This document shows, in pieces, positions 1-64,000 of a stretch of 64,000 nt of DNA (position 1 is the stretch's first letter; each line of letters opens with the position of its first letter). Under the pieces are notes generated by a model that worked only from the letters and a program-made list of their open reading frames with translations, did not search any database and was not told where the DNA came from. The DNA comes from Thermococcus litoralis DSM 5473 (GTDB lineage: Archaea > Methanobacteriota_B > Thermococci > Thermococcales > Thermococcaceae), in the NCBI RefSeq assembly GCF_000246985.2, contig NC_022084.1, positions 2,009,224 through 2,073,223 of the forward strand, given 5' to 3'. Position numbers and translations under genes: made by a program.

Positions 1-298
1 TTTTAATGGACTTTTTTTCGGGGAATCCGTAAAACTTTACCTCTCCGACCTTTGCAAGTTTTATGGTCTTTTTAACAAACTTTTCAAGGTCTTCTTTTGA
101 GTGGGTTAGCCCGGTAATATAAGAAAAGCCCTGTTTTCCGTTGTATCCCACCCTAAGGCCAATGCCAGAATGGTATTTCCTTTGGGCTCTCTCAAGCTCA
201 CACTTCTCAATTTTAAATGAACTTCCCCTACCAATCTCCCAGTAAACTTCCCACTCGACGTTCTCGCGGTTTAGGATTTTAATCAGCTCATCTATCAT
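1..298 (-). CDS. TldE/PmbA-like subunit, 5' part only
   Basis: The first 99 codons of a gene that runs off the left edge of the window. The translation begins MIDELIKILNRENVEWEV and contains SGIGLRVGYNGKQGFSYITG, which matches the N-terminal domain of the TldE (PmbA) half of TldD/TldE peptidases. In that family TldE lacks the zinc site and pairs with the metalloprotease TldD to cleave unfolded peptides. tldD lies just beyond one small gene on the same strand (930-2297), which supports the pairing. The ATG at 298 follows a GGTGG-type ribosome site. The catalytic half and C-terminus cannot be seen. Confidence 0.8.
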   Translation of the reverse strand, partial: MIDELIKILNRENVEWEVYWEIGRGSSFKIEKCELERAQRKYHSGIGLRVGYNGKQGFSYITGLTHSKEDLEKFVKKTIKLAKVGEVKFYGFPEKKSIK

Positions 299-371
299 TT
301 TTCCACCCGGCTTTCATAAGCCAGAAAAGACTATTAAAGATTTTTGTGTAAAATTTATACTGGCGAAAACA

Positions 372-950
372 ATGAGACTTCCTTGGTTGATTTTGGTTCT
401 CGTGGTTGTTGTAGCAGGATGCTTGGAGATGAATGAGACCTCTAAAAGTACTCAGAGCAGTTCCTTGGAGTCATCCTTCTCGTGTCCAGTTGTTCATCCG
501 GGTTATGGGGAGTTCAACGCGAATAATCTCCTTTTTGAAAAACTCGACGGCAAAGTGCTGCAGACTCCAGCGTTTCTAATGCCTCCCAATGCCACTATAA
601 GAATTAGAGGCAAACTCTTCGCCAAGGAGTACAAAGTGGGCAACATAACGTGCTACTATGCAGGGAAAGTAAAGATAAAGGCCTTTCTGGGAACTCCCAG
701 TATGAGTGGAAGCTGGAGCCATATGGCAGAGAATCTTAGAGATATTGAAAACATAAGCGTCGAGATAACTCCGAGAGAGCTTTTTATCTCCCCGGAGAAA
801 AATGCGACCTTCGAGGTGGAAATCAATACTAAAAACACCCACGTTGGTCAGAATTATTATGTTTACATAGTGGCATTTGGAGAAAGTGGATGGAAGAGCT
901 GGGGCAGAATTGAGATAAAAATCTGGGGATCAGAGAAGTCCTCCCACTAG
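372..950 (+). CDS. Secreted lipoprotein, unknown function
   Basis: A 192-residue protein with an N-terminal hydrophobic stretch ending in VVAGC around residue 17, a lipobox in which the cysteine would be lipidated and anchor the protein outside the membrane. A Ser/Thr-rich linker follows, then a beta-rich domain with several N-glycosylation sequons (NAT, NIT, NIS). No family was recognised; the folded part resembles small extracellular Ig-like domains, which is only an impression. It sits between tldE and tldD on the opposite strand, and its 3' end overlaps the 3' end of tldD by 21 bp. Confidence 0.7.
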   Translation: MRLPWLILVLVVVVAGCLEMNETSKSTQSSSLESSFSCPVVHPGYGEFNANNLLFEKLDGKVLQTPAFLMPPNATIRIRGKLFAKEYKVGNITCYYAGKVKIKAFLGTPSMSGSWSHMAENLRDIENISVEITPRELFISPEKNATFEVEINTKNTHVGQNYYVYIVAFGESGWKSWGRIEIKIWGSEKSSH

Positions 951-2297
951 TGCCCTCGTCAAAACGTGGGGTCCTCCGTCGTCAACGGATACCCATTGAC
1001 CTTTTCCGCAGTAGCCGGGGAACTCGATTTTGAGGTCTCTCCCTATGGCTCTTATGTTCTTGAGGACGTCTAGAATCTTGCCCGAGAGCGCTACATCTCT
1101 TATGGGGGTCTTTATCTCCCCGTTCTCGATTATATATCCTTCCTTTGCTCCGAACATGAAGGTTCCGTTAGCTATGTCCACCTGCCCGCCTTTGTCTCCT
1201 ATGAGGTAGAGCCCGTTTTTGACCTCTTCAACCATCTCCTCAAAGCTCCAGTCTCCGGGCTCTATATAGGTGTTGCTCATCCTCACGAGGGGCTGATAGT
1301 TGTAGCTCTGTGCCCTTCCATGACCGTTAGGCTCAAGCCCAAAGAAAGCCGCAGTTTCTCTGTCGAGGAGATATTCTTTGAGAACCCCATCTTTTATTAT
1401 CTCAACTCTTCTCGCCTTAATCCCTTCATCATCGTAGATGTATGAGCCAAATTTTCCCGGCAAAGTGGGATCATCTACAACGGTGAGATCCTCAACGGCT
1501 ATCTCTTTCCCAAGTTTTCCTTCCAGTATGCTTTCCCCGTTTTTAACGGCATCTCCCTCCGCTGCATGCCCAAGGGCTTCGTGAATGAAAACTCCGGCAA
1601 GCTCGGGGTCAACTATTACGTCAAACTCTCCCGAGGGGGGCAGGGATGCGTTTAAAAGTTCTTTGGCTTTATTTTTGACAAAAGACGTCCAGTAGTTGAA
1701 GTCTATCCCTTCTATCATTTCCCATCCCACAGTGCCTCCAAAGACCTTCCAGTAGGTCTGCATGTCATTGCCTTTTTTTGCAGTGACAGAGAAGCTCAAA
1801 CGTATTTTGGGAACTACTGTTCTGATTTCACTTCCCACGGAGTTAAAGTAGAACTGCTCTTTCACCCCATCTCCGTAGGCTATCCTTCTGTTGGGTAGCT
1901 CTTTTTCCACCAATAGAGAATCCAGCTCCTTTAGAAGGGTTATTTTCTCTTCCAAATCCACATCAGAAAATGGCTTCTTAACACTTATTTCCGCATCATC
2001 CTTAACCGGGTCTCCAACATAGATTTTTGAGTTCCCCTTTGTGGCTTTTGCAATTTTCATTGCAGTTTCAAGGGCTTTTTCTGCCCTTCTAATGTCATTT
2101 GCCGATGAGAAACCCCAAGAACCGTCAAAAGCTCTAACACCAATCCCAATTTCCATGTTTGAAGAGATGTCCTCAAAGTGAGAGTTCTGCATTTCAATAT
2201 GGGTTGCACTTATTCTGGCTATTCTCACCTCGTAGTAAGGTATTCCATACTTTTGACTGAGCTCCTCGGCTTTTTTGATTAGCTTTTCAACTTCCAT
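930..2297 (-). CDS. tldD: TldD family zinc metalloprotease
   Basis: A 455-residue TldD homologue of normal length. TldD with TldE forms a barrel-shaped metalloprotease that degrades small unfolded peptides; in bacteria it matures microcin B17 and helps remove CcdA. The zinc motif HEALGH is visible near residue 240 (FIHEALGHAAEGD). The C-terminal region has the family's GGQVDIANGTFMFGA and the terminal GGPHVLTRALVGG. The tldE gene is upstream on the same strand, separated by a small gene on the other strand. A TATA-like AATATAAAC lies about 30 bp before the ATG. Confidence 0.93.
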   Translation of the reverse strand: MEVEKLIKKAEELSQKYGIPYYEVRIARISATHIEMQNSHFEDISSNMEIGIGVRAFDGSWGFSSANDIRRAEKALETAMKIAKATKGNSKIYVGDPVKDDAEISVKKPFSDVDLEEKITLLKELDSLLVEKELPNRRIAYGDGVKEQFYFNSVGSEIRTVVPKIRLSFSVTAKKGNDMQTYWKVFGGTVGWEMIEGIDFNYWTSFVKNKAKELLNASLPPSGEFDVIVDPELAGVFIHEALGHAAEGDAVKNGESILEGKLGKEIAVEDLTVVDDPTLPGKFGSYIYDDEGIKARRVEIIKDGVLKEYLLDRETAAFFGLEPNGHGRAQSYNYQPLVRMSNTYIEPGDWSFEEMVEEVKNGLYLIGDKGGQVDIANGTFMFGAKEGYIIENGEIKTPIRDVALSGKILDVLKNIRAIGRDLKIEFPGYCGKGQWVSVDDGGPHVLTRALVGGLL

Positions 2298-2366
2298 AGA
2301 ACCCCCAAAGAAGAGAGCTAAAGGGGGTTTATATTGTTTTTGGAAAAGGAGAAGAAAAAAGGGAAC

Positions 2367-3866
2367 TCAGTAGTCAACTTCTCCTTTTTCCTTAAGCTCT
2401 TTGTACATTCTCCACGTTATAACTGGCTTTTTAGCTGCGAGCACATCATCAACTCTCCTAACTGCCGTGTTATGTGGAGCACTCTTGACGATTTCTGGGT
2501 TTGTGTATGCCTCCTCGCTGATCTTCTTGAGTGCTTCAACGTAAGCATCTAATTCCTCTTTGCTGACAGTTTCTGTTGGCTCGATCATTAATGCTTCATG
2601 CACTATGAGTGGGAAGTAAATCGTCGGCGCATGCAGTCCAAAGTCGAGCAATCTCTTAGCAACATCTAAGGTCTTTACACCCGTCTCCTTCCTCATGGGT
2701 TCTGCTGAAAATACCACCTCGTGCTTCCTAAGTTCTTTGTGAGGTAGCTCATATCCTCTTGTGCCCTTTAGTTTTTGTGTGAGGTAGTTGGCATTCAACA
2801 CGGCAACCTCAGCAACTTCCCTAAGTCCTTCTCTTCCCATCATCTTAAGGTATGTAAGCGCTCTAACAAGTACTGCGAAGTTTCCATAGAACTCCTTAAC
2901 TTTCCCAATGCTCTTTGGTAGATCGTAGTTTAGATAGTATTTTTCTCCGTCGAATTCCACTAATGGCACTGGCAAATAGTCTACGAGATGCTCTTTTACA
3001 CCGACAGGCCCTGCTCCAGGGCCGCCACCTCCGTGAGGCGTTGAAAACGTCTTGTGAAGGTTTATATGGACAACATCAAAGCCCATGTCTCCTGGTCTTA
3101 TCTTTCCGAGAATTCCGTTCAAGTTTGCACCATCATAGTACAGTAATCCTCCAGCTTTGTGGACTATCTTTGCTATCTCCAAAATGTCCTCCTCGAAAAT
3201 TCCCAAAGTATTGGGATTTGTGAGCATTATTCCTGCTGTCCTCTCGCTTACAGCATTTTCTAAAGCCTCTAAGTCTACCATGCCCTGTTCGTTTGAGGGT
3301 ATCTCAATGACTTTAAAGCCAGCCATCGCTGCTGAGGCTGGATTTGTACCGTGAGCTGAATCGGGAACAAGCATTTCAGTCCTTTGGGTCTCTCCACGGT
3401 CGAGATGATAGGCACGGATTATCATGACTCCCGTGAACTCACCATTAGCACCGGCAGCCGGCTGAAGGGTGAAGCGATCCATTCCAGTGATTTCTTTAAG
3501 CCACTGCTCGAGCTCCCACATTATCTGCAGGGCACCTTGAACAGTTCTTTCATCTTGGTAGGGATGTATGAATGCCACTTTAGGATGGTTGGCAAATTCT
3601 TCGTTTATCTTTGGGTTATATTTCATAGTACAAGAGCCGAGTGGGTATATGCCGGAATCCACGCCATAGTTCATCTCGCTTAATCTTGTATAGTGTTTGA
3701 CTATCTCCGGTTCACTAAGCTCCGGAAGCTCAAGGCTTTTCCTCCTTAAGCCTTCTGGAATTTGAACATCAACATCCTCAATAGGTTCTGGAAGAGTAAA
3801 GCCGATTCTTCCAGGCTTTGAGAGTTCGAAAATTAGAGGCTCATCCCATTTAGCCTGCCTGAACAT
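2367..3866 (-). CDS. gcvPB: Glycine dehydrogenase (decarboxylating) subunit 2
   Basis: A 499-residue PLP enzyme subunit of the glycine cleavage system P-protein. It decarboxylates glycine and passes the aminomethyl group to the lipoyl H-protein. The PLP-lysine motif [18 protein letters not shown] is near residue 270, and SCTMKYNPK and [12 protein letters not shown] are family signatures. Thermococcales split the P-protein into two genes, and subunit 1 lies directly upstream. The start is taken as the ATG at 3866, with GAGGTG a few bases ahead; a GTG at 3875 in the same frame is less likely. It ends in KEKGEVDY. Confidence 0.95.
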
Positions 3867-3876
3867 CTTTACCACC

Positions 3877-5232
3877 TCACAGCTCCGCCTCGTTTATTAT
3901 CTCTCTAACATTCTCTATGAGTGCATCTATCCATTCTTTCCTGGTTGTTTCAGTCACTGCCAATAGGGCACTCTCGCCGAGCTCCGGGAAGTGTGGTTTT
4001 AGGTAGAAACCACCGTGTATTCCTTTTTCGAGGAGTCTCTCATGAATTACCGAGTAGGGAATCTCGAATTTAGCTGGAATATCCTTGAAGTTGATTGCAT
4101 CAAACGGTATTTCAGCGACTTCACTTAATCTCTTCTTGAAATACGCCGTGTTCTTCAGGATTATTTCTCCAAGCTTCTGCACTCCCTTTGGCCCAAGGGA
4201 AGCTAGGTGAATTGCAGCTGCAACTGCTACAAGAGCTTCGTTTGAACAAATGTTTGATGTTGCCTTTGCCCTCCTTATGTGCTGTTCCCTTGTTTGAAGT
4301 GTCATGACAAAAGCCCTTTTGCCTTCTGCATCTTTCGTCATTCCAATAATTCTTCCTGGCATCTGTCTTACGAGGGCTCTTTCATTTTTAGTGGCGAATA
4401 TACCCGCTCTTGGGCCTCCGAAGTTTAATGCACTTCCGAGGAAAGACGCCTCACCAACCACAACGTCAGCTCCTAAGTTGCCTGGTGCCTCTATTACTCC
4501 CAGAATCGTTGGGTCTACGCCTACAACAAATAGAGCATCGTTTTCATGAGCAATCTCTCCAATTTCTTTTACCTGTTCTTCGATTATCCCAAAGAAGTTG
4601 GGAAGCTCAACGTAAACTCCGGCGGCATCTTTAACCTTTTCCTTCAGATCCTCGAGATCAATCTGTCCCTTTTCATTCCATTTTACGTATTCTATCTCCA
4701 TGTCCGCTCCTTCTACAAAGGTCTTGAGAACCTTATCTCTTTCCGGATGAAGATGCTTTGGAACCACGAATTTGTCCTTTTTCTTAACCCTCGCTGCCAT
4801 TCTTGCCGCTTCACCGAGTGCAGTTCCCCAGTCATACATCGAGGCATTTACAATCTCCAGTCCGACCAGCTCTCCGATCAAACTCTGGTACTCAAAAAGT
4901 GCCTGCAGCATTCCCTGGCTTATCTCCGCTTGATAGGGGGTATAGGAAGTTATGAATTCGCTCCTCTCTATGAGGTACTTTACATGAGCTGGTACATAGT
5001 GGAAGTAAGCCCCAGCACCAAGAAAAGTTGGCATCTCAAGGACAGTCTTGTTTTTGCTGAGAATCTCGTTCATCTCAAGGAAAACTTCATATTCGCTCTT
5101 GCCTTCTGGAAGATTAAATTCTTTGACAAAGCCTTTCGGAACATCAGAGAAGAGATCTTCAATGTTCTTAAAGCCAATCTCTCTAAGCATTTCCTCCTTG
5201 TGTGCCGAGTTTGGAATGTAGTGTTTACCCAT
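3877..5232 (-). CDS. gcvPA: Glycine dehydrogenase (decarboxylating) subunit 1
   Basis: The 451-residue partner of gcvPB. Signatures include [21 protein letters not shown] and [12 protein letters not shown]. Together the two subunits form the heterotetrameric P-protein of the glycine cleavage system. The reading frame is open to 5358, but the ATG at 5232 ([15 protein letters not shown]) has a GGTGGTGAAC ribosome site and fits family length, so the longer version is rejected. The stop lies 10 nt before the gcvPB ATG, so the two genes should be co-transcribed and translationally coupled. Confidence 0.95.
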
Positions 5233-5360
5233 GTTCACCACCTTTTTGAAATTATCATCTGAATATTTTGTTTCACTAAAATATATGCTTTGTGGAGGGC
5301 AAAACTTAAAGGGAATAGTATTCATTGAGCTAGTGGCAGAATAACAAGGGGGATTCAATA

Positions 5361-6029
5361 ATGATAATAGCTTTCGACTTTGATGGAACGCTTGTGGACA
5401 GCTACTCAGTCATAGAGAAGGCATTTAGAAGAGCGTTAAAAAAACACTTCCCTTGGCTCCCTTTTAAAGGGGTACTCGCTAAAATTCTCACTAAGATAGA
5501 GCTTTACTTTGAAAGACCTAAATTTGGAAAGCATACCGGCAAAATAAAACAGCCAAGGTTTTTCAAAACCAAATTCGCTCGTACATGGTTTGAGGAGAGG
5601 GCAAAACTTTCAAAACCAATTGACGATTCAAAAGAACTTCTGAAAAAGCTTAAGGAAGAGGGGCATATAGTGATATCCTTTTCTGCGGAGGATTTTTTAG
5701 ATGGCATGAAGGAATACAGACTGAAAATAGGGGGCTTTTACGAACTTTTTGATGATGTGATAATTTTTGGAAGGGAGATGACGCTCTGCGAGGCATTTCA
5801 GCTTGTTAGAGAGAGATATGGAAACGAGATTTTTGTATGGATTGATGATAAACCATGGCGCTTTATTGGAAGGGGAGACGAAAACACGGAGTACGTTTGG
5901 TACTATTTCCCTCCAACGGCAAAATACGTTACCAAAGAAATCTTAGATCAAATTCCGCACCTTCACGTTATCCAAGATCTCTGGAGCATTTTTGATGTGA
6001 TAGAGAGGATAAAAAGCGAGAGAAGCTAA
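5361..6029 (+). CDS. HAD-superfamily hydrolase
   Basis: A 222-residue protein starting [15 protein letters not shown], the motif I DxDGT of haloacid-dehalogenase phosphatases, with both catalytic aspartates near residues 6 and 8. Motif II is probably the serine in [10 protein letters not shown], and WIDDKPWRF near residue 160 supplies the acidic motif IV. The substrate is unknown; a phosphatase role is inferred from the superfamily. It is divergent from gcvPA and its last four bases overlap the convergent gene at 6026-6304. Confidence 0.8.
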
Positions 6030-6304
6030 TCCCCGCTTATATATTCTAGGGTATCATCAATGAATTCGTTAAGGTCTTCATCACTTACCTCCTCAATTCT
6101 GAGCTCAAAGGTTTTTCCAAGTGCCCATCTTATCGCTATGTTTCCTCTGTCACTCTCGACTATAACAAGACCAAATGGCATGTCTCCTGCCCAATGATGT
6201 TTGGAAAACTTTATCTTAAAGCCCCTTCGCTCCAGTTCTTCTAATATTCTGCTATAGGTCTCGTAAGGGCCTAGATCTGTCTTTGCAAATCCTATATAAG
6301 CCAT
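6026..6304 (-). CDS. Conserved hypothetical protein, 92 aa
   Basis: A small acidic soluble protein (MAYIGFAKTDLGPYETYS...) with alternating helix and strand segments and no signal peptide or membrane segment. Codon use resembles its neighbours, and there is a ribosome-site-like GGTGAT before the ATG. The family was not recognised. It is convergent with the HAD hydrolase (4-bp overlap) and divergent from the phosphoesterase at 6403; the shared upstream region holds TATA-like boxes for both. Confidence 0.65.
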   Translation of the reverse strand: MAYIGFAKTDLGPYETYSRILEELERRGFKIKFSKHHWAGDMPFGLVIVESDRGNIAIRWALGKTFELRIEEVSDEDLNEFIDDTLEYISGD

Positions 6305-6402
6305 ACTATCACCAGCTTTAGCTCTCAGCCCAAATTTAAATATTTTTCGGTTAGCCTAACAAAATTCAATATGTTTAAAAATTCTGAGGAGTAGTTCCAA
6401 CC

Positions 6403-7080
6403 ATGTATAAGCTCCTTCCTCAGAAGGCAATTAAAATTAAAAATTCCATCATAATAGCGGATCTACACATTGGGTATGAAGAAAGCATGGCAAAAGAAGG
6501 CATCTATCTTCCAAAAGCCTTCAGACAGATGGTTAATTCCGCTGTTGCCCTTCTCAAAGAAGAACGACCAAAACGATTGATAATAGACGGCGACCTCAAG
6601 CATTCGTTCATTCCCCTCAAGCGAGAAAAACTTGAGCTCAAGGCGTTTTTTGAGGAGGTAATTCCTCTTGTGGAGGAAACAGTTGTTGTAAGGGGTAACC
6701 ATGACGTAGGGATAAGCTGGATCAGGGAACTTGGTGTAGAGGTCGTTGATGAGCTTGAAATCGGGAAGTGGAAAATAGTTCACGGTCACAAGCTTGTCGA
6801 GGGGGAGAAGTTTATAATAGGACATGAGCATCCTGCAATAAGGCTTAGGGATGAAGTTGGAGCATTAATAAAAGTTCCGATATTTTTAGTGGGTGAGCCT
6901 CTAATAGTGCTCCCAGCTTTTTCTCCATGGGCATATGGAAACGATATTCTCAGGGAAATCGTTTCTCCCTTTCTTAGAGATGTCAATCTTTTCAATTTTA
7001 AGGTTCTTGTCCCCCTAGACAAAGAGCTCCTGGACTTTGGAAAGCTTGGAGACCTAATCAGAGCACTCCAAAGAATTTGA
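6403..7080 (+). CDS. Calcineurin-like metallophosphoesterase (SbcD/Mre11-related archaeal family)
   Basis: A 225-residue protein with the metallophosphoesterase motifs in order: IADLHIGYE (DxH, near residue 20), IDGDLKH (GDxxH variant, near 65), VRGNHDVG (GNHD, near 100), and the C-terminal histidines in IVHGHK and IIGHEHP. It belongs to the small archaeal SbcD-related phosphoesterases found singly rather than with Rad50. The substrate is unknown. The PrsW-type gene begins 48 bp downstream on the same strand. Confidence 0.85.
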   Translation: MYKLLPQKAIKIKNSIIIADLHIGYEESMAKEGIYLPKAFRQMVNSAVALLKEERPKRLIIDGDLKHSFIPLKREKLELKAFFEEVIPLVEETVVVRGNHDVGISWIRELGVEVVDELEIGKWKIVHGHKLVEGEKFIIGHEHPAIRLRDEVGALIKVPIFLVGEPLIVLPAFSPWAYGNDILREIVSPFLRDVNLFNFKVLVPLDKELLDFGKLGDLIRALQRI

Positions 7081-7127
7081 CCGCAAGGATTAAAATCAAA
7101 AAGAACCAAATTTCTTCTGGTGATTAT

Positions 7128-7826
7128 ATGGATGTATTGAGTGCTATAATATTCTTCGCCTATGCTCCAGCTTTGGCACTGCTCTGGTATTTCTATCACG
7201 AGGATAAGTATGAACCCGAGCCAAAACGCTATGTTATGGCAACATTTATCTTGGGAGCTACTCTCTCTGTTGGCGTTGCAATGCTCTTAGAGGCCTTTTT
7301 AGTACAAGGAGAGTTTGGATATGCTCTCTTACCAGCAACCGCATTTTATATGGCGCTTGTGGCCGGCATTGTGGAAGAGCCTGCAAAAGCTCTAGCCATT
7401 AGGCTTCCATTTAAGGCAGGGAAAATGGATGGAATAATGGATGGCGTGGTTTACGGTGTTGCAGCGGGATTGGGATTTGCAGCTACCGAGAATTTCTTGT
7501 ACGGGATTGGCTTTGGGGTTGGGACCACCATTGTGAGAGCTTTCTTAACACCTTTCGCCCATGCCACTTGGAGTGCAATAGTTGGCGTTGGATACGGGTT
7601 GAAGGCGGAGGGGAAAATCCAAAGCCTTTCAAGCTATTTTGCCCTTGCAATACTGCTCCACTTTCTGTGGGACTATTTTGCATTTCTAAGCCTTGCAATC
7701 CCCTCGTATTACATCTTCACGATATTGCTGATTTTTATTAACATAGCCCTCATTAGGTATTTTATAATGCTTGGACAAAGGGAAGACCTCGAAAGAGCGT
7801 GGTGGTACTGGTTCGTTAGGAGGTGA
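7128..7826 (+). CDS. PrsW-family intramembrane metalloprotease
   Basis: A 232-residue membrane protein with about eight hydrophobic helices. The PrsW signature is complete: IVEEPAKALAIR (EExxK), ATENFLYG (ENxxYG), FAHATWSAIVG and LHFLWD, which supply the metal-binding residues inside the membrane. Bacterial PrsW cleaves an anti-sigma factor; the archaeal substrate is unknown. The start is the ATG at 7128 after GGTGATTAT; an upstream in-frame start would run into the preceding gene. A 68-residue protein follows four bases after the stop, probably in the same operon. Confidence 0.85.
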   Translation: MDVLSAIIFFAYAPALALLWYFYHEDKYEPEPKRYVMATFILGATLSVGVAMLLEAFLVQGEFGYALLPATAFYMALVAGIVEEPAKALAIRLPFKAGKMDGIMDGVVYGVAAGLGFAATENFLYGIGFGVGTTIVRAFLTPFAHATWSAIVGVGYGLKAEGKIQSLSSYFALAILLHFLWDYFAFLSLAIPSYYIFTILLIFINIALIRYFIMLGQREDLERAWWYWFVRR

Positions 7827-7830
7827 AGGC

Positions 7831-8037
7831 ATGAAAGAAAAAATAGAGAGAGCTCTCTTTGAGGTGAGGCCATATATTGAGTACTACGAGGAGCTAAAGA
7901 GAAAAGTTGAGGAGATAAGTTCAAAAGCCCAAGATGAAGTCTCTTTTGTAAAATCTTTGGAAGAGGAGATAAGGAACTCCCAAGAGCCCTTTAAAACAGA
8001 CCTAAGGATATTCCTTCAAAAGTTTAGTTCTCTCTGA
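7831..8037 (+). CDS. Small helical protein downstream of prsW
   Basis: A 68-residue, highly charged, probably coiled-coil protein (MKEKIERALFEVRPYIEYYE...). The ATG at 7831 follows an excellent AGGAGGTGAAGGC ribosome site that overlaps the end of the PrsW-type gene, so it is very likely translated and co-transcribed. No family was recognised and there is no membrane segment. A link to the protease is suggested only by position. Confidence 0.65.
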   Translation: MKEKIERALFEVRPYIEYYEELKRKVEEISSKAQDEVSFVKSLEEEIRNSQEPFKTDLRIFLQKFSSL

Positions 8038-8352
8038 GGAAGCTCTCCTAATAATTTTCGGAATTTTCTGTTTTATTTGAAAATTTTTCTGAAATAACAG
8101 CAATTCTTGACCATCCATGGTTTATGAAAATACATTCATGAATCCCTTCCTTGCGTCTTGTGCTCTTTGCATGCCCTATGATAAAAGTACAACATAGTTG
8201 CTTTTTTGTAAGTTATTTTGGTTTATAATTCTCGTTAGCGAATATAATCGATCTAGAAAACTTTATATGTGCAAAAAAGGCAGAATGTCTTGCTTTTGTA
8301 TCTCTGGTATATAGAATAGACCACATGTACAAAAATGTACGGAGGGTTGAAA
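8038..8352 (+). promoter_or_regulatory. Non-coding stretch with the promoter of the OPT transporter gene
   Basis: About 315 AT-rich bases without a gene. TATA-like boxes occur at 8262-8269 (TTTATATG) and 8306-8315 (GGTATATAGA). The second is the right distance from the ATG at 8353 to give a short leader. A perfect inverted repeat, GTACA-AAAA-TGTAC, lies at 8327-8340 over the expected transcription start and just before the GGAGG ribosome site. It could be an operator or a leader hairpin. No convincing RNA gene or small ORF was found in the rest. Confidence 0.45.
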
Positions 8353-10092
8353 ATGGAAAGGTATGTCGGGCAGAGCGTTACAAAGAGGGAAGAAAGCTAT
8401 AGAGAAGTAACACCAGTTGCCATAATCTTAGGGGTTCTCTGGGGAGCATTTATGGCCGCAAGCTTTACCTACGCCGGAATGATTATGGGTTTTACCTCTG
8501 GAGGCTCTGCAATAGCGGCAATTGTTGGTTGGGGCATTCTTAGAGGACTACTCAAGAAGGGTACGGTCGTTGAAAATAATATAGTCCAGACAATTGCTTC
8601 AGCAGTAAATATCTCCGTTTCTGGTGTCATATTCACAATACCGGCACTTTACATAATGGGCCTTCACCAGGAGATAAACACCTTGTACTTCTTCCTGGCA
8701 ACAGCCGCTGGAGCAATTTTGGGTATAACATTCATAATTCCACTCAGGAAGCAAATGATCGAGATAGACAGGCTTAGATTCCCAACAGGTACTGCAGTGG
8801 CTACAATACTCAAAACTCCCGGTAGCGGTATAGAGAAGGCAAGATTGCTGTTCTTTGGTATGATTCTCAGTGCCCTAGTTTATCTCATTCAACAGTTCCC
8901 TCTATTTGGGCTACCCCACATAATACCCGAGGTCGTTGACCTTGGCTCAGTGCTCCACCTTCCAGAATGGATTAACCTAACTATAGCCCTCTCACTCATG
9001 GTATTTGGTATGGGTTTAATCACTGGAAGAAACGGTCTGATAGTTCTTGCTGGTGGTATACTCTCCTACTACATCATAACACCAGTGGTTAAAGCCCTTG
9101 GATGGATTCCAGCTGATGTTCAAGGTAGTGCTATAAGCGGTTACGTTTATGGAACTATGACAAGACCCCTTGGTATAGGAATGCTTCTTGGTGGTTCAAT
9201 AGCAGGACTGATACTCTCACTTCCGGTAATTGCTGTTGCAATGAAGAGCCTTGCACAGGCGAGCAGAGTGAAAGACAAAAATGGAAATAGTGAGGAGCTT
9301 CCAATATACTATCTAATTGGTGGAGCAATTTTGGCATTTGCTTTACTCTTAATAACAGCATACAAGCTTGGAGGCCTTGGACTTGGTAGGAGCCTCCTCA
9401 CAGCTCTCATCGGTGTTGCATGGATTTTTATAGCCTCACTTCTCGTAGCAATGTCCACCGGAATGACTGATTGGAGTCCAGTATCGGGTCTTTCCTTAGT
9501 CTCGGTTATGATACTTCTCTATTTGACCCACAAGAACGTGCCGCTCACCATACTAATGGGAGCAACTGTTGGTGTTGCCATTTCAGGTGCTGCAGATATG
9601 ATGCAAGACCTTAAGACTGGTCATATGGTGGGTGCTATTCCATCAAGACAGCAAAAAGTTGAGCTCTTAACTGCCTGGCTCGGCCCAATAATCGCTCTAA
9701 CAGTTGTCGGCCTTATATGGAATGCCTATGGAATTGGAAACGACAAAGTTCCAGCACCTCAGGCAATGGCTCTCAAATCAATGGTAGATGCAGTGCTCGG
9801 TGGAAATGTTCCAATAGACAAGTTCATAGCGGGAGGATTACTTGGCTTTGTCCTCTCACTCAGTGGAATCCCAGGACTTGGTGTTCTCGTGGGACTTTCA
9901 ATGTACCTTCCAATGCTTTACATCATTCCCTATGGAATTGGGTGTGTTGTGAACGAGATTGCAAAGAGGAAGAAGGGCTATGAGTTCATAGTTGAAAAAG
10001 TGCTCCCATTTGCTGCTGGATTAATGGTTGGAGAAGCCGCTATGACCCTACTCTTCGCAGTGCTCACAGTTGCTGGGGTATTACAACCATGA
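8353..10092 (+). CDS. OPT-family oligopeptide transporter
   Basis: A 579-residue polytopic membrane protein with roughly 14-16 hydrophobic segments, the usual size for prokaryotic OPT transporters. Family-like segments include FTYAGMIMGFTSGGSAIAAI near the N-terminus, RLRFPTGTAVATILKTPG near residue 150 and GIGMLLGGSIAGL in the middle. It would import short peptides by cation symport. The ATG at 8353 has GGAGGG seven bases before it, so it is preferred over an in-frame ATG at 8335. The gene at 10103 follows within 11 bp, so the two are probably one transcript. Confidence 0.9.
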   Translation: MERYVGQSVTKREESYREVTPVAIILGVLWGAFMAASFTYAGMIMGFTSGGSAIAAIVGWGILRGLLKKGTVVENNIVQTIASAVNISVSGVIFTIPALYIMGLHQEINTLYFFLATAAGAILGITFIIPLRKQMIEIDRLRFPTGTAVATILKTPGSGIEKARLLFFGMILSALVYLIQQFPLFGLPHIIPEVVDLGSVLHLPEWINLTIALSLMVFGMGLITGRNGLIVLAGGILSYYIITPVVKALGWIPADVQGSAISGYVYGTMTRPLGIGMLLGGSIAGLILSLPVIAVAMKSLAQASRVKDKNGNSEELPIYYLIGGAILAFALLLITAYKLGGLGLGRSLLTALIGVAWIFIASLLVAMSTGMTDWSPVSGLSLVSVMILLYLTHKNVPLTILMGATVGVAISGAADMMQDLKTGHMVGAIPSRQQKVELLTAWLGPIIALTVVGLIWNAYGIGNDKVPAPQAMALKSMVDAVLGGNVPIDKFIAGGLLGFVLSLSGIPGLGVLVGLSMYLPMLYIIPYGIGCVVNEIAKRKKGYEFIVEKVLPFAAGLMVGEAAMTLLFAVLTVAGVLQP

Positions 10093-10102
10093 GGTGATGA
10101 AC

Positions 10103-10621
10103 ATGAAGAAGCTAGTTGGGAATGTTATGCTCACAGCCGGTTTAATCACAGGAGCTATAGCTTCCGCCAGAAATCCACCACTCTGGTTTGCAGTTGGTGG
10201 GGCATTATTTATCATGGGTGCTGGGATAGTCCTTAGAAGACAGGGAGAGAAGGAAGAACTTCACAGAAACATTACTAAAGGAGAAGGAGGAGAAGTAGAG
10301 CTTAAGAAGATTTTAGAAAACGCACTTACAGAGATAGAAACAGTGATTAAGGAGAAAGAGACAGACCTCGAAAAAGCCAGGAAGAGACTAGGAAAAGTGC
10401 TAGAGACGTTGGAAACATTTGCGGAAAAAGCCCAGCCGCTTAGGATAAAAGGAATCAAATTCTATGGAGAAATCATGACAAGTTTTAGCAAAGCCGAAAG
10501 ACATCTAAACAGAGCCTGGAGTGCCTATGCAGATGGATACATTAGGGAAGGAGATACCTACTTAGAGTCTGGATATGCCCAGCTGAGGGAGACTTCAAAA
10601 CTCTTAAAATCCAAGAGCTGA
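10103..10621 (+). CDS. Membrane-anchored coiled-coil protein, unknown
   Basis: A 172-residue protein with two N-terminal hydrophobic helices (GNVMLTAGLITGAIAS and LWFAVGGALFIMGAGIVL), then a long charged helical region likely to form a coiled coil in the cytoplasm. The start is the ATG at 10103 after GAGGTGATGAAC; ATG 10097 is the alternative. It follows the OPT transporter gene by 11 bp and may be an accessory subunit or an unrelated partner. The family was not recognised. Confidence 0.7.
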   Translation: MKKLVGNVMLTAGLITGAIASARNPPLWFAVGGALFIMGAGIVLRRQGEKEELHRNITKGEGGEVELKKILENALTEIETVIKEKETDLEKARKRLGKVLETLETFAEKAQPLRIKGIKFYGEIMTSFSKAERHLNRAWSAYADGYIREGDTYLESGYAQLRETSKLLKSKS

Positions 10622-10695
10622 CTTTTCTTTTTTCTTTATTAAATCGATGAGAAAAGATAAATACTCAAGAAGCTAAGATAAGTTTGGTGAATGAT

Positions 10696-11080
10696 ATGAA
10701 AAGACTCTTTAGTATGATTTTGGTTATTCTTGTAGCTGTCAGTACTTCTGCTTGTGTTTCAAAAGAGAGCTCTACACAGTCTACAACACAAGCCTCTACT
10801 CCTCCTGCAAGCGAAAGCTCTAATAGTTTTACTTGTAACGTTTACTTTCACAAAGGAGGAACGAGCAAGCATTAATTCTGTGCAGAAAGTTATAATGATC
10901 CAAGGAACGGGAAAATTGTGGCTCCAAAATAACTTGCCCACAAAAGGGGAAATAGAGATAACAAGAACAACAAGCTATGAAGGCTTAGAAGAAAGCACTA
11001 CAACATCAAATGCTAGGATAGAGTTTGAAATAGCCTACACTTACCAGCCTCCAGAGTGGGTTGCTGAGGTTACTGGATGA
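10696..11080 (+). pseudogene. Broken lipoprotein gene of the 11154/11720 family
   Basis: The ATG at 10696 (after GGTGAATGAT) opens a good lipoprotein signal, MKRLFSMILVILVAVSTSAC, but that frame stops at 10875. A second frame, open to 11080, encodes GTGKLWLQNNLP and ends TYQPPEWVAEVTG. This matches the C-terminus of the intact paralogue at 11720-12427 (STGELWVNGTLP; YLTPEWIKK). The locus therefore looks like a family member that lost much of its middle and suffered a frameshift near 10855-10870. A single-base sequencing error would give a short 128-residue lipoprotein instead. Confidence 0.6.
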
Positions 11081-11153
11081 TTTTTAAATTTTCCAATTTT
11101 TCTACCGAAAAATATATATATCTTTAAATGCGTAACACATTTCGGTGAGATAT

Positions 11154-11723
11154 TTGAAAAAACCTCTGGCTGTACCCTTAATCCTCTTTGTAGTAGTGAG
11201 CTCTTCTGCATGTATGCAAAAGGAACCGACGCCGGAGGTGATTATTAAGGAAATCGAAGACGTTGATAAGTATATGTACTCAGTGGATTATGTCGTTATA
11301 AGTAACTTCAGCAACACCACAATCCATTCTCGGGGTGGCTTTAACTATGACAGAGAGGAGGCATTCTGGGAACTAATTACAATTCAGAGCAACAATGAAG
11401 TTTCTTACTTAAATTGGACTCTTCTCGGAGATTTTATGTACTTTTCCTTTGCGATAGAAAGGAACAATAAAATAGTGCAAAGTAGCGAAGCAAACATGAC
11501 AATTCAAGAGTACTTTGAAAAGCTGAAAAAAGGTCCGACATACATAAAAAGTCCGGAAGAATTAAAATATGAGATATTAAAAGGTCCAAACCTTGCGAGA
11601 AACCCCCTCTATTCAATCCGAGACATGCTTCAGAATGCGACTAACTTTGAAATTGCAGAAGGAGATGGAGTTTACCTAGTCACCTACAAAAGACCTGAAT
11701 GGATCAAAAAGGTGATTGAATGA
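11154..11723 (+). CDS. Lipoprotein, Thermococcales-type paralogue 2
   Basis: A 189-residue secreted lipoprotein: positive N-terminus, hydrophobic core and lipobox SSSAC. A mixed alpha/beta domain follows, with N-glycosylation sequons, ending YLVTYKRPEWIKKVIE. The C-terminal PEWIKK motif is shared with the next gene. The start is probably the TTG at 11154, spaced from GGTGA exactly like neighbouring starts; a GTG at 11145 in frame is the alternative. A strong TATA-like AATATATATA lies at 11111-11120. The overall build recalls LolA/LppX-like lipid-binding lipoproteins, but this is an inference. It overlaps the next gene by ATGA. Confidence 0.65.
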   Translation: MKKPLAVPLILFVVVSSSACMQKEPTPEVIIKEIEDVDKYMYSVDYVVISNFSNTTIHSRGGFNYDREEAFWELITIQSNNEVSYLNWTLLGDFMYFSFAIERNNKIVQSSEANMTIQEYFEKLKKGPTYIKSPEELKYEILKGPNLARNPLYSIRDMLQNATNFEIAEGDGVYLVTYKRPEWIKKVIE

Positions 11724-12427
11724 AGAAACTAATTTTTCCTTTACTTCTTGTTTTCTTCTTTTCCGGATGCCTTTTCTATGAAAGAGCTCCCACAACAGAT
11801 GAAATAGTCGAAGCGATTAAAAAAGTTGGAGAATATCAATATCAAGCTCATATCTCAGAGATTGAAGATTCCAGGTTAATGTTTATCCAAAATATAACCG
11901 GAGGCATGAGCTTAGAGAGGAACGAAGGCTTTGAGGAGTGGAAAACCTACAGCCCAAACGGAGAGTTAAGAGAGATTTACAGAGTTGCTGTATTTGATGG
12001 AAAATACCACAGTTATAGATTTAGACGGGATGAAGAGGGAGTGCTTGAAAACGTAACTGAAGAGTATCCCCTCGAAGAGCTTGTATCTACAGAGAACACG
12101 ACATCTTTCCTTAAGGACTACTTTGGCTGGCCACTCATGACCTTATCGGTTTTTCTTAAAAACGGGACCGCTGAATTTGTTGGAAGGAAGGATGAGCTCT
12201 ACGTTTTTACCATCAGATACAACAGAAAAGAGGAAGACAAAGACTACGTTTACATCTGGAACTCTACCGGAGAGCTGTGGGTAAATGGCACCCTTCCAGT
12301 GAGGTTCCTCGTTAATATAACCACTACCACAATAGAAAGCAACTCAAATAGAACGAAAACAGCAATTTCCTTAGTTGAGTTGAGCCTTTCCTATTCTTAT
12401 TTAACTCCAGAATGGATTAAAAAATGA
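11720..12427 (+). CDS. Lipoprotein, Thermococcales-type paralogue 3
   Basis: A 235-residue lipoprotein with the lipobox FFSGC and a conserved start to the mature part (TTDEIVEAIKKVGEYQYQAH) that parallels the upstream gene (TPEVIIKEIEDVDKYMYSVD). Several NxT/NxS sequons fit an extracellular, glycosylated protein. It ends LTPEWIKK. The ATG overlaps the stop of the preceding gene (ATGA), so the two are translationally coupled. Function unknown; the family has three copies in tandem here, the first degenerate. Confidence 0.75.
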   Translation: MKKLIFPLLLVFFFSGCLFYERAPTTDEIVEAIKKVGEYQYQAHISEIEDSRLMFIQNITGGMSLERNEGFEEWKTYSPNGELREIYRVAVFDGKYHSYRFRRDEEGVLENVTEEYPLEELVSTENTTSFLKDYFGWPLMTLSVFLKNGTAEFVGRKDELYVFTIRYNRKEEDKDYVYIWNSTGELWVNGTLPVRFLVNITTTTIESNSNRTKTAISLVELSLSYSYLTPEWIKK

Positions 12428-12432
12428 AGAGA

Positions 12433-12795
12433 TCAAGCTGAATCGACTTCTCTGGTTGCGACTACTTTCATGTCCAAATTTAGAGGTTTCTCTAAGATTA
12501 CTTGACCAACCTCTACAGGTGCTTTAACCTCAATCTTTGCAAGCAGTTTCATAAGCTCGGGTATCTTGTCTTTGGGAACTGGCTTGTCGGTCTTAACACT
12601 CACCGTGGGCAGCTTGCCATCTTTAACCTTTATTACACTCATTACAACCCTTTTTGGGCTTATGACCTCTTCAATTGCCCACTCTTTTCCCCTGGGGCAT
12701 TTGTGACCGCTTACTTCTTTAACTCTACCATTTTCGACTTCCACTTCAACTGTGCATCCCATGGGGCATACTATGCAGGTGAGCTTATACCTCAC
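12433..12795 (-). CDS. DUF1667 protein, small Cys-rich partner of the GlpA dehydrogenase
   Basis: A 120-residue protein with CIVCPMGCTVEVEVENG at the N-terminus and GHKCPRGKEWAIEEV near residue 31: four cysteines that could bind a metal or iron-sulfur cluster. This matches DUF1667, which in Thermococcales and Thermotogales sits next to an FAD oxidoreductase and a GlpA-like dehydrogenase, as here. Its first 11 bases overlap the end of the upstream oxidoreductase gene. A role in electron transfer from glycerol-3-phosphate is inferred from context. Confidence 0.85.
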   Translation of the reverse strand: MRYKLTCIVCPMGCTVEVEVENGRVKEVSGHKCPRGKEWAIEEVISPKRVVMSVIKVKDGKLPTVSVKTDKPVPKDKIPELMKLLAKIEVKAPVEVGQVILEKPLNLDMKVVATREVDSA

Positions 12796-14029
12796 CCTTC
12801 TCCACCTCCATGGTTATCTCTTTCCCGGCTTTTTGTATTTCCTCGGCTTTGAGCTTTATTCTGAGCATCTCGGAGGGTTTAACCACCGGAAGTCTTAGTT
12901 CCTTTCTGATTTCTGGAAAAGTTACTCTAACGTTTTCCATTGGTCTGGAGACCCTCGCATAAATATAAACGTCCCTCTCCCCGCTTATGTAATGTGGAGC
13001 CAAAATTCTGACATTTGAGCCTCTTTTCAGCTTTATCCACTTTCTTGAGGGAATTCCTTGGTTTTCGATGAACTCCTTGGCACCTAAAGCTGCCAGCTCC
13101 CCTTGTTCCGCTACGTAATCCACGAGGTCGTTTATCAAGAGGGCATTTCCCGCCACAAATATTCCCGGGATGGTGGTTTCTAGGAGTTCATTAACTATAG
13201 GTCCTCCGTTTAGGGGGTCTATTTGAGCCCCTATCTTTTTGAGAAGCTTCACGTTTGGTATTAGCCCTGCTGAAATAAGCAGTGTATCACATTCGATCCA
13301 GAATCCACTCCCTGAGATTTCTTTCAGGTTTTCATCGACTTTAACTACTTTTACTTTCTCCACTCTTTTCCTTCCTCTAACTTCCACGACCTTGTGACTC
13401 AAGTAAAGAGGAATTTCAAAGTCTCTGAGAATCATAACGTTCCTTGCAAGACCGCCGGGGTAGGGCATGAGCTCAATGACCGCCTTTACTTTTGCTCCTT
13501 CTAAGGCAAAGCGGCGCGCCATTATTAAGCCAACGTCACCAGAGCCAACTATAACCACTTCTTTTCCGGGCATTACACCATAAATGTCCATTAAAGTTTG
13601 AGCCTCTCCAGCCGTATAAATGCCTGCAACTCTATCTCCCACAATGCCTATCTCGAAAGCGTGCCTTTCCCTTGCCCCGGCAGCATAAATTATTGTCTTC
13701 CCCCACACCTCCTTCACGCCTTCCGGAGAAGAAAAGACAACCTTCTTCTCCAAGTCGGAGTAGTTCTCAATCTCAAGAACGTATGCATTGGTATAGTGCT
13801 CTATGTTCAGTTCGTTTATCTCTCTGATAAACCTATGTGCAAATTCCGGCCCGGTAAGTTCCTCTTTGAAGTAGTGCAATCCAAATCCGGGGTGTATGCA
13901 TTGAGGCAAAATACCTCCCAAGAATTCATTTTCATCTAACAGAAGAACTTTTAGGCCGAGCTTCTTTGCCTTAACTGCAGCGGCTAAACCCGCTGGACCT
14001 CCACCAATAATTATGGTGTCATAGATCAC
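12785..14029 (-). CDS. FAD-dependent pyridine nucleotide oxidoreductase of the glycerol-3-phosphate dehydrogenase cluster
   Basis: A 414-residue flavoprotein. The N-terminal FAD fingerprint is TIIIGGGPAGLAAAVKAKK, a second dinucleotide-binding motif is VVIVGSGDVGLIMARR near residue 155, and GIFVAGNALLINDLVDYV is the C-terminal FAD motif. It lies between glpA (4-bp overlap) and the DUF1667 gene (11-bp overlap). In such trios it is thought to be the electron-accepting subunit, passing electrons from glycerol-3-phosphate oxidation to NAD(P) or another carrier. The precise acceptor cannot be read from sequence. Confidence 0.85.
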   Translation of the reverse strand: MIYDTIIIGGGPAGLAAAVKAKKLGLKVLLLDENEFLGGILPQCIHPGFGLHYFKEELTGPEFAHRFIREINELNIEHYTNAYVLEIENYSDLEKKVVFSSPEGVKEVWGKTIIYAAGARERHAFEIGIVGDRVAGIYTAGEAQTLMDIYGVMPGKEVVIVGSGDVGLIMARRFALEGAKVKAVIELMPYPGGLARNVMILRDFEIPLYLSHKVVEVRGRKRVEKVKVVKVDENLKEISGSGFWIECDTLLISAGLIPNVKLLKKIGAQIDPLNGGPIVNELLETTIPGIFVAGNALLINDLVDYVAEQGELAALGAKEFIENQGIPSRKWIKLKRGSNVRILAPHYISGERDVYIYARVSRPMENVRVTFPEIRKELRLPVVKPSEMLRIKLKAEEIQKAGKEITMEVEKGEV

Positions 14030-15516
14030 TCTACTTCACCCCTAAGGAGAACCTTTACATCTCCAATACCAATTTCGCTTCCCTTTCCTTTGAGGGTCAC
14101 GTTCCAAAGGTCTACTCCATATTCTCTCGCTAGTATTCTGGCTATTCTTACCCTGCAGAAGCTTCCCTGACATGTCCCGCTTGTGGCTTTTGTCCTTACT
14201 TTGATTGAGTCGATGCTGGGAGTTTTGACGCCTATGAACTTCATCCTTTCGATGGCCTCAAGGATGTCTCCTTCGCTGACATGGTTGCATCTACACACTA
14301 TCTTTCCGTAGGAGGGGTTCTCCTTTACCAGCTCGTTCGCCTTCTCCGGCTGGAGCATGAAGAAGTGCGTTATCTTCTTCCTGTACGGGTTCCACTTCCC
14401 CTTTTCCACGAGATTAATTCCGAGGTCACGCCGGATGATCTCCACAACCTCGTACGCTATGGCCGGAGCGCTCGTTAAACCTGGAGAGCGAATGCCAGCA
14501 ACGTTGATAAATCCCCAAACTTCCTTTTCCGCCCTTATGATGAAGTCCCCTCCTGTAGGTTCAGGCCTCAATCCGGCAAATGTCCTTATTACCTTGCTCC
14601 TTGGAGGCAAGTTCGGCCAGAGCTCCTTGGCTTTCTTCCAGACCTCTTCGAGTCCCTCCCTAGTTGTTGCTAGGTTTTCCTTCTCTTCTTTTGGCAAATC
14701 TTGAGCATTCGGCCCTATCATCAGATGACCGCTTATCTCCGTGGTAACAACTACACCCTTGCTCTTTGGCGTTGGTGTGGGGAAGAGAACCCTTCTTGGG
14801 CCGGGTATGTCTTCATCAAAAATCCAGTATTCGCCTTTTCTTGGGTGAATCTCAAAGTCATTCACTCCTACCATTCTGGAGATCTCATCCGCATACAGCC
14901 CTGCGGCATTTATGATTATATCCGCCTCAATGAAGCCGTTGTTAGTTTCAACGCCTTTCACTTCTCCTCCTTCAACTTTTATCCCTCTAACCTCTGTTTC
15001 CAGGTGAAGCTTCACTCCATTTGCCACGGCATTCTCTACTATTGCAATAACCGCTGGTATTGGGCCTATCTGACCAACTATAGGAACCCAAAGCCCACCA
15101 AGAGCCTCTGGATTCAGGTTAGGCTCCAGATGGAAAAGCTCTTCTTTGTCTACAATTATCATCTCAGGAACTCCGTTTTTTCTCCCCCTCTCTAAGAGCC
15201 CCTCAAGTTCCTTGAAGTCTTCATCCCTTAGGGCAACTATCAGTGCACCATTCCAGATGTGAGGAATCTCAAGTTCTTTTACCCACTCATGCCAGAGGCG
15301 GTTACCCTTTATGCAAAGCTTTGCCCTCATGGGATATTTCTCTGGGTCATCATCGTAGCCACCGTGTATCAAAGCGGTGTTTGCTTTGCTCACGCCCCAT
15401 CCTACGTCGGCGTTCTTCTCTATTAGATGAACTTCCAGGTTCTCATATTTGCTCAAGACGCGCGCTATACTCGCACCACTTATTCCAGCACCTATTATGG
15501 CAACTCTGGTCTTCAT
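14026..15516 (-). CDS. glpA: Anaerobic glycerol-3-phosphate dehydrogenase, GlpA-like
   Basis: A 496-residue FAD enzyme that would oxidise sn-glycerol-3-phosphate to DHAP. The N-terminus has VAIIGAGISGASIARVLSKY (FAD binding) and NTALIHGGYDDDP. The C-terminus holds a BFD-like [2Fe-2S] domain with IVCRCNHVSEGDI and TSGTCQGSFCRVRI, giving the CxC and CxxxxC pairs. It is the first gene of an overlapping three-gene operon on the minus strand, and the glycerol kinase gene lies 156 bp upstream. The ATG at 15516 follows GGGGGATGAAGT. Confidence 0.9.
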   Translation of the reverse strand: MKTRVAIIGAGISGASIARVLSKYENLEVHLIEKNADVGWGVSKANTALIHGGYDDDPEKYPMRAKLCIKGNRLWHEWVKELEIPHIWNGALIVALRDEDFKELEGLLERGRKNGVPEMIIVDKEELFHLEPNLNPEALGGLWVPIVGQIGPIPAVIAIVENAVANGVKLHLETEVRGIKVEGGEVKGVETNNGFIEADIIINAAGLYADEISRMVGVNDFEIHPRKGEYWIFDEDIPGPRRVLFPTPTPKSKGVVVTTEISGHLMIGPNAQDLPKEEKENLATTREGLEEVWKKAKELWPNLPPRSKVIRTFAGLRPEPTGGDFIIRAEKEVWGFINVAGIRSPGLTSAPAIAYEVVEIIRRDLGINLVEKGKWNPYRKKITHFFMLQPEKANELVKENPSYGKIVCRCNHVSEGDILEAIERMKFIGVKTPSIDSIKVRTKATSGTCQGSFCRVRIARILAREYGVDLWNVTLKGKGSEIGIGDVKVLLRGEVE

Positions 15517-15672
15517 ACTTCATCCCCCAATTTAGCTTAGGATAAGAATTTCACCATTTTAAAGCTTTCTCTGAGCTTTAGTCCAACTCAACGAAAAGGA
15601 AAGAACAGCTTTGGACATAAAAAGAGAGAACATGGATGAACATTGAATTAGTGGACATTTGTGATGAATAGC

Positions 15673-17161
15673 TTACTGAGTTTCAACAATCCTTGCCCAT
15701 CCAAGTGCCCTCCTCACTGCCTCTTTCCAGCCCCTGTAGAGTTTCTCTCTTGTTTCTTTATCCATCTTTGGCTCAAAGACTTTTTCAGCCCTCCAGAGTT
15801 CCTTTATCTCCTCAAGGTCTTTCCAATAATCAACTGCCAAGCCGGCGAGATATGCGGCTCCTAGTGCGGTGGTCTCCTTTACTACCGGCCTTATGACATT
15901 TTTATTGAGAATATCTGCTTGGAACTGCATGAGAAAGTTGTTGGATGTAGCTCCTCCATCAACACGAAGCTCTTTAATCTGGACAAGCTTTTCCATTTCC
16001 TCGATAACGTCTCTCGTAAGATAAGCAATAGCTTCAAGAGTAGCTCTCGCTAAGTGTTCTCTCCCGGTACCGCGGGTTATGCCTATTATTACACCCCTTG
16101 CAAACTGATCCCAGTAAGGCGCTCCAAGACCAACAAAGGCCGGGACAAAGTAAACCCCCTCGTTGCTCTCGAGCTGTGTGGCGAGTTCCTCTGTCTCGGA
16201 GGCGTGATTTATGATTTTTATCCCATCCCTGAGCCACTGCACCGCTGCTCCTGTCACAAAGATGCTGCCCTCAAGAGCGTAGCTCACCTTTCCATTGAGA
16301 CCCCAAGCAACAGTTGTGAGTAGATTGTCCGAGTAGAGCACCATTTTTCCAGTGTTCACCAGTATGAAGTTGCCCGTCCCATATGTTGCCTTGACCATTC
16401 CGGCTTCAAAGGCAGCTTGGCCAAATAAAGCGGCTTGCTGATCTCCGGCATCTCCACTCACGGGAATCTCAGCGCCGAGGAGCTCCTTCTTTGTGTAACC
16501 GTAAACTTCACTAGACTCCCTAACCTCGGGTAAAACGCTCTCGGGAATGTCAAAGAGCTCAAGGAGTTCATCGTCCCAGTCAAGCTTCTTAATGTTGAAG
16601 AGCATCGTCCTTGAGGCATTGGAATAGTCCGTAACGTGCTCTCCTGTGAGACGGTAGATGAGGAAGGTATCGACCGTTCCGAACATCACTTCGCCTCTCT
16701 CGGCCTTCTCCCTTAAACCTGGAACGTTGTCAAGGAGCCACTTAAGCTTCGAGGCAGAAAAGTAGGCATCGGGAACGAGGCAGGTCTTCTCCTTTATCAT
16801 CGTCCCGTATTCGCGCTTTATCTCCTCCACCATTTCAGCGGTTCTTCTGCACTGCCAGACTATTGCGTTGTAGAGCGGTTTGCCATCTTTGTCCCATACA
16901 AGCGTCGTCTCGCGCTGGTTGGTAACTCCTATCGCCGCTATCTGATTCGGCTCTATTTTAGCGCTCTGAATTGCATCTTTTATCGCCCTGAGCTGGGCGT
17001 CCCATATCTCCTCGGGGTTGTGCTCGACCCATCCAGGCTTTGGATAGTGCTGGGGGGAACTCGTACTGGCCTATTCCGTGGATGTTGCTCTCCCTGTCGA
17101 AGATTATTGCCCTGGCGGAAGTCGTACCCTCATCGAGAGAAAGAACGAACTTTTCCACCAT
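15673..17161 (-). pseudogene. glpK: Glycerol kinase, interrupted by a one-base frameshift
   Basis: Glycerol kinase phosphorylates glycerol to glycerol-3-phosphate. The gene starts at the ATG at 17161 ([18 protein letters not shown], the phosphate-1 motif) and reads correctly to GQYEFPP. At a run of six G (17052-17057; C on the coding strand) the frame shifts, whereas the family sequence [11 protein letters not shown] needs only five. After the run the other frame encodes the rest through [13 protein letters not shown] and [13 protein letters not shown] to the stop at 15673. All other motifs look intact. Either a recent inactivation or a homopolymer sequencing error. Confidence 0.85.
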
Positions 17162-17254
17162 GCCTCACCTAAGGAGAATAGAGAGCATCGGGACTTATTA
17201 GGGTTTCCGCAACCGATGTTTTCTATGTGGAACAAGAGAAGAAGAAATTAAATC

Positions 17255-17286
<32 letters not shown>

Positions 17287-17360
17287 TATCATCAGAACCA
17301 CGAAAGAAAACTACAATTACGAACCATTCCAGCATTGGAGAGTAATGAGAGTTCATGCCG

Positions 17361-18044
17361 TCATACCTCTAAGAAAAACCTCCACATTAGATATACACCA
17401 GCAGAGATAAGGCCGAACACCGCAAGGAGGACTGAAAGCCCATGGAATTCCACAGGTGTGTATGGCAGACTAGTATCAACGTAAATATTCAGGTCAGCAA
17501 CGTTATTCATGTTCTTCTCAATCTCTTCGATTTTCCTCTTATTGCTCTCAAGGACATTGAGAAGGATTTCCTGGCTCTCCGGGTTGAGATCGTTGATGTG
17601 TTCGAGAATTATCTCATTCTCTTTCTGAAGCTCCAAAACCTTCTCCAAGCATGCTTTAGAATTGTTGAAGTAAGAAACCACCCATCCATTCTCCCTGCAC
17701 ATCCGCTCAAACCTTTTTATATCCCCAAGCCTAAGGTTTCCATACATGTTGACGTACCTTTGATCAATTCGGTCTGATCTAACTGAGATGTTCAGCTTAG
17801 TAAGGACGTTAATTAGTCTTACAGCCTCTTCGCGCCTTGTTACTGTGACATATACATGGACCACGTGGCAGTGCCCTCCTCCCGATACATCGCTGTCACC
17901 GAACTTTTCGAGTTCATCCATAGCCAGGAGTTGCTCACGTGCGAGGAAAGCCTCCCTGGAGTAAACACCGAGGAATATCGAACCGAGAAGTATGAAAAAT
18001 ATAAATGGAACCATCGCAAGGATTAAGGCCTTCTTTCCTTCCAT
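17361..18044 (-). CDS. Two-ended membrane protein with periplasmic-side coiled coil (DUF4349-like)
   Basis: A 227-residue protein with an N-terminal membrane helix (LILAMVPFIFFILLGSIFLG), an external domain of about 150 residues, and a C-terminal membrane helix (LSVLLAVFGLISAGVYLMW). Between them is a predicted coiled coil (ESNKRKIEEIEKNMNNV) followed by a short strand. This order resembles DUF4349 proteins, though the match is by eye only. The ATG at 18044 has GGTGGTAAT before it and overlaps the end of the next gene upstream by 22 bp, so the two form an operon. Function unknown. Confidence 0.65.
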   Translation of the reverse strand: MEGKKALILAMVPFIFFILLGSIFLGVYSREAFLAREQLLAMDELEKFGDSDVSGGGHCHVVHVYVTVTRREEAVRLINVLTKLNISVRSDRIDQRYVNMYGNLRLGDIKRFERMCRENGWVVSYFNNSKACLEKVLELQKENEIILEHINDLNPESQEILLNVLESNKRKIEEIEKNMNNVADLNIYVDTSLPYTPVEFHGLSVLLAVFGLISAGVYLMWRFFLEV

Positions 18045-18697
18045 ATTACCACCACTCCCGCAATTCCCGTCAGAACGACTCCGAGCCACAGGATTGCCAT
18101 GATCGGCACGTTGCTGTTCCTTTTGCAGGAGTAGAGGATGATTACCTCCGCCCACGTCGCGTTTGATGTTCCCTCTTCTTCGGACGAGAGAAGAGACTTC
18201 ATGTCGAGTATGCGAGTACCGATAAACTCACGATCAGAAGTATCGGATATGACTTCATACAGCTCAATGTATGCCCTAAGGCTAGATTCCAGCTCCTTTC
18301 TGTTTAGGGTTTCAGATTTTAGTGTCGCTTTTCCCACAGGAATACAAGAGTCTGGGAGTACCTCAAGAAGGGAGGTTCCATTCGGGACTAAAACATACGT
18401 ATGACCGTATCCGTCCTCCAGTTCTATCCAACTGTGGGGAAATCCGTTGAGTGTATCCACAGTCCTGTTTAGTGCCCAATCATTTTCAATTCGACAAACA
18501 AACACCAGACGCTCACTGGGTATATGCAAAGGCTCGCTGATGTTCAGCTTTTCTAGCTCTTCACTAAACTCCTCGAAGTTAGGAAACACTGAAATTTCCG
18601 GAGGTGCTCCACACCTTGTAGGGGGTGTGATAGCCGCACCTACCATCAGAACAATCCCCAGCAGTGAAAGGATAATGAGTTTGTCCATGCGAATCAT
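18023..18697 (-). CDS. Membrane protein, unknown, paired with the gene at 17361
   Basis: A 224-residue protein with an N-terminal membrane helix (LIILSLLGIVLMVGAAI), an extracellular domain with two cysteines likely to pair, and a C-terminal helix (IMAILWLGVVLTGIAGVVVIW) with a short KERRP tail inside. The start is taken as ATG 18697: a TATA-like TTTTTAAAT lies about 25 bp upstream and no ribosome site is seen, which fits a leaderless message; ATG 18688 is the alternative. It overlaps the following gene, so the two probably act together. No family recognised. Confidence 0.6.
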   Translation of the reverse strand: MIRMDKLIILSLLGIVLMVGAAITPPTRCGAPPEISVFPNFEEFSEELEKLNISEPLHIPSERLVFVCRIENDWALNRTVDTLNGFPHSWIELEDGYGHTYVLVPNGTSLLEVLPDSCIPVGKATLKSETLNRKELESSLRAYIELYEVISDTSDREFIGTRILDMKSLLSSEEEGTSNATWAEVIILYSCKRNSNVPIMAILWLGVVLTGIAGVVVIWKERRP

Positions 18698-18730
18698 AGA
18701 TAGTGGTAAGAACAAAAATTTAAAAAGTTT

Positions 18731-19483
18731 TCACCTAAGTCCAAGTTTTCTTAAGTAATCAATCATCCTCACCACGTCGTTCGCTATGACCACTTCAAAG
18801 AGCCCCTTGAGCTTGGCGAGGTTGTCGTCCTTGTAGAAGAGAACGTCGTTTTCAGTCCACAGAACAACCTTCAGGCCCAGGGAGCGGATCCAGTGAAGGG
18901 CCTGGAGGGTCTTTTCAAGCCCTATGAGCGGTATCGCTTCCATGGGAACGTTCACCGACCAGAGGTTGAGCTCATCCTTGAGCTTCGGGATTAAAGGCAC
19001 CACTTCCTCGCGGTCTATGAGGAGGCCCATAGTAGTCTCATCGTCGTATTTTCTGTACTCGCGGAGGGCGTCTATATCAAATGATGACACCATCACCCGC
19101 TCAGGATTGTTCTCTGCTACGATTTTAGCAACCTCGCGGGCGGCGTCTCTGTCCTTCAGCTCAACGTTCACAAGCGCATTCCTCGGAATGACCTCAAAAA
19201 CCTCTTCAAGCGTCGGGATCCTCTCACCCTGCCCAACGTCCGCTTTCTTGAGCTCATCTAATGTCATTTCCTTCTGCTTCCCCCTTAGATTTGATGTCCT
19301 GTCTATGCTCTCGTCATGCATAACTATAACTCTGCCGTCTTTAGTTAGCCAAACATCGAGTTCTACTCCATCCGCTCCAGCTTTTATTGCTTCAACAAAC
19401 GCAAGTAGGCTGTTTTCTGGGTATTTACCTATTCCTCCCCTATGCCCAATAACCAATACTTTCTCGGTATCCCAGTGGGACAT
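18731..19483 (-). CDS. Glycerophosphodiester phosphodiesterase 1
   Basis: A 250-residue GDPD-family TIM-barrel enzyme that releases glycerol-3-phosphate from glycerophosphodiesters. Catalytic motifs: [18 protein letters not shown] (HR and the E of PEN), [12 protein letters not shown] (ExD) and [12 protein letters not shown] (HD). A second, distinct copy follows upstream on the same strand. The neighbourhood (glpA, glpK) suggests the product feeds glycerol-3-phosphate oxidation, or turnover of lipid head groups. Confidence 0.9.
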
Positions 19484-19518
19484 GTCTTATCGCCAAACCG
19501 GAGGTAATCTAATAGGAG

Positions 19519-20220
19519 TTAAAAACTTTTCTTCAGACGAGCTAAAAGGGTTCTAACTTCTACTGGATTGTTGGAGATGAAATAATCTCCTAAATCAATC
19601 AGCAAAGGTAGGTATCTTAGTTCATCCGCTTCATAGCTCCAGAAACCGATCTTTATTCCCATACCCCTGACCCATTTTAAAAGAGTCCTGAAGTTTGCAA
19701 AGCCCACATAAGATATTCCATCTATCGGGACATGGAGGGCAAATATCTCAAGACTTCGTTTTAGGAAGGGCACTTTTGGAACGCTGCTTCGCTCTATTAT
19801 GGAAAAAGCCAACTTTAGCCCCTTATCACGAGCCCTCAAAGCTTTGAGTATCTCGACCTCTGTTGTTGATACTATCGCTTTTTCAACTTCGTAATTGCGA
19901 ATAAGCTCTGGTAAATCTTCAACTGCCTCTGCATCCTTTACATCTGCATTGAAGAGGGCATTGGGGAATTTTCTGAATAGCTCTTCTACCTTCGCTATAC
20001 GAACTCCCAAAGGTGCAAGTGCTTTGAGTTCTTTAAAAGTGAGTTCCTTTACGGAGTGCTTCTCCCCATCAACGATTATCTCTGGATCATGTAGGCTTAC
20101 GAGCTCCCCATCTGCAGTTTTCCAAACATCGAACTCTATCCCAAATCCTCTTTTAACAGCTCTTTTAAAAGAAAGCATGCTATTCTCAGGTTCCCCAAGA
20201 CCTCTGTGGGCTATTATCAT
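19519..20220 (-). CDS. Glycerophosphodiester phosphodiesterase 2
   Basis: A 233-residue GDPD-family protein, clearly diverged from its neighbour at 18731. Motifs: IAHRGLGEPENSMLSF, GIEFDVWKTADG and SLHDPEI. The start is taken as the ATG at 20220, preceded by GTGA; an in-frame GTG at 20229 is possible. The repeat A element lies directly upstream. Two neighbouring paralogues suggest different substrates, which cannot be read from the sequence. Confidence 0.85.
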   Translation of the reverse strand: MIIAHRGLGEPENSMLSFKRAVKRGFGIEFDVWKTADGELVSLHDPEIIVDGEKHSVKELTFKELKALAPLGVRIAKVEELFRKFPNALFNADVKDAEAVEDLPELIRNYEVEKAIVSTTEVEILKALRARDKGLKLAFSIIERSSVPKVPFLKRSLEIFALHVPIDGISYVGFANFRTLLKWVRGMGIKIGFWSYEADELRYLPLLIDLGDYFISNNPVEVRTLLARLKKSF

Positions 20221-20227
20221 AGTTCTC

Positions 20228-20251
20228 ACTTACAACTTAAAAGTTAGAAGG
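20228..20251 (+). repeat. AT-rich motif, copy A (ACTTAAAAGTTAGAAGG)
   Basis: Intergenic copy of a motif found four times in the window. This copy reads ACTTACAACTTAAAAGTTAG then AAGG, and lies between the second GDPD gene and the small ParB-like gene. The core contains the inverted half-sites AACTT and AAGTT. Compare 21329-21385, 35350-35384 and 59138-59172. Confidence 0.5.
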
Positions 20252-20256
20252 AAGAG

Positions 20257-20565
20257 CTATTCAAGCTCTTTCAATCTCTTTTCAACTACACTCCATATCT
20301 CTGGATACTTTTCCCTTATTGCTTTTTCCAAAAGCTTGCTTGCTTCGTTTGAGATGCTGAATTCGGGAATAGTTTTCCTCAGATATCTAAGCACTGCCGC
20401 AGCTTCGGGAGACCACAAGGTAATCCTTGGATTTTTTAAAGCCTCCTGCAAACTTCTTTCGAGTGCTTCCCCATTTATCTCCTCCTTTTGGGGAGTCTCT
20501 AATTTGGGCATCGGCTCGGAGATTATTGCTTCCAGTCCCCTTCCAAGGGCTTTTTTCTTCTTCAT
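20257..20565 (-). CDS. Minimal ParB-like partner of ParA
   Basis: A 102-residue protein that begins MKKKKALGRGLEAIISEP. The N-terminal basic stretch plus LGRGLxAII is the motif by which bacterial ParB proteins stimulate the ATPase of ParA. The rest is a short helical domain (TLWSPEAAAVLRYLRKTI...) with no ParB nuclease/CTPase domain and no recognisable helix-turn-helix. Its start overlaps the stop of the parA gene by four bases, so it is translationally coupled to it. A chromosome or cargo partition role is inferred from motif and context. Confidence 0.7.
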   Translation of the reverse strand: MKKKKALGRGLEAIISEPMPKLETPQKEEINGEALERSLQEALKNPRITLWSPEAAAVLRYLRKTIPEFSISNEASKLLEKAIREKYPEIWSVVEKRLKELE

Positions 20566-21311
20566 ACACCATCAACCTCCTCGGCGAGCTTCATATATGC
20601 CTTAGCACCTCTGCTGTCAGGCGCATATAGAAAAATCGGCTTTCCATGGGAAGGCGCTTCAGCCAGCTTTACGTTTCTTGGGATCATAGTTCTGAACACC
20701 TTTTCTCCAAATATTCTCTTTACTTCTTCCCTGACTTCCTTGGATAAATTGGTTCTTTTATCGAACATAGTGATTAAGAACCCTCTAATCTCGAGGGGAA
20801 TACCCAATCTTTCCCTAACAAGTTTTATCGCCTTTAGCAGGAGACCGATTCCCTCTAGAGCATAGTATTCTGCCTGAATCGGTATTATCACTTCATCGCT
20901 GGCGACAAGGGAGTTCATCGTTAAAATGCCGAGGGAGGGAGGGGTGTCTATTATGACGTAGTCGTAATCATCCTTAATTTTAGCAAGTTTGTTTCTTAGG
21001 ATGTACTCCCTCCCTATTTGGCTGCTGAGCTCAATTTCAGCACCGCTTAGTGCAATGTTGCTTGGGATTAAATAAAGGCCTTCTATTTCAGTGGGGATTA
21101 TTGCATCTTCAGTGTCCACCTTGTCTAAGATCACGTTGTAGATAGTTGGAGTAGCATCTCTAAACCCAAGTCCGACTGTCGTTGCTCCTTGAGGATCCAT
21201 ATCAACGAGAAGAACTCTTTTTCCTTTGAGTGCCAATGCAGCTGAAAGGTTTATTGCAGTGGTGCTCTTTCCTACTCCACCTTTTTGATTTGCAATACTT
21301 ATCACCGGCAT
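20562..21311 (-). CDS. parA: ParA/Soj-type ATPase
   Basis: A 249-residue ParA-family ATPase. The deviant Walker A motif is QKGGVGKSTTAINLS at residues 8-22, Walker A' is LLVDMDPQGATT near 40, and Walker B is VIIDTPPSLG near 120. Such ATPases bind DNA as ATP dimers and move or space cargo such as replicons and protein clusters. The adjacent 102-residue gene carries a ParB-like stimulating motif. The upstream region (21329-21385) contains several AGTTATAA repeats that could be a binding site. Confidence 0.9.
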   Translation of the reverse strand: MPVISIANQKGGVGKSTTAINLSAALALKGKRVLLVDMDPQGATTVGLGFRDATPTIYNVILDKVDTEDAIIPTEIEGLYLIPSNIALSGAEIELSSQIGREYILRNKLAKIKDDYDYVIIDTPPSLGILTMNSLVASDEVIIPIQAEYYALEGIGLLLKAIKLVRERLGIPLEIRGFLITMFDKRTNLSKEVREEVKRIFGEKVFRTMIPRNVKLAEAPSHGKPIFLYAPDSRGAKAYMKLAEEVDGV

Positions 21312-21328
21312 GCCATTATCTACGAGCT

Positions 21329-21385
21329 TGGAAGTTATAAATCTTGGCAGTTATAAGATATAAGTTATAACTTAGAAGTTAGATG
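21329..21385 (+). repeat. AT-rich motif, copy B, upstream of parA
   Basis: Three AGTTATAA units lie within 45 bp (GAAGTTATAAATC, GCAGTTATAAGAT, AAGTTATAACTT), followed by AGAAGTTAG. The third unit plus its neighbour matches the copies at 35350 and 59138. The position immediately upstream of the parA ATG suggests an operator, a parS-like centromere or both. Pure sequence observation; binding is an inference. Confidence 0.5.
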
Positions 21386-21453
21386 AACCGAAAGAATAAT
21401 AACCTTCCTTAACGTACAGCATTAATGCGCTGATGTACTAAGAAGGTGATTAA

Positions 21454-22779
21454 ATGGTCCAGTTCAACTATAAACGCATTTTCCTGCTCGGATTTGGGTT
21501 CTTTGGAATAAGTATAATATGGTCTCTGTACAATGCATACATCCCGATCTTCCTTCAAGACACATTTAGGATGAGCAGGACTGTTACTGGTTTCGTCATG
21601 ACCATCGATAACCTCTTTGCGGTACTGCTGTTGCCTTTCCTCGGTGCTTTGAGCGATAAAACAAGAACAAGGATCGGCAGAAGAAAGCCCTACATCCTAC
21701 TTGGAGCTCCTTCAGCAGCGTTGCTCTTTGCACTTATTCCGGTGGCAAGGAGGTATGAGAACCTTGCACTCTTCATGGGTACGATAGTCTTCATGAACTT
21801 CTTCATGGCACTTTTCCGTTCTCCTGTAATAGCCTTCATGCCAGACATAACTCCAAGTGAAAAGAGAAGCCAAGCAAATGGAATCATAAACTTTATGGGA
21901 GGCATTGGAGCGCTTTTGGCTTACTTTGGTGGGAAGCTTCTCTATGACATAAACTACGCCTACCCGTTCTTTGCAGGAGCGGCAATAATGCTCATTGCCA
22001 ACCTCCTTGTGGTCTTCTTTGTACCGGAGCCCGAAGAATACCGCATCCCGGGAGAGAAGATAGACCTCAAGAAGCTCATAAAGGAGACCTCAAAGAAAAG
22101 CTTTGGTGAACTCAAAGAGAACCTCAAGGACGTATTTGCAAGTAAAGAAAAGAGCCTCCTATTCATTCTGCTCTCGATATTCCTTTGGTTCATTGCCTTT
22201 AACTCAGTAGAGACGTTCTTCACGAGCTATGCCAAGTACCATCTTGGGATTGAAGAAAGCACTGGAGCGTTCATGATGGGCGTTGTTTCCCTCAGCTTCA
22301 TGCTCTTTGCAATTCCAGCTGGATTCATCGGAGGAAGGATAGGAAGAAAGAAAACAATAACCATGGGCTTAGTGCTTACAACAGCTGTAATGATATTGGC
22401 TTATCTTCTGGGAGAGGCTTCAAAACCTCAGAGCAGCGCTCTTACAGACCCCGTGGTGCTTAAATTTATGGTGCTCTTCTTCTTTGGCGGCATTGGCTGG
22501 GCGATGATAAACGTTAACTCCCTCCCAATGGTCGTCGACATGACTACGGAAGAGAAGCTTGGAGGTTACACCGGGTTATATTATTTCTTCAGCCAAGCGG
22601 CAAACCTTGTAGCTCCGCCTTTAGCAGGTGCATTTTTAGATGTCATTGGTTACAGTACTCTGCTGCCCTTTGCAGCAATTTTCTTCATATTAGCCACTAT
22701 AACGGTTCAATTCGTTAAAAGAGGAGACATAAAAGGAAAAGTTAGCGATGTTTATGAGCTGATACCAGATATGGACTGA
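21454..22779 (+). CDS. MFS transporter, probable sugar cation symporter 1
   Basis: A 441-residue integral membrane protein with 12 hydrophobic segments. The cytoplasmic loop between helices 2 and 3 reads GALSDKTRTRIGRRKPYIL, the MFS signature as found in GPH and SLC45-type sugar carriers, repeated in the second half as GGRIGRKKTIT. The likely role is sugar uptake or efflux with a cation, substrate unknown. The ATG follows AAGGTGATTAA. The next gene is a second MFS transporter starting 10 bp after this stop, so the two are an operon. Confidence 0.85.
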   Translation: MVQFNYKRIFLLGFGFFGISIIWSLYNAYIPIFLQDTFRMSRTVTGFVMTIDNLFAVLLLPFLGALSDKTRTRIGRRKPYILLGAPSAALLFALIPVARRYENLALFMGTIVFMNFFMALFRSPVIAFMPDITPSEKRSQANGIINFMGGIGALLAYFGGKLLYDINYAYPFFAGAAIMLIANLLVVFFVPEPEEYRIPGEKIDLKKLIKETSKKSFGELKENLKDVFASKEKSLLFILLSIFLWFIAFNSVETFFTSYAKYHLGIEESTGAFMMGVVSLSFMLFAIPAGFIGGRIGRKKTITMGLVLTTAVMILAYLLGEASKPQSSALTDPVVLKFMVLFFFGGIGWAMINVNSLPMVVDMTTEEKLGGYTGLYYFFSQAANLVAPPLAGAFLDVIGYSTLLPFAAIFFILATITVQFVKRGDIKGKVSDVYELIPDMD

Positions 22780-22789
22780 GGTGATGAGA

Positions 22790-24154
22790 ATGGAGAGGAA
22801 AAAGTTTAGCTGGGGTGTTGTAATAGGATTGGCACTGTTGGGCTTCAGCAGAAGCACAGGATGGGCATTAAACAAGGGGCTCTCCTTCCCCTTACTTTCC
22901 AGCTATACAGAATCAGCCTTCATTAAAGGCACGATATTAGCCCTCGAAGGATTCATTGGGATTCTAATCCCACCTCTGCTTGGCTATTACAGCGATACCC
23001 TTAGATCAAAACACGGGAGGAGAAGGCCTTTCATAATGATAGGAGGTCTTCTTGCTGGCATTGCGGTGTTAATGATCTATACAAGCTATGCCCTTGGAGT
23101 TCCTCTGGCAGGATTTGCGCTTACATTGGCAGTATTTTACTTCTCCATGCACATCTACACAGCTCAATTCAGAGCTTTAATGCCAGACACCATAGAGAGT
23201 GGAGAGCGAGGAAAAGCCAGTGGAGTCATAACCTTATTTGAATGGGCAGGCAATCTCTTCCTTTTTGGACTAGCCGGGTTTTTGATAGCAAAAGCAGTGG
23301 CAGAAACGGGCGAAAGTGAGAGCATAAAGGCTCTAGCTCAAACCCCTTACCTTAAGATACCTTTCATTGTAACATCACTGTTCCTCATAGGGGCTGCTTT
23401 GTTCGTTTACTTCGTAGTTAGAGAGCCAAAGGCACCTGAAATCATGGAAGATGAAAGCCTGGTGAACTACCTCAAGAGCATCGTTACGAACAGGGATTTC
23501 CTTAAATTCTATGCTGCCCAGACTCTTTGGTGGATGAGCTTTGAGTTTGTGGCTATATTCCTCTATGGGATACTTGCTTTTATCCTCCACGGAAGTGCAA
23601 GTGAAGAAAACGTAAAAGCCGTTACTTCACTCGGCCTTTATTTAATGGCACTGTTCAATGTGACTGTCTTGCTTGGAGCTCTGCCCGGAGGTTTAATTTA
23701 TGACAAAATCGGAAGGAGATTGAGCATCATAGTGGGTGGGATTGTATTTGCCCTACCCCAGCTGTGGGGATGGTTCATAAAAACCCAAACTCAAATAGTG
23801 ATAGCACTCGCACTTGCTGGACTTGGCTGGGGAATACTGATGGTGGCATCATATCCCGTTATCGGAGATTTGCTGACCCAGTATGAAAAGGAGGCCTTCA
23901 CCGGAAGATATTATGGGTTCTTTGAAGCAACACGCTCTTTGCCAGTACTGCTAGCGGGAACAATAGGTGGAGCTATCGTTGATCTAGCGGGAGGAAACTA
24001 TAGGGTTTTATTCCCAATAGGAGCTATCATGGTGCTGGTTGCAATGCCAATGATATGGAGCATGAAAAACTTGAGGTGGGCAAGAAATGATCCTGGAAAT
24101 AATTCTCCTTGCCTTGATTTTGTTTTTTGCTTTTATCTTTGTAGTGGCTTATAA
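22790..24154 (+). CDS. MFS transporter, probable sugar cation symporter 2
   Basis: A 454-residue MFS protein, 12 hydrophobic segments, with GYYSDTLRSKHGRRRPFIM as loop 2-3 signature and YDKIGRRLSII in the second half. It diverges from its upstream neighbour. The start is ATG 22790 after GGTGATGAGA. The last ~23 residues (after KNLRWARN) overlap the next gene by 68 bp and look unlike a transporter tail. A one-base change in the run GGG near 24080 would end it at an ATGA overlap with the next gene, so the C-terminus may be a sequencing error or a real extension. Confidence 0.8.
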   Translation: MERKKFSWGVVIGLALLGFSRSTGWALNKGLSFPLLSSYTESAFIKGTILALEGFIGILIPPLLGYYSDTLRSKHGRRRPFIMIGGLLAGIAVLMIYTSYALGVPLAGFALTLAVFYFSMHIYTAQFRALMPDTIESGERGKASGVITLFEWAGNLFLFGLAGFLIAKAVAETGESESIKALAQTPYLKIPFIVTSLFLIGAALFVYFVVREPKAPEIMEDESLVNYLKSIVTNRDFLKFYAAQTLWWMSFEFVAIFLYGILAFILHGSASEENVKAVTSLGLYLMALFNVTVLLGALPGGLIYDKIGRRLSIIVGGIVFALPQLWGWFIKTQTQIVIALALAGLGWGILMVASYPVIGDLLTQYEKEAFTGRYYGFFEATRSLPVLLAGTIGGAIVDLAGGNYRVLFPIGAIMVLVAMPMIWSMKNLRWARNDPGNNSPCLDFVFCFYLCSGL

Positions 24155-24947
24155 GATGGTCACTCCTCCCAGAGAGATCAAGAACTGGACGCCTAAGGAC
24201 GCTGAGATTGAGTACGAAGAGGTAACAATACCGACTTCCGACGGACTCAAGCTCAAAGGATGGTGGATAGATAGAGGAAGCGAAGAGACTATAATTCCCC
24301 TCCATGGTTACACCTCAAGCAGGTGGGGCTTTTACATAATTCCAATGATAGAAACCCTCGCAAAAAGCGGCTATAACGTTCTGGCCTTTGACTTCAGAGC
24401 CCACGGAGAAAGTGAAGGCAAATACACTACCGTAGGAGACAAAGAGCTTATAGACCTTATCTCCGCAATTGACTGGCTTAAAAAAGAGAAACCCAGCAGC
24501 GCCAAGCGCATTGGTTTAATAGGCTACTCCATGGGGGCTATGGTGGCTATTAGGGCTCTTGCAGAAGATGAAAGAGTCTGCTGTGCCGTTGCTGACAGCC
24601 CCCCTATGTATCTTGACAAGACAGGAGCCAGAAGCCTGAAGTACTTCGCAAACCTGCCCGAATGGCTTTACTACTTTGTGAAGCCCATATCAAAGATTAT
24701 CACCGGTGCTAAGGAGGTAAACCCAATAGGATATGCCGACAGAGTCAAGAAGCCCCTCCTTTTGATAGCGGGCAAAAAAGATCCAATAGTCAAGGTCGAA
24801 GAAATTAAAGAGTTTTACGAAAGGAACAAGAAGATAAACCCGGATGTTGAGCTTTGGATCACTGAAGCGGCACACGTAAGGACGATTCAGCTTATGCCTG
24901 AGGAGTATAAGGAAAAGGTTTTGCAGTTTTTTGAGAAATACCTCTGA
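24087..24947 (+). CDS. Membrane-anchored alpha/beta hydrolase
   Basis: A 286-residue protein with an N-terminal membrane helix (EIILLALILFFAFIFVVAYK) and an alpha/beta hydrolase domain: oxyanion loop PLHGYTSSRWGF, nucleophile elbow GLIGYSMGAMVAI (Ser in GxSxG, near residue 155), acid in AGKKDPIV and histidine in EAAHVRTIQ. Probably an esterase or peptidase facing one side of the membrane; substrate unknown. It begins inside the end of the MFS gene and is probably co-transcribed with it. Confidence 0.8.
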   Translation: MILEIILLALILFFAFIFVVAYKMVTPPREIKNWTPKDAEIEYEEVTIPTSDGLKLKGWWIDRGSEETIIPLHGYTSSRWGFYIIPMIETLAKSGYNVLAFDFRAHGESEGKYTTVGDKELIDLISAIDWLKKEKPSSAKRIGLIGYSMGAMVAIRALAEDERVCCAVADSPPMYLDKTGARSLKYFANLPEWLYYFVKPISKIITGAKEVNPIGYADRVKKPLLLIAGKKDPIVKVEEIKEFYERNKKINPDVELWITEAAHVRTIQLMPEEYKEKVLQFFEKYL

Positions 24948-25018
24948 TTTCTTTTTTCACTCCCAGTGAAAACAATGCTTAAGTATTTCACTCTTTTAAG
25001 ATAATTTGGGGTGAGAAA

Positions 25019-26023
25019 ATGAGAGTCAAGGTAGGAATCAACGGTTACGGGACTATAGGAAAGAGGGTTGCTTACGCAGTTTCAAAACAAGATGATATGG
25101 AGCTAATAGGAGTTACAAAGACGAAGCCAGACTTTGAGGCTTATCGTGCTAAAGAGCTCGGAATACCTGTCTATGCAGCATCCAGTGAATTTTTACCTAG
25201 ATTCGAAAAGGCTGGATTCGAGGTAGCGGGCACTTTTGAGGATCTGCTCGAAAAAGTAGACGTAATTGTAGATGCCACACCCGGAGGAATGGGTGAGAAA
25301 AACAAAGCCCTCTACGAGAAAGCGGGGGTTAAGGCGATATTTCAAGGGGGAGAGAAAGCGGAGGTTGCGGAGGTTTCCTTCGTTGCACAGGCAAACTATG
25401 AAAAGGCTTTGGGCAAAAATTATGTTAGAGTTGTCTCTTGCAACACCACAGGCTTAACGAGAACCCTCAACGCAATAAAGGACTACATCAACTACGTCTA
25501 CGCCGTGATGATTAGAAGGGCTGCGGATCCAAATGATGTCAAGAGAGGTCCCATTAATGCCATAAAGCCCACGGTAGAGGTTCCATCCCATCACGGACCG
25601 GATGTTCAGACGGTTATCCCAATAAACATCGAGACAATGGCATTTGTTGTGCCAACCACATTAATGCACGTCCACAGCGTAATGGTAGAGCTCAAAAAGC
25701 CTCTTACAAGGGAAGACGTCATCGACATCTTCGAAAACACCACGAGAGTTCTGCTCTTTGAGAAGGAAAGAGGTTTTGACAGCACAGCCCAGCTGATAGA
25801 GTTTGCAAGGGATCTGCACAGGGAGTGGAACAACCTCTACGAGATAGCGGTGTGGAAGGAGAGCATAAGCGTGAAGGGCAACAGGCTATTCTACATTCAA
25901 GCGGTGCATCAAGAAAGCGACGTCGTTCCAGAAAACGTTGATGCAATAAGAGCAATGTTTGAGCTCGCAGATAAATGGGAGAGCATCAAAAAGACCAACA
26001 AGAGCCTTGGGATTTTGAAGTGA
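25019..26023 (+). CDS. gap: Glyceraldehyde-3-phosphate dehydrogenase, archaeal phosphorylating type
   Basis: A 334-residue class II archaeal GAPDH: N-terminal Rossmann motif [17 protein letters not shown] and active-site cysteine in [13 protein letters not shown] near residue 140, with [12 protein letters not shown] after it. In Thermococcales this enzyme serves gluconeogenesis, while glycolysis uses GAPOR. The ATG follows GGGGTGAGAAA and a TATA-like region lies in AATGCTTAAGTATTTC. Monocistronic by spacing. Confidence 0.95.
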
Positions 26024-26060
26024 AGCCAAAGCTTTTATAACCTTTTACAGATCTTTTCTC

Positions 26061-26417
26061 ATGGAACCTGAAGAATATCTAATTGCTCTGGGTTTGGTTT
26101 TAATTATTGCTTTCTTTCTCTACCCTAGCGAAACTCTCTCTGGAACTTTTTGTGAGGGCAGCTTTGGAAAACTAGGAAGTTATGAGGTAAGCGTCCAGAA
26201 TGGGTTTTTGAAAGTTTACCAAAAGGGAGAAGAGATATTCACCGCAAGGGGAGAACAAGTTTTTGTTAGAAAAGCGAACATAGATTACCTCATCTCAGAT
26301 GGGTGCTACTCGGTCAGCGTAAGTGAGAAACCTGAAGAAGCCCTCTACCTCTTTGTTGTTGGAGTCATTCTAATTGGGATAGCTTTTTATTACATTGCCT
26401 TTTTGCGCTACCGTTAA
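26061..26417 (+). CDS. Small membrane protein with two helices
   Basis: A 118-residue protein with a membrane helix at each end (LIALGLVLIIAFFLYPS and LYLFVVGVILIGIAFYYIAF) and about 70 residues of beta-rich loop between, containing two cysteines. Its ATG lies about 35 bp after a TATA-like CTTTTATAACC. The stop overlaps the convergent DUF167 gene by four bases. No family recognised. Confidence 0.6.
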   Translation: MEPEEYLIALGLVLIIAFFLYPSETLSGTFCEGSFGKLGSYEVSVQNGFLKVYQKGEEIFTARGEQVFVRKANIDYLISDGCYSVSVSEKPEEALYLFVVGVILIGIAFYYIAFLRYR

Positions 26418-26692
26418 ATCCCAAGTTTTTCCTTCACTTCTTCTGCAGTGAGCCCTTTAACTAGCAAATCTTTCTCCCTACTTGTCTCTCCCCTCAAAAG
26501 GACAACCTCCGTCCCAAGCAGCTTTGAGAAGAACTTCACTACTTCCTTATTTGCCTTTCCCTCCACAGGGGGAGCTTTTACCTTGACCTTCAGCCTTTTT
26601 CGCCATTCATCTACGCCTTCAATTTCGGTTTTCTTCGCATTTGGTTGCACATATATCTGGATTATCACTCCTTCTTTGGCGTTTTTTATCAT
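26414..26692 (-). CDS. DUF167 (YggU) family protein
   Basis: A 92-residue protein with the DUF167 pattern: IIQIYVQPNAKKTEIEG, LKVKVKAPPVEGKANKEVVK and VVLLRGETSREKDLLVKG. Function is unknown in all domains, though structures are known. The start is set at ATG 26692; the open frame extends upstream to 26749 but overlaps the divergent gene's ATG. It overlaps the gene at 26061 at its 3' end. Confidence 0.85.
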   Translation of the reverse strand: MIKNAKEGVIIQIYVQPNAKKTEIEGVDEWRKRLKVKVKAPPVEGKANKEVVKFFSKLLGTEVVLLRGETSREKDLLVKGLTAEEVKEKLGI

Positions 26693-26748
26693 TACAATCA
26701 CCGTAAAGTATTTGGGAAGAGAAAGATATTTAAAGGTGAGGGGGCTCA

Positions 26749-27966
26749 ATGAGGGTGCTGGTAATTTTTCTTGTTATGCTACTTTTTCTTCCCTTAGCAA
26801 GTGCAGCTCAGCTGACATTTGTTGGGGATGAGAGCCTAAAAGAACTCCCTGGCTCTGGAACTCCAGGTGATCCATACCTTCTTGGAAATCTCTTCATAAA
26901 TGCCACCAATGACACCGCTATTTTAATCAAAAACACCAGCGCATTCCTTTTAATAAAAAATGTGAGCATAGTGGGAGAGAACAAGCGTCCGGGAATAATT
27001 CTTGAGAATGTAAAAAACGTCAGGATTGAGAATATCAGAATAGTTAGATGCAGCTATGGAATAAAAATCATCAACTCCGAGAACATTACGATCGCCAATA
27101 GCACATTCAAGGGAAATCTGTACTGTTATTGGAAAAGCAAATTTGCTGGGGATGCTGATTGTAAAGGTGGAGCAATTTTTGCTGACTATTCAAGAAACCT
27201 GCACATAATAAATAACTCCTTTGTCCCCCATTCCTACCTCTTTTCAAACATATACGGAGTGTATCTGATAATGGTCAAGAACTCCACGATTTATGGCAAT
27301 AGATTCGTAAGCTCCGTCAAGTGCTTTCCATCAGCAGCATTTGGTGGGTACTGTAAAGGAGCAGCGGTTTATCTAGATCGCTCCAGCGGCAACGAGATAA
27401 TTAGAAATACAATTTACCTTCCTTCAAGTGGTGGTATGGAGTATGCGGCAGAAGTGTATGGTCTCTATATCTGGGGACAGAAAAATAGAATATTTCTCAA
27501 TGATTTCTATGGGTTAGAGGCATTTACAAGTGAAGACGAAGCCAGGCGAGGAGTGGGTTTTCTTTACGTTCATATTTCTCCATTTGTTAAGATGGAACAA
27601 TCCAGTGAGGCTCCTGCGGTATTTAATTCTCCAAAAGTCATTTATAGGTTTGGTAACGAGACTTTTGAAGGATTTTTGGGCAACTACTGGGATTCTTATA
27701 GTGGATCCGATGAAAATGGTGATGGTGTTATAGAGCAACCTTTCAAAGTCGATAAGTATCCATTGATTTTTCCTTCGGAAAACTATGAAATTGTGGGACC
27801 AGTGAAAGAAGGATTAAACACTACCACAAGCTCAACATGGTCTTCTCTGGTGTTGAACACTTCATCTCCTTCTGCTCCATCCCCACAAGAAGAAGAGAAT
27901 CTCACCTACGTAAGCTTACTGGTAGCTATAGGACTAGTCTTGATCATCCTTTGGAGAAGAAAGTGA
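26749..27966 (+). CDS. Secreted NosD-like beta-helix protein with C-terminal anchor
   Basis: A 405-residue protein with a signal peptide ending near LASAAQ, a right-handed parallel beta-helix of NosD/CASH type (repeated short units such as NVSIVG, NVRIENIRI and NSENITIANSTF), and the archaeal beta-helix end motif GNYWDSYSGSDENGDG. A Ser/Thr/Pro-rich linker and a C-terminal membrane helix (LLVAIGLVLIILWRRK) tether it to the cell surface. Carbohydrate or metal binding is plausible from the fold. Many NxT/NxS sequons. Its 3' end overlaps the convergent DUF402 gene by 33 bp. Confidence 0.8.
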   Translation: MRVLVIFLVMLLFLPLASAAQLTFVGDESLKELPGSGTPGDPYLLGNLFINATNDTAILIKNTSAFLLIKNVSIVGENKRPGIILENVKNVRIENIRIVRCSYGIKIINSENITIANSTFKGNLYCYWKSKFAGDADCKGGAIFADYSRNLHIINNSFVPHSYLFSNIYGVYLIMVKNSTIYGNRFVSSVKCFPSAAFGGYCKGAAVYLDRSSGNEIIRNTIYLPSSGGMEYAAEVYGLYIWGQKNRIFLNDFYGLEAFTSEDEARRGVGFLYVHISPFVKMEQSSEAPAVFNSPKVIYRFGNETFEGFLGNYWDSYSGSDENGDGVIEQPFKVDKYPLIFPSENYEIVGPVKEGLNTTTSSTWSSLVLNTSSPSAPSPQEEENLTYVSLLVAIGLVLIILWRRK

Positions 27967-28458
27967 ATACCGCCACACAACATCCGGAGGGAACAAGCCT
28001 TTTTCGAATTTTTCTATGATCTCTCTCGCTTTTGAATATGCGAAGTCAAACGTTTCTTTGTCTATAAGCTCATAGAGAAGTGCCATCTCAAGCTCGTCCT
28101 CGTCAAGAAGGAAGATCTCCCCATTGGGGAAAATGAAAATATCCAAGAACAAATCCAGCATCTCCAAGGTGTTGCCCTCTCGCTTTGTATAAGATAGGAT
28201 ATCGACGTATAACCCCTTAAAGTTGCCTTCCTTATCGTAAACCTTCAGTATATCATAGTTCTCGCCAATAAAGGCAAAATATATCATGGTGTATCCGTTC
28301 TCTATAACTTTAACGCCGTTTACAAAAAGCGGAGTTAGCATTCCTTCAAACTTAGATTTCGCAACGATTATATCTCCTAAGTCCGCAATAAGCTCATCAT
28401 CCCTCTCAAGAATTCTGTTTGGAATGCGCTTGTAGAGGAGGTGGATTTTGTTAGCCAT
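27934..28458 (-). CDS. DUF402 family protein
   Basis: A 174-residue protein with the DUF402 core: GNFKGLYVDILSY, EMLDLFLDIFIFPNGEIFLL and DEDELEMALLYELID. The domain is found in FAU-1-like RNA-binding proteins and in metal-dependent nucleoside phosphatases; either activity is possible here. The ATG lies at 28458, about 250 bp from the glyS-side start region. It overlaps the 3' end of the beta-helix gene. Confidence 0.8.
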   Translation of the reverse strand: MANKIHLLYKRIPNRILERDDELIADLGDIIVAKSKFEGMLTPLFVNGVKVIENGYTMIYFAFIGENYDILKVYDKEGNFKGLYVDILSYTKREGNTLEMLDLFLDIFIFPNGEIFLLDEDELEMALLYELIDKETFDFAYSKAREIIEKFEKGLFPPDVVWRYSLSSPKDDQD

Positions 28459-28503
28459 AATAACTCACGAGGTTTCATTTTATAAGAGAAAAAAGGATTG
28501 GAA

Positions 28504-30207
28504 TCAGCTTCCAAAAATCATCTCCTTCAGCTTCTCTGGAAGCTCCTCTATCTTCACCCTTATCTGCTCCCTCGTGTCCCTGTCCCTTATCGTTACGGTG
28601 TTGTCTTCAGGCGTCTGGTTATCCACTGTTACACAGTAAGGCGTTCCTATCTCGTCGTACCTTGCATATCTCCTTCCAATGGTGTCCTTCTCGTCATAGA
28701 CAACTATGAACCCCTCTTTTTGCAGGGTTCTGAAGATGTCATAGGCTATGCTCGTTAGGGGCTCCTTGGCCACGAGGGGCAAAACGGCAACTTCTATCGG
28801 TGCCATGTCCTTCTTTATCTTGAGATAAACTCTTCCGTCTTCGTCCATAGCCAAGGAGTTCTCAAGGAGCAGGTAAAACGGTCTATCGATACCAAAGCTC
28901 GGCTCTAAGACGTGGGGCACTATCTTTTCGCCGGTTATCTTTTCTTCAACCTCTTTGATGAGGAAGTCGTCTTTTTCAAGTTCATAGCCGTCAATGATAA
29001 CCTTTCCAATCCGCTCAAGCCCTTCCACTATTTTCTTGAGCTCTTCCTGGCTCATCTCCTGGAGCTTCTGGTCAATCCTTTTTGCATCTTTCTTAAGTTT
29101 AGGCCCAACTTTTTTCATATTGAGGGAAACCTTAAGCTTTTTAACTATCTTGGGTTCTTTGTAGTGGATCATAACTGTTAAATCTGCCCCGCTTTCTTTT
29201 ATGTGTCTGCTTAGATCGTAGTCTCCCCTGTAGGCTATACCAACGCACTCAATCCATCCAAACCTTTCGCTGTGAATCTCCACATCCCATGTGTCGCTTG
29301 AGTAGTGCGCCCTCTCCTCTGGCAACTGCTGTCTGAACCTGATTTTATCCTCGGGAATGCCTATGTCGAGGAGAATTCTCTTTACCATGCCCATGTAATA
29401 GGCAAAGAATGTGTTCATCACGTAGCCCTTCTTCACAGCCTCTTCAAGGGTAACTTCGATCATGCCTAGGTCTTTAAGCTGGTGTTCTATTGGATAAAGC
29501 CTGACGATCTCGTCTTTAACTTCATCAAAGTGCGGATGCTCGGTCTCATTGGGATTGAAGAAAATCTCGACCTCCGCCTGAGTAAACTCTCTGAGTCTCA
29601 ACATCCCCTGTCTTGGGGAAATCTCGTTTCTATAGGCTTTTCCTATCTGAAAGACCCCGAATGGTAGTTGGTTTCTTGCAAAGTTGTTCAACCTCTTGAA
29701 GTTCACGAATATTCCCTGGGCAGTTTCGGGCCTCAGATAACCCTTCTTATCCTTGTAAGGTCCGATGTAAGTTTCAAACATCAAGTTAAAGTACCACACA
29801 TCGCTGAGCTCTCCGCCACATTCGGGGCACTTTATACCGTGCTCCCTTATGAGCTGTGTCAGGTGTTTTGCACTGAGCCCCTCTGTATCTATGCCAAGGG
29901 ATTCTTCAACCAAATGGTCGGCTCTAAACCTTGAGCCACACTTTTTACACTCGGTTAACGGGTCAACGAACTTCTCCACGTGACCAGAGGCGATAAAAAC
30001 CTCCTCCGGCGTGATATCGGGAGTTTCAATTTCAAAGAAGCCCTCCCTTATAAAGGCTTCTCTGATTTTCTTCTCGATTTTTCTTTTTATTGTAGCTCCC
30101 AAGGGACCGTAATCATAAAAACCTCTCGCTCCACCATAGATTTCAAAACTACCCCACGCAAAGCCCCTTCTTCTCATTAGGTCTTGAAGAACTTCATACT
30201 TATCCAT
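28504..30207 (-). CDS. glyS: Glycyl-tRNA synthetase
   Basis: A 567-residue class II synthetase of the archaeal/eukaryal alpha2 type that charges tRNA-Gly. Class II motif 2 is in AYRNEISPRQGMLRLREF and motif 3 in VLEPSFGIDRPFYLLL. A zinc-like cluster, TECKKCGSRF with IKCPECGG, sits in the insertion. The anticodon-binding domain with VAVLPLVAKEPL and TPYCVTVDNQTPEDNTV is at the C-terminus. The start is ATG 30207 with GGTGGTGTTC before it; the upstream in-frame start at 30234 lacks support. Confidence 0.95.
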   Translation of the reverse strand: MDKYEVLQDLMRRRGFAWGSFEIYGGARGFYDYGPLGATIKRKIEKKIREAFIREGFFEIETPDITPEEVFIASGHVEKFVDPLTECKKCGSRFRADHLVEESLGIDTEGLSAKHLTQLIREHGIKCPECGGELSDVWYFNLMFETYIGPYKDKKGYLRPETAQGIFVNFKRLNNFARNQLPFGVFQIGKAYRNEISPRQGMLRLREFTQAEVEIFFNPNETEHPHFDEVKDEIVRLYPIEHQLKDLGMIEVTLEEAVKKGYVMNTFFAYYMGMVKRILLDIGIPEDKIRFRQQLPEERAHYSSDTWDVEIHSERFGWIECVGIAYRGDYDLSRHIKESGADLTVMIHYKEPKIVKKLKVSLNMKKVGPKLKKDAKRIDQKLQEMSQEELKKIVEGLERIGKVIIDGYELEKDDFLIKEVEEKITGEKIVPHVLEPSFGIDRPFYLLLENSLAMDEDGRVYLKIKKDMAPIEVAVLPLVAKEPLTSIAYDIFRTLQKEGFIVVYDEKDTIGRRYARYDEIGTPYCVTVDNQTPEDNTVTIRDRDTREQIRVKIEELPEKLKEMIFGS

Positions 30208-30379
30208 GAACACCACCTTAGTGCATGAAGGCAAAGCACCTAAAAAAGTTTTGCTTCAGAGGTTTGGATTTTTGTTAATTGCTACTACCAAACTACTGTT
30301 GCATAAGCGTTACGGCTAATCTTTTTGTTCCTAAATCTTTAAGAACTATTAAACAGTAAATATGAGAAGGTGGCTCGTC

Positions 30380-31031
30380 ATGAGGGAAGTTATTAGAAGA
30401 GTTTGGGAGTCAATACTATTTGGAGAGAACGTACTTATCGAACACGACTCATCAACACCTCCTCATATAGGATTTGCTCACTTGTTAAATCTTGTTAAAT
30501 TGGGCATACAAAAAAGATTATGGTGTGGTTGTTGTGGACATTCTCGATACGCTCTACCTGTATAAGAGCCAGATGGAACTCCAAGGGCTAAACTCTGGCT
30601 TACTAGACAATGTTAGAGTTATCAAAATTGGGGGACGGTTGCACGTGGGGAATGTTATTACAAGACTTTCTTTTGGAGAGCCTGTTGTTCGGGAAAAGGA
30701 AGCATTTGGCATTGTTAAGTCAATTCTAGATGTGGGGGATAAAATAGTAAGCCTAGTTTTGGGATTTGATAAACTTTTCTTTGTAATAAATTCAAGAACA
30801 GAAGCATTGTCTATTGTGAATATCGTTCTGGGGTATACTGGAAATCCCAAGGGAATTGGCTACTACTTCATTAATACTGAGCTGTTAGAGAAGAATACTC
30901 CCAATATCCTCCCGCTCCTAGAGGAAGTTGCAACTACTGTCGTTGAGATAAGAAAGAAGGGTAAAAGTTTCTTTCTTAATGTCAAAAAATCAATCAACAG
31001 CGAAATTGATGGAGTGGAGGTGAAACTGTAA
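30380..31031 (+). pseudogene. DUF257 gene broken by a 10-bp tandem duplication
   Basis: The ATG at 30380 (after GGTGGCTCGTC) opens REVIRRVWESILFGENVLIE, the start of the Thermococcales DUF257 family (KaiC-like proteins of unknown role). The frame is lost at 30481-30500, where CTTGTTAAAT occurs twice in tandem. Removing one copy restores HLLNWAYKKDYGVVVVDILD and a continuous frame to the stop at 31031. The duplication of 10 bp, not a multiple of three, is therefore the whole cause. Downstream the family pattern continues (VRVIKIGGRLHVGNVI). Confidence 0.8.
30481..30500 (+). repeat. Perfect 10-bp tandem duplication (CTTGTTAAAT x2)
   Basis: Two adjacent identical copies at 30481-30490 and 30491-30500 inside the DUF257 gene. 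It shifts the frame by one and could arise, or revert, by replication slippage. Confidence 0.9.
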
Positions 31032-31046
31032 AACTTAGAAAGATAG

Positions 31047-31123
31047 TGGTGGACCGGGCGGGATTTGAACCCGCGGCCTACGGCTTGCGAAGCCGTCGCT
31101 CTCCCAGGCTGAGCTACCGGCCC
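31047..31123 (-). tRNA. tRNA-Ala (anticodon CGC)
   Basis: Complete cloverleaf on the minus strand with a 3' CCA encoded. The acceptor stem GGGCCGG pairs with CCGGTCC and has the G3-U70 pair that marks tRNA-Ala. The anticodon arm ACGGC-TTCGCAA-GCCGT places CGC at positions 34-36, reading the GCG codon. The T arm contains GGTTCAAATCC and the D arm AGCTCAGCCTGGGAGAGC. No intron is seen. Confidence 0.97.
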
Positions 31124-31169
31124 ATCCCGATTTTTATCTTTAGAGTCAACTTAAAAAGTTTTCCATGCA

Positions 31170-31826
31170 TTAAAACTTCTCGAGCGTTATATCCTTTACT
31201 TTTTTCTTTTCTTCATCAAAATCTATTGTGGCATAGTGTCCCCTCGACAGAGGACCTGGATTTACAATTATGGTTTTTCCGATCTCGTCTATTCCAATTG
31301 CCTCATGTATATGACCGCATATAACCAGTGGAGGCTGCTTTTCCTCAATGAATTTTCTCAGCGACTTGCTTCCGGCATGTGTTCCCACAAAGGTTTTGTC
31401 AACCTTGGTGTTTTTAGGCGGAACGTGAGAAAGCACTATATCGCCATCTTGGTAATTTTTGGTCAGAATTTCCCAAATCTCCTCTTCGCTGAACTCCCAT
31501 ATTGTCGAGAAAGGCGTTATGTTTGAGCCTCCTATTCCAACAATGCCGACACCATTAAACTCCACCCTTTTGTCGTGAAGGCTGATGTGGAGTTCTTCAA
31601 GCAGTTCAAGAACATCCCTCCCATCACAGTTCCCCATAACTGCATAGAAGGGCTTTCCAAAGTTAATAAATTCCTTCAGGATATTATAAGCTGCTTCTCT
31701 ACCCCTGAAATGGGTTATATCACCGGCTATTAGAATAAGGTCAGGCTCTTGTTCCTTGCTGTGTTCTAAAAGCTCTTTAACCTTGTTTCCTCTCCCGTGA
31801 ATGTCCGTTACCGCTATTATTCTCAT
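31170..31826 (-). CDS. Metallophosphoesterase, YfcE/MJ0912-like
   Basis: A 218-residue metallophosphoesterase: AVTDIHGRGNK (DxH), LIAGDITHFRG (GD), VMGNCDGRD (GNxD), VLSHVPPKN and ICGHIHEAIG (GHxH). Probable phosphodiesterase or phosphatase, substrate unknown. The start is ATG 31826 with GGTGAG in front; the open frame extends to 32012 but that part overlaps the next gene and reads as low-complexity sequence. Confidence 0.85.
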   Translation of the reverse strand: MRIIAVTDIHGRGNKVKELLEHSKEQEPDLILIAGDITHFRGREAAYNILKEFINFGKPFYAVMGNCDGRDVLELLEELHISLHDKRVEFNGVGIVGIGGSNITPFSTIWEFSEEEIWEILTKNYQDGDIVLSHVPPKNTKVDKTFVGTHAGSKSLRKFIEEKQPPLVICGHIHEAIGIDEIGKTIIVNPGPLSRGHYATIDFDEEKKKVKDITLEKF

Positions 31827-31908
31827 CTCACCACCCTTACAAAATACATGAGAGAGCTTAAATGCTTGATGGTTAAATTTAAAACTTGAAAACCAATTCA
31901 TAAAACGT

Positions 31909-32238
31909 ATGAGCGGATGGAAAGAAACCTTAAAAGAGGAGGGGCTTCTTGAGGTGGGAGATTTCATAATTGAAGTAAGCATAGATTCTGAATGCCCGTG
32001 CAAGGATGGCACCCTTTACCCGGCAGTTCTGATATACGACCTCAAAAACGAGGAAATTTATTACCTTGATGAACCCTTTGAACCTGTAAGCAACTTTAAG
32101 GAAGCCCTTGAGCAGGTTTTTGAGTGGATTGAGAGATATAAACATGGAGAGCTGCCGAGAATGAAGAGAAGCCCCAAGAAAGATGCTCCCAAAGAGGTAG
32201 TGCAGAGATTTTTGGAGGTTATAAAATCACTCGAGTAG
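31909..32238 (+). CDS. Conserved hypothetical protein, 109 aa
   Basis: A small soluble protein (MSGWKETLKEEGLLEVGD...) with two nearby cysteines (SECPCKDG) and a C-terminal helix rich in charged residues. There is no ribosome site, but a TATA-like TTAAATTTAAA lies about 30 bp upstream, so the message may be leaderless. Divergent from the phosphoesterase and upstream of deoxyhypusine synthase on the same strand. Family not recognised. Confidence 0.6.
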   Translation: MSGWKETLKEEGLLEVGDFIIEVSIDSECPCKDGTLYPAVLIYDLKNEEIYYLDEPFEPVSNFKEALEQVFEWIERYKHGELPRMKRSPKKDAPKEVVQRFLEVIKSLE

Positions 32239-32283
32239 GGCAAAAACTTTAAGTTCTTTTTTCAATGCTCCTTGGAGGTGTGA

Positions 32284-33698
<1,415 letters not shown>

Positions 33699-34148
33699 GG
33701 AATCTCCTCCTGAGTAGGACTTTTTCCTTAACACTAGAGAACTGGTTCTCCTTTATTCTATGCTCCATATCCATCCAGAGTTTTCTAAATTTATAAAAAT
33801 ACTCTGAAAGCTCAAGTTTATCGCCATAAATAACTCTGTGGTTCTTTATTATCTCTACCTGAATATACAGCGGAAGCTCCTCAAAGACTTTTATGTCATA
33901 TTTGCCCCCAAGCTTTTCCAGAATTTTTTCGTAAGTCCCTCTCTCTGGTCTAACAAGGCATACATCTATGTCACTTCTCTTTGTACTTTCTCCACTGGCA
34001 TGAGAACCATAAAGCAAAATGCCCATGCATTTGTTTCTGAAAGGATAAAAATCTTTACGAAGTTCATCAATGAGTTGCATCTCTATCCCACCATATCTTT
34101 TGCTGCAAAAGATTAAAAGAATTTCTGCTTGATTATAAAAAAAGAGGA

Positions 34149-35339
34149 TTAATAAAGCGTAACCCAAACCTCTTCTCCCTCTTTATACCCTTCGCTGTCC
34201 TCCGGGATTTCGAGGTAAGCATTGCTCTCAACTATTGCGCTCATTATTCCGCTTCCCTTCTTCTTAATCGGTACAGCTTCGCCGTTTTCGTAGTAAACCT
34301 TCACGAACTCATATCTGCCGAGGGAAGAGGGGACTTTTTCCTTGAGCTTTGCTTTGACCTTTAGTGGCTTGTAATCAGCTCCGACAAGCTTTGCAAGGGC
34401 GTATTTGACGTAGAGGTGGAACTGGGCAAAGACAGCTGCAGGATAGCCGCTCATGACAAAGACCCTCTCTCCATACCCTATCGGCCTTCCCGGTTTGTTC
34501 GTACATCCATGGAAGAGCAGATTAACAAACTTGTGAGCATAGTCCTTCTCCCCAAAGGCACTACCTCCGGTTATGAGAACGAGGTCGCATTCTTTTTTAG
34601 CTTTCTCGATTGTTTTTCCAATTAGTTCTTCATCATCCGGAAGCACACCATAAAAGACAGGTTTGCCAAAGTACTGCCTTACAAGGGCTTTCACCATTGC
34701 GGAGTTGCTTTCCAGGATTTTTCCTTTGTTCAAGGCTTTTTCATCAAACTCTTCTATAAGCTCATCACCTGTAACTATTATCCCGACTCTGGGCTTTCTT
34801 TTTACTTTGATAGTTTTAACCCCAAGGCCTTTGAGCATTCCGAGGTCTTGAGGTCTTAGAATACGTCCCTTCTTCAGGACGACCTCTCCCTTCTTCACGT
34901 CTTCACTTTTGAAAGCAACGTTTTGTCCGGGCGCAACGGGTCTGAGGACATAGATTTTGTTCCCTTCTCGCTTCACCTTTTCTTGCTCTATGACACCATT
35001 GGCTCCCTTTGGCATTTTGTTGCCTGTCATTAGCTTCACAGCTTTTCCATTTGTAACTTCCTTTTCGCTTTCCATCCCTGCTGTTATCTCATCAATAACC
35101 TCAAGCTCTACTGGAGCGTACTCTCTCGCCTGAAATGTATCTTCAGCCCTAACGGCATATCCATCAACGGCAGAACGGTCAAAGGGAGGCAAATCTATTG
35201 GCGAAACAACGTCCTCAGCGAGCACCCTTCCGAGAGCTTCGTCAAGAGGAAGTTCCTCAGTTTCTTCAATTTCTTTTAAGTCGTTTAGCATCATTTCAAG
35301 GGCTTTTCTGTAAGGGGTGAGCTGTTTGAATTCTCTCAT
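34149..35339 (-). CDS. moeA: Molybdopterin molybdenumtransferase MoeA
   Basis: A 396-residue MoeA that inserts molybdate or tungstate into molybdopterin. Motifs: DLPPFDRSAVDGYAVRAEDT, VKLMTGNKMPKGANGVIEQE, VGIIVTGDELIE and ITGGSAFGEKDYAHK. Thermococcales use the cofactor mainly with tungsten for ferredoxin oxidoreductases. moaB is just upstream on the same strand, and a copy of the AT-rich motif lies between the two genes. Confidence 0.93.
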   Translation of the reverse strand: MREFKQLTPYRKALEMMLNDLKEIEETEELPLDEALGRVLAEDVVSPIDLPPFDRSAVDGYAVRAEDTFQAREYAPVELEVIDEITAGMESEKEVTNGKAVKLMTGNKMPKGANGVIEQEKVKREGNKIYVLRPVAPGQNVAFKSEDVKKGEVVLKKGRILRPQDLGMLKGLGVKTIKVKRKPRVGIIVTGDELIEEFDEKALNKGKILESNSAMVKALVRQYFGKPVFYGVLPDDEELIGKTIEKAKKECDLVLITGGSAFGEKDYAHKFVNLLFHGCTNKPGRPIGYGERVFVMSGYPAAVFAQFHLYVKYALAKLVGADYKPLKVKAKLKEKVPSSLGRYEFVKVYYENGEAVPIKKKGSGIMSAIVESNAYLEIPEDSEGYKEGEEVWVTLY

Positions 35340-35349
35340 CTTATCACCT

Positions 35350-35384
35350 TCTAACTTTTAAGTTAAAAGTTATAACTTATAATC
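35350..35384 (-). repeat. AT-rich motif, copy C, between moaB and moeA
   Basis: On the minus strand this reads ATAAGTTATAACTTTTAAC followed by TTAAAAGTTAGAAGG. It shares GTTATAACTT and AAAAGTTAG with the copies at 21329 and 59138, and AGTTAGAAGG with 20228. It lies in the moeA upstream region and overlaps the last bases of moaB. Confidence 0.5.
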
Positions 35385-35892
35385 ACTCCCTCGCATGCTT
35401 GAGTATGTGATAGGCTTCCTTTTTGATAATTTCAAGTGCTGTTTTCACTGCGTTTAAGCTTCCAGGCAGGCAGAAGACAACTTTGCTCTCCTTGTCTCTT
35501 ATTATTCCGGCTGTTGCCCTGCTTAGAACCGCTGCAGTTCCAACTTCCTCGTAGCTTTTTAGCCTGAAGATTTCCCCAAAGCCAACGAGCTCTTTATCAA
35601 AGAGGGGTCTTAAGGCTTCAATCGTCACGTCTCTCCTTGTGATTCCGGTTCCCCCGGTGGTAATGACAACATCCGCCTTTTCGAGGGCTTCAATTACAGC
35701 CTTTATTATCTTGAGCTTCTCATCTGGTACAACCGCATAGTAAACGTTTTCATTTCCTTCCTTTTTTAGCTCCTCAATGATATAATAACCGCTTAGATCT
35801 TCCCTCTTTCCAAGACTTGCCGTGTCGCTGACGGTTATAACGGCGAACTTGAACTTTTTGGGTGCTTTGGCTTTGTGCTCTTCAACTCCCAT
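35383..35892 (-). CDS. moaB: Molybdenum cofactor protein MoaB
   Basis: A 169-residue MoaB/MogA-family protein that adenylylates molybdopterin. Motifs: VITVSDTASLGKREDLSG, DVVITTGGTGITRRDVTIEA and CLPGSLNAVKTALE. It precedes moeA on the same strand with a 43-bp gap, so the two are probably one operon for tungsten/molybdenum cofactor. Confidence 0.92.
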   Translation of the reverse strand: MGVEEHKAKAPKKFKFAVITVSDTASLGKREDLSGYYIIEELKKEGNENVYYAVVPDEKLKIIKAVIEALEKADVVITTGGTGITRRDVTIEALRPLFDKELVGFGEIFRLKSYEEVGTAAVLSRATAGIIRDKESKVVFCLPGSLNAVKTALEIIKKEAYHILKHARE

Positions 35893-35994
35893 TTTACACC
35901 ACCATTTAACATTCGGCTAAGAGGTTAATAACTTTTTAGCTAGGGTTCCTCAACAGTTTTTAAAGGCAAAAGGTAATATTTACTGGTGGCTCCT

Positions 35995-36744
35995 ATGCAC
36001 GAGCTCTACACGGTCTTGGCGGAGTATTACGATGCCATCTATCGAAAAAGGGCTGAGAGAGTTAGGATGGAGATCGACTTTGTTGAGGAAATATTCAAAA
36101 ACGATGCAAAGCGAGAGGTGAAGCGAATCCTCGATTTGGCCTGTGGAACGGGGATTCCAACCCTTGAGCTCGCAGAGAGGGGCTATGATGTTATTGGCTT
36201 AGACCTGCATGAAGAAATGCTTAAAGTTGCAAGACGAAAAGCCGAAGAAAGAGGTTTAGACGTTGAGTTCTTTCAGGGAGATGCCCTTGAAATAACCTTC
36301 GAGAATGAATTCGATGCTATTACAATGTTCTTCTCCAGCATCATGTATTTCGATGAGGAGAACCTTAAGAAGCTATTTAATGGTGTTGTTAAAGCTCTTA
36401 GGCCAGGAGGAGTGTTCATCGCAGACTTTCCATGCTGGTTCTATGAAGGGAGCAACGGCCCAATAGTGTGGGACGAGCAAAAAGGTGAAGAAAAGCTGGT
36501 AATTACAGATTGGCGTGAGGTAGAGCCAGCTTTCCAAAAGCTCCGCTTCAAGAGGCTCGTGCAGATAATTAAGCCAAATGGAGACACTAAAGCGTTTTTC
36601 GTTGATGACGAGCTCCAAATCTACACCCCAAGAGAAATGAGGCTTCTAGCAAGAGGGCACTTTAGCGAAGTTAGAATCTACGGGAATTTAAAGAGGGAAC
36701 TTGCCCCAAATGACAGAAGATACTGGCTTGTTGGGATTAACTGA
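35995..36744 (+). CDS. SAM-dependent methyltransferase, C-terminus formed by an IS end
   Basis: A 249-residue class I methyltransferase: motif I ILDLACGTGIPTLELAERG, post-I VIGLDLHEEML, then FFQGDALEI and KALRPGGVFIADFP. Substrate unknown. The start is ATG 35995 after GGTGGCTCCT. The TGA stop at 36742-36744 is the last three bases of the IS200/IS605 right end, so insertion may have replaced the original stop and a few residues. The protein still ends in a plausible YWLVGIN. Confidence 0.8.
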   Translation: MHELYTVLAEYYDAIYRKRAERVRMEIDFVEEIFKNDAKREVKRILDLACGTGIPTLELAERGYDVIGLDLHEEMLKVARRKAEERGLDVEFFQGDALEITFENEFDAITMFFSSIMYFDEENLKKLFNGVVKALRPGGVFIADFPCWFYEGSNGPIVWDEQKGEEKLVITDWREVEPAFQKLRFKRLVQIIKPNGDTKAFFVDDELQIYTPREMRLLARGHFSEVRIYGNLKRELAPNDRRYWLVGIN

Positions 36745-36890
36745 CCTCCTCCCCGGCGTGAATGGCGAGGGTTTGGCTTAACCTCTTGCCAATGACGGGA
36801 AGGTTTGAGGGGTCTCATTCAAACCCAAACTAAAGAGGGTCTTCGACCCCTCTGGGAGGGCCTTCCCCCAATTACCCCTACCTCCCGACA
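36742..36890 (-). ncRNA. Putative TnpB guide RNA (omega RNA) scaffold at the right end
   Basis: In IS605 elements the guide RNA overlaps the 3' end of tnpB and the right end, with the guide taken from the flank. Here the 3' end of the minus-strand tnpB is followed by CCCTCGCCATTCAC and GCCGGGGAGGAGGTCA, a hairpin with one stem mismatch. The guide would continue leftwards into 36741 and below, antisense to the end of the methyltransferase gene. The 5' limit given is a guess. An inference from the family. Confidence 0.45.
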
Positions 36891-38073
36891 AACCCGAGAG
36901 GCTCGGGGTTATCGTTTTCACTACTTTTCTCAAAATGTTAAACGCTCCAACTAAGTCCGCATTAAACACAAGCCCCGTTGCGGGACACTTAAATAATCCA
37001 CGAACAAATCTTGCCCCCTCGTGGGGCCTCCCGCAAACGGGGCACGTTTTTGAAGTGAAAGCCTCATCCGTGATTATAACCTCAATACCATACTCCTCAG
37101 CAACTTCTTTTAGACGTTTAATAATGTAGTTAAATCGCCAGACGTGAGAGAGAAGATAATTCTGCTTTTTACCCTTATCAGAATTCCTACTGATGCCCTT
37201 TGGATAGCCAACGATTATTCTGGAAACTCTCAACTGGTAGAGCCTCTCAACGGTCTGCCTTACTGCCGTGTTAATGTAGTGCTTTGCCTGTAGTTTCGCC
37301 TTCTCGTGCATTCTTGAGAGCTTTCTGCTCTTTTTAGCTCCAGACTTGTTGAGTTTGGACTGGTAATCAGCAATTCTTCTTTGCCAGTAGAAGGCAATGC
37401 TCTTGAGCGGTCTTCCATTGACTAAGAAACCCTCCCCGTTTTCAACGTAAACGGCCATTAAATTGTTTACTCCCAAGTCTATGCCTGCTGAAAGGTTTCC
37501 TAAGGGTTGTCTTGGGAGTTCAACCCATTCTCCCTCTTGAAGTCTCTTCTTCACAGTGTATGAGATGTGGACATACCATTTCCGCCTTATTGGGTCGTAA
37601 GTTATTTCCAATCTTCCCTGCTTTCCCTTCAAGTGTATTCTCCCCTTGAACTGGACTTTCAGCTTTTTGAACTTTCCAAGGCCTTTGAGGATTAGTTTAT
37701 TCCCTTCAATCTTGTATTGGTCATTTCTGAGGACGATTAAGCCTTTGTCCTTAACATCGTTTGGGGGTTTGGGTTTGAACCAGTTGGGTAGTTCCCCGTT
37801 CCGCTTGTTCCTTATGAGAGAGAAGAACGAACGCCAGCTTTCAGCGTTTTTTCTCGCTATTTGCTGGACTGTTGCAGAGCCTATTTCGGATTTAAACTCT
37901 TCATAGACTATTTTCTCGGTTTTGTTGAAGTCTATCGGCTTCCCCTCAAAGAATTCCTGTCTTCTCAAGTAGTTCACTCTATTCCAGACTTTGGAACTAA
38001 TTTGGGCTAACTCTTTGAGGGCTTCTTCTTGGGCTTTTGAGGGCTGGAGCTTAACGGTTACCGTCCGCTTCAT
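36778..38073 (-). CDS. tnpB: TnpB RNA-guided nuclease, RuvC-like
   Basis: A 431-residue TnpB (OrfB). RuvC-I is AGIDLGVNNLMAVYV (catalytic Asp). The second motif position reads IIVGYPKGIS, without the usual glutamate, while ITDEAFTSKTCPVCG downstream has a glutamate that could substitute. RuvC-III is FNADLVGAFNILRK. The zinc ribbon is CPVCG with a second half KCPATG lacking one cysteine. TnpB cuts DNA next to its motif under guide RNA control and helps retain the element. The start is ATG 38073 after GAGGAAA; 38088 is the alternative. The small gene upstream overlaps its start. Confidence 0.88.
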   Translation of the reverse strand: MKRTVTVKLQPSKAQEEALKELAQISSKVWNRVNYLRRQEFFEGKPIDFNKTEKIVYEEFKSEIGSATVQQIARKNAESWRSFFSLIRNKRNGELPNWFKPKPPNDVKDKGLIVLRNDQYKIEGNKLILKGLGKFKKLKVQFKGRIHLKGKQGRLEITYDPIRRKWYVHISYTVKKRLQEGEWVELPRQPLGNLSAGIDLGVNNLMAVYVENGEGFLVNGRPLKSIAFYWQRRIADYQSKLNKSGAKKSRKLSRMHEKAKLQAKHYINTAVRQTVERLYQLRVSRIIVGYPKGISRNSDKGKKQNYLLSHVWRFNYIIKRLKEVAEEYGIEVIITDEAFTSKTCPVCGRPHEGARFVRGLFKCPATGLVFNADLVGAFNILRKVVKTITPSLSGLSGGRGNWGKALPEGSKTLFSLGLNETPQTFPSLARG

Positions 38074-38233
38074 TTTCCTCGCTCTCAACTTTTTTAATCC
38101 AGAGCTTCATAGCTTCAGTCACAGCAACTCCCAATGCTCCTCGGATTTTCCCGTATTTTTTCGCCACGAGTTCTCTAAATTTCTTTTCGACCTCATCATC
38201 AACGGAAATAGTGATTACTCCCACTCCACTCAC
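38051..38233 (-). CDS. Small ribbon-helix-helix-like protein upstream of tnpB
   Basis: A 60-residue protein, MSGVGVITISVDDEVEKKF and so on, with a short strand (VITISVD) followed by two helices (EVEKKFRELVAKKYG and LGVAVTEAMKLWIKKV), the layout of ribbon-helix-helix DNA-binding proteins. The GGTGAG before its ATG is good. It overlaps the start of tnpB by about 23-38 bp, so the two are translationally coupled. It may autoregulate the element; this is inferred from fold and position. Confidence 0.6.
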   Translation of the reverse strand: MSGVGVITISVDDEVEKKFRELVAKKYGKIRGALGVAVTEAMKLWIKKVESEENEADGNR

Positions 38234-38316
38234 CTGTATTTAGTAGTATGGTTTAGTATTTAAGTGTTCTGGTAGAGTGCTCTCCTGCCTTTAGGCTGGT
38301 TTTCCAATTACTGCAT

Positions 38317-38337
38317 CCTCGCCCTAAAGGGGCGAGG
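38317..38337 (-). repeat. Left-end hairpin of the IS200/IS605-type element
   Basis: The 21 bases form a near-perfect palindrome, CCTCGCCC-TAAA-GGGGCGAGG, the type of subterminal hairpin recognised by the Y1 transposase. A second imperfect hairpin (CCTGCC-TTTA-GGCTGG) lies at 38284-38299. The same hairpin sequence family is seen at the orphan end at 17257. Confidence 0.7.
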
Positions 38338-38548
38338 CTTTCGGAAAGAAAAAGTAAACTTTTTAAACTCCAAATTTGTTTTATTTTCTGGTGGTGCATA
38401 TCGTCAATCGCCATACCGATTGCTGAATTTATTGAAAAACGGTTCTTCCTTTTCTGGTTAGTGAACTTTCTCTCACCACCGCTGGAAGGATTAACCTTTT
38501 TAAGGTACGCTTTTGATAGGTTAAACATCTTCAAAAGAGGTGATAGAA

Positions 38549-41209
38549 ATGCTCCCGAAGACCTACGATCCAAATGAGATAGAGCCAAAGTGGCAGAAGT
38601 TCTGGCTTGAGGAGAAAATCTACAAATACGAGCTCGATGAAAAGAGGCCGGCTTATTCCATAGATACCCCGCCGCCCTTCACGAGCGGTACTCTGCACTT
38701 GGGCCACGTGCTGAGCCATACTTGGATTGACATCGTGGCAAGGTATAAGAGAATGGGAGGCTACAACGTCCTCTTCCCGCAGGGCTTTGATAACCATGGC
38801 CTTCCAACGGAGCTTAAAGTGGAGAAGGAGTTTGGAATAAGTAAAGATCAGCCAGAGGAGTTTCTCAAGAAGTGTATAGAGTGGACATGGCAGGCAATTG
38901 AGGCAATGAGAAATCAGTTTATTCGCATAGGCTACTCTGCAGATTGGGATTTGGAGTATCACACGATGGACGATGACTACAAAGCCTTAGTGCAAAAATC
39001 CCTCCTCGAGTTTTACAAGAAGGGTCTTCTTTACCAAGACAAGCACCCTGTTTACTGGTGCCCAAGGTGTAGAACCAGCTTGGCAAAGGCAGAGGTAGGC
39101 TACGTGGAGGAGGATGGTTACCTCTACTACATCAAGCTTCCTATAGCTGGAGAGAACGACTACATACCAATAGCCACCACAAGACCAGAACTCATGCCCG
39201 CTTGTGTAGCCGTATTCGTGCATCCTGAGGATGAGCGCTATAAAGATAAGGTTGGCAAGAAGGTAAAGCTCCCGATATTCGAGAGGGAAGTGCCCATATT
39301 AGCGGATGAGGATGTAGATCCAAACTTTGGTACAGGGGCTGTCTACAACTGTACTTACGGTGATGAGCAGGATGTAGTGTGGCAGAAGCGCTACAACTTG
39401 CCCGTGATTATAGCGATTGATGAAAACGGTAGAATGAACGAAAACGCTGGCAAATACAAGGGATTAACGGCTGAAGAAGCTAGGGAGGCAATAGCAAAAG
39501 ACCTTGAAGAAATGGGTCTTCTCTACAAGAAAGAAAAAGTACATCACCGTGTATTGAGGCACACGGAAAGAAGCTCATGTATGGCACCAATTGAGCTGTT
39601 ACCAAAGAAGCAGTGGTTCATCAAGGTGAAGGACTTCACGGATGAAATAGTTAAAGTGGCAGAGCAGATTAAGTGGTATCCGGAGGACATGTTCCTAAGG
39701 CTCAAGGACTGGGCAGAGAGCATGGATTGGGATTGGGTAATAAGCAGGCAGAGAGTTTTTGGAACCCCAATCCCCTTCTGGGTCTGTAAGGACTGTGGCG
39801 AGATAATTCCCGCAAGAGAGGAAGACCTCCCAGTAGATCCGAGATTTAACAAGCCCCCTGTAGAAAAGTGTCCAAAGTGTGGAAGCACAAACCTGGAGGG
39901 CGTAAAAGACGTTCTCGACTGCTGGGTAGATTCGAGCATAACCCCCTTGGTCATAAGCAAGTGGCAAAGGGATGAAAAGTGGTTCAAGCACAACTTCCCG
40001 ACTTCACTAAGACCACAGGGAACAGATATCATAAGAACCTGGGCGTTCTACACCATCTTCAGAACTTATATGCTCACCGGGCAGAAACCTTGGCACGACA
40101 TCCTTATCAACGGTATGGTAGCTGGGCCGGATGGAAGAAAGATGAGCAAGAGCTATGGTAACGTTGTCTCACCAGAGGAAGTGATTCCAAAGTACGGAGC
40201 AGATGCCCTAAGGTTATGGACAGCTTTGGCACCTCCGGGAGAGGACCACCCCTTCAAGTGGGAGATCGTCGACTACAACTACCGCTTCCTCCAGAAGCTG
40301 TGGAACATCTTCCGCTTTGCCGAAAGACACATCAAGGGCTTTGACTATGAGAAATACAAGGACTTAGAGCTCGAACCTCTCGACAGGTGGATACTCTCAA
40401 GACTGCACAGACTGATAAAGTTTGCGACAGAAGAGCTTGAAAAGTACCGCTTCAACCTTCTCACAAGAGAGCTTATGACTTTCGTATGGCACGAGGTTGC
40501 GGATGATTATATCGAGATGATAAAGCACTGCCTCTACGGGGAGGACGAGGAAAGCAAGCTAAAGGCTAAAGCTGCTTTATATGAGCTCCTATACAACATA
40601 ACACTCTTACTTGCGCCTTTCGCTCCGCACATAACGGAGGAGCTTTACCAGGAGATGTTTAGGGATAAAGTTGGAGCTAAAAGTGTGCACCTCCTCAGCT
40701 GGCCCGCTTATAGGGAGGACAGAATAGACGAAGAAGCAGAAAAGCTTGGGAAGTTTGCCAGCGAAATAATTGGAGCAATGAGGAGATACAAGAACTCCCA
40801 CGGCTTAGCTTTGAACGCCAAGCTTAAACACGTGGCTATCTATGCAACTGACAGCTACAAGATGCTGAAAGCCCTTGAAAAGGACATCTCCGGAACGATG
40901 AACATTGAAAAGCTCGAAATAATCAAGGGTGAGCCGGAGCTTGAGGAGAGAATTATAGAGATCAAGCCGAACTTCAAGACCGTTGGGCCAAAGTATGGAA
41001 AGCTCGTGCCAAAGATAACCGCTTACCTCAAAGAAAATGCAGAAGAAGTCTCAAGGGCACTTAAGGAACAAGGAAAGATCGAGTTCGAAGTGGACGGGCA
41101 AAAGGTTGAGCTTAACAAGGAGGACATCGTTATCAGAAAGGCAGTGTTCAGCGAAGGTGAAGAGGTAGAGACGGCAGTAGTTGGGGATGCTGTTATCCTC
41201 TTCTTCTGA
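38549..41209 (+). CDS. valS: Valyl-tRNA synthetase
   Basis: An 886-residue class I synthetase of archaeal ValRS size. It starts MLPKTYDPNEIEPKWQKFW, with the HIGH-type motif as TLHLGHVLSH near residue 48, the editing domain around TRPELMPACVAVFVHPED, a zinc pair (WVCKDCGE and CPKCGS) and the signature KMSKSYGNV. It attaches valine to tRNA-Val. ATG 38549 follows GAGGTGATAGAA; the in-frame 38540 start is less good. A TATA-like CTTTTTAAGG lies upstream. Confidence 0.93.
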   Translation: MLPKTYDPNEIEPKWQKFWLEEKIYKYELDEKRPAYSIDTPPPFTSGTLHLGHVLSHTWIDIVARYKRMGGYNVLFPQGFDNHGLPTELKVEKEFGISKDQPEEFLKKCIEWTWQAIEAMRNQFIRIGYSADWDLEYHTMDDDYKALVQKSLLEFYKKGLLYQDKHPVYWCPRCRTSLAKAEVGYVEEDGYLYYIKLPIAGENDYIPIATTRPELMPACVAVFVHPEDERYKDKVGKKVKLPIFEREVPILADEDVDPNFGTGAVYNCTYGDEQDVVWQKRYNLPVIIAIDENGRMNENAGKYKGLTAEEAREAIAKDLEEMGLLYKKEKVHHRVLRHTERSSCMAPIELLPKKQWFIKVKDFTDEIVKVAEQIKWYPEDMFLRLKDWAESMDWDWVISRQRVFGTPIPFWVCKDCGEIIPAREEDLPVDPRFNKPPVEKCPKCGSTNLEGVKDVLDCWVDSSITPLVISKWQRDEKWFKHNFPTSLRPQGTDIIRTWAFYTIFRTYMLTGQKPWHDILINGMVAGPDGRKMSKSYGNVVSPEEVIPKYGADALRLWTALAPPGEDHPFKWEIVDYNYRFLQKLWNIFRFAERHIKGFDYEKYKDLELEPLDRWILSRLHRLIKFATEELEKYRFNLLTRELMTFVWHEVADDYIEMIKHCLYGEDEESKLKAKAALYELLYNITLLLAPFAPHITEELYQEMFRDKVGAKSVHLLSWPAYREDRIDEEAEKLGKFASEIIGAMRRYKNSHGLALNAKLKHVAIYATDSYKMLKALEKDISGTMNIEKLEIIKGEPELEERIIEIKPNFKTVGPKYGKLVPKITAYLKENAEEVSRALKEQGKIEFEVDGQKVELNKEDIVIRKAVFSEGEEVETAVVGDAVILFF

Positions 41210-41248
41210 CACTTTTTACTTTTTAAGGTGCTTTTTGAAATTGTGGTA

Positions 41249-41282
41249 CCGTAAGTTACTTACGGGGGCGTAAGTTATACGG
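41249..41282 (+). repeat. Nested palindromes between convergent valS and trm10
   Basis: CCGTAAG-TTA-CTTACGG (41249-41265) is a perfect 7-bp inverted repeat, followed at 41269-41282 by CGTAAGTTATACGG, which repeats half of it. The stretch lies between the 3' ends of two convergent genes and could fold as hairpins in either transcript. Its AAGTTA core recalls the other AT-rich motif but the sequence is different. Function unknown. Confidence 0.5.
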
Positions 41283-41308
41283 TTTTCGGAAATAAAAACA
41301 AAAACATC

Positions 41309-42445
41309 TCAGCAGTTATAGCACAACATCATGGCCTTTTTCAGCAGAATAACCCGGTAGAGCTTGCCGTTGATTAGCCTGGGAGTTGAGATCTTATTAA
41401 GATGCTGGATTCTCTTCCTTTCAAGGGCTACAAAGCCGAGCTCCCTCAAGACCTGAACGAAGTCTTCCCACCTTATATTGAGCCACTTTGAGTACTCATC
41501 AAAGAGCTCTTTTTCAACAACCAGAAACTTCTTTCCGTCTATTAAGAACCTCTTCTTGTGCTTTGGAAGCTCCTTCCTCAGCCTCCACTTTGCGTGGAGA
41601 GGCGATTGAACCTCCAAAACAGCATCGTCCATAGGTTTGTCCTCCACAACCATTTTGAGCAGGATTTCAAGGATAAGGTTTATCCTGTCGGGAACACCAA
41701 TTATGTCCCCTTTTAGTGAGATTTTTCTCCTCAGGACTTTTATGCCCCTCTTTTCGAGCTCCTCCCCTATTTTTGGAGTGGTTTTCTTCTTCGTTCCGCC
41801 GGTATCGACGATTCCGCCGATTATAAAGGCACCTGCTGAGAAGTCCTCTTTGCTCAGGTCTTTCTCGGCCCACGGATCGAGAAGTACAACCTTTTCTATG
41901 CCTTTTTCGCGAAGGAACTCCCACGTCGGCCCCTCGTAGGCAGTTATCTTGTCTAACGGAAAGTTCGCCATTTCCTTGAACTCTTCGTTGACCCACGTAA
42001 GAGCCAAGCGTTCACCCCAAAGGTAGTCCCTAATAACCCCGTAGCTTTGAGACGCCTGAAGAGCAACCTTCTTCTTTTCTTTTTCCGTGTGCTTCTCCCA
42101 GTGCATGAGATCGATTATGAAATAAGGGTAGCTAAGCTGAGAAAGCTTTTCCTTGAGGTCTTTATCGGTAATTATGATTTCAAACTTTTCGAGATGAGAA
42201 GAGCTCAGAGGTATGTATGCAAAAAGCGCTCCTCTTGTGGGCTTCCCTTCCAAGTCCCATGCTATTGTCGTGGGCTCCCTTACTTTTACGATTACCCCTT
42301 TTTCTTCAAGAAGGGCTAGGGCAATTTCTTGGAGCGGTTTTTCTGAAGACCTTTTAGGGACTCTTCTAGAGAGGCTCCCGACTTTATCTATGTCCTTCTC
42401 CCTTAGAAGTTCCTTGAAAACGTCACTGAGCTTTTTCATGGTCAT
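41309..42445 (-). CDS. trm10: Archaeal Trm10: tRNA m1A9/m1G9 methyltransferase
   Basis: A 378-residue SPOUT-class methyltransferase of the Thermococcales Trm10 type. The SPOUT core includes AFIIGGIVDTGGTKKKTTPKI near residue 215, and the N-terminal region begins KKLSDVFKELLREKDIDKV. The Thermococcus kodakarensis homologue methylates N1 of A9 and G9 in tRNA. A TATA-like GTTTTTAAG at 42466-42474 is placed so that transcription would begin at the ATG at 42445, giving a leaderless message. Confidence 0.85.
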   Translation of the reverse strand: MTMKKLSDVFKELLREKDIDKVGSLSRRVPKRSSEKPLQEIALALLEEKGVIVKVREPTTIAWDLEGKPTRGALFAYIPLSSSHLEKFEIIITDKDLKEKLSQLSYPYFIIDLMHWEKHTEKEKKKVALQASQSYGVIRDYLWGERLALTWVNEEFKEMANFPLDKITAYEGPTWEFLREKGIEKVVLLDPWAEKDLSKEDFSAGAFIIGGIVDTGGTKKKTTPKIGEELEKRGIKVLRRKISLKGDIIGVPDRINLILEILLKMVVEDKPMDDAVLEVQSPLHAKWRLRKELPKHKKRFLIDGKKFLVVEKELFDEYSKWLNIRWEDFVQVLRELGFVALERKRIQHLNKISTPRLINGKLYRVILLKKAMMLCYNC

Positions 42446-42494
42446 CGTTCTGAGCTGGGAAGAGAGTTTTTAAGGCTTTCTCTCGAAAAATTGG

Positions 42495-42721
42495 ATACTG
42501 TTAGGATAAGCTGTGGGGTGTCAGGTTTAAGTTACTGGCAATACCTCAGAAAAAGAAGGGGAACATGAGGACTGAAACCATTATTTACGTTTAAGGAAAG
42601 AACAAAGCGTTTTTGGAATAATTTCAGGGGTAAAGACTGGAAAGCTTATAGGTTTGGTAGGCCTCCGGGTGATGTTACTGAATGGCTTCAGGAGGTGATA
42701 CCACAGCTATCCTAACAGTAT
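42495..42721 (+). mobile_element. 227-bp MITE-like element with terminal inverted repeats
   Basis: Left end ATACTGTTAGGATA then AGCTGTGG; the right end (reverse complement) is ATACTGTTAGGATAGCTGTGG apart from one missing base. The 21/22-bp repeats bracket 184 bp. Inside, ATG 42565 opens MRTETIIYV and stops; another frame encodes FKERTKRFWNNFRGKDW and on, and ends with a TAA at 42713 inside the right repeat. This is the pattern of an insertion sequence whose transposase lost its middle. No target duplication was recognised. The parent family is unknown to me. It lies 71 bp before the Cys-rich secreted gene. Confidence 0.75.
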
Positions 42722-42792
42722 TACTCTTTAAAGGGAAAATCTTAAATATACGAAGTGCAATTTATATAAATGATATATGGGGGGTGTACATT

Positions 42793-43587
42793 ATGCAAGA
42801 AGTATGGAAAAAAATATTTAGCATGATGTTGGTTGTATTTTTAGTAAGTACCTTTGCTACGGCAACTCCTAACCCCCCTCAATTAACAGTTCAAGTCCAT
42901 GAACAATCAAAAACATGTGGACAAATTCCCACGGGAAAAGCTGTAATTGTAGACGACTTAGTTGGAGTTGCAAAGGAAGTTGCTTTAAGGGATATTTTAA
43001 GAACAGCTGAGAAAAATTCAATATTAAAAGAAAAACTCAAAAATACTGATTTTTCAAAAGCACGTGTTAAAGCTTCTCTATTATATACTAATGATGGGCT
43101 AGTACAAAGAACAGCTATCCTAATACCCTTAGAAGACAACAAATTTATGATTTATGTAAAAGACATCAAGACTGTGGGAGCAAGAATTCAATTCGAGAGA
43201 ACAACGTATCAAGGAGTATTCATACTGGCTACCACATTAAAGAAAAGCAAGGATGGGAATGTAGAACCAATGGATGGTTGGTCTCCGGTATGTACTGATA
43301 TATCGTGTCACACTGACAGTGATTGTCCTGACTTGTCTTCCCAAGGGCTTTATTTTGGACAGTGTAGCTGTCGGCATTGTACGGATTATAACTGGGTATG
43401 CGTTGCTGCAATAGCTACAGGAGCAACAGGTTGTTCAATAGACTGTGCTGCATGTATAATTGATCCAACTAAGGTAACATGTGCAGGATGTGTTCTTTGT
43501 TTAATTTCTATTGGCCTAGGGTCTGCGGTAACATCTTGTTGTGAATCTGTAACATATACCTGTGAATACTACGAATGGTGGGACTAA
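42793..43587 (+). CDS. Secreted Cys-rich protein, halocin-C8-like archaeocin precursor (candidate)
   Basis: A 264-residue protein: signal peptide (VWKKIFSMMLVVFLVSTFAT), a domain of about 140 residues rich in beta strands (KASLLYTNDGLVQRTAILIP), then a C-terminal 98 residues holding 16 cysteines. The last ~62 residues carry ten cysteines between glycine- and alanine-rich hydrophobic stretches (GATGCSIDCAACII, CAGCVLCLISIGLGSA, TSCCESVTYTC). Halocin C8 is also a C-terminal ten-Cys hydrophobic peptide cut from a secreted precursor whose N-terminal part gives immunity. A TATA-like TTTATATAAATG lies upstream and GGGGTG before the ATG. Base composition is AT-rich. Activity is inferred. Confidence 0.6.
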   Translation: MQEVWKKIFSMMLVVFLVSTFATATPNPPQLTVQVHEQSKTCGQIPTGKAVIVDDLVGVAKEVALRDILRTAEKNSILKEKLKNTDFSKARVKASLLYTNDGLVQRTAILIPLEDNKFMIYVKDIKTVGARIQFERTTYQGVFILATTLKKSKDGNVEPMDGWSPVCTDISCHTDSDCPDLSSQGLYFGQCSCRHCTDYNWVCVAAIATGATGCSIDCAACIIDPTKVTCAGCVLCLISIGLGSAVTSCCESVTYTCEYYEWWD

Positions 43588-43589
43588 AA

Positions 43590-43907
43590 ATGAACAGAAA
43601 AATCCTCACTCTCCTCTATATTTTTACTGGAACAGCAGGGATAATGGTAACTCTACTTCATTCCGGATTTTATCCACCAAACCCGATTAATCCAATCTTC
43701 TTTTCAGTGTTTCTCGTCTTTGGTCTGCATCTTTACGGTGTTAAGAAGGTAGTAATTTATGGAATATTTTTGCTGTTGCTTTTACTGTCTCTCGGAATTG
43801 AATTTTACTACCTCTTGAATTCCCAGCTTAAAAATGCCGCTCTTTTTCTAATAACGCCCCTATTTGTGGGTGTTAAGTTTGCCATGGTGTATCCTCAAAA
43901 TTCGTGA
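43590..43907 (+). CDS. Small membrane protein, candidate immunity or export partner
   Basis: A 105-residue protein with about four hydrophobic helices (LTLLYIFTGTAGIMVTLL, PIFFSVFLVFGLHLYG, VVIYGIFLLLLLLSLGI, ALFLITPLFVGVKFAMVY). It begins two bases after the stop of the Cys-rich gene, so it is in the same transcript. Small membrane proteins next to bacteriocin genes commonly give self-protection. No family recognised; the role is inferred from position. Confidence 0.6.
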   Translation: MNRKILTLLYIFTGTAGIMVTLLHSGFYPPNPINPIFFSVFLVFGLHLYGVKKVVIYGIFLLLLLLSLGIEFYYLLNSQLKNAALFLITPLFVGVKFAMVYPQNS

Positions 43908-44041
43908 CTTCAAGAGCTCAAACTTATTTTTCTTCCTTCCAAAGTGTCATTGTTTCGAGAGATTAATATTGAGAGACAAAAGTTAAGCTTTGATTCAACT
44001 CTTATAGCTTATTATCTTAACAGTATCGAGAAATTGAATAG

Positions 44042-45049
44042 CTATTCACTCCTTAGCACTACTGCCTGAACATACTCCCCAAAATCTTCTTTCACCTTTT
44101 GCAGAGTTTCTTCACTAAAGTCTGGAACGTAAACAAATATCAGCCGCTCTTTTTCATCCCAGGAATACCCTTTTCCTTCTGCAATTGCTAGTACTTCCTG
44201 ATTAAGCCTCGTCTGGTTGTATCCATACCTTCTAAAAAGTTCCCAAGGATAAAGCTGGATGTAAGGACTGCCAATGCCTTCAAGTGCTTCTCTTGATGGA
44301 GGAGCAAAAAGAACTCTAATCCACCCGTCTCTATAGATATACATCTCCTCTCTTTTCTTGGAGTCTTCATAAAGAACCCAAAGAGGCTTGTGAGAAAGGT
44401 CAAACGTATAAACGCCGGTTCTTTTTCCCTCTCCACTATCTGCCAGAACGATTACCTGAACTCTTTGATAGTCTTTCAAAAACTTGATTTCAAACGATGG
44501 AAACGTGAGGTCTAAAGTGCACACAACGGATGCAGGATTGCACTTCCACAGCTTGAAGGTGAGCTTTAACTTGTTTCCCTCCTCTTCACATGAAAGCAGT
44601 TTGAGATAGTACATTCCGCTTGTTCCAAAGCTTGTGTATATTCTCACGTCCCCTTCAACGTCCTCCGCTCGGTTGTGGGTATAGTTTACGGGACAGGGAG
44701 GTTCGGGTTTTGTGAAATCCTCGTCGTATTCTCCCCGGACTTCTATTTTAACGGCCTCAAGAGGGATGCCTTCCTTTTCAATAGCCTTCATAAGGGCTTC
44801 TTTATCCCCATAGGGACTTATTGCAATGTGGATGTAGTTGTCCCTCGCAATGCTGTCCTTTCCAAGCCATACTACACCAATTCCATAGCTTGAATTTATG
44901 GCTAAGTGTTCAATTTTTGTCCTCCAGAGGTAGAGGTCGTTTTCGTCCCACGTTTGAGAGTTATCCCTAGAATCATTCTTAAGTGTGCTGGTGTAATATG
45001 CCGAGAAAAGCAACACTACCACAAGAGCCGGTAGCGCCCATCGTTTCAT
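44042..45049 (-). CDS. Anchored extracellular protein, unknown
   Basis: A 335-residue protein with a single N-terminal helix (WALPALVVVLLFSAYY) that would anchor a large outside domain. The first part contains a repeated beta/alpha unit (IHIAISPYGDKEALMKAIEKEG, and again near the C-terminus as FVYVPDFSEETLQKVKEDFG), with sequons NYT, NSS and NQT and four cysteines. No family recognised. The start is ATG 45049 by a TATA-like TTTTTAAAG about 25-30 bp upstream; 45058 is also possible. Confidence 0.6.
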   Translation of the reverse strand: MKRWALPALVVVLLFSAYYTSTLKNDSRDNSQTWDENDLYLWRTKIEHLAINSSYGIGVVWLGKDSIARDNYIHIAISPYGDKEALMKAIEKEGIPLEAVKIEVRGEYDEDFTKPEPPCPVNYTHNRAEDVEGDVRIYTSFGTSGMYYLKLLSCEEEGNKLKLTFKLWKCNPASVVCTLDLTFPSFEIKFLKDYQRVQVIVLADSGEGKRTGVYTFDLSHKPLWVLYEDSKKREEMYIYRDGWIRVLFAPPSREALEGIGSPYIQLYPWELFRRYGYNQTRLNQEVLAIAEGKGYSWDEKERLIFVYVPDFSEETLQKVKEDFGEYVQAVVLRSE

Positions 45050-45123
45050 GTTGATCATCAACAAAATTTACACTTTAAAAACATAAATCAATTTCGATGA
45101 CTTCAAAGAAAATGGAAATAAAA

Positions 45124-46002
45124 TCAAAAGGCAATTCCCATCTCTTCCGCAATCTTCCTGAGCCTTTCGATTCTCTTCTGAGTTGGCGGGTGTGTTGAGA
45201 ACAGCTCTGCAAAGCTAACTCCTCTGAATGGATTTACTATGAACATGTGTGCCGTTGCTGGGTTTCCGTCTTTGAGGGGTCTCATTGAAACTGCGTATTC
45301 AATCTTCTCCAGTGCCCTTGCCAATGCCCACGGCTTTCCGCTTATCTTGGCTCCGGTTTCGTCTGCCAAGTACTCCCTTGCCCTGCTTATTGCCATTTGA
45401 ATAAGCATTGCAGCTATTGGGGCTAAAACTATTAGCAGTATTGCTCCCAAGGCACTCCCTGCATCTCTATCCCTATCTCTCCCTCCAAATCCTCCGAGCC
45501 AGAGCATCCATCCGGCCCATCTCGCCACCATAATTATTGCTCCAGCCAATACTGCCGCTAGAGTTTGGATGAGTATGTCTCTATTCTTTATGTGGCTTAT
45601 CTCGTGGGCTATTACTCCTTCAAGTTCATCCCTATTTAGGAGTCTCAACAGCCCCTGAGTGACTGCCACCACAGCATGCTTTGGATTCCTGCCGGTTGCA
45701 AAGGCGTTTGGTGTTTCAGTTGGCACTATTGCCACTTTTGGCGTGGGAATTCCTGCTTCTTGGCCAAGACCTTTCACTATCTCATAGAGCTCTGGGGCTT
45801 CGTCCTCTTCCAGGATTCTTGCCCTATACCATGTGAGAACGATTTTATCACTGTACCAGTAGCTGAAGAAGTTCATAACTAAAGCGAAGATAAAAGCAAA
45901 GAGCATTCCGGTTTCGTTGCCTAGAACATAGCCTATAGCCATTAGTAGGCCGGTAAGGAATGCCATTAAAATTCCCGTTCTAATCCACAGCCCTACACCC
46001 AT
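45124..46002 (-). CDS. htpX: HtpX membrane zinc protease
   Basis: A 292-residue M48 protease with four hydrophobic segments. The zinc motif [10 protein letters not shown] is near residue 136 and the third ligand is in [13 protein letters not shown]. HtpX degrades misfolded membrane proteins. Other family features are [18 protein letters not shown] and [15 protein letters not shown]. It overlaps the fap7 gene by 10 bp upstream on the same strand. Confidence 0.93.
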
Positions 46003-46547
46003 ACGTCATCACCTCCGAGTTTTAGGTAGGGAATTATTTCGTCATAGACTTTAGTCCAGTCAACGATACCGATTCTTCTTTTTATTCCCCTATTGAGAAG
46101 GTCTAAGATTTCCTCCACTATTTCCGCCGGGGATTTGTCTGTGGTGTCGACCTCTATAATGTTCTCGTTCTCCTCTATAGCCTCTAAAAGACACACATCT
46201 ACGAGCTCTGCCTCAACATTCTCGGCTATTTTCCCCTTGCTGTATCCCCTCTCCTTTAAACGTTCGCCTATTAGTTTCGGATGGGCACGGAGGATTATAA
46301 CCTGGTCAACTGGCATTAGGTGGCTTAGGTGTCCATCGAGTACTACATCTCTGCCTTTGAGCTCTCTCTCGACATAATACGCAAGTTCATCAATGCTGAC
46401 CTCAAGTTCTTCCCCTCTCATCTCGCCCACACCATGTTTTAAGGCAAACTCTCTGAGATCTACGTAATCATAACCTAATCTCTCAGCCAGAAGTTTTGCC
46501 ACAGTTGTTTTTCCAACTCCGGGTGTCCCGCTCACGGCAATTATCAT
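45993..46547 (-). CDS. Fap7/hCINAP-type adenylate kinase
   Basis: A 184-residue P-loop kinase, [20 protein letters not shown], with [20 protein letters not shown]. This matches the archaeal homologues of Fap7/AK6, which act in small ribosomal subunit assembly and have adenylate kinase activity. It overlaps htpX by 10 bp, so the two share a transcript. Confidence 0.88.
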
Positions 46548-46683
46548 TCTCTCTCACCTCTATCTAATTTATTAACCCAAGGTTTTTAAAGATATGGTTT
46601 TTTACGTCTTTTGTCGATGTAAACTTAGGCATTAAGCGGAAGGTTTTTAAGGAAGGAAGACGTATACATTCTGGTGATTTCCT

Positions 46684-46812
46684 ATGAGGGATGATAGGCT
46701 TTTGCAAAAGAAGCTTGAAATCATAAAGAAGCAAAAGGAAAAGCTATTGCTTGAAGAGGCTAGAATCTTGAGAATTCTTATGCAAGAAAAGATGAAAAAG
46801 AGCACTAGTTAA
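46684..46812 (+). CDS. 42-residue coiled-coil protein
   Basis: A short ORF: MRDDRLLQKKLEIIKKQKEK followed by LLLEEARILRILMQEKMKKSTS. It is basic, amphipathic and probably one long helix. The ATG has GGTGATTTCCT in front and a TATA-like GTTTTTAAGG about 40 bp upstream, all in the right order. It is convergent with the AdoMet synthetase gene (two bases apart), so the space is otherwise occupied by nothing else. No function known. Confidence 0.6.
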   Translation: MRDDRLLQKKLEIIKKQKEKLLLEEARILRILMQEKMKKSTS

Positions 46813-46813
46813 A

Positions 46814-48031
46814 TCAGAAGACGTTAATTTTGTCTTCCAATATCATTTTTTGGATTTTTGTTATGTTTGCAAGCCACTCATCCGCTATTTCATAGGCTTG
46901 TCTTTCGAACTGCTCCACTTTGTAGCCTGGCTTCGGAATTGCTTGGATGCTTGCCACGAGGGGTTCATCAATTGGCTTTCCTATCTGACTTAGAATTCTC
47001 ACGTAGACCTCTTGTACACCTTCTATTTGCTCGGCAATGTCATTGGCTATTAAATTGGCAAGAATGTTGTAAATCTTACCTACATGGCTGACCGGATTCT
47101 TACCGGCTGCTGCCTCCATACTCATGTGCCTGTTTGGAGTAATTAAACCGTTTACTCTGTTTCCTCTGCCAACGCTACCGTCATCTCCAGCCTCTGCTGA
47201 AGTTCCCGTAACGGTTATGTAGTAAATGTCTTTCTCCGGATCATCGGCGGTGTTAACGTAAATGTTGACCTTTCTGTCTGTGTATTGAGAAACGAGCTCT
47301 TTAACAGCACTGTATATTCCCTCCTTAACTTCCATGTACTCTTGTGGATTTTGAACTTCGCTGTCAACTATGGCGGCGGCAATGGTTAGGTCGATTTCAT
47401 CGTCTTTCCTAAGCCCCATTACCTTAATGTCTTCTCCAACAGCAGGCCATTCTTTTTTGAACTTTTCGCTGTTGAGTAACCTCTCAGTTTCAAGGACTAT
47501 CTTCTCAGTCTCACTTAATGGTGCATACCCTACACCGAAGGAGGTGTCGTTTGCAAGGGGGATTGGGTTCTCCTTAACTTTGTTGAAAACACCAACCAGA
47601 TCAACGCTTCCCTGCCCTATCCTCGAGTCAATAACTACGTGCTCTTCTACATCTAGGTGTCTAACTGCTTTCCTCAAGTACTCCTTGGCTGCTTTGATAG
47701 CAACTTCATGAACTGGAAACATCTCCTTATCAACAAACTCAACGGCTCTACCAGAAAGGAGGATATATATTGGCTTTATCACCTCTCCGCCACCGAACCT
47801 TGGATAAGCCCTTCCACCTACAACCTCAACCTGGTCTGTGTTGTGGTGAAGTATTATTCCATATCTCTTTATGTACTCCCTTGAGAGCGCCCTGCTGATG
47901 GCTTCTGCTATTCCATCGGCTATGCTGTCTGGGTGCCCTATTCCCTTCCTCTCTACAAGCTCTACCTTCTGCATCTCAACGGGAGTCCTTACGAGCTCTT
48001 CAACAATGATGTTCCTCCTCTTTTCAACCAT
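46814..48031 (-). CDS. mat: Archaeal S-adenosylmethionine synthetase
   Basis: A 405-residue archaeal-type methionine adenosyltransferase that makes AdoMet from methionine and ATP. Motifs: [41 protein letters not shown] and [20 protein letters not shown]. The start is ATG 48031 after GGGGTGATGATC; an in-frame GTG at 48040 is less likely. Confidence 0.94.
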
Positions 48032-48171
48032 GATCATCACCCCAAATGAATTCTTACGTGCATAGTCTGAAGGTGCCTTTATATATTTTTCGGCATGATA
48101 TTGGGGCCAATATATAACTGACAGTTATTAAGAAGAGAAAAGTTAAAATTTCACAGGTGGAATATTATAAC

Positions 48172-48324
48172 GGCATCCGACACGCCCGGTAGCCCGACCG
48201 GAGGAGCGTCTGGGCAGCTGTGAATCTGGGGGACGATGCCGGGCGCACAGGGCTTGGCCTCCGGGGCCGCTTGAGGTTGCCGAAAGGCTAACGATGAGGG
48301 CGGTAGGATAAGCCAAGCCCACAT
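48172..48324 (+). ncRNA. Double H/ACA guide RNA
   Basis: A GC-rich island in AT-rich flank. The 3' unit has a perfect stem GGGCTTGGC (48251-48259) with GCCAAGCCC (48313-48321), followed directly by ACA (48322-48324), and an internal ATGA/GA-rich K-turn-like loop. The 5' unit has CGCCCGG (48184-48190) with CCGGGCG (48240-48246) and ACA at 48248-48250. An additional stem CGGCATC with GATGCCG may extend it. This is the pattern of archaeal pseudouridylation guides with two stems. Targets were not determined. The 48032-48369 gap holds only this RNA and the divergent promoters. Confidence 0.75.
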
Positions 48325-48369
48325 ACGAAGGTTTTTATTCCGATAATCAAAATTTCTCTGGTGATGAGG

Positions 48370-48990
48370 GTGAACATTTCTGAAATAATAGAAGAGATAA
48401 GAGAAGTTCTTGACAAAAAGGATGAGCTGAGAGAGGAAGCACTCAAGCTTACCAGAGAAATCGTAAGAGTGAGCGGAGACTCAATAAAAGCCCTACATAG
48501 AGGAGAGATCGAGACTGCAAAGGAGAGGCTGGAAAAAGCCGAAGAGCTCGTTAAAGAACTAAAAGAGAAGCTTAAAGGTCATGAGGACCTTTACTTCACA
48601 GGCTACGTTCAGAGCGCACATCAAGAGTATGTTGAGGCATTACTTTTCTACTGCTATCTCCTTGGAAAAGAGTTTCCATCTCCGAGAGAGATTGGAATTC
48701 CTGAGGCAGACTATGCCCTTGGAATTGGGGACTTCATTGGGGAGCTAAGGAGATATTTTCTAACTCTCCTGCTAAAGGGAGACTTAGAAAAGGCTCAGGA
48801 AGTTTACGCTTTCATGGAAAAGGTTTACGATGAGCTTGTTACTCTCGAGTATCCAAAGGGTCTCGTAAACATAAGGCAAAAGCAAGATCAAGCAAGATAC
48901 ATTCTGGAAAGGACCCTTGAAGATTTAACAAGGGCAAAGATTAACAAGGATTTAGAAAAGAAGCTTGAGGAGTGGAGAAATGAACCTTAA
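48370..48990 (+). CDS. Archaeal translin-family protein
   Basis: A 206-residue helical protein with the translin pattern: [35 protein letters not shown] and [12 protein letters not shown]. Translins bind single-stranded nucleic acid and trim RNA. The start is probably the GTG at 48370, spaced from GGTGATGA as in neighbouring genes; ATG 48364 is the alternative. First gene of a four-gene overlapping operon with endonuclease V, RibK and a membrane protein. Confidence 0.85.
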
Positions 48991-49540
48991 AAAGATTGCA
49001 GAAATTCAAAGAAAGCTGAGCAGAAAAATCGTAGAAAAGCCGTTGGATATCTCAGAGGTTAAGAGGGTTGCTGCGGTTGATGTATCGTATAAGGGAAACC
49101 AAGCGAGAGGAGCTTTTGTTTTATGCTCTTTCCCTTCCTGCCAAGTGTTAAAAACAAAAGTTATCGAAACGGAGGTAAATTTTCCCTACATCCCCACCTA
49201 CTTTTTCTTGAGAGAAACAAGACCAATTTTGTTGTTGATAAAGGGTGAAGAGTTTGATGTCCTCCTCGTGGAGGGGCACGGAAAAGCACATCCGAGGGGA
49301 TACGGCCTGGCTTCACATATAGGTCTGCTTATCAACAAACCCACGATAGGAGTTGCAAAACGTCCTTTGCATGGTACAAAGGATTTTGTGAGGGTGGGAA
49401 AAGCTTATGTAAGTGTTGGTAATTTAATTGACCTTGACTCTGCAAAGAAGATTGTTGAGATAATTAACGAAAACGGCTATCCTAAACCCCTGAGAATTGC
49501 GGATAAACTCTCTAAGGGTGCTGAAAATGGAAGAAATTAA
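48980..49540 (+). CDS. nfi: Endonuclease V
   Basis: A 186-residue endonuclease V, which cuts DNA or RNA next to inosine. Motifs: [10 protein letters not shown] (first Asp) and the substrate loop [11 protein letters not shown] with the catalytic Glu. The third motif reads [20 protein letters not shown], where most family members have Asp before GxG; here it is Glu. It overlaps the translin gene by 11 bp and the RibK gene by 14 bp. Confidence 0.9.
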
Positions 49541-50162
49541 ACTGCTCATTTCCCTTGCCAGGAAAGGTGCTATTGGGGATAAAGTTAAAATTACCTTAAG
49601 GGAACTTTCAAAGGAGATAGAGATTTCTCCCCAGTCCGTAATGAGAAAGCTCGAGAATATGGAAAAAATGGGCTATTTAAAGCGAGAGGTTTCTGGAAAG
49701 AAAACTTTTGTAGAGGTAACTCCCGATGGATTGGGGCTTCTTGAAGAGATATTTGATGAGATCGGAAAGATCTTATACGGAAAATATATCTTGGGAGAAG
49801 TTGTTTCCGGGATTGGAGAGGGAAGATATTATGTGGAGCAGTACAAAGATAGAATAAAGGAGTATCTCGGCTTCACTCCTTATCCAGGGACTCTAAATCT
49901 TCTGATAATCTTCCCAAAGACGATCTACGATGCCCTCTATAATGTGGAACCCATAATAATCCCCGGTTTCACCAAAGGAGGTAGAACTTTCGGAGATGTG
50001 AAGGCTTATAGAGTTAGGATAAATGGAATCGAAGGGGCGATAGTTGTTCCTTCCAGAACAATACATCCACCAAGAGTCGCAGAGATAATAGCCCCCGTAT
50101 GCCTTAGGGAGAAGCTTAATCTAAAGGACGGCTCAAAAGTTAAAGTGGAGGTAGTAAAGTGA
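49527..50162 (+). CDS. ribK: CTP-dependent riboflavin kinase with N-terminal winged helix
   Basis: A 211-residue protein with a DNA-binding domain ([20 protein letters not shown]) and a DUF120 riboflavin kinase domain ([27 protein letters not shown]). The enzyme makes FMN using CTP. The fused form may also regulate flavin genes. ATG 49527 lies in the end of endonuclease V; the next gene starts at the stop (GTGA), so translation is coupled. Confidence 0.9.
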
Positions 50163-50683
50163 AGGAGAAGATCCTTTCCTCTCTGGGGTATGGTGGCCTT
50201 GGAGTGACTCTAAGCTTTTTACTGATAGTCCTCTTTTATCCTCCCTACACTGCGATGGATACCCTTATCCCAATTTACATTGCTGGGTTATTTCTAGGTG
50301 GAAGTTTTGGGGTTCTCAAAGGAAAAGTAAGAGCAAGTGGATATGCCTTTCTTGTGGGATTTTTCTTAACCCTCATCCTTTATATCCTCTGGCTTAAAGT
50401 GGAGTTTTCCATGCTTTACTCTTTCTCCCTTTTGGTGGCTGTTGTGTTTGTTATGGGGCTTGTTTCTGCAGAAAGCACACTTGATGTGTCCATAGTTCCT
50501 TTTGCTTATTTCGGTGGATTCATACTCGCAAATTTACTTTTCATGAACTCCAAAATCTCGGAAATTGAAGGATCGGCAATAAGCATTGTGCTGGTAGGAG
50601 TTGCAGGAACTGTTATTGCAACTGTAGTCATTTTCCTCAAATCTTTCCTTGAAAACACTGCAAGGATGAGTAAGAAAATTTAA
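50159..50683 (+). CDS. Polytopic membrane protein, unknown
   Basis: A 174-residue membrane protein with about six helices (GGLGVTLSFLLIVLF, IYIAGLFLGGSFGVL, YAFLVGFFLTLILYIL, FSLLVAVVFVMGLV, VPFAYFGGFILANLLF, SIVLVGVAGTVIATVVIF). The GTG start at 50159 overlaps the RibK stop. Function unknown, although an operon with RibK could suggest flavin or membrane homeostasis. Confidence 0.65.
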   Translation: MKEKILSSLGYGGLGVTLSFLLIVLFYPPYTAMDTLIPIYIAGLFLGGSFGVLKGKVRASGYAFLVGFFLTLILYILWLKVEFSMLYSFSLLVAVVFVMGLVSAESTLDVSIVPFAYFGGFILANLLFMNSKISEIEGSAISIVLVGVAGTVIATVVIFLKSFLENTARMSKKI

Positions 50684-50717
50684 AAGGAAAAACTCCCAAT
50701 TTTAAATGGTGAGCGAT

Positions 50718-50927
50718 ATGGTAATGAGGCTGTCGAAGCTTTATGGGAAGCAGATATACAACACCAAAGGATATTACATCGGTTACGTTGATGAGGTATT
50801 GATAGAGATCGACAAGGGAGAGGGAAAAATATTAGCGCTTGGACTCCCGGGAGAAAAAGTTGGAATCCCCTATGAAAGGGTAACTGCAATTGGGGACATA
50901 ATATTAATAGAAGCTAAGAAAGACTAG
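50718..50927 (+). CDS. PRC-barrel domain protein, 69 aa
   Basis: A small beta-barrel protein: MVMRLSKLYGKQIYNTKGYY and then GYVDEVLIEIDKGEG and KVGIPYERVTAIGDIILI, a classic PRC-barrel layout. In archaea such stand-alone barrels are found near ribosome, RNA and cell-division factors (CdvA has one). The start is ATG 50718 after GGTGAGCGAT. Convergent with the DHH gene, overlapping by four bases. Confidence 0.8.
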   Translation: MVMRLSKLYGKQIYNTKGYYIGYVDEVLIEIDKGEGKILALGLPGEKVGIPYERVTAIGDIILIEAKKD

Positions 50928-52387
50928 CTCTCTTTGGCATTCAATGCCTCTAAGAATTTCTCTGTTATTGCCTCTTCTACCAATTTTAAGAGCGAATCCT
51001 TGTCCTTAGCGAGTTTGAATATCCCCAATGGAATTCTCGCTCTCCCTGATTGCGGATGCCCTCCACCGCTGCCTATGTCTCCAAAAGCTTCCTTTAGAAC
51101 CTTGCCAACGTTTACTCTCACATCTCTTGTCCTGGCAGAGATTTCAATCCTATCATCAACTATTCCAAAGACTAGAACGGTATTAACCCCTTCTAGCCTA
51201 AGTAGAAAGTCTGCAGATTCAGGGATGGCATCTCTGTTGGTTATAAAGCCCACGTTTGAGATGACGATGTTCTTGTACATTTTTCTGTTTAGGATTGCCC
51301 TAGCTAAGACCTCTGCGGTCTCGGTTGAGATGTCTGGAGATTCTATCTTTTCCAAAATGTCATAATCCACTTTCCCTGCCAAAAAGGCTAGTGCTTCAAG
51401 ATCGGTATGGTTAAGCTTTGAGAACTTCTTTGTGTCTATGTAGATGCCATAGAAAAGGCTGGTGCCGAGTAGCTCATTGACCTCTATGTTGAGATGTTTT
51501 AAGTATTCCACCATTATCGAGGATGTGGCATTTACTTCCGGTCTAATATCAAAAAATGCATTCTTGGGAAGCCTTTCTTCCAGATTTTGGAGAAGCTGAT
51601 GGTGATCAACGAGTATCTCTATTTTCTTAAGATCCTCATCGTCCAAAATGCTCAAATTTCCATTTGGCTGGCAATCAACTAACGCTATGGCAGAATATCT
51701 TTTAATTTCATAAGAACCCGGAGAAACCTTCCTCATATCCAAGCCGAGAAGGTTTACAAAAGCTCTGTTTTCATGGTGTGTTATTTCTCCTCCATAAACA
51801 ATAGTCGCCTTTAGCCCCATGTTTTGGGCTATGACTTGGAGAGCAGCGGCGCTAGCCATGGCATCCGGATCGGGATTATCATGCATTACTATTAAGAGTG
51901 AATCCGTCTTTTGTTTTACCTCTGAGAGTTTCTTGGCAAGTAAAACGGCGTTTTTCCTTTTTCCAATATCCTCTACCATTTCAACAATTGCCTTGATTAT
52001 TGCTTCTCTTGGAGAGATGGCATAATCTATTTTGACCTCATTTTCAAATTCTTCCTTTATTTGAGATGCCAGCTCTTCAGCGGTTATATCATCAGGGAGA
52101 AGAACTAAAATCGGCACTTCTGGGTTGTTGTTTTTAATTGTCTGTATTGTTCTCTTTATCTTGCTTATGTCCATTGTAGTTATTATGACAAGGTCCGTTT
52201 TATTAATGCCAGCTTTCAACAAAGATGCAGTATAGGAGAAATCGCCATGAATAACGTGAAATCCACTTTCGCTAAGAGACTTCGCTCTAATATCATCCTG
52301 TTCTACAATAACAATGTCAAATTCACCTTTAAGCACTTGTGCAATGCTTCTCCCTATCGTTCCTCCACCGAGTATTAATACTCTCAT
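50924..52387 (-). CDS. RCK(TrkA-N)-DHH/DHHA1 phosphoesterase
   Basis: A 487-residue fusion. Residues 1-110 form a Rossmann RCK domain (RVLILGGGTIGRSIAQVL, the NAD-type glycine motif). From about 165 a DHH phosphodiesterase follows with MHDNPDPDAMASA (DxD), LVDHHQ and DIGSGGGHPQSGRA (DHHA1). Such proteins cleave c-di-AMP or small oligonucleotides in other organisms; c-di-AMP turnover is the best guess here, and the RCK domain would sense nucleotide. Start ATG 52387 after GGTGAGCACC. Confidence 0.85.
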   Translation of the reverse strand: MRVLILGGGTIGRSIAQVLKGEFDIVIVEQDDIRAKSLSESGFHVIHGDFSYTASLLKAGINKTDLVIITTMDISKIKRTIQTIKNNNPEVPILVLLPDDITAEELASQIKEEFENEVKIDYAISPREAIIKAIVEMVEDIGKRKNAVLLAKKLSEVKQKTDSLLIVMHDNPDPDAMASAAALQVIAQNMGLKATIVYGGEITHHENRAFVNLLGLDMRKVSPGSYEIKRYSAIALVDCQPNGNLSILDDEDLKKIEILVDHHQLLQNLEERLPKNAFFDIRPEVNATSSIMVEYLKHLNIEVNELLGTSLFYGIYIDTKKFSKLNHTDLEALAFLAGKVDYDILEKIESPDISTETAEVLARAILNRKMYKNIVISNVGFITNRDAIPESADFLLRLEGVNTVLVFGIVDDRIEISARTRDVRVNVGKVLKEAFGDIGSGGGHPQSGRARIPLGIFKLAKDKDSLLKLVEEAITEKFLEALNAKES

Positions 52388-52502
52388 GGTGCTCACCTTA
52401 TAAGGACAATAATGCTTAAATATATGCTCAGATGGACTTTAATTGTGGTGGTTTCCTAAACCTTTATTCAGCTTTTGATATATATATCTAATGGTGGTAG
52501 AG

Positions 52503-54188
52503 ATGCAGCTTCCAAATATCACACCGCTGGAAGAGAACATTGTATGCACCAAAAAACAAGAACTGCTTGATTTAATTTACAATGCTTTCTCCAATCAGGA
52601 GTTTAGCGGGCTATTTCTGAAGATGTTCACAAAAGATGAAAAAGAAAAATACTATGCCACGATTTTGCTGGACAGAAAAAAACTTCTAGCAGCTCAAATA
52701 GACCTCCTAAACTCCAAGAAAAAGTTAATCGGAAGCGATAGCGTTGAAACTCTGAAGAGAATAATAGACTATCCTCTCGTAGTGGACTTATACGGGCTTG
52801 ATGAGATATCCTTGAAGCTTTCAATAACTGACAACTTGGAAATCTACAATTCAACTCCGAAAGTTGAGCTTGAAAAAATATTTGGAGAGAACAAAATCGA
52901 GAGTGCCGAGGTACTAGAAAAAGAGAAATTGCTAGAGAAAGCCCTTGAGAGAAAAAAAGAGGAAGCAAAAACAGAACCTCAAGTGAAGGTACAAGAGGAG
53001 ATTAAAAAAGAAGCCCCTCCAAAAAAGGAGGAGAAACCCCTTGAAAAAGCCCCCAAAATTGAAAAGAAACCTAGTGCCCCAGAAATTGATGTTAAAGTGG
53101 TGGGAGGGGAAATCTTCAAGCCGGTTCTTCAAGAATATGCCGAAGAGATTCTAAAGGAGATAAAGAACTTAAACGGAGTTTCTGTAGAGAGAGTTGGAAT
53201 AACCGGGGAAGTGGGCTCTGGGGTAATCTACCTTCACGTAAACATCCATGGAACAAGCGAGAGGGACAAGAGCTCAAGGGAAATCTTAGAGAGAAGGGTA
53301 TTATACTTCGCCAACAAGCACCTTCCGATAATCTGGAGAAAAGCTGGGCTTAAGCCAATCTTAAGCAACGCTCAGGCAAAAATAACTGCTCCTGGAGAGT
53401 CAGAAGAAGAGAAAGAAGAGAAAAAGGAGGTTGTCATTCCACGCAAGGTTGAAAGCAACATAATAGTGGAAGCACATGAGAGCGTCAAGCCTTACTTTTC
53501 CACTTACGCCAGAGTGATTTTCAAGGATATTCAAAGTGCAGGCATTGATATTGATAAGATGCTCCTGGACATAAAGGGAAGAAGTGAGCATGAAATTAAC
53601 CTGACGCTCTGGGGAAAAGCTTCGGGAGTTAGTAAAGAAGAAGCAGAGAGGATTGTTAATAGAATTCTAAGGACTCACGCAAGAGAAATCGGAAAGGCGT
53701 TGAACAAATATGTGACCGTCCACAGAGTGGAGCTTCATCTAGAAGAGGAGGAAGTTTCAAGCAAGGCCAAGCAGATAATGAGCAAAAAAGAAGAGCTAGA
53801 AAAAGAGATAGAAAAACTCCTTAAAGAGGCTGGAGTTGAGGAACTCTCTTACATAACCGAAGAGAAGAAGAAAGAAGCTGAAGAGGCATTGTTAAAGAGC
53901 AAAGTGGAACCGGCAATAGAAGAGTTGAGGAAGAGACTGCAAAGAGAATTCACAGAGCTTCCAAATTCAGTATTTAGGTGGATGAACCTTGATTGGGAGT
54001 TTAAAAATGGAACAGTACTTGTTGATCTCGAAGCAAGTTTTGACAAACGGAGCACACTCCTAGGAATTGTCTCCGACGAAAGGGTACGTGAGGATATCAC
54101 GAGAACCCTAGAAAAAGTAACAAAAGAAGTATCGGCAGAACATAACATACCAATAAAGCTCAGAAACACCGAAATTAGGATCAGATGA
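52503..54188 (+). CDS. DUF2226-like Thermococcales protein
   Basis: A 561-residue protein: N-terminal domain (FLKMFTKDEKEKYYATILLD, IDYPLVVDLYGLDEISLKLS), a long charged, Lys/Glu/Pro-rich linker at about 140-200, then a repeated alpha/beta unit (EYAEEILKEIKNLNGVSVER and YARVIFKDIQSAGIDIDKML) and a C-terminal coiled coil. Recognised as DUF2226-like by the general layout. Function unknown. Start ATG 52503 after GGTGGTAGAG. A C/D guide RNA is encoded on the other strand just after its stop. Confidence 0.7.
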   Translation: MQLPNITPLEENIVCTKKQELLDLIYNAFSNQEFSGLFLKMFTKDEKEKYYATILLDRKKLLAAQIDLLNSKKKLIGSDSVETLKRIIDYPLVVDLYGLDEISLKLSITDNLEIYNSTPKVELEKIFGENKIESAEVLEKEKLLEKALERKKEEAKTEPQVKVQEEIKKEAPPKKEEKPLEKAPKIEKKPSAPEIDVKVVGGEIFKPVLQEYAEEILKEIKNLNGVSVERVGITGEVGSGVIYLHVNIHGTSERDKSSREILERRVLYFANKHLPIIWRKAGLKPILSNAQAKITAPGESEEEKEEKKEVVIPRKVESNIIVEAHESVKPYFSTYARVIFKDIQSAGIDIDKMLLDIKGRSEHEINLTLWGKASGVSKEEAERIVNRILRTHAREIGKALNKYVTVHRVELHLEEEEVSSKAKQIMSKKEELEKEIEKLLKEAGVEELSYITEEKKKEAEEALLKSKVEPAIEELRKRLQREFTELPNSVFRWMNLDWEFKNGTVLVDLEASFDKRSTLLGIVSDERVREDITRTLEKVTKEVSAEHNIPIKLRNTEIRIR

Positions 54189-54245
54189 GATCAGCACTCA
54201 AGATCGTCATCATAGCAACGCTCAGATTTGCCGAGATCATCACTA
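54189..54245 (-). ncRNA. C/D box guide RNA
   Basis: On the minus strand all four boxes are present in order: C box GTGATGA (54243-54237), 11-nt guide, D' box CTGA (54225-54222), 8-nt spacer, C' box ATGATGA (54213-54207), 12-nt guide, D box CTGA (54194-54191). The distances are those of archaeal 2'-O-methylation guides. The guides are TCTCGGCAAAT (D') and CGATCTTGAGTG (D), so targets would contain ATTTGCCGAGA and CACTCAAGATCG. The RNA starts just after the stop of the gene at 52503, on the opposite strand. Confidence 0.85.
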
Positions 54246-54345
54246 CTTTATTTTTAATATCTGGGATTTTTAAGCCCTATGGTGTGGGAGTTAAGATAAT
54301 TTTCGAAACGTTAAGTTTTTAAATTAAGTGGTCTCTCTTCTCAAC

Positions 54346-55212
54346 ATGAACACCTTACTCGGAGCATTACTCGCGCTGATTTCGGCATTTGGATGGGGAA
54401 CTGCTTCAGTTCTAGTGAAAATTGGAATGAGAAACAAAAGTGCAGTCACCGTTAATATAGTTAGGCTCTATATTACGGCACTCTTTTACGCTTGTTTGTT
54501 CTTGTTCACTGGAAACTATGCCGAGATATTATCTCTCAATTGGCAGGTTCTTGTGATTGCGTTTATCTCTGGACAGTTTGGCTTTGTTATAGGGGATTAT
54601 TTCTACTTCAGTGCCCTCAGGTTGATGGGGGTATCAAGAACAGTCCCGATAACCGCCTCATATCCCCTTTGGACTATATTATGGGCCTGGTTGTTTTTAG
54701 GTAGGAGCATAAATGCTCAGATAACCATTGGAGCATTCCTCATATTTTTGGCAATTGTCATCGTCAGAAAGGGAGAGATTGAAGAGCACCTGGATACCAA
54801 AGGGTTCTTATTCGCCCTTTTAGCACCCATTTCATGGAGTATTGCAATAACACTGCTCGATTTTCTTTCTTCACAAGTTTCTCCTCTCTCTTTAGCTGGT
54901 ATTAGAATGATATTTGCCGCATTTGGGATTAGTGCATTTCTGCCTAAATATTCGGAGGAACTTAGGGAAATTACCCGGAGGGAAGTTGCAATACTCTCGG
55001 GAGCAGCTTTGCTTGGATTGATAATTGGGCAATACGCATTTGTTAAGTCTGTAAGCCTAGTCGGCTCCCAAATCTCTGCCCCAGTAAGTGCTGTAAATCC
55101 CATTATATCTTCTCTTCTTGCGATAGCAGTTCTAAAAGAGCCGCCAAACGCCAAGATAATCCTAGGATTAGTACTGGCCGTTGCTGGTGTGATCTTAATA
55201 ACAACAGCGTAA
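54346..55212 (+). CDS. EamA/DMT-family transporter
   Basis: A 288-residue membrane protein with ten helices in two EamA repeats (GALLALISAFGWGTASVLVK and KGFLFALLAPISWSIAITLL). Typical of drug/metabolite transporters; substrate unknown. The ATG at 54346 follows a leader without clear ribosome site; a TATA-like TTTTTAAATTAAG lies about 25-30 bp upstream, so the mRNA may be leaderless. Confidence 0.85.
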   Translation: MNTLLGALLALISAFGWGTASVLVKIGMRNKSAVTVNIVRLYITALFYACLFLFTGNYAEILSLNWQVLVIAFISGQFGFVIGDYFYFSALRLMGVSRTVPITASYPLWTILWAWLFLGRSINAQITIGAFLIFLAIVIVRKGEIEEHLDTKGFLFALLAPISWSIAITLLDFLSSQVSPLSLAGIRMIFAAFGISAFLPKYSEELREITRREVAILSGAALLGLIIGQYAFVKSVSLVGSQISAPVSAVNPIISSLLAIAVLKEPPNAKIILGLVLAVAGVILITTA

Positions 55213-55242
55213 AGAATTTAACCTTTCATTCATATTTTAGAA

Positions 55243-55404
55243 TGCCGACAGCGAGGGGACAATTAGTCTCCTCGCATGGGCTCGGTCAAACCCGCCTCCG
55301 CAAGGTATCGGGCTCTATGAGCGGAGCGTGCTCACGCCGAGCCCACAGGGCCGGTGCATCCACCCGCGCGAAAAGTGAACGCGGGCCTCTGTTGCCGGCC
55401 CACA
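55243..55404 (+). ncRNA. H/ACA guide RNA with two ACA units and a 5' hairpin
   Basis: Another GC-rich island. Unit 1: GGGCTCGG (55278-55285) pairs with CCGAGCCC (55337-55344), then ACA (55345-55347). Unit 2: GGGCCGG (55348-55354) pairs with CCGGCCC (55395-55401), then ACA (55402-55404); its upper stem CCCGCG-CGCGGG closes a K-loop-like CGAAAAGTGAA. A 5' hairpin GCGAGGGGAC/GTCTCCTCGC at 55251-55275 has no ACA after it. The RNA ends about 50 bp before topA. Translation across this segment is spurious. Confidence 0.8.
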
Positions 55405-55455
55405 ACTTCCAAAAAATTCTTATACCACCCTTCTAAAGGAATTGAGAGGGGTATC

Positions 55456-58400
55456 ATGACTACGCTCATAATTGCAGAGAAGCCCAATGTAGCCAGAAAA
55501 ATAGCCTATGCACTTGCCGAAAAGAAACCAATAAGAAAGACCATCGGTAAAGTTCCCTACTATGAGCTGACAAGGGATGGGAAAAAGATAATAGTTGCTC
55601 CAGCCGTTGGACACCTCTTCTCTCTCGCTCCGAAGGAAAAAACTTACGGCTACCCGGTTTTTGATATAGAATGGGTCCCCGTTTATGTTGCAGAAAAGGG
55701 AAAAAGCTACGCTAAGGATTACATAAAAGCCCTTAGAGAACTTGCAAAGAGAGCGGATGAGTTTGTCGTTGCGTGTGACTACGATACCGAAGGTGAGGTA
55801 ATAGGGTATACGGCGTTAAAATATGCCTGCGGCGTTGATCCTTCAAAAGCCAAGAGAATGAAGTTTTCTGCACTTACGAAAAAAGACCTGCTAAGAGCGT
55901 GGTATAACCTAGAGCCGACGATTAACTTTGGAATGGCAGATGCAGGAATAGCGAGGCATATCCTTGACTGGTACTGGGGAGTAAACCTCTCTAGAGCATT
56001 GAGCTCGGCTATAAGAAAAGCCAGCGGCAAGTGGATAGTTTTAAGCACGGGAAGGGTTCAAGGGCCGACGTTGAAGTTCTTGGTTGAAAGGGAGAGGGAA
56101 ATAGCAAATTTCGTTCCCACGCCGTACTGGGTCATAAAAATGATTCTCGAAAAAAACGGCCAACAGTACACAGCCCTCTACGAGAAAGATCGTATTTTTA
56201 ATGAGGAAGAGGCCAAGAAAATCGTTGAAGAGGCTAAAAAAGGGCCCGCATTTGTAGAGAAAGTGGAGATAAAACAGCAACAGAGAAATCCTCCTCATCC
56301 CTTTGACCTTGGGACACTTCAGAGGGAAGCTTACTCTGCCTTCGGCTACAGCCCAAAGAAGACTTTGGACATAGCACAAAGCTTGTATGAAAAAGGCTAT
56401 TGTCTACATCCTGATTCCCTAATACCAACTCCCCAAGGAATTAAGAGAATAAGGGAGCTACCCAAAGAAGGAGAGGTTTTTGCCCTTGATTTTGATCTAA
56501 AACTATCAAAAGCCGGTTATAAGCTTTTGGAGAGGGACGCGGATGAGCCAATGTACAAGGTCACACTAACTGACAGGACAGAACTATATCTCACCGCAGA
56601 TCATCCAGTGTTAGTGTATAGAGATGATAAGCTTATGTTTGTCCCAGCTGAAGAACTAAGAGAGGATGACCAAGTTGTTCTTCTCATAAATAGAGACAAA
56701 CCTCCCGAGAATGAGGAACCTCCAACACTTTTGGATTTCCTCCTTGAAAGCGCTGTCTCCATGAAGGACTACATAATCTACGACCGAGAATTTGGGGAGA
56801 TTATAAAGAAAAGAGTAAAAAGTGCAAGCTTGAAAACAGAAATCCTGCGGAAATTCAGAATAAAAGAACCAACATATTATAAATATCTGCGAGGCAAAAT
56901 ACCGGTTCCACTTGTTAAGTTCTTACTACAGAGAGGTATCATCTCTGATTCTGAACTAAGGAGGACATTTAAAGGGTTCTCTTATAGCACAGCTACCACT
57001 CCGATTGCGTTCGAATTTAGTGAGGACTTTTGGTACTTATTTGGTCTTGTAGTAGGTGACGGTCATTTGAACAGAAGAGGAGAGATAACGATCTCTGCAA
57101 AAGAAAGAACAAAAGATACAATAGAAGCCGTTAAAAGTGTTACAAACTCCTTGGGACTATCCTTCGCGTTTAATCCCAAATACCGCATAATTGCAATCAA
57201 TAATAAGTCGTTAACAAGACTTCTTGAGCTGCTTGGCTGCCCTTCTGGAAACAAAACAGAAATTTTCAGAATTCCTGGAATAATAATGGCAAGACCTGAA
57301 TGGATGGCAGCATTTTTAGCAGGTTATTATGATGCTGACTCCCACATTGGTACAAAGCAAACTGGAAGCAAAAAATCCCTTTCCCCTCAGATAGTTCTTA
57401 CCTCTAAAAACCGAGAAGCGATATACACAGTCAAACTGATGTGGCAGTTTCTTGGAGTTGGTACATATCTCTGGGAAAAGAAAGATAAGAATGGTGGCAT
57501 TATAGCTTATGAGCTTAAAATATATTCACGTGATGCTCAAAGGTTTTATGAGATAATGAAAGATCGCTTGAGGATCAAAAGACGCGATTTGGAGAGTGTT
57601 AAAGATACCGCTATTAGGGAAAGAAAACCTTATTCGCACCATTATAGCCTCATTAAGGTAAAAAGTTGGGAAGGAAAAATACTATCAACCAATGCCTTAT
57701 GGAAGAGTTTTGATATGTCAAACCAAACCGCTCACGGTAGAAGAATCAGCCTCGACAAGCTTCGGAGTATTGTAAGATACTTAATCGATCAAGATCTCCG
57801 CAGAATAGCAACCGGAGACGTTTATATACTCGGAATAAAATCCATTGAGAAGTTCCACTACCGAGGCAAGGTTTATGATCTTGTCGTTAATACATACCAT
57901 AACTTCATCGCTAATGGTGTTGTAGTTCACAATTGTTCCTATCCAAGAACCTCGTCTCAAAAGCTCCAAAAAACTTGAACTATGAATCGATTATCCATAA
58001 CCTTGCCAAAATTCCGGACTACAAACCTCATGCTCATGAACTTTTGGGTAAAGGAGTTTTAAAACCCGTAGAAGGCAAAAAAGATGATCCTGCTCACCCG
58101 GCAATATATCCCACCGGTGAGCTACCTAAACCTGGAGATCTAAGCAAAGATGAGCAAAATCTTTACGATTTAATAGTTAGGAGATTCCTAGCTGCATTCG
58201 CTGATCCTGCCGTAAGGGAGAGTATGAAAGTAATCATAAATTCAAACAACCACCGCTTTATCCTCAGCGGTTCGAGAACAGTTAAAGAGGGATGGCTGAA
58301 GATTTACGGCAAGTATGTTAAATTTGATGAAGTTTTGCTTCCAAAGTTTGAGAAAGGAGAGAGAGTTAAAGTTATTCAGATAAAGAGGGAGAAGAAGAAA

Positions 58401-59147
58401 ACCAAACCTCCGGCAAGGTATTCTCCAGCAAGCGTTATCAAGAAAATGGAAGACCTAGGCATTGGAACTAAGGCCACAAGGGCTCAAATCCTAGAAACTC
58501 TATATTCAAGGGGATACATAGAGGGCAAGAAAAAGATAAAGGTGACCCCTCTCGGCATGAAGGTGATAGAAGCCTTGGAAAACAATGTCCCTGATATAGT
58601 AAGCGTTGAACTAACGAGAGAGTTCGAAGAAAAAATGGAACAGATAATGCAGAACAAAATAAGCAAGGAGAAGGTCATTGAGGAATCCAAGGAAGCCTTA
58701 GTAAGAATTCTAAAGGAATTCAAAAAGAAAGAGGGAGAAATAGGGAGAAAACTTCTGGAAACATTTTTAGAGAGCCAGAAAAACAAAAAGAATAAGAAAA
58801 ACACCGATACAAAAGAACTAACTGCCGAAGAAGAGGAAAGCATCAAAAAATCTGTTGAAAAGAGAAAATCTATGGACACTATAATAGTGGGGAAGTGTCC
58901 TAAATGCGGCGGCGACTTAGTGGTTAGATATAATAGAAAAACAGGAAAAAGATTTGTGGGCTGCTCCAATTGGCCTAACTGTGACGTTACTTATCCCCTT
59001 CTCCAAAGGGGCGAGATAATTCCAACGGGAAAAACATGTCCTGAGTGCGGAAATGCCCCAATAGTGAAGATCAAGGAACGCAACAGGGAATACGAGGTAT
59101 GCCTTGATATGAACTGCTACAAAAATCGGAGAAAAGGTAAAAGTTAG
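55456..59147 (+). pseudogene. topA: DNA topoisomerase I (type IA) with an intein, and a frameshift after it
   Basis: Type IA topoisomerase; the ATG at 55456 follows GAGAGGGGTATC. N-extein (315 residues): Toprim with [13 protein letters not shown] and [17 protein letters not shown], and [15 protein letters not shown]. An intein (56401-57933) is inserted just before CSYPRTSSQ, the catalytic tyrosine motif. After splice position C+1 the frame reads [12 protein letters not shown] and stops at 57978. The other frame ([17 protein letters not shown]) carries on to 59147 with two zinc fingers (CPKCGG...CSNWPNC, CPECGN). One base is missing around the run of six A at 57968-57973. Sequencing error or true loss. 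Confidence 0.85.
56401..57933 (+). other. Intein with LAGLIDADG endonuclease in topA
   Basis: A 511-residue intein. Block A is [20 protein letters not shown] (Cys1); block B contains [10 protein letters not shown] (TxxH). DOD endonuclease blocks C and E are [12 protein letters not shown] and [14 protein letters not shown]. Blocks F/G are [17 protein letters not shown] and VVVHN, ending in His-Asn before Cys+1. All residues for splicing are present, so it should be active as a splicing element and as a homing endonuclease. The insertion site directly precedes the active-site YPRT. Confidence 0.93.
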
Positions 59148-59172
59148 AGGTTATAACTTAAAAGTTAGAATC
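59138..59172 (+). repeat. AT-rich motif, copy D, between topA and GGR
   Basis: AAAAGTTAGAG, then GTTATAACTTAAAAGTTAG and AATC. It contains the topA stop codon and ends at the convergent geranylgeranyl reductase gene. It shares GTTATAACTT and AAAAGTTAG with copies B and C and is the cleanest form of the motif. Confidence 0.55.
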
Positions 59173-60352
59173 ATAAGAGTTCCTTGAGGAGCGCTATCCT
59201 TCTCTTGCTCATCAGAACCTTCGGGTGCTTCAAGAGAGCTTTGATGACCTCGATGTAGTCTCCACCGGCTATCTTCTCAGCATCGGCACCGCTGAGGATC
59301 TGTATGAAGAGGTCGAGATCCTCATCCGTAAGCTTCTCCGTAACGCGCCTTACCTTAAGAACCCTCTCGAGCCTCTTTCCATCCTTCTCCCACCACTCCT
59401 TGGTGTAGTTCTGGAGGAGCGAGATGTTTTCCTCCTCGAGTGCTTTAACGATCCACTTGCTCGCTATCGTTCCTGCCTCCATTGCCTCGGCCATTCCGCC
59501 GCCGTGCATGGGGTTTACCTGTCTAGCGGCATCCCCTACAACGACCACGTTATCTTTAGCGAGTTCTTTGACAAAGCCTCCTACGGGAACAACACCTACG
59601 TTTATTTCAAGGAGCTTCTTTGCTGGAATGTTGTTTTCCTCGAGCCACTTGTCGAGGTAGTATTTAGCTGTCTTTGGATTGTCCGAGTTGATGCCAATGC
59701 CGACGTTGGCCCTGTCTTCGTCCTTCGGGAACACCCATACGTAGCCTCTCGGTGCAACCTCGTTGCCGAACCAGAGATGAATCAAGTCTGGATCAAAGCC
59801 CTCTATGAGCATCTCGTACTCGTAGCCTGAGTCGAACTCATGCGGCGGAGCGTAGGTGTTTATGCCCGCTTTCCTCGCTATGGTGCTCTCAACGCCGTCG
59901 GCCGCAACTATGATATCGGCGTAAATCTCAACAGGCTCATCCTCGTGCTTGGCTTTGATTCCAGCAATCTTCCCATCCTTTCTTATGACATCGAGTGCCT
60001 CGGTCCTCGCGAGAACATCGGCTCCAGCTTTAGCCGCGTAATAAGCCAGCATCTTGTCGAAGACCTTCCTCTCAAGGATCACTCCGCTGACTTCCTTGTA
60101 GCGCATTTCCAGCTCGTAGCCGCTCGGGGAGTAGAGCTTAGCACCGTAAATCTCGCGGTTGATGTACCTCCTATCGTAGGGGATGTCGTACTTGTCGAAG
60201 ACCTTGATGCTTATTCCCTCGGCGCACTGCTTTGGAGTGCCTATGGCAGGCTTTTTATCGATGAGAAGGACTGAGAAGCCGGCTTTAGCAACGTTCCTGG
60301 CAACTATTGGACCGGCGATACCAGAACCGACAACAACGACGTCGTATCTCAT
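59171..60352 (-). CDS. Digeranylgeranylglycerophospholipid reductase
   Basis: A 393-residue flavoprotein of the geranylgeranyl reductase family, which saturates the isoprenoid chains of archaeal lipids. Motifs: [21 protein letters not shown] (FAD), [17 protein letters not shown] (typical PxxG-type region) and [20 protein letters not shown] small ferredoxin gene overlaps its start (ATGA), and probably supplies the electrons. Base composition is more GC-rich than its neighbours. Confidence 0.92.
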
Positions 60353-60552
60353 AGCTCTCCCTCCAGAGGCTCAGCGCTTAAAGCTCCCACGGGACACGCG
60401 TTTATACATATTCTGCAAGAAATACACTTATCTTGGAAGAACTCCCATTTTGAAGAGGACACCCTTATCGCAAGGGTTGGACAAACACCGGCACAACCAC
60501 CGCAAAGATAGCATCTATCTTCGTTTACGATGATTCTGATTTTCTCTGGCAT
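60349..60552 (-). CDS. Two-cluster [4Fe-4S] ferredoxin, partner of GGR
   Basis: A 67-residue protein with two CxxCxxCxxxCP motifs: [12 protein letters not shown] and [12 protein letters not shown]. Its stop overlaps the reductase ATG by four bases, so it is the likely electron donor for lipid saturation. ATG 60552 follows GAGGGGATCGCT. Confidence 0.9.
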
Positions 60553-60562
60553 AGCGATCCCC

Positions 60563-61255
60563 TCACTTTACTTCTTTTTTCTTGAGCTCTTCCTCATCAA
60601 TTTCTATAAGGTTTTCTTTTATGTTTAACGGTATTACCCTTGAGAGTTCTTCGGCCTTTTCCTTAATTTCCCTCTCTTTGAGGTTCAAAACATCGCTTAA
60701 CTGCTCAACTGTTGCTTTTCTATAGAGAAGCAGGTAGTGGAGTATAGCAAGCTGGGTCATGTCGCCGATTTCTTTCAAATACCTCTCTTTGATGTTCTTC
60801 ATGAGATTGTTTCTGTAGCTCTCAATAGTTTTCAAAGCCTCTACTATCTGATCCAACTTTTTGTTTGCATCTATAAAAGCTGTTACCATAGAGTGTAAGC
60901 TTTTTGGGGATTTGTTAAGTTCATCAAGCCTGATTTCAAATCTTTCAAATCTCTCTGGAGAATCTAAATCCAAGCTTTTATACCAGAATATATTGGGTGT
61001 GACAGTTACAAGAAACGTTTTTGAAACGGCTATGGAGTAGTATTTCCTTGTAGGTCCAATAAACCCTTCCTCTTTTTCATAGGACTTCAAAACCCCTTCT
61101 CTTTCCATTATTTTCAGGTGTTTTGAAACAGCAGTGGAGGAAACGTTAACCTTGCTGCTGAGCAGGCTGAAGTAGCATTCGGTACATGTCAAGTGGCTGA
61201 GTAAGTCCCTCCTCACCTTGTTCCCTAAGATGTAAAATATATCTGGTTCAGACAT
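60563..61255 (-). CDS. surR: SurR, sulfur-responsive redox regulator
   Basis: A 230-residue ArsR-type winged-helix regulator. HLTCTECYFSLLSSKVNVSS carries the CxxC redox switch, SSTAVSKHLKIMEREG is the recognition helix region, and the C-terminal YLKEIGDMTQLAILHYLLLY matches Pyrococcus SurR. In Pyrococcus, reduced SurR binds DNA and activates hydrogenase genes, and elemental sulfur oxidises the CxxC and releases it. The start is ATG 61255 after GGTGGGCAAC. Divergent from pdo. Confidence 0.92.
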   Translation of the reverse strand: MSEPDIFYILGNKVRRDLLSHLTCTECYFSLLSSKVNVSSTAVSKHLKIMEREGVLKSYEKEEGFIGPTRKYYSIAVSKTFLVTVTPNIFWYKSLDLDSPERFERFEIRLDELNKSPKSLHSMVTAFIDANKKLDQIVEALKTIESYRNNLMKNIKERYLKEIGDMTQLAILHYLLLYRKATVEQLSDVLNLKEREIKEKAEELSRVIPLNIKENLIEIDEEELKKKEVK

Positions 61256-61313
61256 GTTGCCCACCTACCCAAATCTGTATCGTAAAGTTTATATACCGTC
61301 ATCCTAACCTTTG

Positions 61314-61386
61314 GTTGAAAACTCTAAATTTGTAAAGTTTCCGTAGATATGTTGCATCCAAAGGTTAAAAAGCTTTAGTTTGAAAC
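61314..61386 (+). promoter_or_regulatory. Divergent surR/pdo promoter region with two SurR sites
   Basis: GTTGAAAAC (61314-61322) and GTTTGAAAC (61378-61386) both match the SurR consensus GTTn3AAC. Between them, AACCTTTGG and CCAAAGGTT form a further inverted pair at 61308-61316 and 61358-61366. The surR TATA (TATATAAAC on the minus strand, around 61289-61297) lies downstream of the first site, and the second site overlaps the expected pdo start. Sites are read directly; the sense of regulation is inferred. Confidence 0.6.
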
Positions 61387-61405
61387 TGATTGGAGGTGTA
61401 TGGAA

Positions 61406-62080
61406 ATGGCGCTTATTAGTGATGGGGACAAGAAAATAATTAAAGAGGAGTTCTTTTCAAAGCTCGTTAATCCGGTTAAGATTATCGTCTTCACAGGGAA
61501 AGAGCACTGCCAATACTGTGACCAGCTGAAACAGCTTGTTGAAGAAATTAGCGAGCTTAGCGACCTTATAAGCTATGAAGTGCATGATTTTGACAGTGAA
61601 AAAGAGCTTGCCGAGAAGTACAGAATCGATAAAGCCCCAGTAACCATAATAACCCAAGATGGGAAAGACTTTGGAGTTAGGTACTTTGGCCTTCCAGCAG
61701 GACATGAGTTTGGATCGTTCTTAGAGGATATTGTTGACGTTTCAAAAGGCGAAACCGACCTCATGGAGGACACCAAAGAAGCAGTAAGGAACATTGACCA
61801 AGACGTTGAAATATACGTCTTTGTAACCCCAACCTGCCCCTACTGTCCAATGGCTGTTAGAATGGCACATAAGTTTGCAATTGAGAACTCACTTGCAGGA
61901 AAAGGCAAAATCCTTGGAGACATGATTGAGGCAATAGAATTCCCCGAGTGGGCCGACCAGTACAGCGTCATGGCAGTTCCAAAGGTCGTCATAAGGGTCA
62001 ACGGCGAGGATAAGGTTTCATTCGAAGGTGCTTACCCAGAAAAGATGTTCCTCGAAAAGCTTCTCCAAGCTTTAGAGTGA
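61406..62080 (+). CDS. pdo: Protein disulfide oxidoreductase Pdo
   Basis: A 224-residue two-domain thioredoxin-fold protein with active sites GKEHCQYCDQ and PTCPYCPMA, and the cis-proline in MAVPKVVI. Pdo makes and breaks disulfides and probably reduces SurR in its neighbourhood; the P. furiosus pdo/surR pair is arranged the same way. The start is taken as ATG 61406 (MALISDGDKK) after GGAGGTG; ATG 61400 is in frame. Confidence 0.93.
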   Translation: MALISDGDKKIIKEEFFSKLVNPVKIIVFTGKEHCQYCDQLKQLVEEISELSDLISYEVHDFDSEKELAEKYRIDKAPVTIITQDGKDFGVRYFGLPAGHEFGSFLEDIVDVSKGETDLMEDTKEAVRNIDQDVEIYVFVTPTCPYCPMAVRMAHKFAIENSLAGKGKILGDMIEAIEFPEWADQYSVMAVPKVVIRVNGEDKVSFEGAYPEKMFLEKLLQALE

Positions 62081-62123
62081 ACCTTTTTAACCCTTCTTTT
62101 CTTCTTGCATTCAGGTGTCCCTC

Positions 62124-62726
62124 GTGAGGACTTTCATCATAAAGGCCAACAAGGCCCATACAAGAGCGGATTTTAGCCTGAAAGACCTTCCGGGGACGAG
62201 TGGGAGGATTGATTTACTTTGCAGGTCTTTAAATTCAGCGTTTCTTCTTTCCCATGGGTTTAGGAAGAACGTTAGAGTGTGGCTCAACCTCAACGGACCC
62301 CCCGATCCCCCAAAGACCATCAGATTTGAGGGGAGTGAAATCAAGCCTAAGACAATAAATCCCGACGAAATAAGCCTTGCGAAGATAATCATAAAAGCCC
62401 TAAAAGTTGGCGAGGGCATAAAAGAGCCTGCAAAGGAATATCCCGTCCTTCCAGGGGTTTATGTAAGCAATCTAAGGTTTGAAGACATCATAAGGAGAAC
62501 TATTAAGAATTCAACCCTCTACTACCTTCATGAAGAAGGGAAGCCGATTGAGAGAGTAAACTTCAAAGGCAATGTTACCTTTGTTCTTGGAGATCACGAA
62601 GGGTTAGCAAGAGAGGATGAAGCTTTTCTTGAAGGAATAGCGGAAAAAGTTAGTGTGGGAAAGAAGAGCTATCTAACCTCGCATGTAATAGCTTACGTCA
62701 ATATCTTCCTTGACAACCTTCTTTAG
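62124..62726 (+). CDS. trmY: TrmY, tRNA pseudouridine-54 N1-methyltransferase
   Basis: A 200-residue SPOUT methyltransferase that makes m1-pseudouridine at position 54 of archaeal tRNA. Signatures: [38 protein letters not shown] and [19 protein letters not shown]. The start is the GTG at 62124 (RTFIIK...) with GGTG six bases before; an upstream GTG at 62115 is in frame. Confidence 0.9.
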
Positions 62727-63972
62727 TCGTTGAGCAACCTCTCAATCTCTTCTGTTTTTAGGAATCTCCCTTGATCGTATATCAGCTCCCCTCCCACAAA
62801 TACCTTCTCCACATCGCTCCCCTTTGCCGAGTAAACAATGTGCGAAAGAACGTTTTCCCTTGGCAAGAAGTGGAGCTTCTTTGTGTTTATCAGAACTAAG
62901 TCCGCTAAGTAGCCTTCCTTTATGAGGCCAGCTTTTAGTCCCAGTGCTTCAGCCCCTCCAACGGTTGCCCAGTAAAATACTTCCTTCGCAGTTGGCTTTG
63001 TGGGTCTTTTCTCTTCACCTTGTTGAGTATTGCCGCAAACTTCATTTCGAGTATCATATCAAGGGAGTTGTTTGACACGGCACAGTCATTTCCGAGGGCA
63101 ATTCTTCCGCCGAGCTCCCACAGGTCTATTATAGGGGCAATTTCCCCTTCAAGCTTTGCCAAACTCGTAGGACAGTGGACAAGGGCTGCATCGCTCTCTG
63201 CATAAATTTTAACTTCGTCTTTTGAAAGATAAACACCATGAACCCCTATGAAGTTCTTTCCCAGCATTTCCAACTCCTTTAGATATTCAACCGGTAGCAT
63301 CTTTTCCCTTTTCTTGACCCGAAGGACTTCTTCTCTGCTTTGAGAGACGTGCATATGAACTAATGCATTTTCTCTCTCTGCAACCTCTTTGACTTCCGCT
63401 AGCAAATCTCTTGAAACGGTGTCCGTTGCATGGGGGGCAAGCGTTGCTTTCACAAGAGTGCTTTTTTTCCATCGTTTGAAAAACTTAAATCCCAGTTCAG
63501 GCTCCGCTATGGGCATCTCAACAAGATCCATCATTGTCTGCCCGATAAAAGCCCTAACGCCCAGCTTTTCAGCCGCTTCCGCTATTTTCCATGCAAAAAA
63601 GTAGTGGTCGTTTATTACGGTTGATCCGTTTGCTACTGCCTCGGCAATCCCTATTAGTGCCCATTTGTAGATTTCCTCTTCAGTCCATTCCTTTTCCATT
63701 GGCCATATTACCTCTTTAAGCCACCTGTCGAGGGGCATGTCATCGCCAAATCCTCTAAACTTATTCATTGCAACGTGAGTATGAGCATTGACAAGCCCGG
63801 GCATGAGAAGATACCCACTTCCCCCAAAGGTCTCATCCACGTCAAACTCATTAAGCTTTTCACGGGGAACAATTCCGGCTATTTTGTCCTCCTCTATAAG
63901 AACGGCAACGTTCTTTTTAATCCTCTCAACATCGAGGGCATAATCGGCCACGATGGCTTTCACTCTTACCAC
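62723..63972 (-). pseudogene. Amidohydrolase (MtaD-like adenosine/thioadenosine deaminase), frameshifted
   Basis: Metal-dependent amidohydrolase resembling 5'-methylthioadenosine/S-adenosylhomocysteine deaminases: PGLVNAHTHVAMNKFRG (HxH), ATLAPHATDTV, ALVHMHVSQSREEV and LGNDCAVSNNSLDM (Asp). Near 63000 the coding strand reads GACCCACAAAG where GACCCAACAAAG is needed. One A is missing, so the first frame stops at 62935. The other frame gives PTKPTAKEVFYWATVGG and continues to 62723. Sequencing error or a real pseudogene. Confidence 0.8.
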
Positions 63973-64000
63973 CTCCCTGTGGGGATTAACTTTATGATGC

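What the first reader, a model, noticed from the sequence alone, without database searches (positions are those of the whole stretch)
42793..43907. Halocin-C8-like archaeocin locus in a hyperthermophile
The 264-residue secreted protein has a signal peptide, a separate middle domain and a C-terminal 98 residues with 16 cysteines; ten cysteines sit in the last ~62 residues among hydrophobic Gly/Ala stretches. Halocin C8 from haloarchaea is a C-terminal ten-Cys peptide released from a secreted precursor whose N-terminal part gives immunity. A four-helix membrane protein begins two bases after its stop. The locus is AT-rich and next to a MITE, consistent with recent acquisition. I know of no characterised archaeocin of this type in Thermococcales.
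Basis: partly seen in the sequence, partly recalled or inferred. Interest (0 to 1): 0.87.

Follow-up and report, generated by a model that had tools for sequence, protein, structure and literature searches.

The report
Mobile Cys-rich archaeocin with membrane immunity gene
A heat-loving archaeon carries, on a small transposon-like insert, a gene for a secreted cysteine-packed peptide plus a likely self-protection gene; it belongs to a previously unclassified family in about a third of the Thermococci genomes searched, whose toxin end and protection gene are swapped together between species.

Summary
In detail: a secreted 264-aa precursor (42793-43587) with 16 Cys in its last 98 residues, followed 2 nt later by a four-helix membrane protein, inside a recent insertion.

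It works like an archaeocin, but it is not a halocin C8 member: no TIGR04449 match and no profile-profile similarity, although true TIGR04449 members do occur in other Thermococcaceae.

It belongs to a family absent from Pfam, NCBIfam and PHROGs, found in 37 of 115 Thermococci genomes, including a second copy in this genome. The family has a conserved leader/pro-domain, a hypervariable Cys-rich C-terminus and a downstream small membrane gene. C-terminus and membrane gene co-vary (partial Mantel, 0/5000 permutations); pro-domain and membrane gene do not. Membrane genes survive, under purifying selection, where the toxin is lost.

I conclude it is a polymorphic, Sec-exported, disulfide-rich archaeocin with separate membrane immunity. 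Here it rides on a 1.53-kb IS-ended unit with a 9-bp target duplication; the site is empty in five congeners and holds the unit inverted in a sixth. Killing activity is inferred, not shown. The key prior survey (mBio 2019) could not be read.

The parts
42494..44027 (.). Mobile unit bracketed by 16-bp inverted termini (GATACTGTTAGGATAA / TTATCTTAACAGTATC), 1534 bp
   Evidence: the repeat finder; empty site in G006, G002, G005, G010, G012
42485..42493 (.). Left copy of the target-site duplication GAAAAATTG
   Evidence: single copy in the empty site of G006
44028..44036 (.). Right copy of the target-site duplication GAGAAATTG (1 mismatch)
42494..42721 (.). IS/MITE remnant with inverted 14-nt termini; carries what looks like the C-terminal end of an IS transposase (..GRPPGDVTEWLQEVIPQLS), longer in L002:1124-1423
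   Evidence: identification as an IS transposase is inference from sequence
42760..42769 (+). TATA-like box ATTTATATAA
   Evidence: conserved upstream of L002 and L049 precursors
42779..42786 (+). Shine-Dalgarno-like GGGGGGTG
42793..43587 (+). Archaeocin precursor gene (264 aa)
42793..42867 (+). Sec-type signal peptide (about residues 1-25)
   Evidence: inspection; helix 2-20 in model
42910..43272 (+). Pro-domain (about residues 40-160): helix plus beta-meander in the models
43077..43290 (+). Recombination junction region: promoter, leader and first half of the pro-domain (42724-43076) are 87.6% identical to G117, after which DNA similarity ends
43291..43584 (+). Variable Cys-rich C-terminal effector domain (residues 167-264, 16 Cys, 10.4 kDa, pI 4.05)
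43590..43907 (+). Putative immunity protein ImmA (105 aa, four hydrophobic segments)
44012..44027 (.). Right terminus of the unit

Best explanation
The two genes form a polymorphic archaeocin-immunity pair. The precursor is exported by the Sec route, its pro-domain keeps the effector inactive or helps it fold, and a protease releases a roughly 10-11.6 kDa acidic, disulfide-rich peptide (about residues 156/167-264) that attacks closely related archaea, most likely at the membrane. The producer protects itself with the cognate membrane protein encoded 2 nt downstream. Recombination in the pro-domain swaps the effector end together with the immunity gene, and IS termini move the pair between sites. 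Shown by sequence: family, modular swap, co-variation with the membrane gene, retention of the membrane gene without toxin, insertion with target duplication. Inferred: export, cleavage point, disulfides, killing, membrane target.
For: Family: 37 of 115 Thermococci genomes have a match at E<=1e-18, all in one family; own-genome paralogue L104. Downstream small membrane ORF in 30 of 36 precursors versus 12 of 205 control genes. Among 30 non-redundant loci, C-domain versus immunity similarity given the pro-domain: partial r 0.24, 0 of 5000 permutations; pro-domain versus immunity given C-domain r -0.06. The 14 most similar immunity pairs (similarity 0.18 or more; background median 0.06) all have C-domain similarity of 0.45 or more. 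Modular swap: window versus G117 is 94% identical at residues 41-88 and 29% at 161-264, with the flanking immunity gene 79% identical in DNA. Immunity without toxin: ImmA alone at the hisS site in five genomes, dN/dS 0.16-0.35; toxin remnants beside intact ImmC in G012 and G001 (the latter cut by the contig end) and beside an ImmB-like gene in G024. Orphan C-terminal cassette and arrays of membrane genes.
Against: No activity, processing or disulfide data. No fold or family match to any toxin. No dedicated protease, transporter or maturation gene lies in the unit. A signal-receptor pair would predict similar co-variation. The pro-domain link between the window subgroup and the main family is weak (hhalign E 0.001), although the C-domain link is firm (E 2.6e-8).
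Confidence: 0.77

Rival explanations
1. A secreted peptide signal (pheromone or self-recognition ligand) whose cognate receptor is the small membrane protein; variability marks strain-specific communication.
For: Effector end and membrane protein co-vary; both secreted and membrane-bound partners exist.
Against: The membrane proteins are 58-140 aa with no recognisable output domain. They are kept alone, under purifying selection, where the peptide is lost, and are stacked in arrays, as expected of immunity genes.
Confidence: 0.1
2. A Cys-rich structural or adhesive surface protein, or a secreted protease inhibitor (the first Cys motif resembles a WAP/knottin core), that diversifies for other reasons such as virus escape.
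For: Weak WAP-type similarity (Pfam WAP E 0.012 in one member; waprins E 4-6.5).
Against: Does not explain cognate membrane genes, orphan membrane genes or toxin remnants beside intact membrane genes. The WAP hits are not significant.
Confidence: 0.07
3. A true halocin C8 family archaeocin.
For: Same precursor logic, and genuine halocin C8 domains occur in other Thermococcaceae, several also followed by small membrane ORFs.
Against: No TIGR04449 match; C-domain profile comparison E 0.25 with 36 versus 10 sequences, while the two halocin C8 subgroups match each other at 4.6e-13; 16 rather than 10 Cys; separate cognate membrane gene.
Confidence: 0.03
4. An addiction module: a secreted toxin plus membrane antidote that stabilises the IS-ended unit rather than attacking neighbours.
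For: Lies in a mobile unit that contains nothing else.
Against: Many family members sit at a few recurrent chromosomal sites; long-term retention of the immunity gene alone is not predicted for addiction.
Confidence: 0.03

Closest known systems
Halocin C8 family (NCBIfam TIGR04449, halocin_C8_dom)
   Same: Secreted precursor with a Cys-rich C-terminal peptide; several Thermococcaceae members (L021-L031) also have downstream small membrane ORFs
   Different: Unrelated C-domain sequence by profile comparison, 16 rather than 10 Cys; halocin C8 is reported to draw immunity from the same gene (title of Sun et al. 2005, cited in PMC12893001), here a separate gene co-varies with the effector
Polymorphic toxin systems (Zhang 2012; Makarova 2019, as summarised in PMC8416519)
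   Same: Constant N-terminal part, swapped C-terminal effector, immunity gene immediately downstream, orphan cassettes and orphan immunity genes
   Different: Small precursor with a Cys-rich peptide effector; PMC8416519 says DNase/RNase domains are the most common toxins of archaeal systems; membrane immunity proteins here
Class II bacteriocins with small membrane immunity proteins (recalled, not tested)
   Same: Exported peptide plus adjacent small immunity gene
   Different: Archaeal, Cys-rich, about 100 residues, large pro-domain, no dedicated ABC transporter in the unit
VARTIG module of Thermococcales (PMC8416519)
   Same: Hypervariable secreted proteins with distinct membrane proteins in the same order of archaea
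   Different: No Ig-domain protein or peptidase in this unit

Membership tests
Halocin C8 family (TIGR04449) | C-terminal domain matches TIGR04449 | tested here: not met
   no hit for P0001 or any of 35 members, none in the genome; hhalign E 0.25; positive controls detected
Halocin C8 family (TIGR04449) | Secreted precursor, peptide at the C-terminus | tested here: met
   signal peptide by inspection, 16 of 17 Cys in the C-terminal domain
Halocin C8 family (TIGR04449) | Ten Cys in the mature peptide | tested here: not met
   16 Cys in residues 167-264; the ten-Cys figure for halocin C8 is from the finding and memory
Halocin C8 family (TIGR04449) | Immunity from the N-terminal part of the same precursor | tested here: inconclusive
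   separate membrane gene co-varies with the effector, the pro-domain does not; no experiment
Polymorphic toxin-immunity systems | Conserved N-terminal part with exchanged C-terminal effector | tested here: met
   window versus L005 identity profile; family alignment
Polymorphic toxin-immunity systems | Immunity gene immediately downstream, specific to the effector | tested here: met
   30/36 versus 12/205; partial Mantel 0/5000
Polymorphic toxin-immunity systems | Orphan effector cassettes and orphan immunity genes | tested here: met
   L069 cassette fragment and membrane-gene array; hisS-site orphan ImmA
Polymorphic toxin-immunity systems | Toxicity to non-immune cells | not testable with these tools
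   needs an assay
VARTIG module | Large Ig-domain protein heading the module | tested here: not met
   unit 42494-44027 holds only the two genes; the flanks are a Trm10 homologue and an unclassified protein

The most novel reading that the evidence does not exclude
Thermococcaceae wage chemical competition with a large allelic repertoire of hyperthermostable, disulfide-rich, membrane-acting peptides, each with its own small membrane immunity protein, exchanged at recurrent chromosomal sites and, in this strain, packaged as a minimal transposable toxin-immunity unit.
Probability: 0.5. Interest if true: 0.85.

Novelty: new variant of a known kind. Interest (0 to 1): 0.74.

Why it matters
In the papers I could search I found no characterised archaeocin from Thermococcales, and this family is in none of Pfam, NCBIfam or PHROGs. 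It supplies about 35 natural effector/immunity pairs, including likely immune non-producers, so self-recognition and competition in hyperthermophiles become directly testable in a genetically tractable order. Very heat-stable disulfide-rich peptides are also of practical interest. The mobile unit shows how such a pair can spread.

Tried and rejected
Halocin C8 membership: rejected by family models and profile comparison. Relatives in phages, plasmids and viral contigs: none. Relatives outside Thermococcaceae: none convincing in other families of the class, in 23 genomes of the phylum of G058 or in 398 genomes of the phylum of G060, where one E 6e-4 hit covers only 42 profile positions at the signal-peptide end; these negatives lack a positive control. 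Fold search of both models: nothing below E 0.09. Pro-domain kinship with the halocin C8 precursors: suggestive by eye but hhalign E 0.2-0.5, so not claimed. ImmA-ImmC homology: none (hhalign E 0.09). Contig scans with alignment A3 failed for lack of conserved stretches. The mBio 2019 survey of archaeal toxins (10.1128/mBio.00715-19) is not held, so I cannot exclude that it lists part of this family.

Full report
OBSERVATION. The precursor, its signal peptide, the Cys counts and the membrane ORF are as described. ATG 42793 is supported by a Shine-Dalgarno-like stretch and a TATA-like box with counterparts in three relatives. Sixteen Cys in 98 residues is far beyond chance in this window.

FAMILY. 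P0001 has no significant Pfam, NCBIfam, PHROGs or PDB sequence match. A first search found a 98% copy (G007), a 35% relative (G011) and a leader-only remnant (G024); a three-sequence profile added G117 and remnants in G012 and G001. Searching with the 58-aa membrane protein of the G117 locus uncovered two further precursors beside its homologues. The six-sequence profile then found 37 of 115 Thermococci genomes with E<=1e-18, all in one family, including a paralogue in the window's own genome at G000:C1:1183034-1183747. The C-domain of the window subgroup matches that of the main group at hhalign E 2.6e-8 (probability 95%); the pro-domains match only weakly, E 0.001. None of 35 members significantly matches a curated family.

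MODULARITY. In the main group the leader and pro-domain are well conserved while the C-domain varies in length and Cys count, keeping a recognisable Cys frame at both ends. The window and G117 precursors are 94% identical over residues 41-88, 41% over 89-160 and 29% over 161-264; in DNA, 42724-43076 is 87.6% and 43589-43944 79% identical with no detectable similarity between. Conversely the window C-domain is 45% identical to that of G011, whose pro-domain is only 18% identical at residues 89-160. This is the signature of effector-end exchange.

COGNATE MEMBRANE GENE. Of 36 precursors, 30 are followed within 60 nt by an ORF of at most 145 aa with two or more hydrophobic segments, versus 12 of 205 other genes in the same regions. 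Over 30 non-redundant loci, similarity of these proteins follows that of the C-domain given the pro-domain (partial r 0.24, 0 of 5000 permutations reach it) and not that of the pro-domain given the C-domain (r -0.06). The 14 most similar immunity pairs all have similar C-domains. The test takes one membrane ORF per locus by a fixed rule, with L005 set by hand to its adjacent 58-aa gene; some loci have more than one candidate.

IMMUNITY WITHOUT TOXIN. Homologues of P0002 (72-93% identical) stand alone between hisS and an aminotransferase gene in five genomes of another genus; a sixth genome (G092) has it there with a 77-aa ImmB-like gene, and G117 carries a full toxin plus a 58-aa immunity gene at that site. 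dN/dS of ImmA copies, orphans included, is 0.16-0.35; one orphan (L016) has a changed C-terminus and was left out of that calculation. At the aldehyde-oxidoreductase/MoaD site G011 has a toxin and a 122-aa ImmC, while G012 and G001 have toxin remnants beside an ImmC 97% identical over the aligned part (G001 is cut by the contig end). G024 keeps a 57-aa ImmB-like gene behind a leader-only remnant, and its ImmA copy is broken. G007 has a second locus with precursor, two membrane genes, an orphan C-terminal cassette and an ImmB-like gene; G012 has one with several membrane genes.

MOBILE UNIT. Termini at 42494-42509 and 44012-44027 are inverted repeats (94%), with a further copy at 42708-42721. 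G006, whose flank is 97% identical, reads CTCTCGAAAAATTGAATAGC without the unit; the window has GAAAAATTG before and GAGAAATTG after it. The site is also empty in G002, G005, G010 and G012. G007 has the unit at the same site in opposite orientation with about 470 bp of additional IS-like sequence. So this copy was inserted, or flipped, recently. Main-group copies recur at a few sites: a cupin gene marks 12 of 35 loci, a proteasome-alpha gene five, a cyclase-like gene five, a YkgJ-like gene three.

STRUCTURE. AF2 of the window protein is poor (pLDDT 59.5); that of the own-genome paralogue is fair (pLDDT 81, pTM 0.72): leader helix, two helices and a five-strand meander, then a C-domain of strand, four short helices, strand. 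Foldseek finds no solved relative for either.

NOT HALOCIN C8. TIGR04449 identifies halocin C8 domains in seven genomes of another Thermococcaceae genus (L021-L031; six over the curated cut-off) but nothing here. C-domain profiles do not align (E 0.25), whereas the two halocin C8 subgroups do (4.6e-13).

CONCLUSION. Best reading: an exported, disulfide-rich archaeocin with a separate membrane immunity protein, diversified by effector-immunity exchange. Toxicity and membrane target are inferences. Novelty is limited by the general concept (polymorphic toxins, archaeocins) and by the fact that the 2019 mBio survey could not be consulted.

Noticed in passing
L021-L031 (Thermococcaceae genus g3): Genuine halocin C8 (TIGR04449) precursors in Thermococcaceae, with two unrelated N-terminal types sharing the same C-domain and, in several, small membrane ORFs downstream; L023 has a second Cys-rich C-terminal gene in tandem.
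   Followed up: partly
L104:3529-4278 (G000:C1:1183034-1183747): Second archaeocin precursor (22 Cys) with its own adjacent 114-aa membrane gene in the window's genome.
   Followed up: yes
L051:4857-6896 (G007): Same insertion site as the window but the toxin-immunity unit is inverted and carries extra IS-like sequence; could be recombination between inverted termini or independent insertion.
   Followed up: partly
L070:13-1461 (G009): 482-aa secreted-looking protein with 18 Cys, upstream of an ImmB-like 78-aa membrane ORF; not matched by the family profile.
   Followed up: no
window:44042-45064: 340-aa protein of unknown family with an N-terminal hydrophobic segment beside the insertion, conserved across the genus (split in G009).
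   Followed up: no
window:57933-59147: ORF with 8 Cys in a 98-residue stretch, the next Cys-richest in the window.
   Followed up: no
L135, L107, L133 (G077, G021, G106): Precursor genes of the family that look truncated or broken, again with small membrane ORFs nearby.
   Followed up: partly
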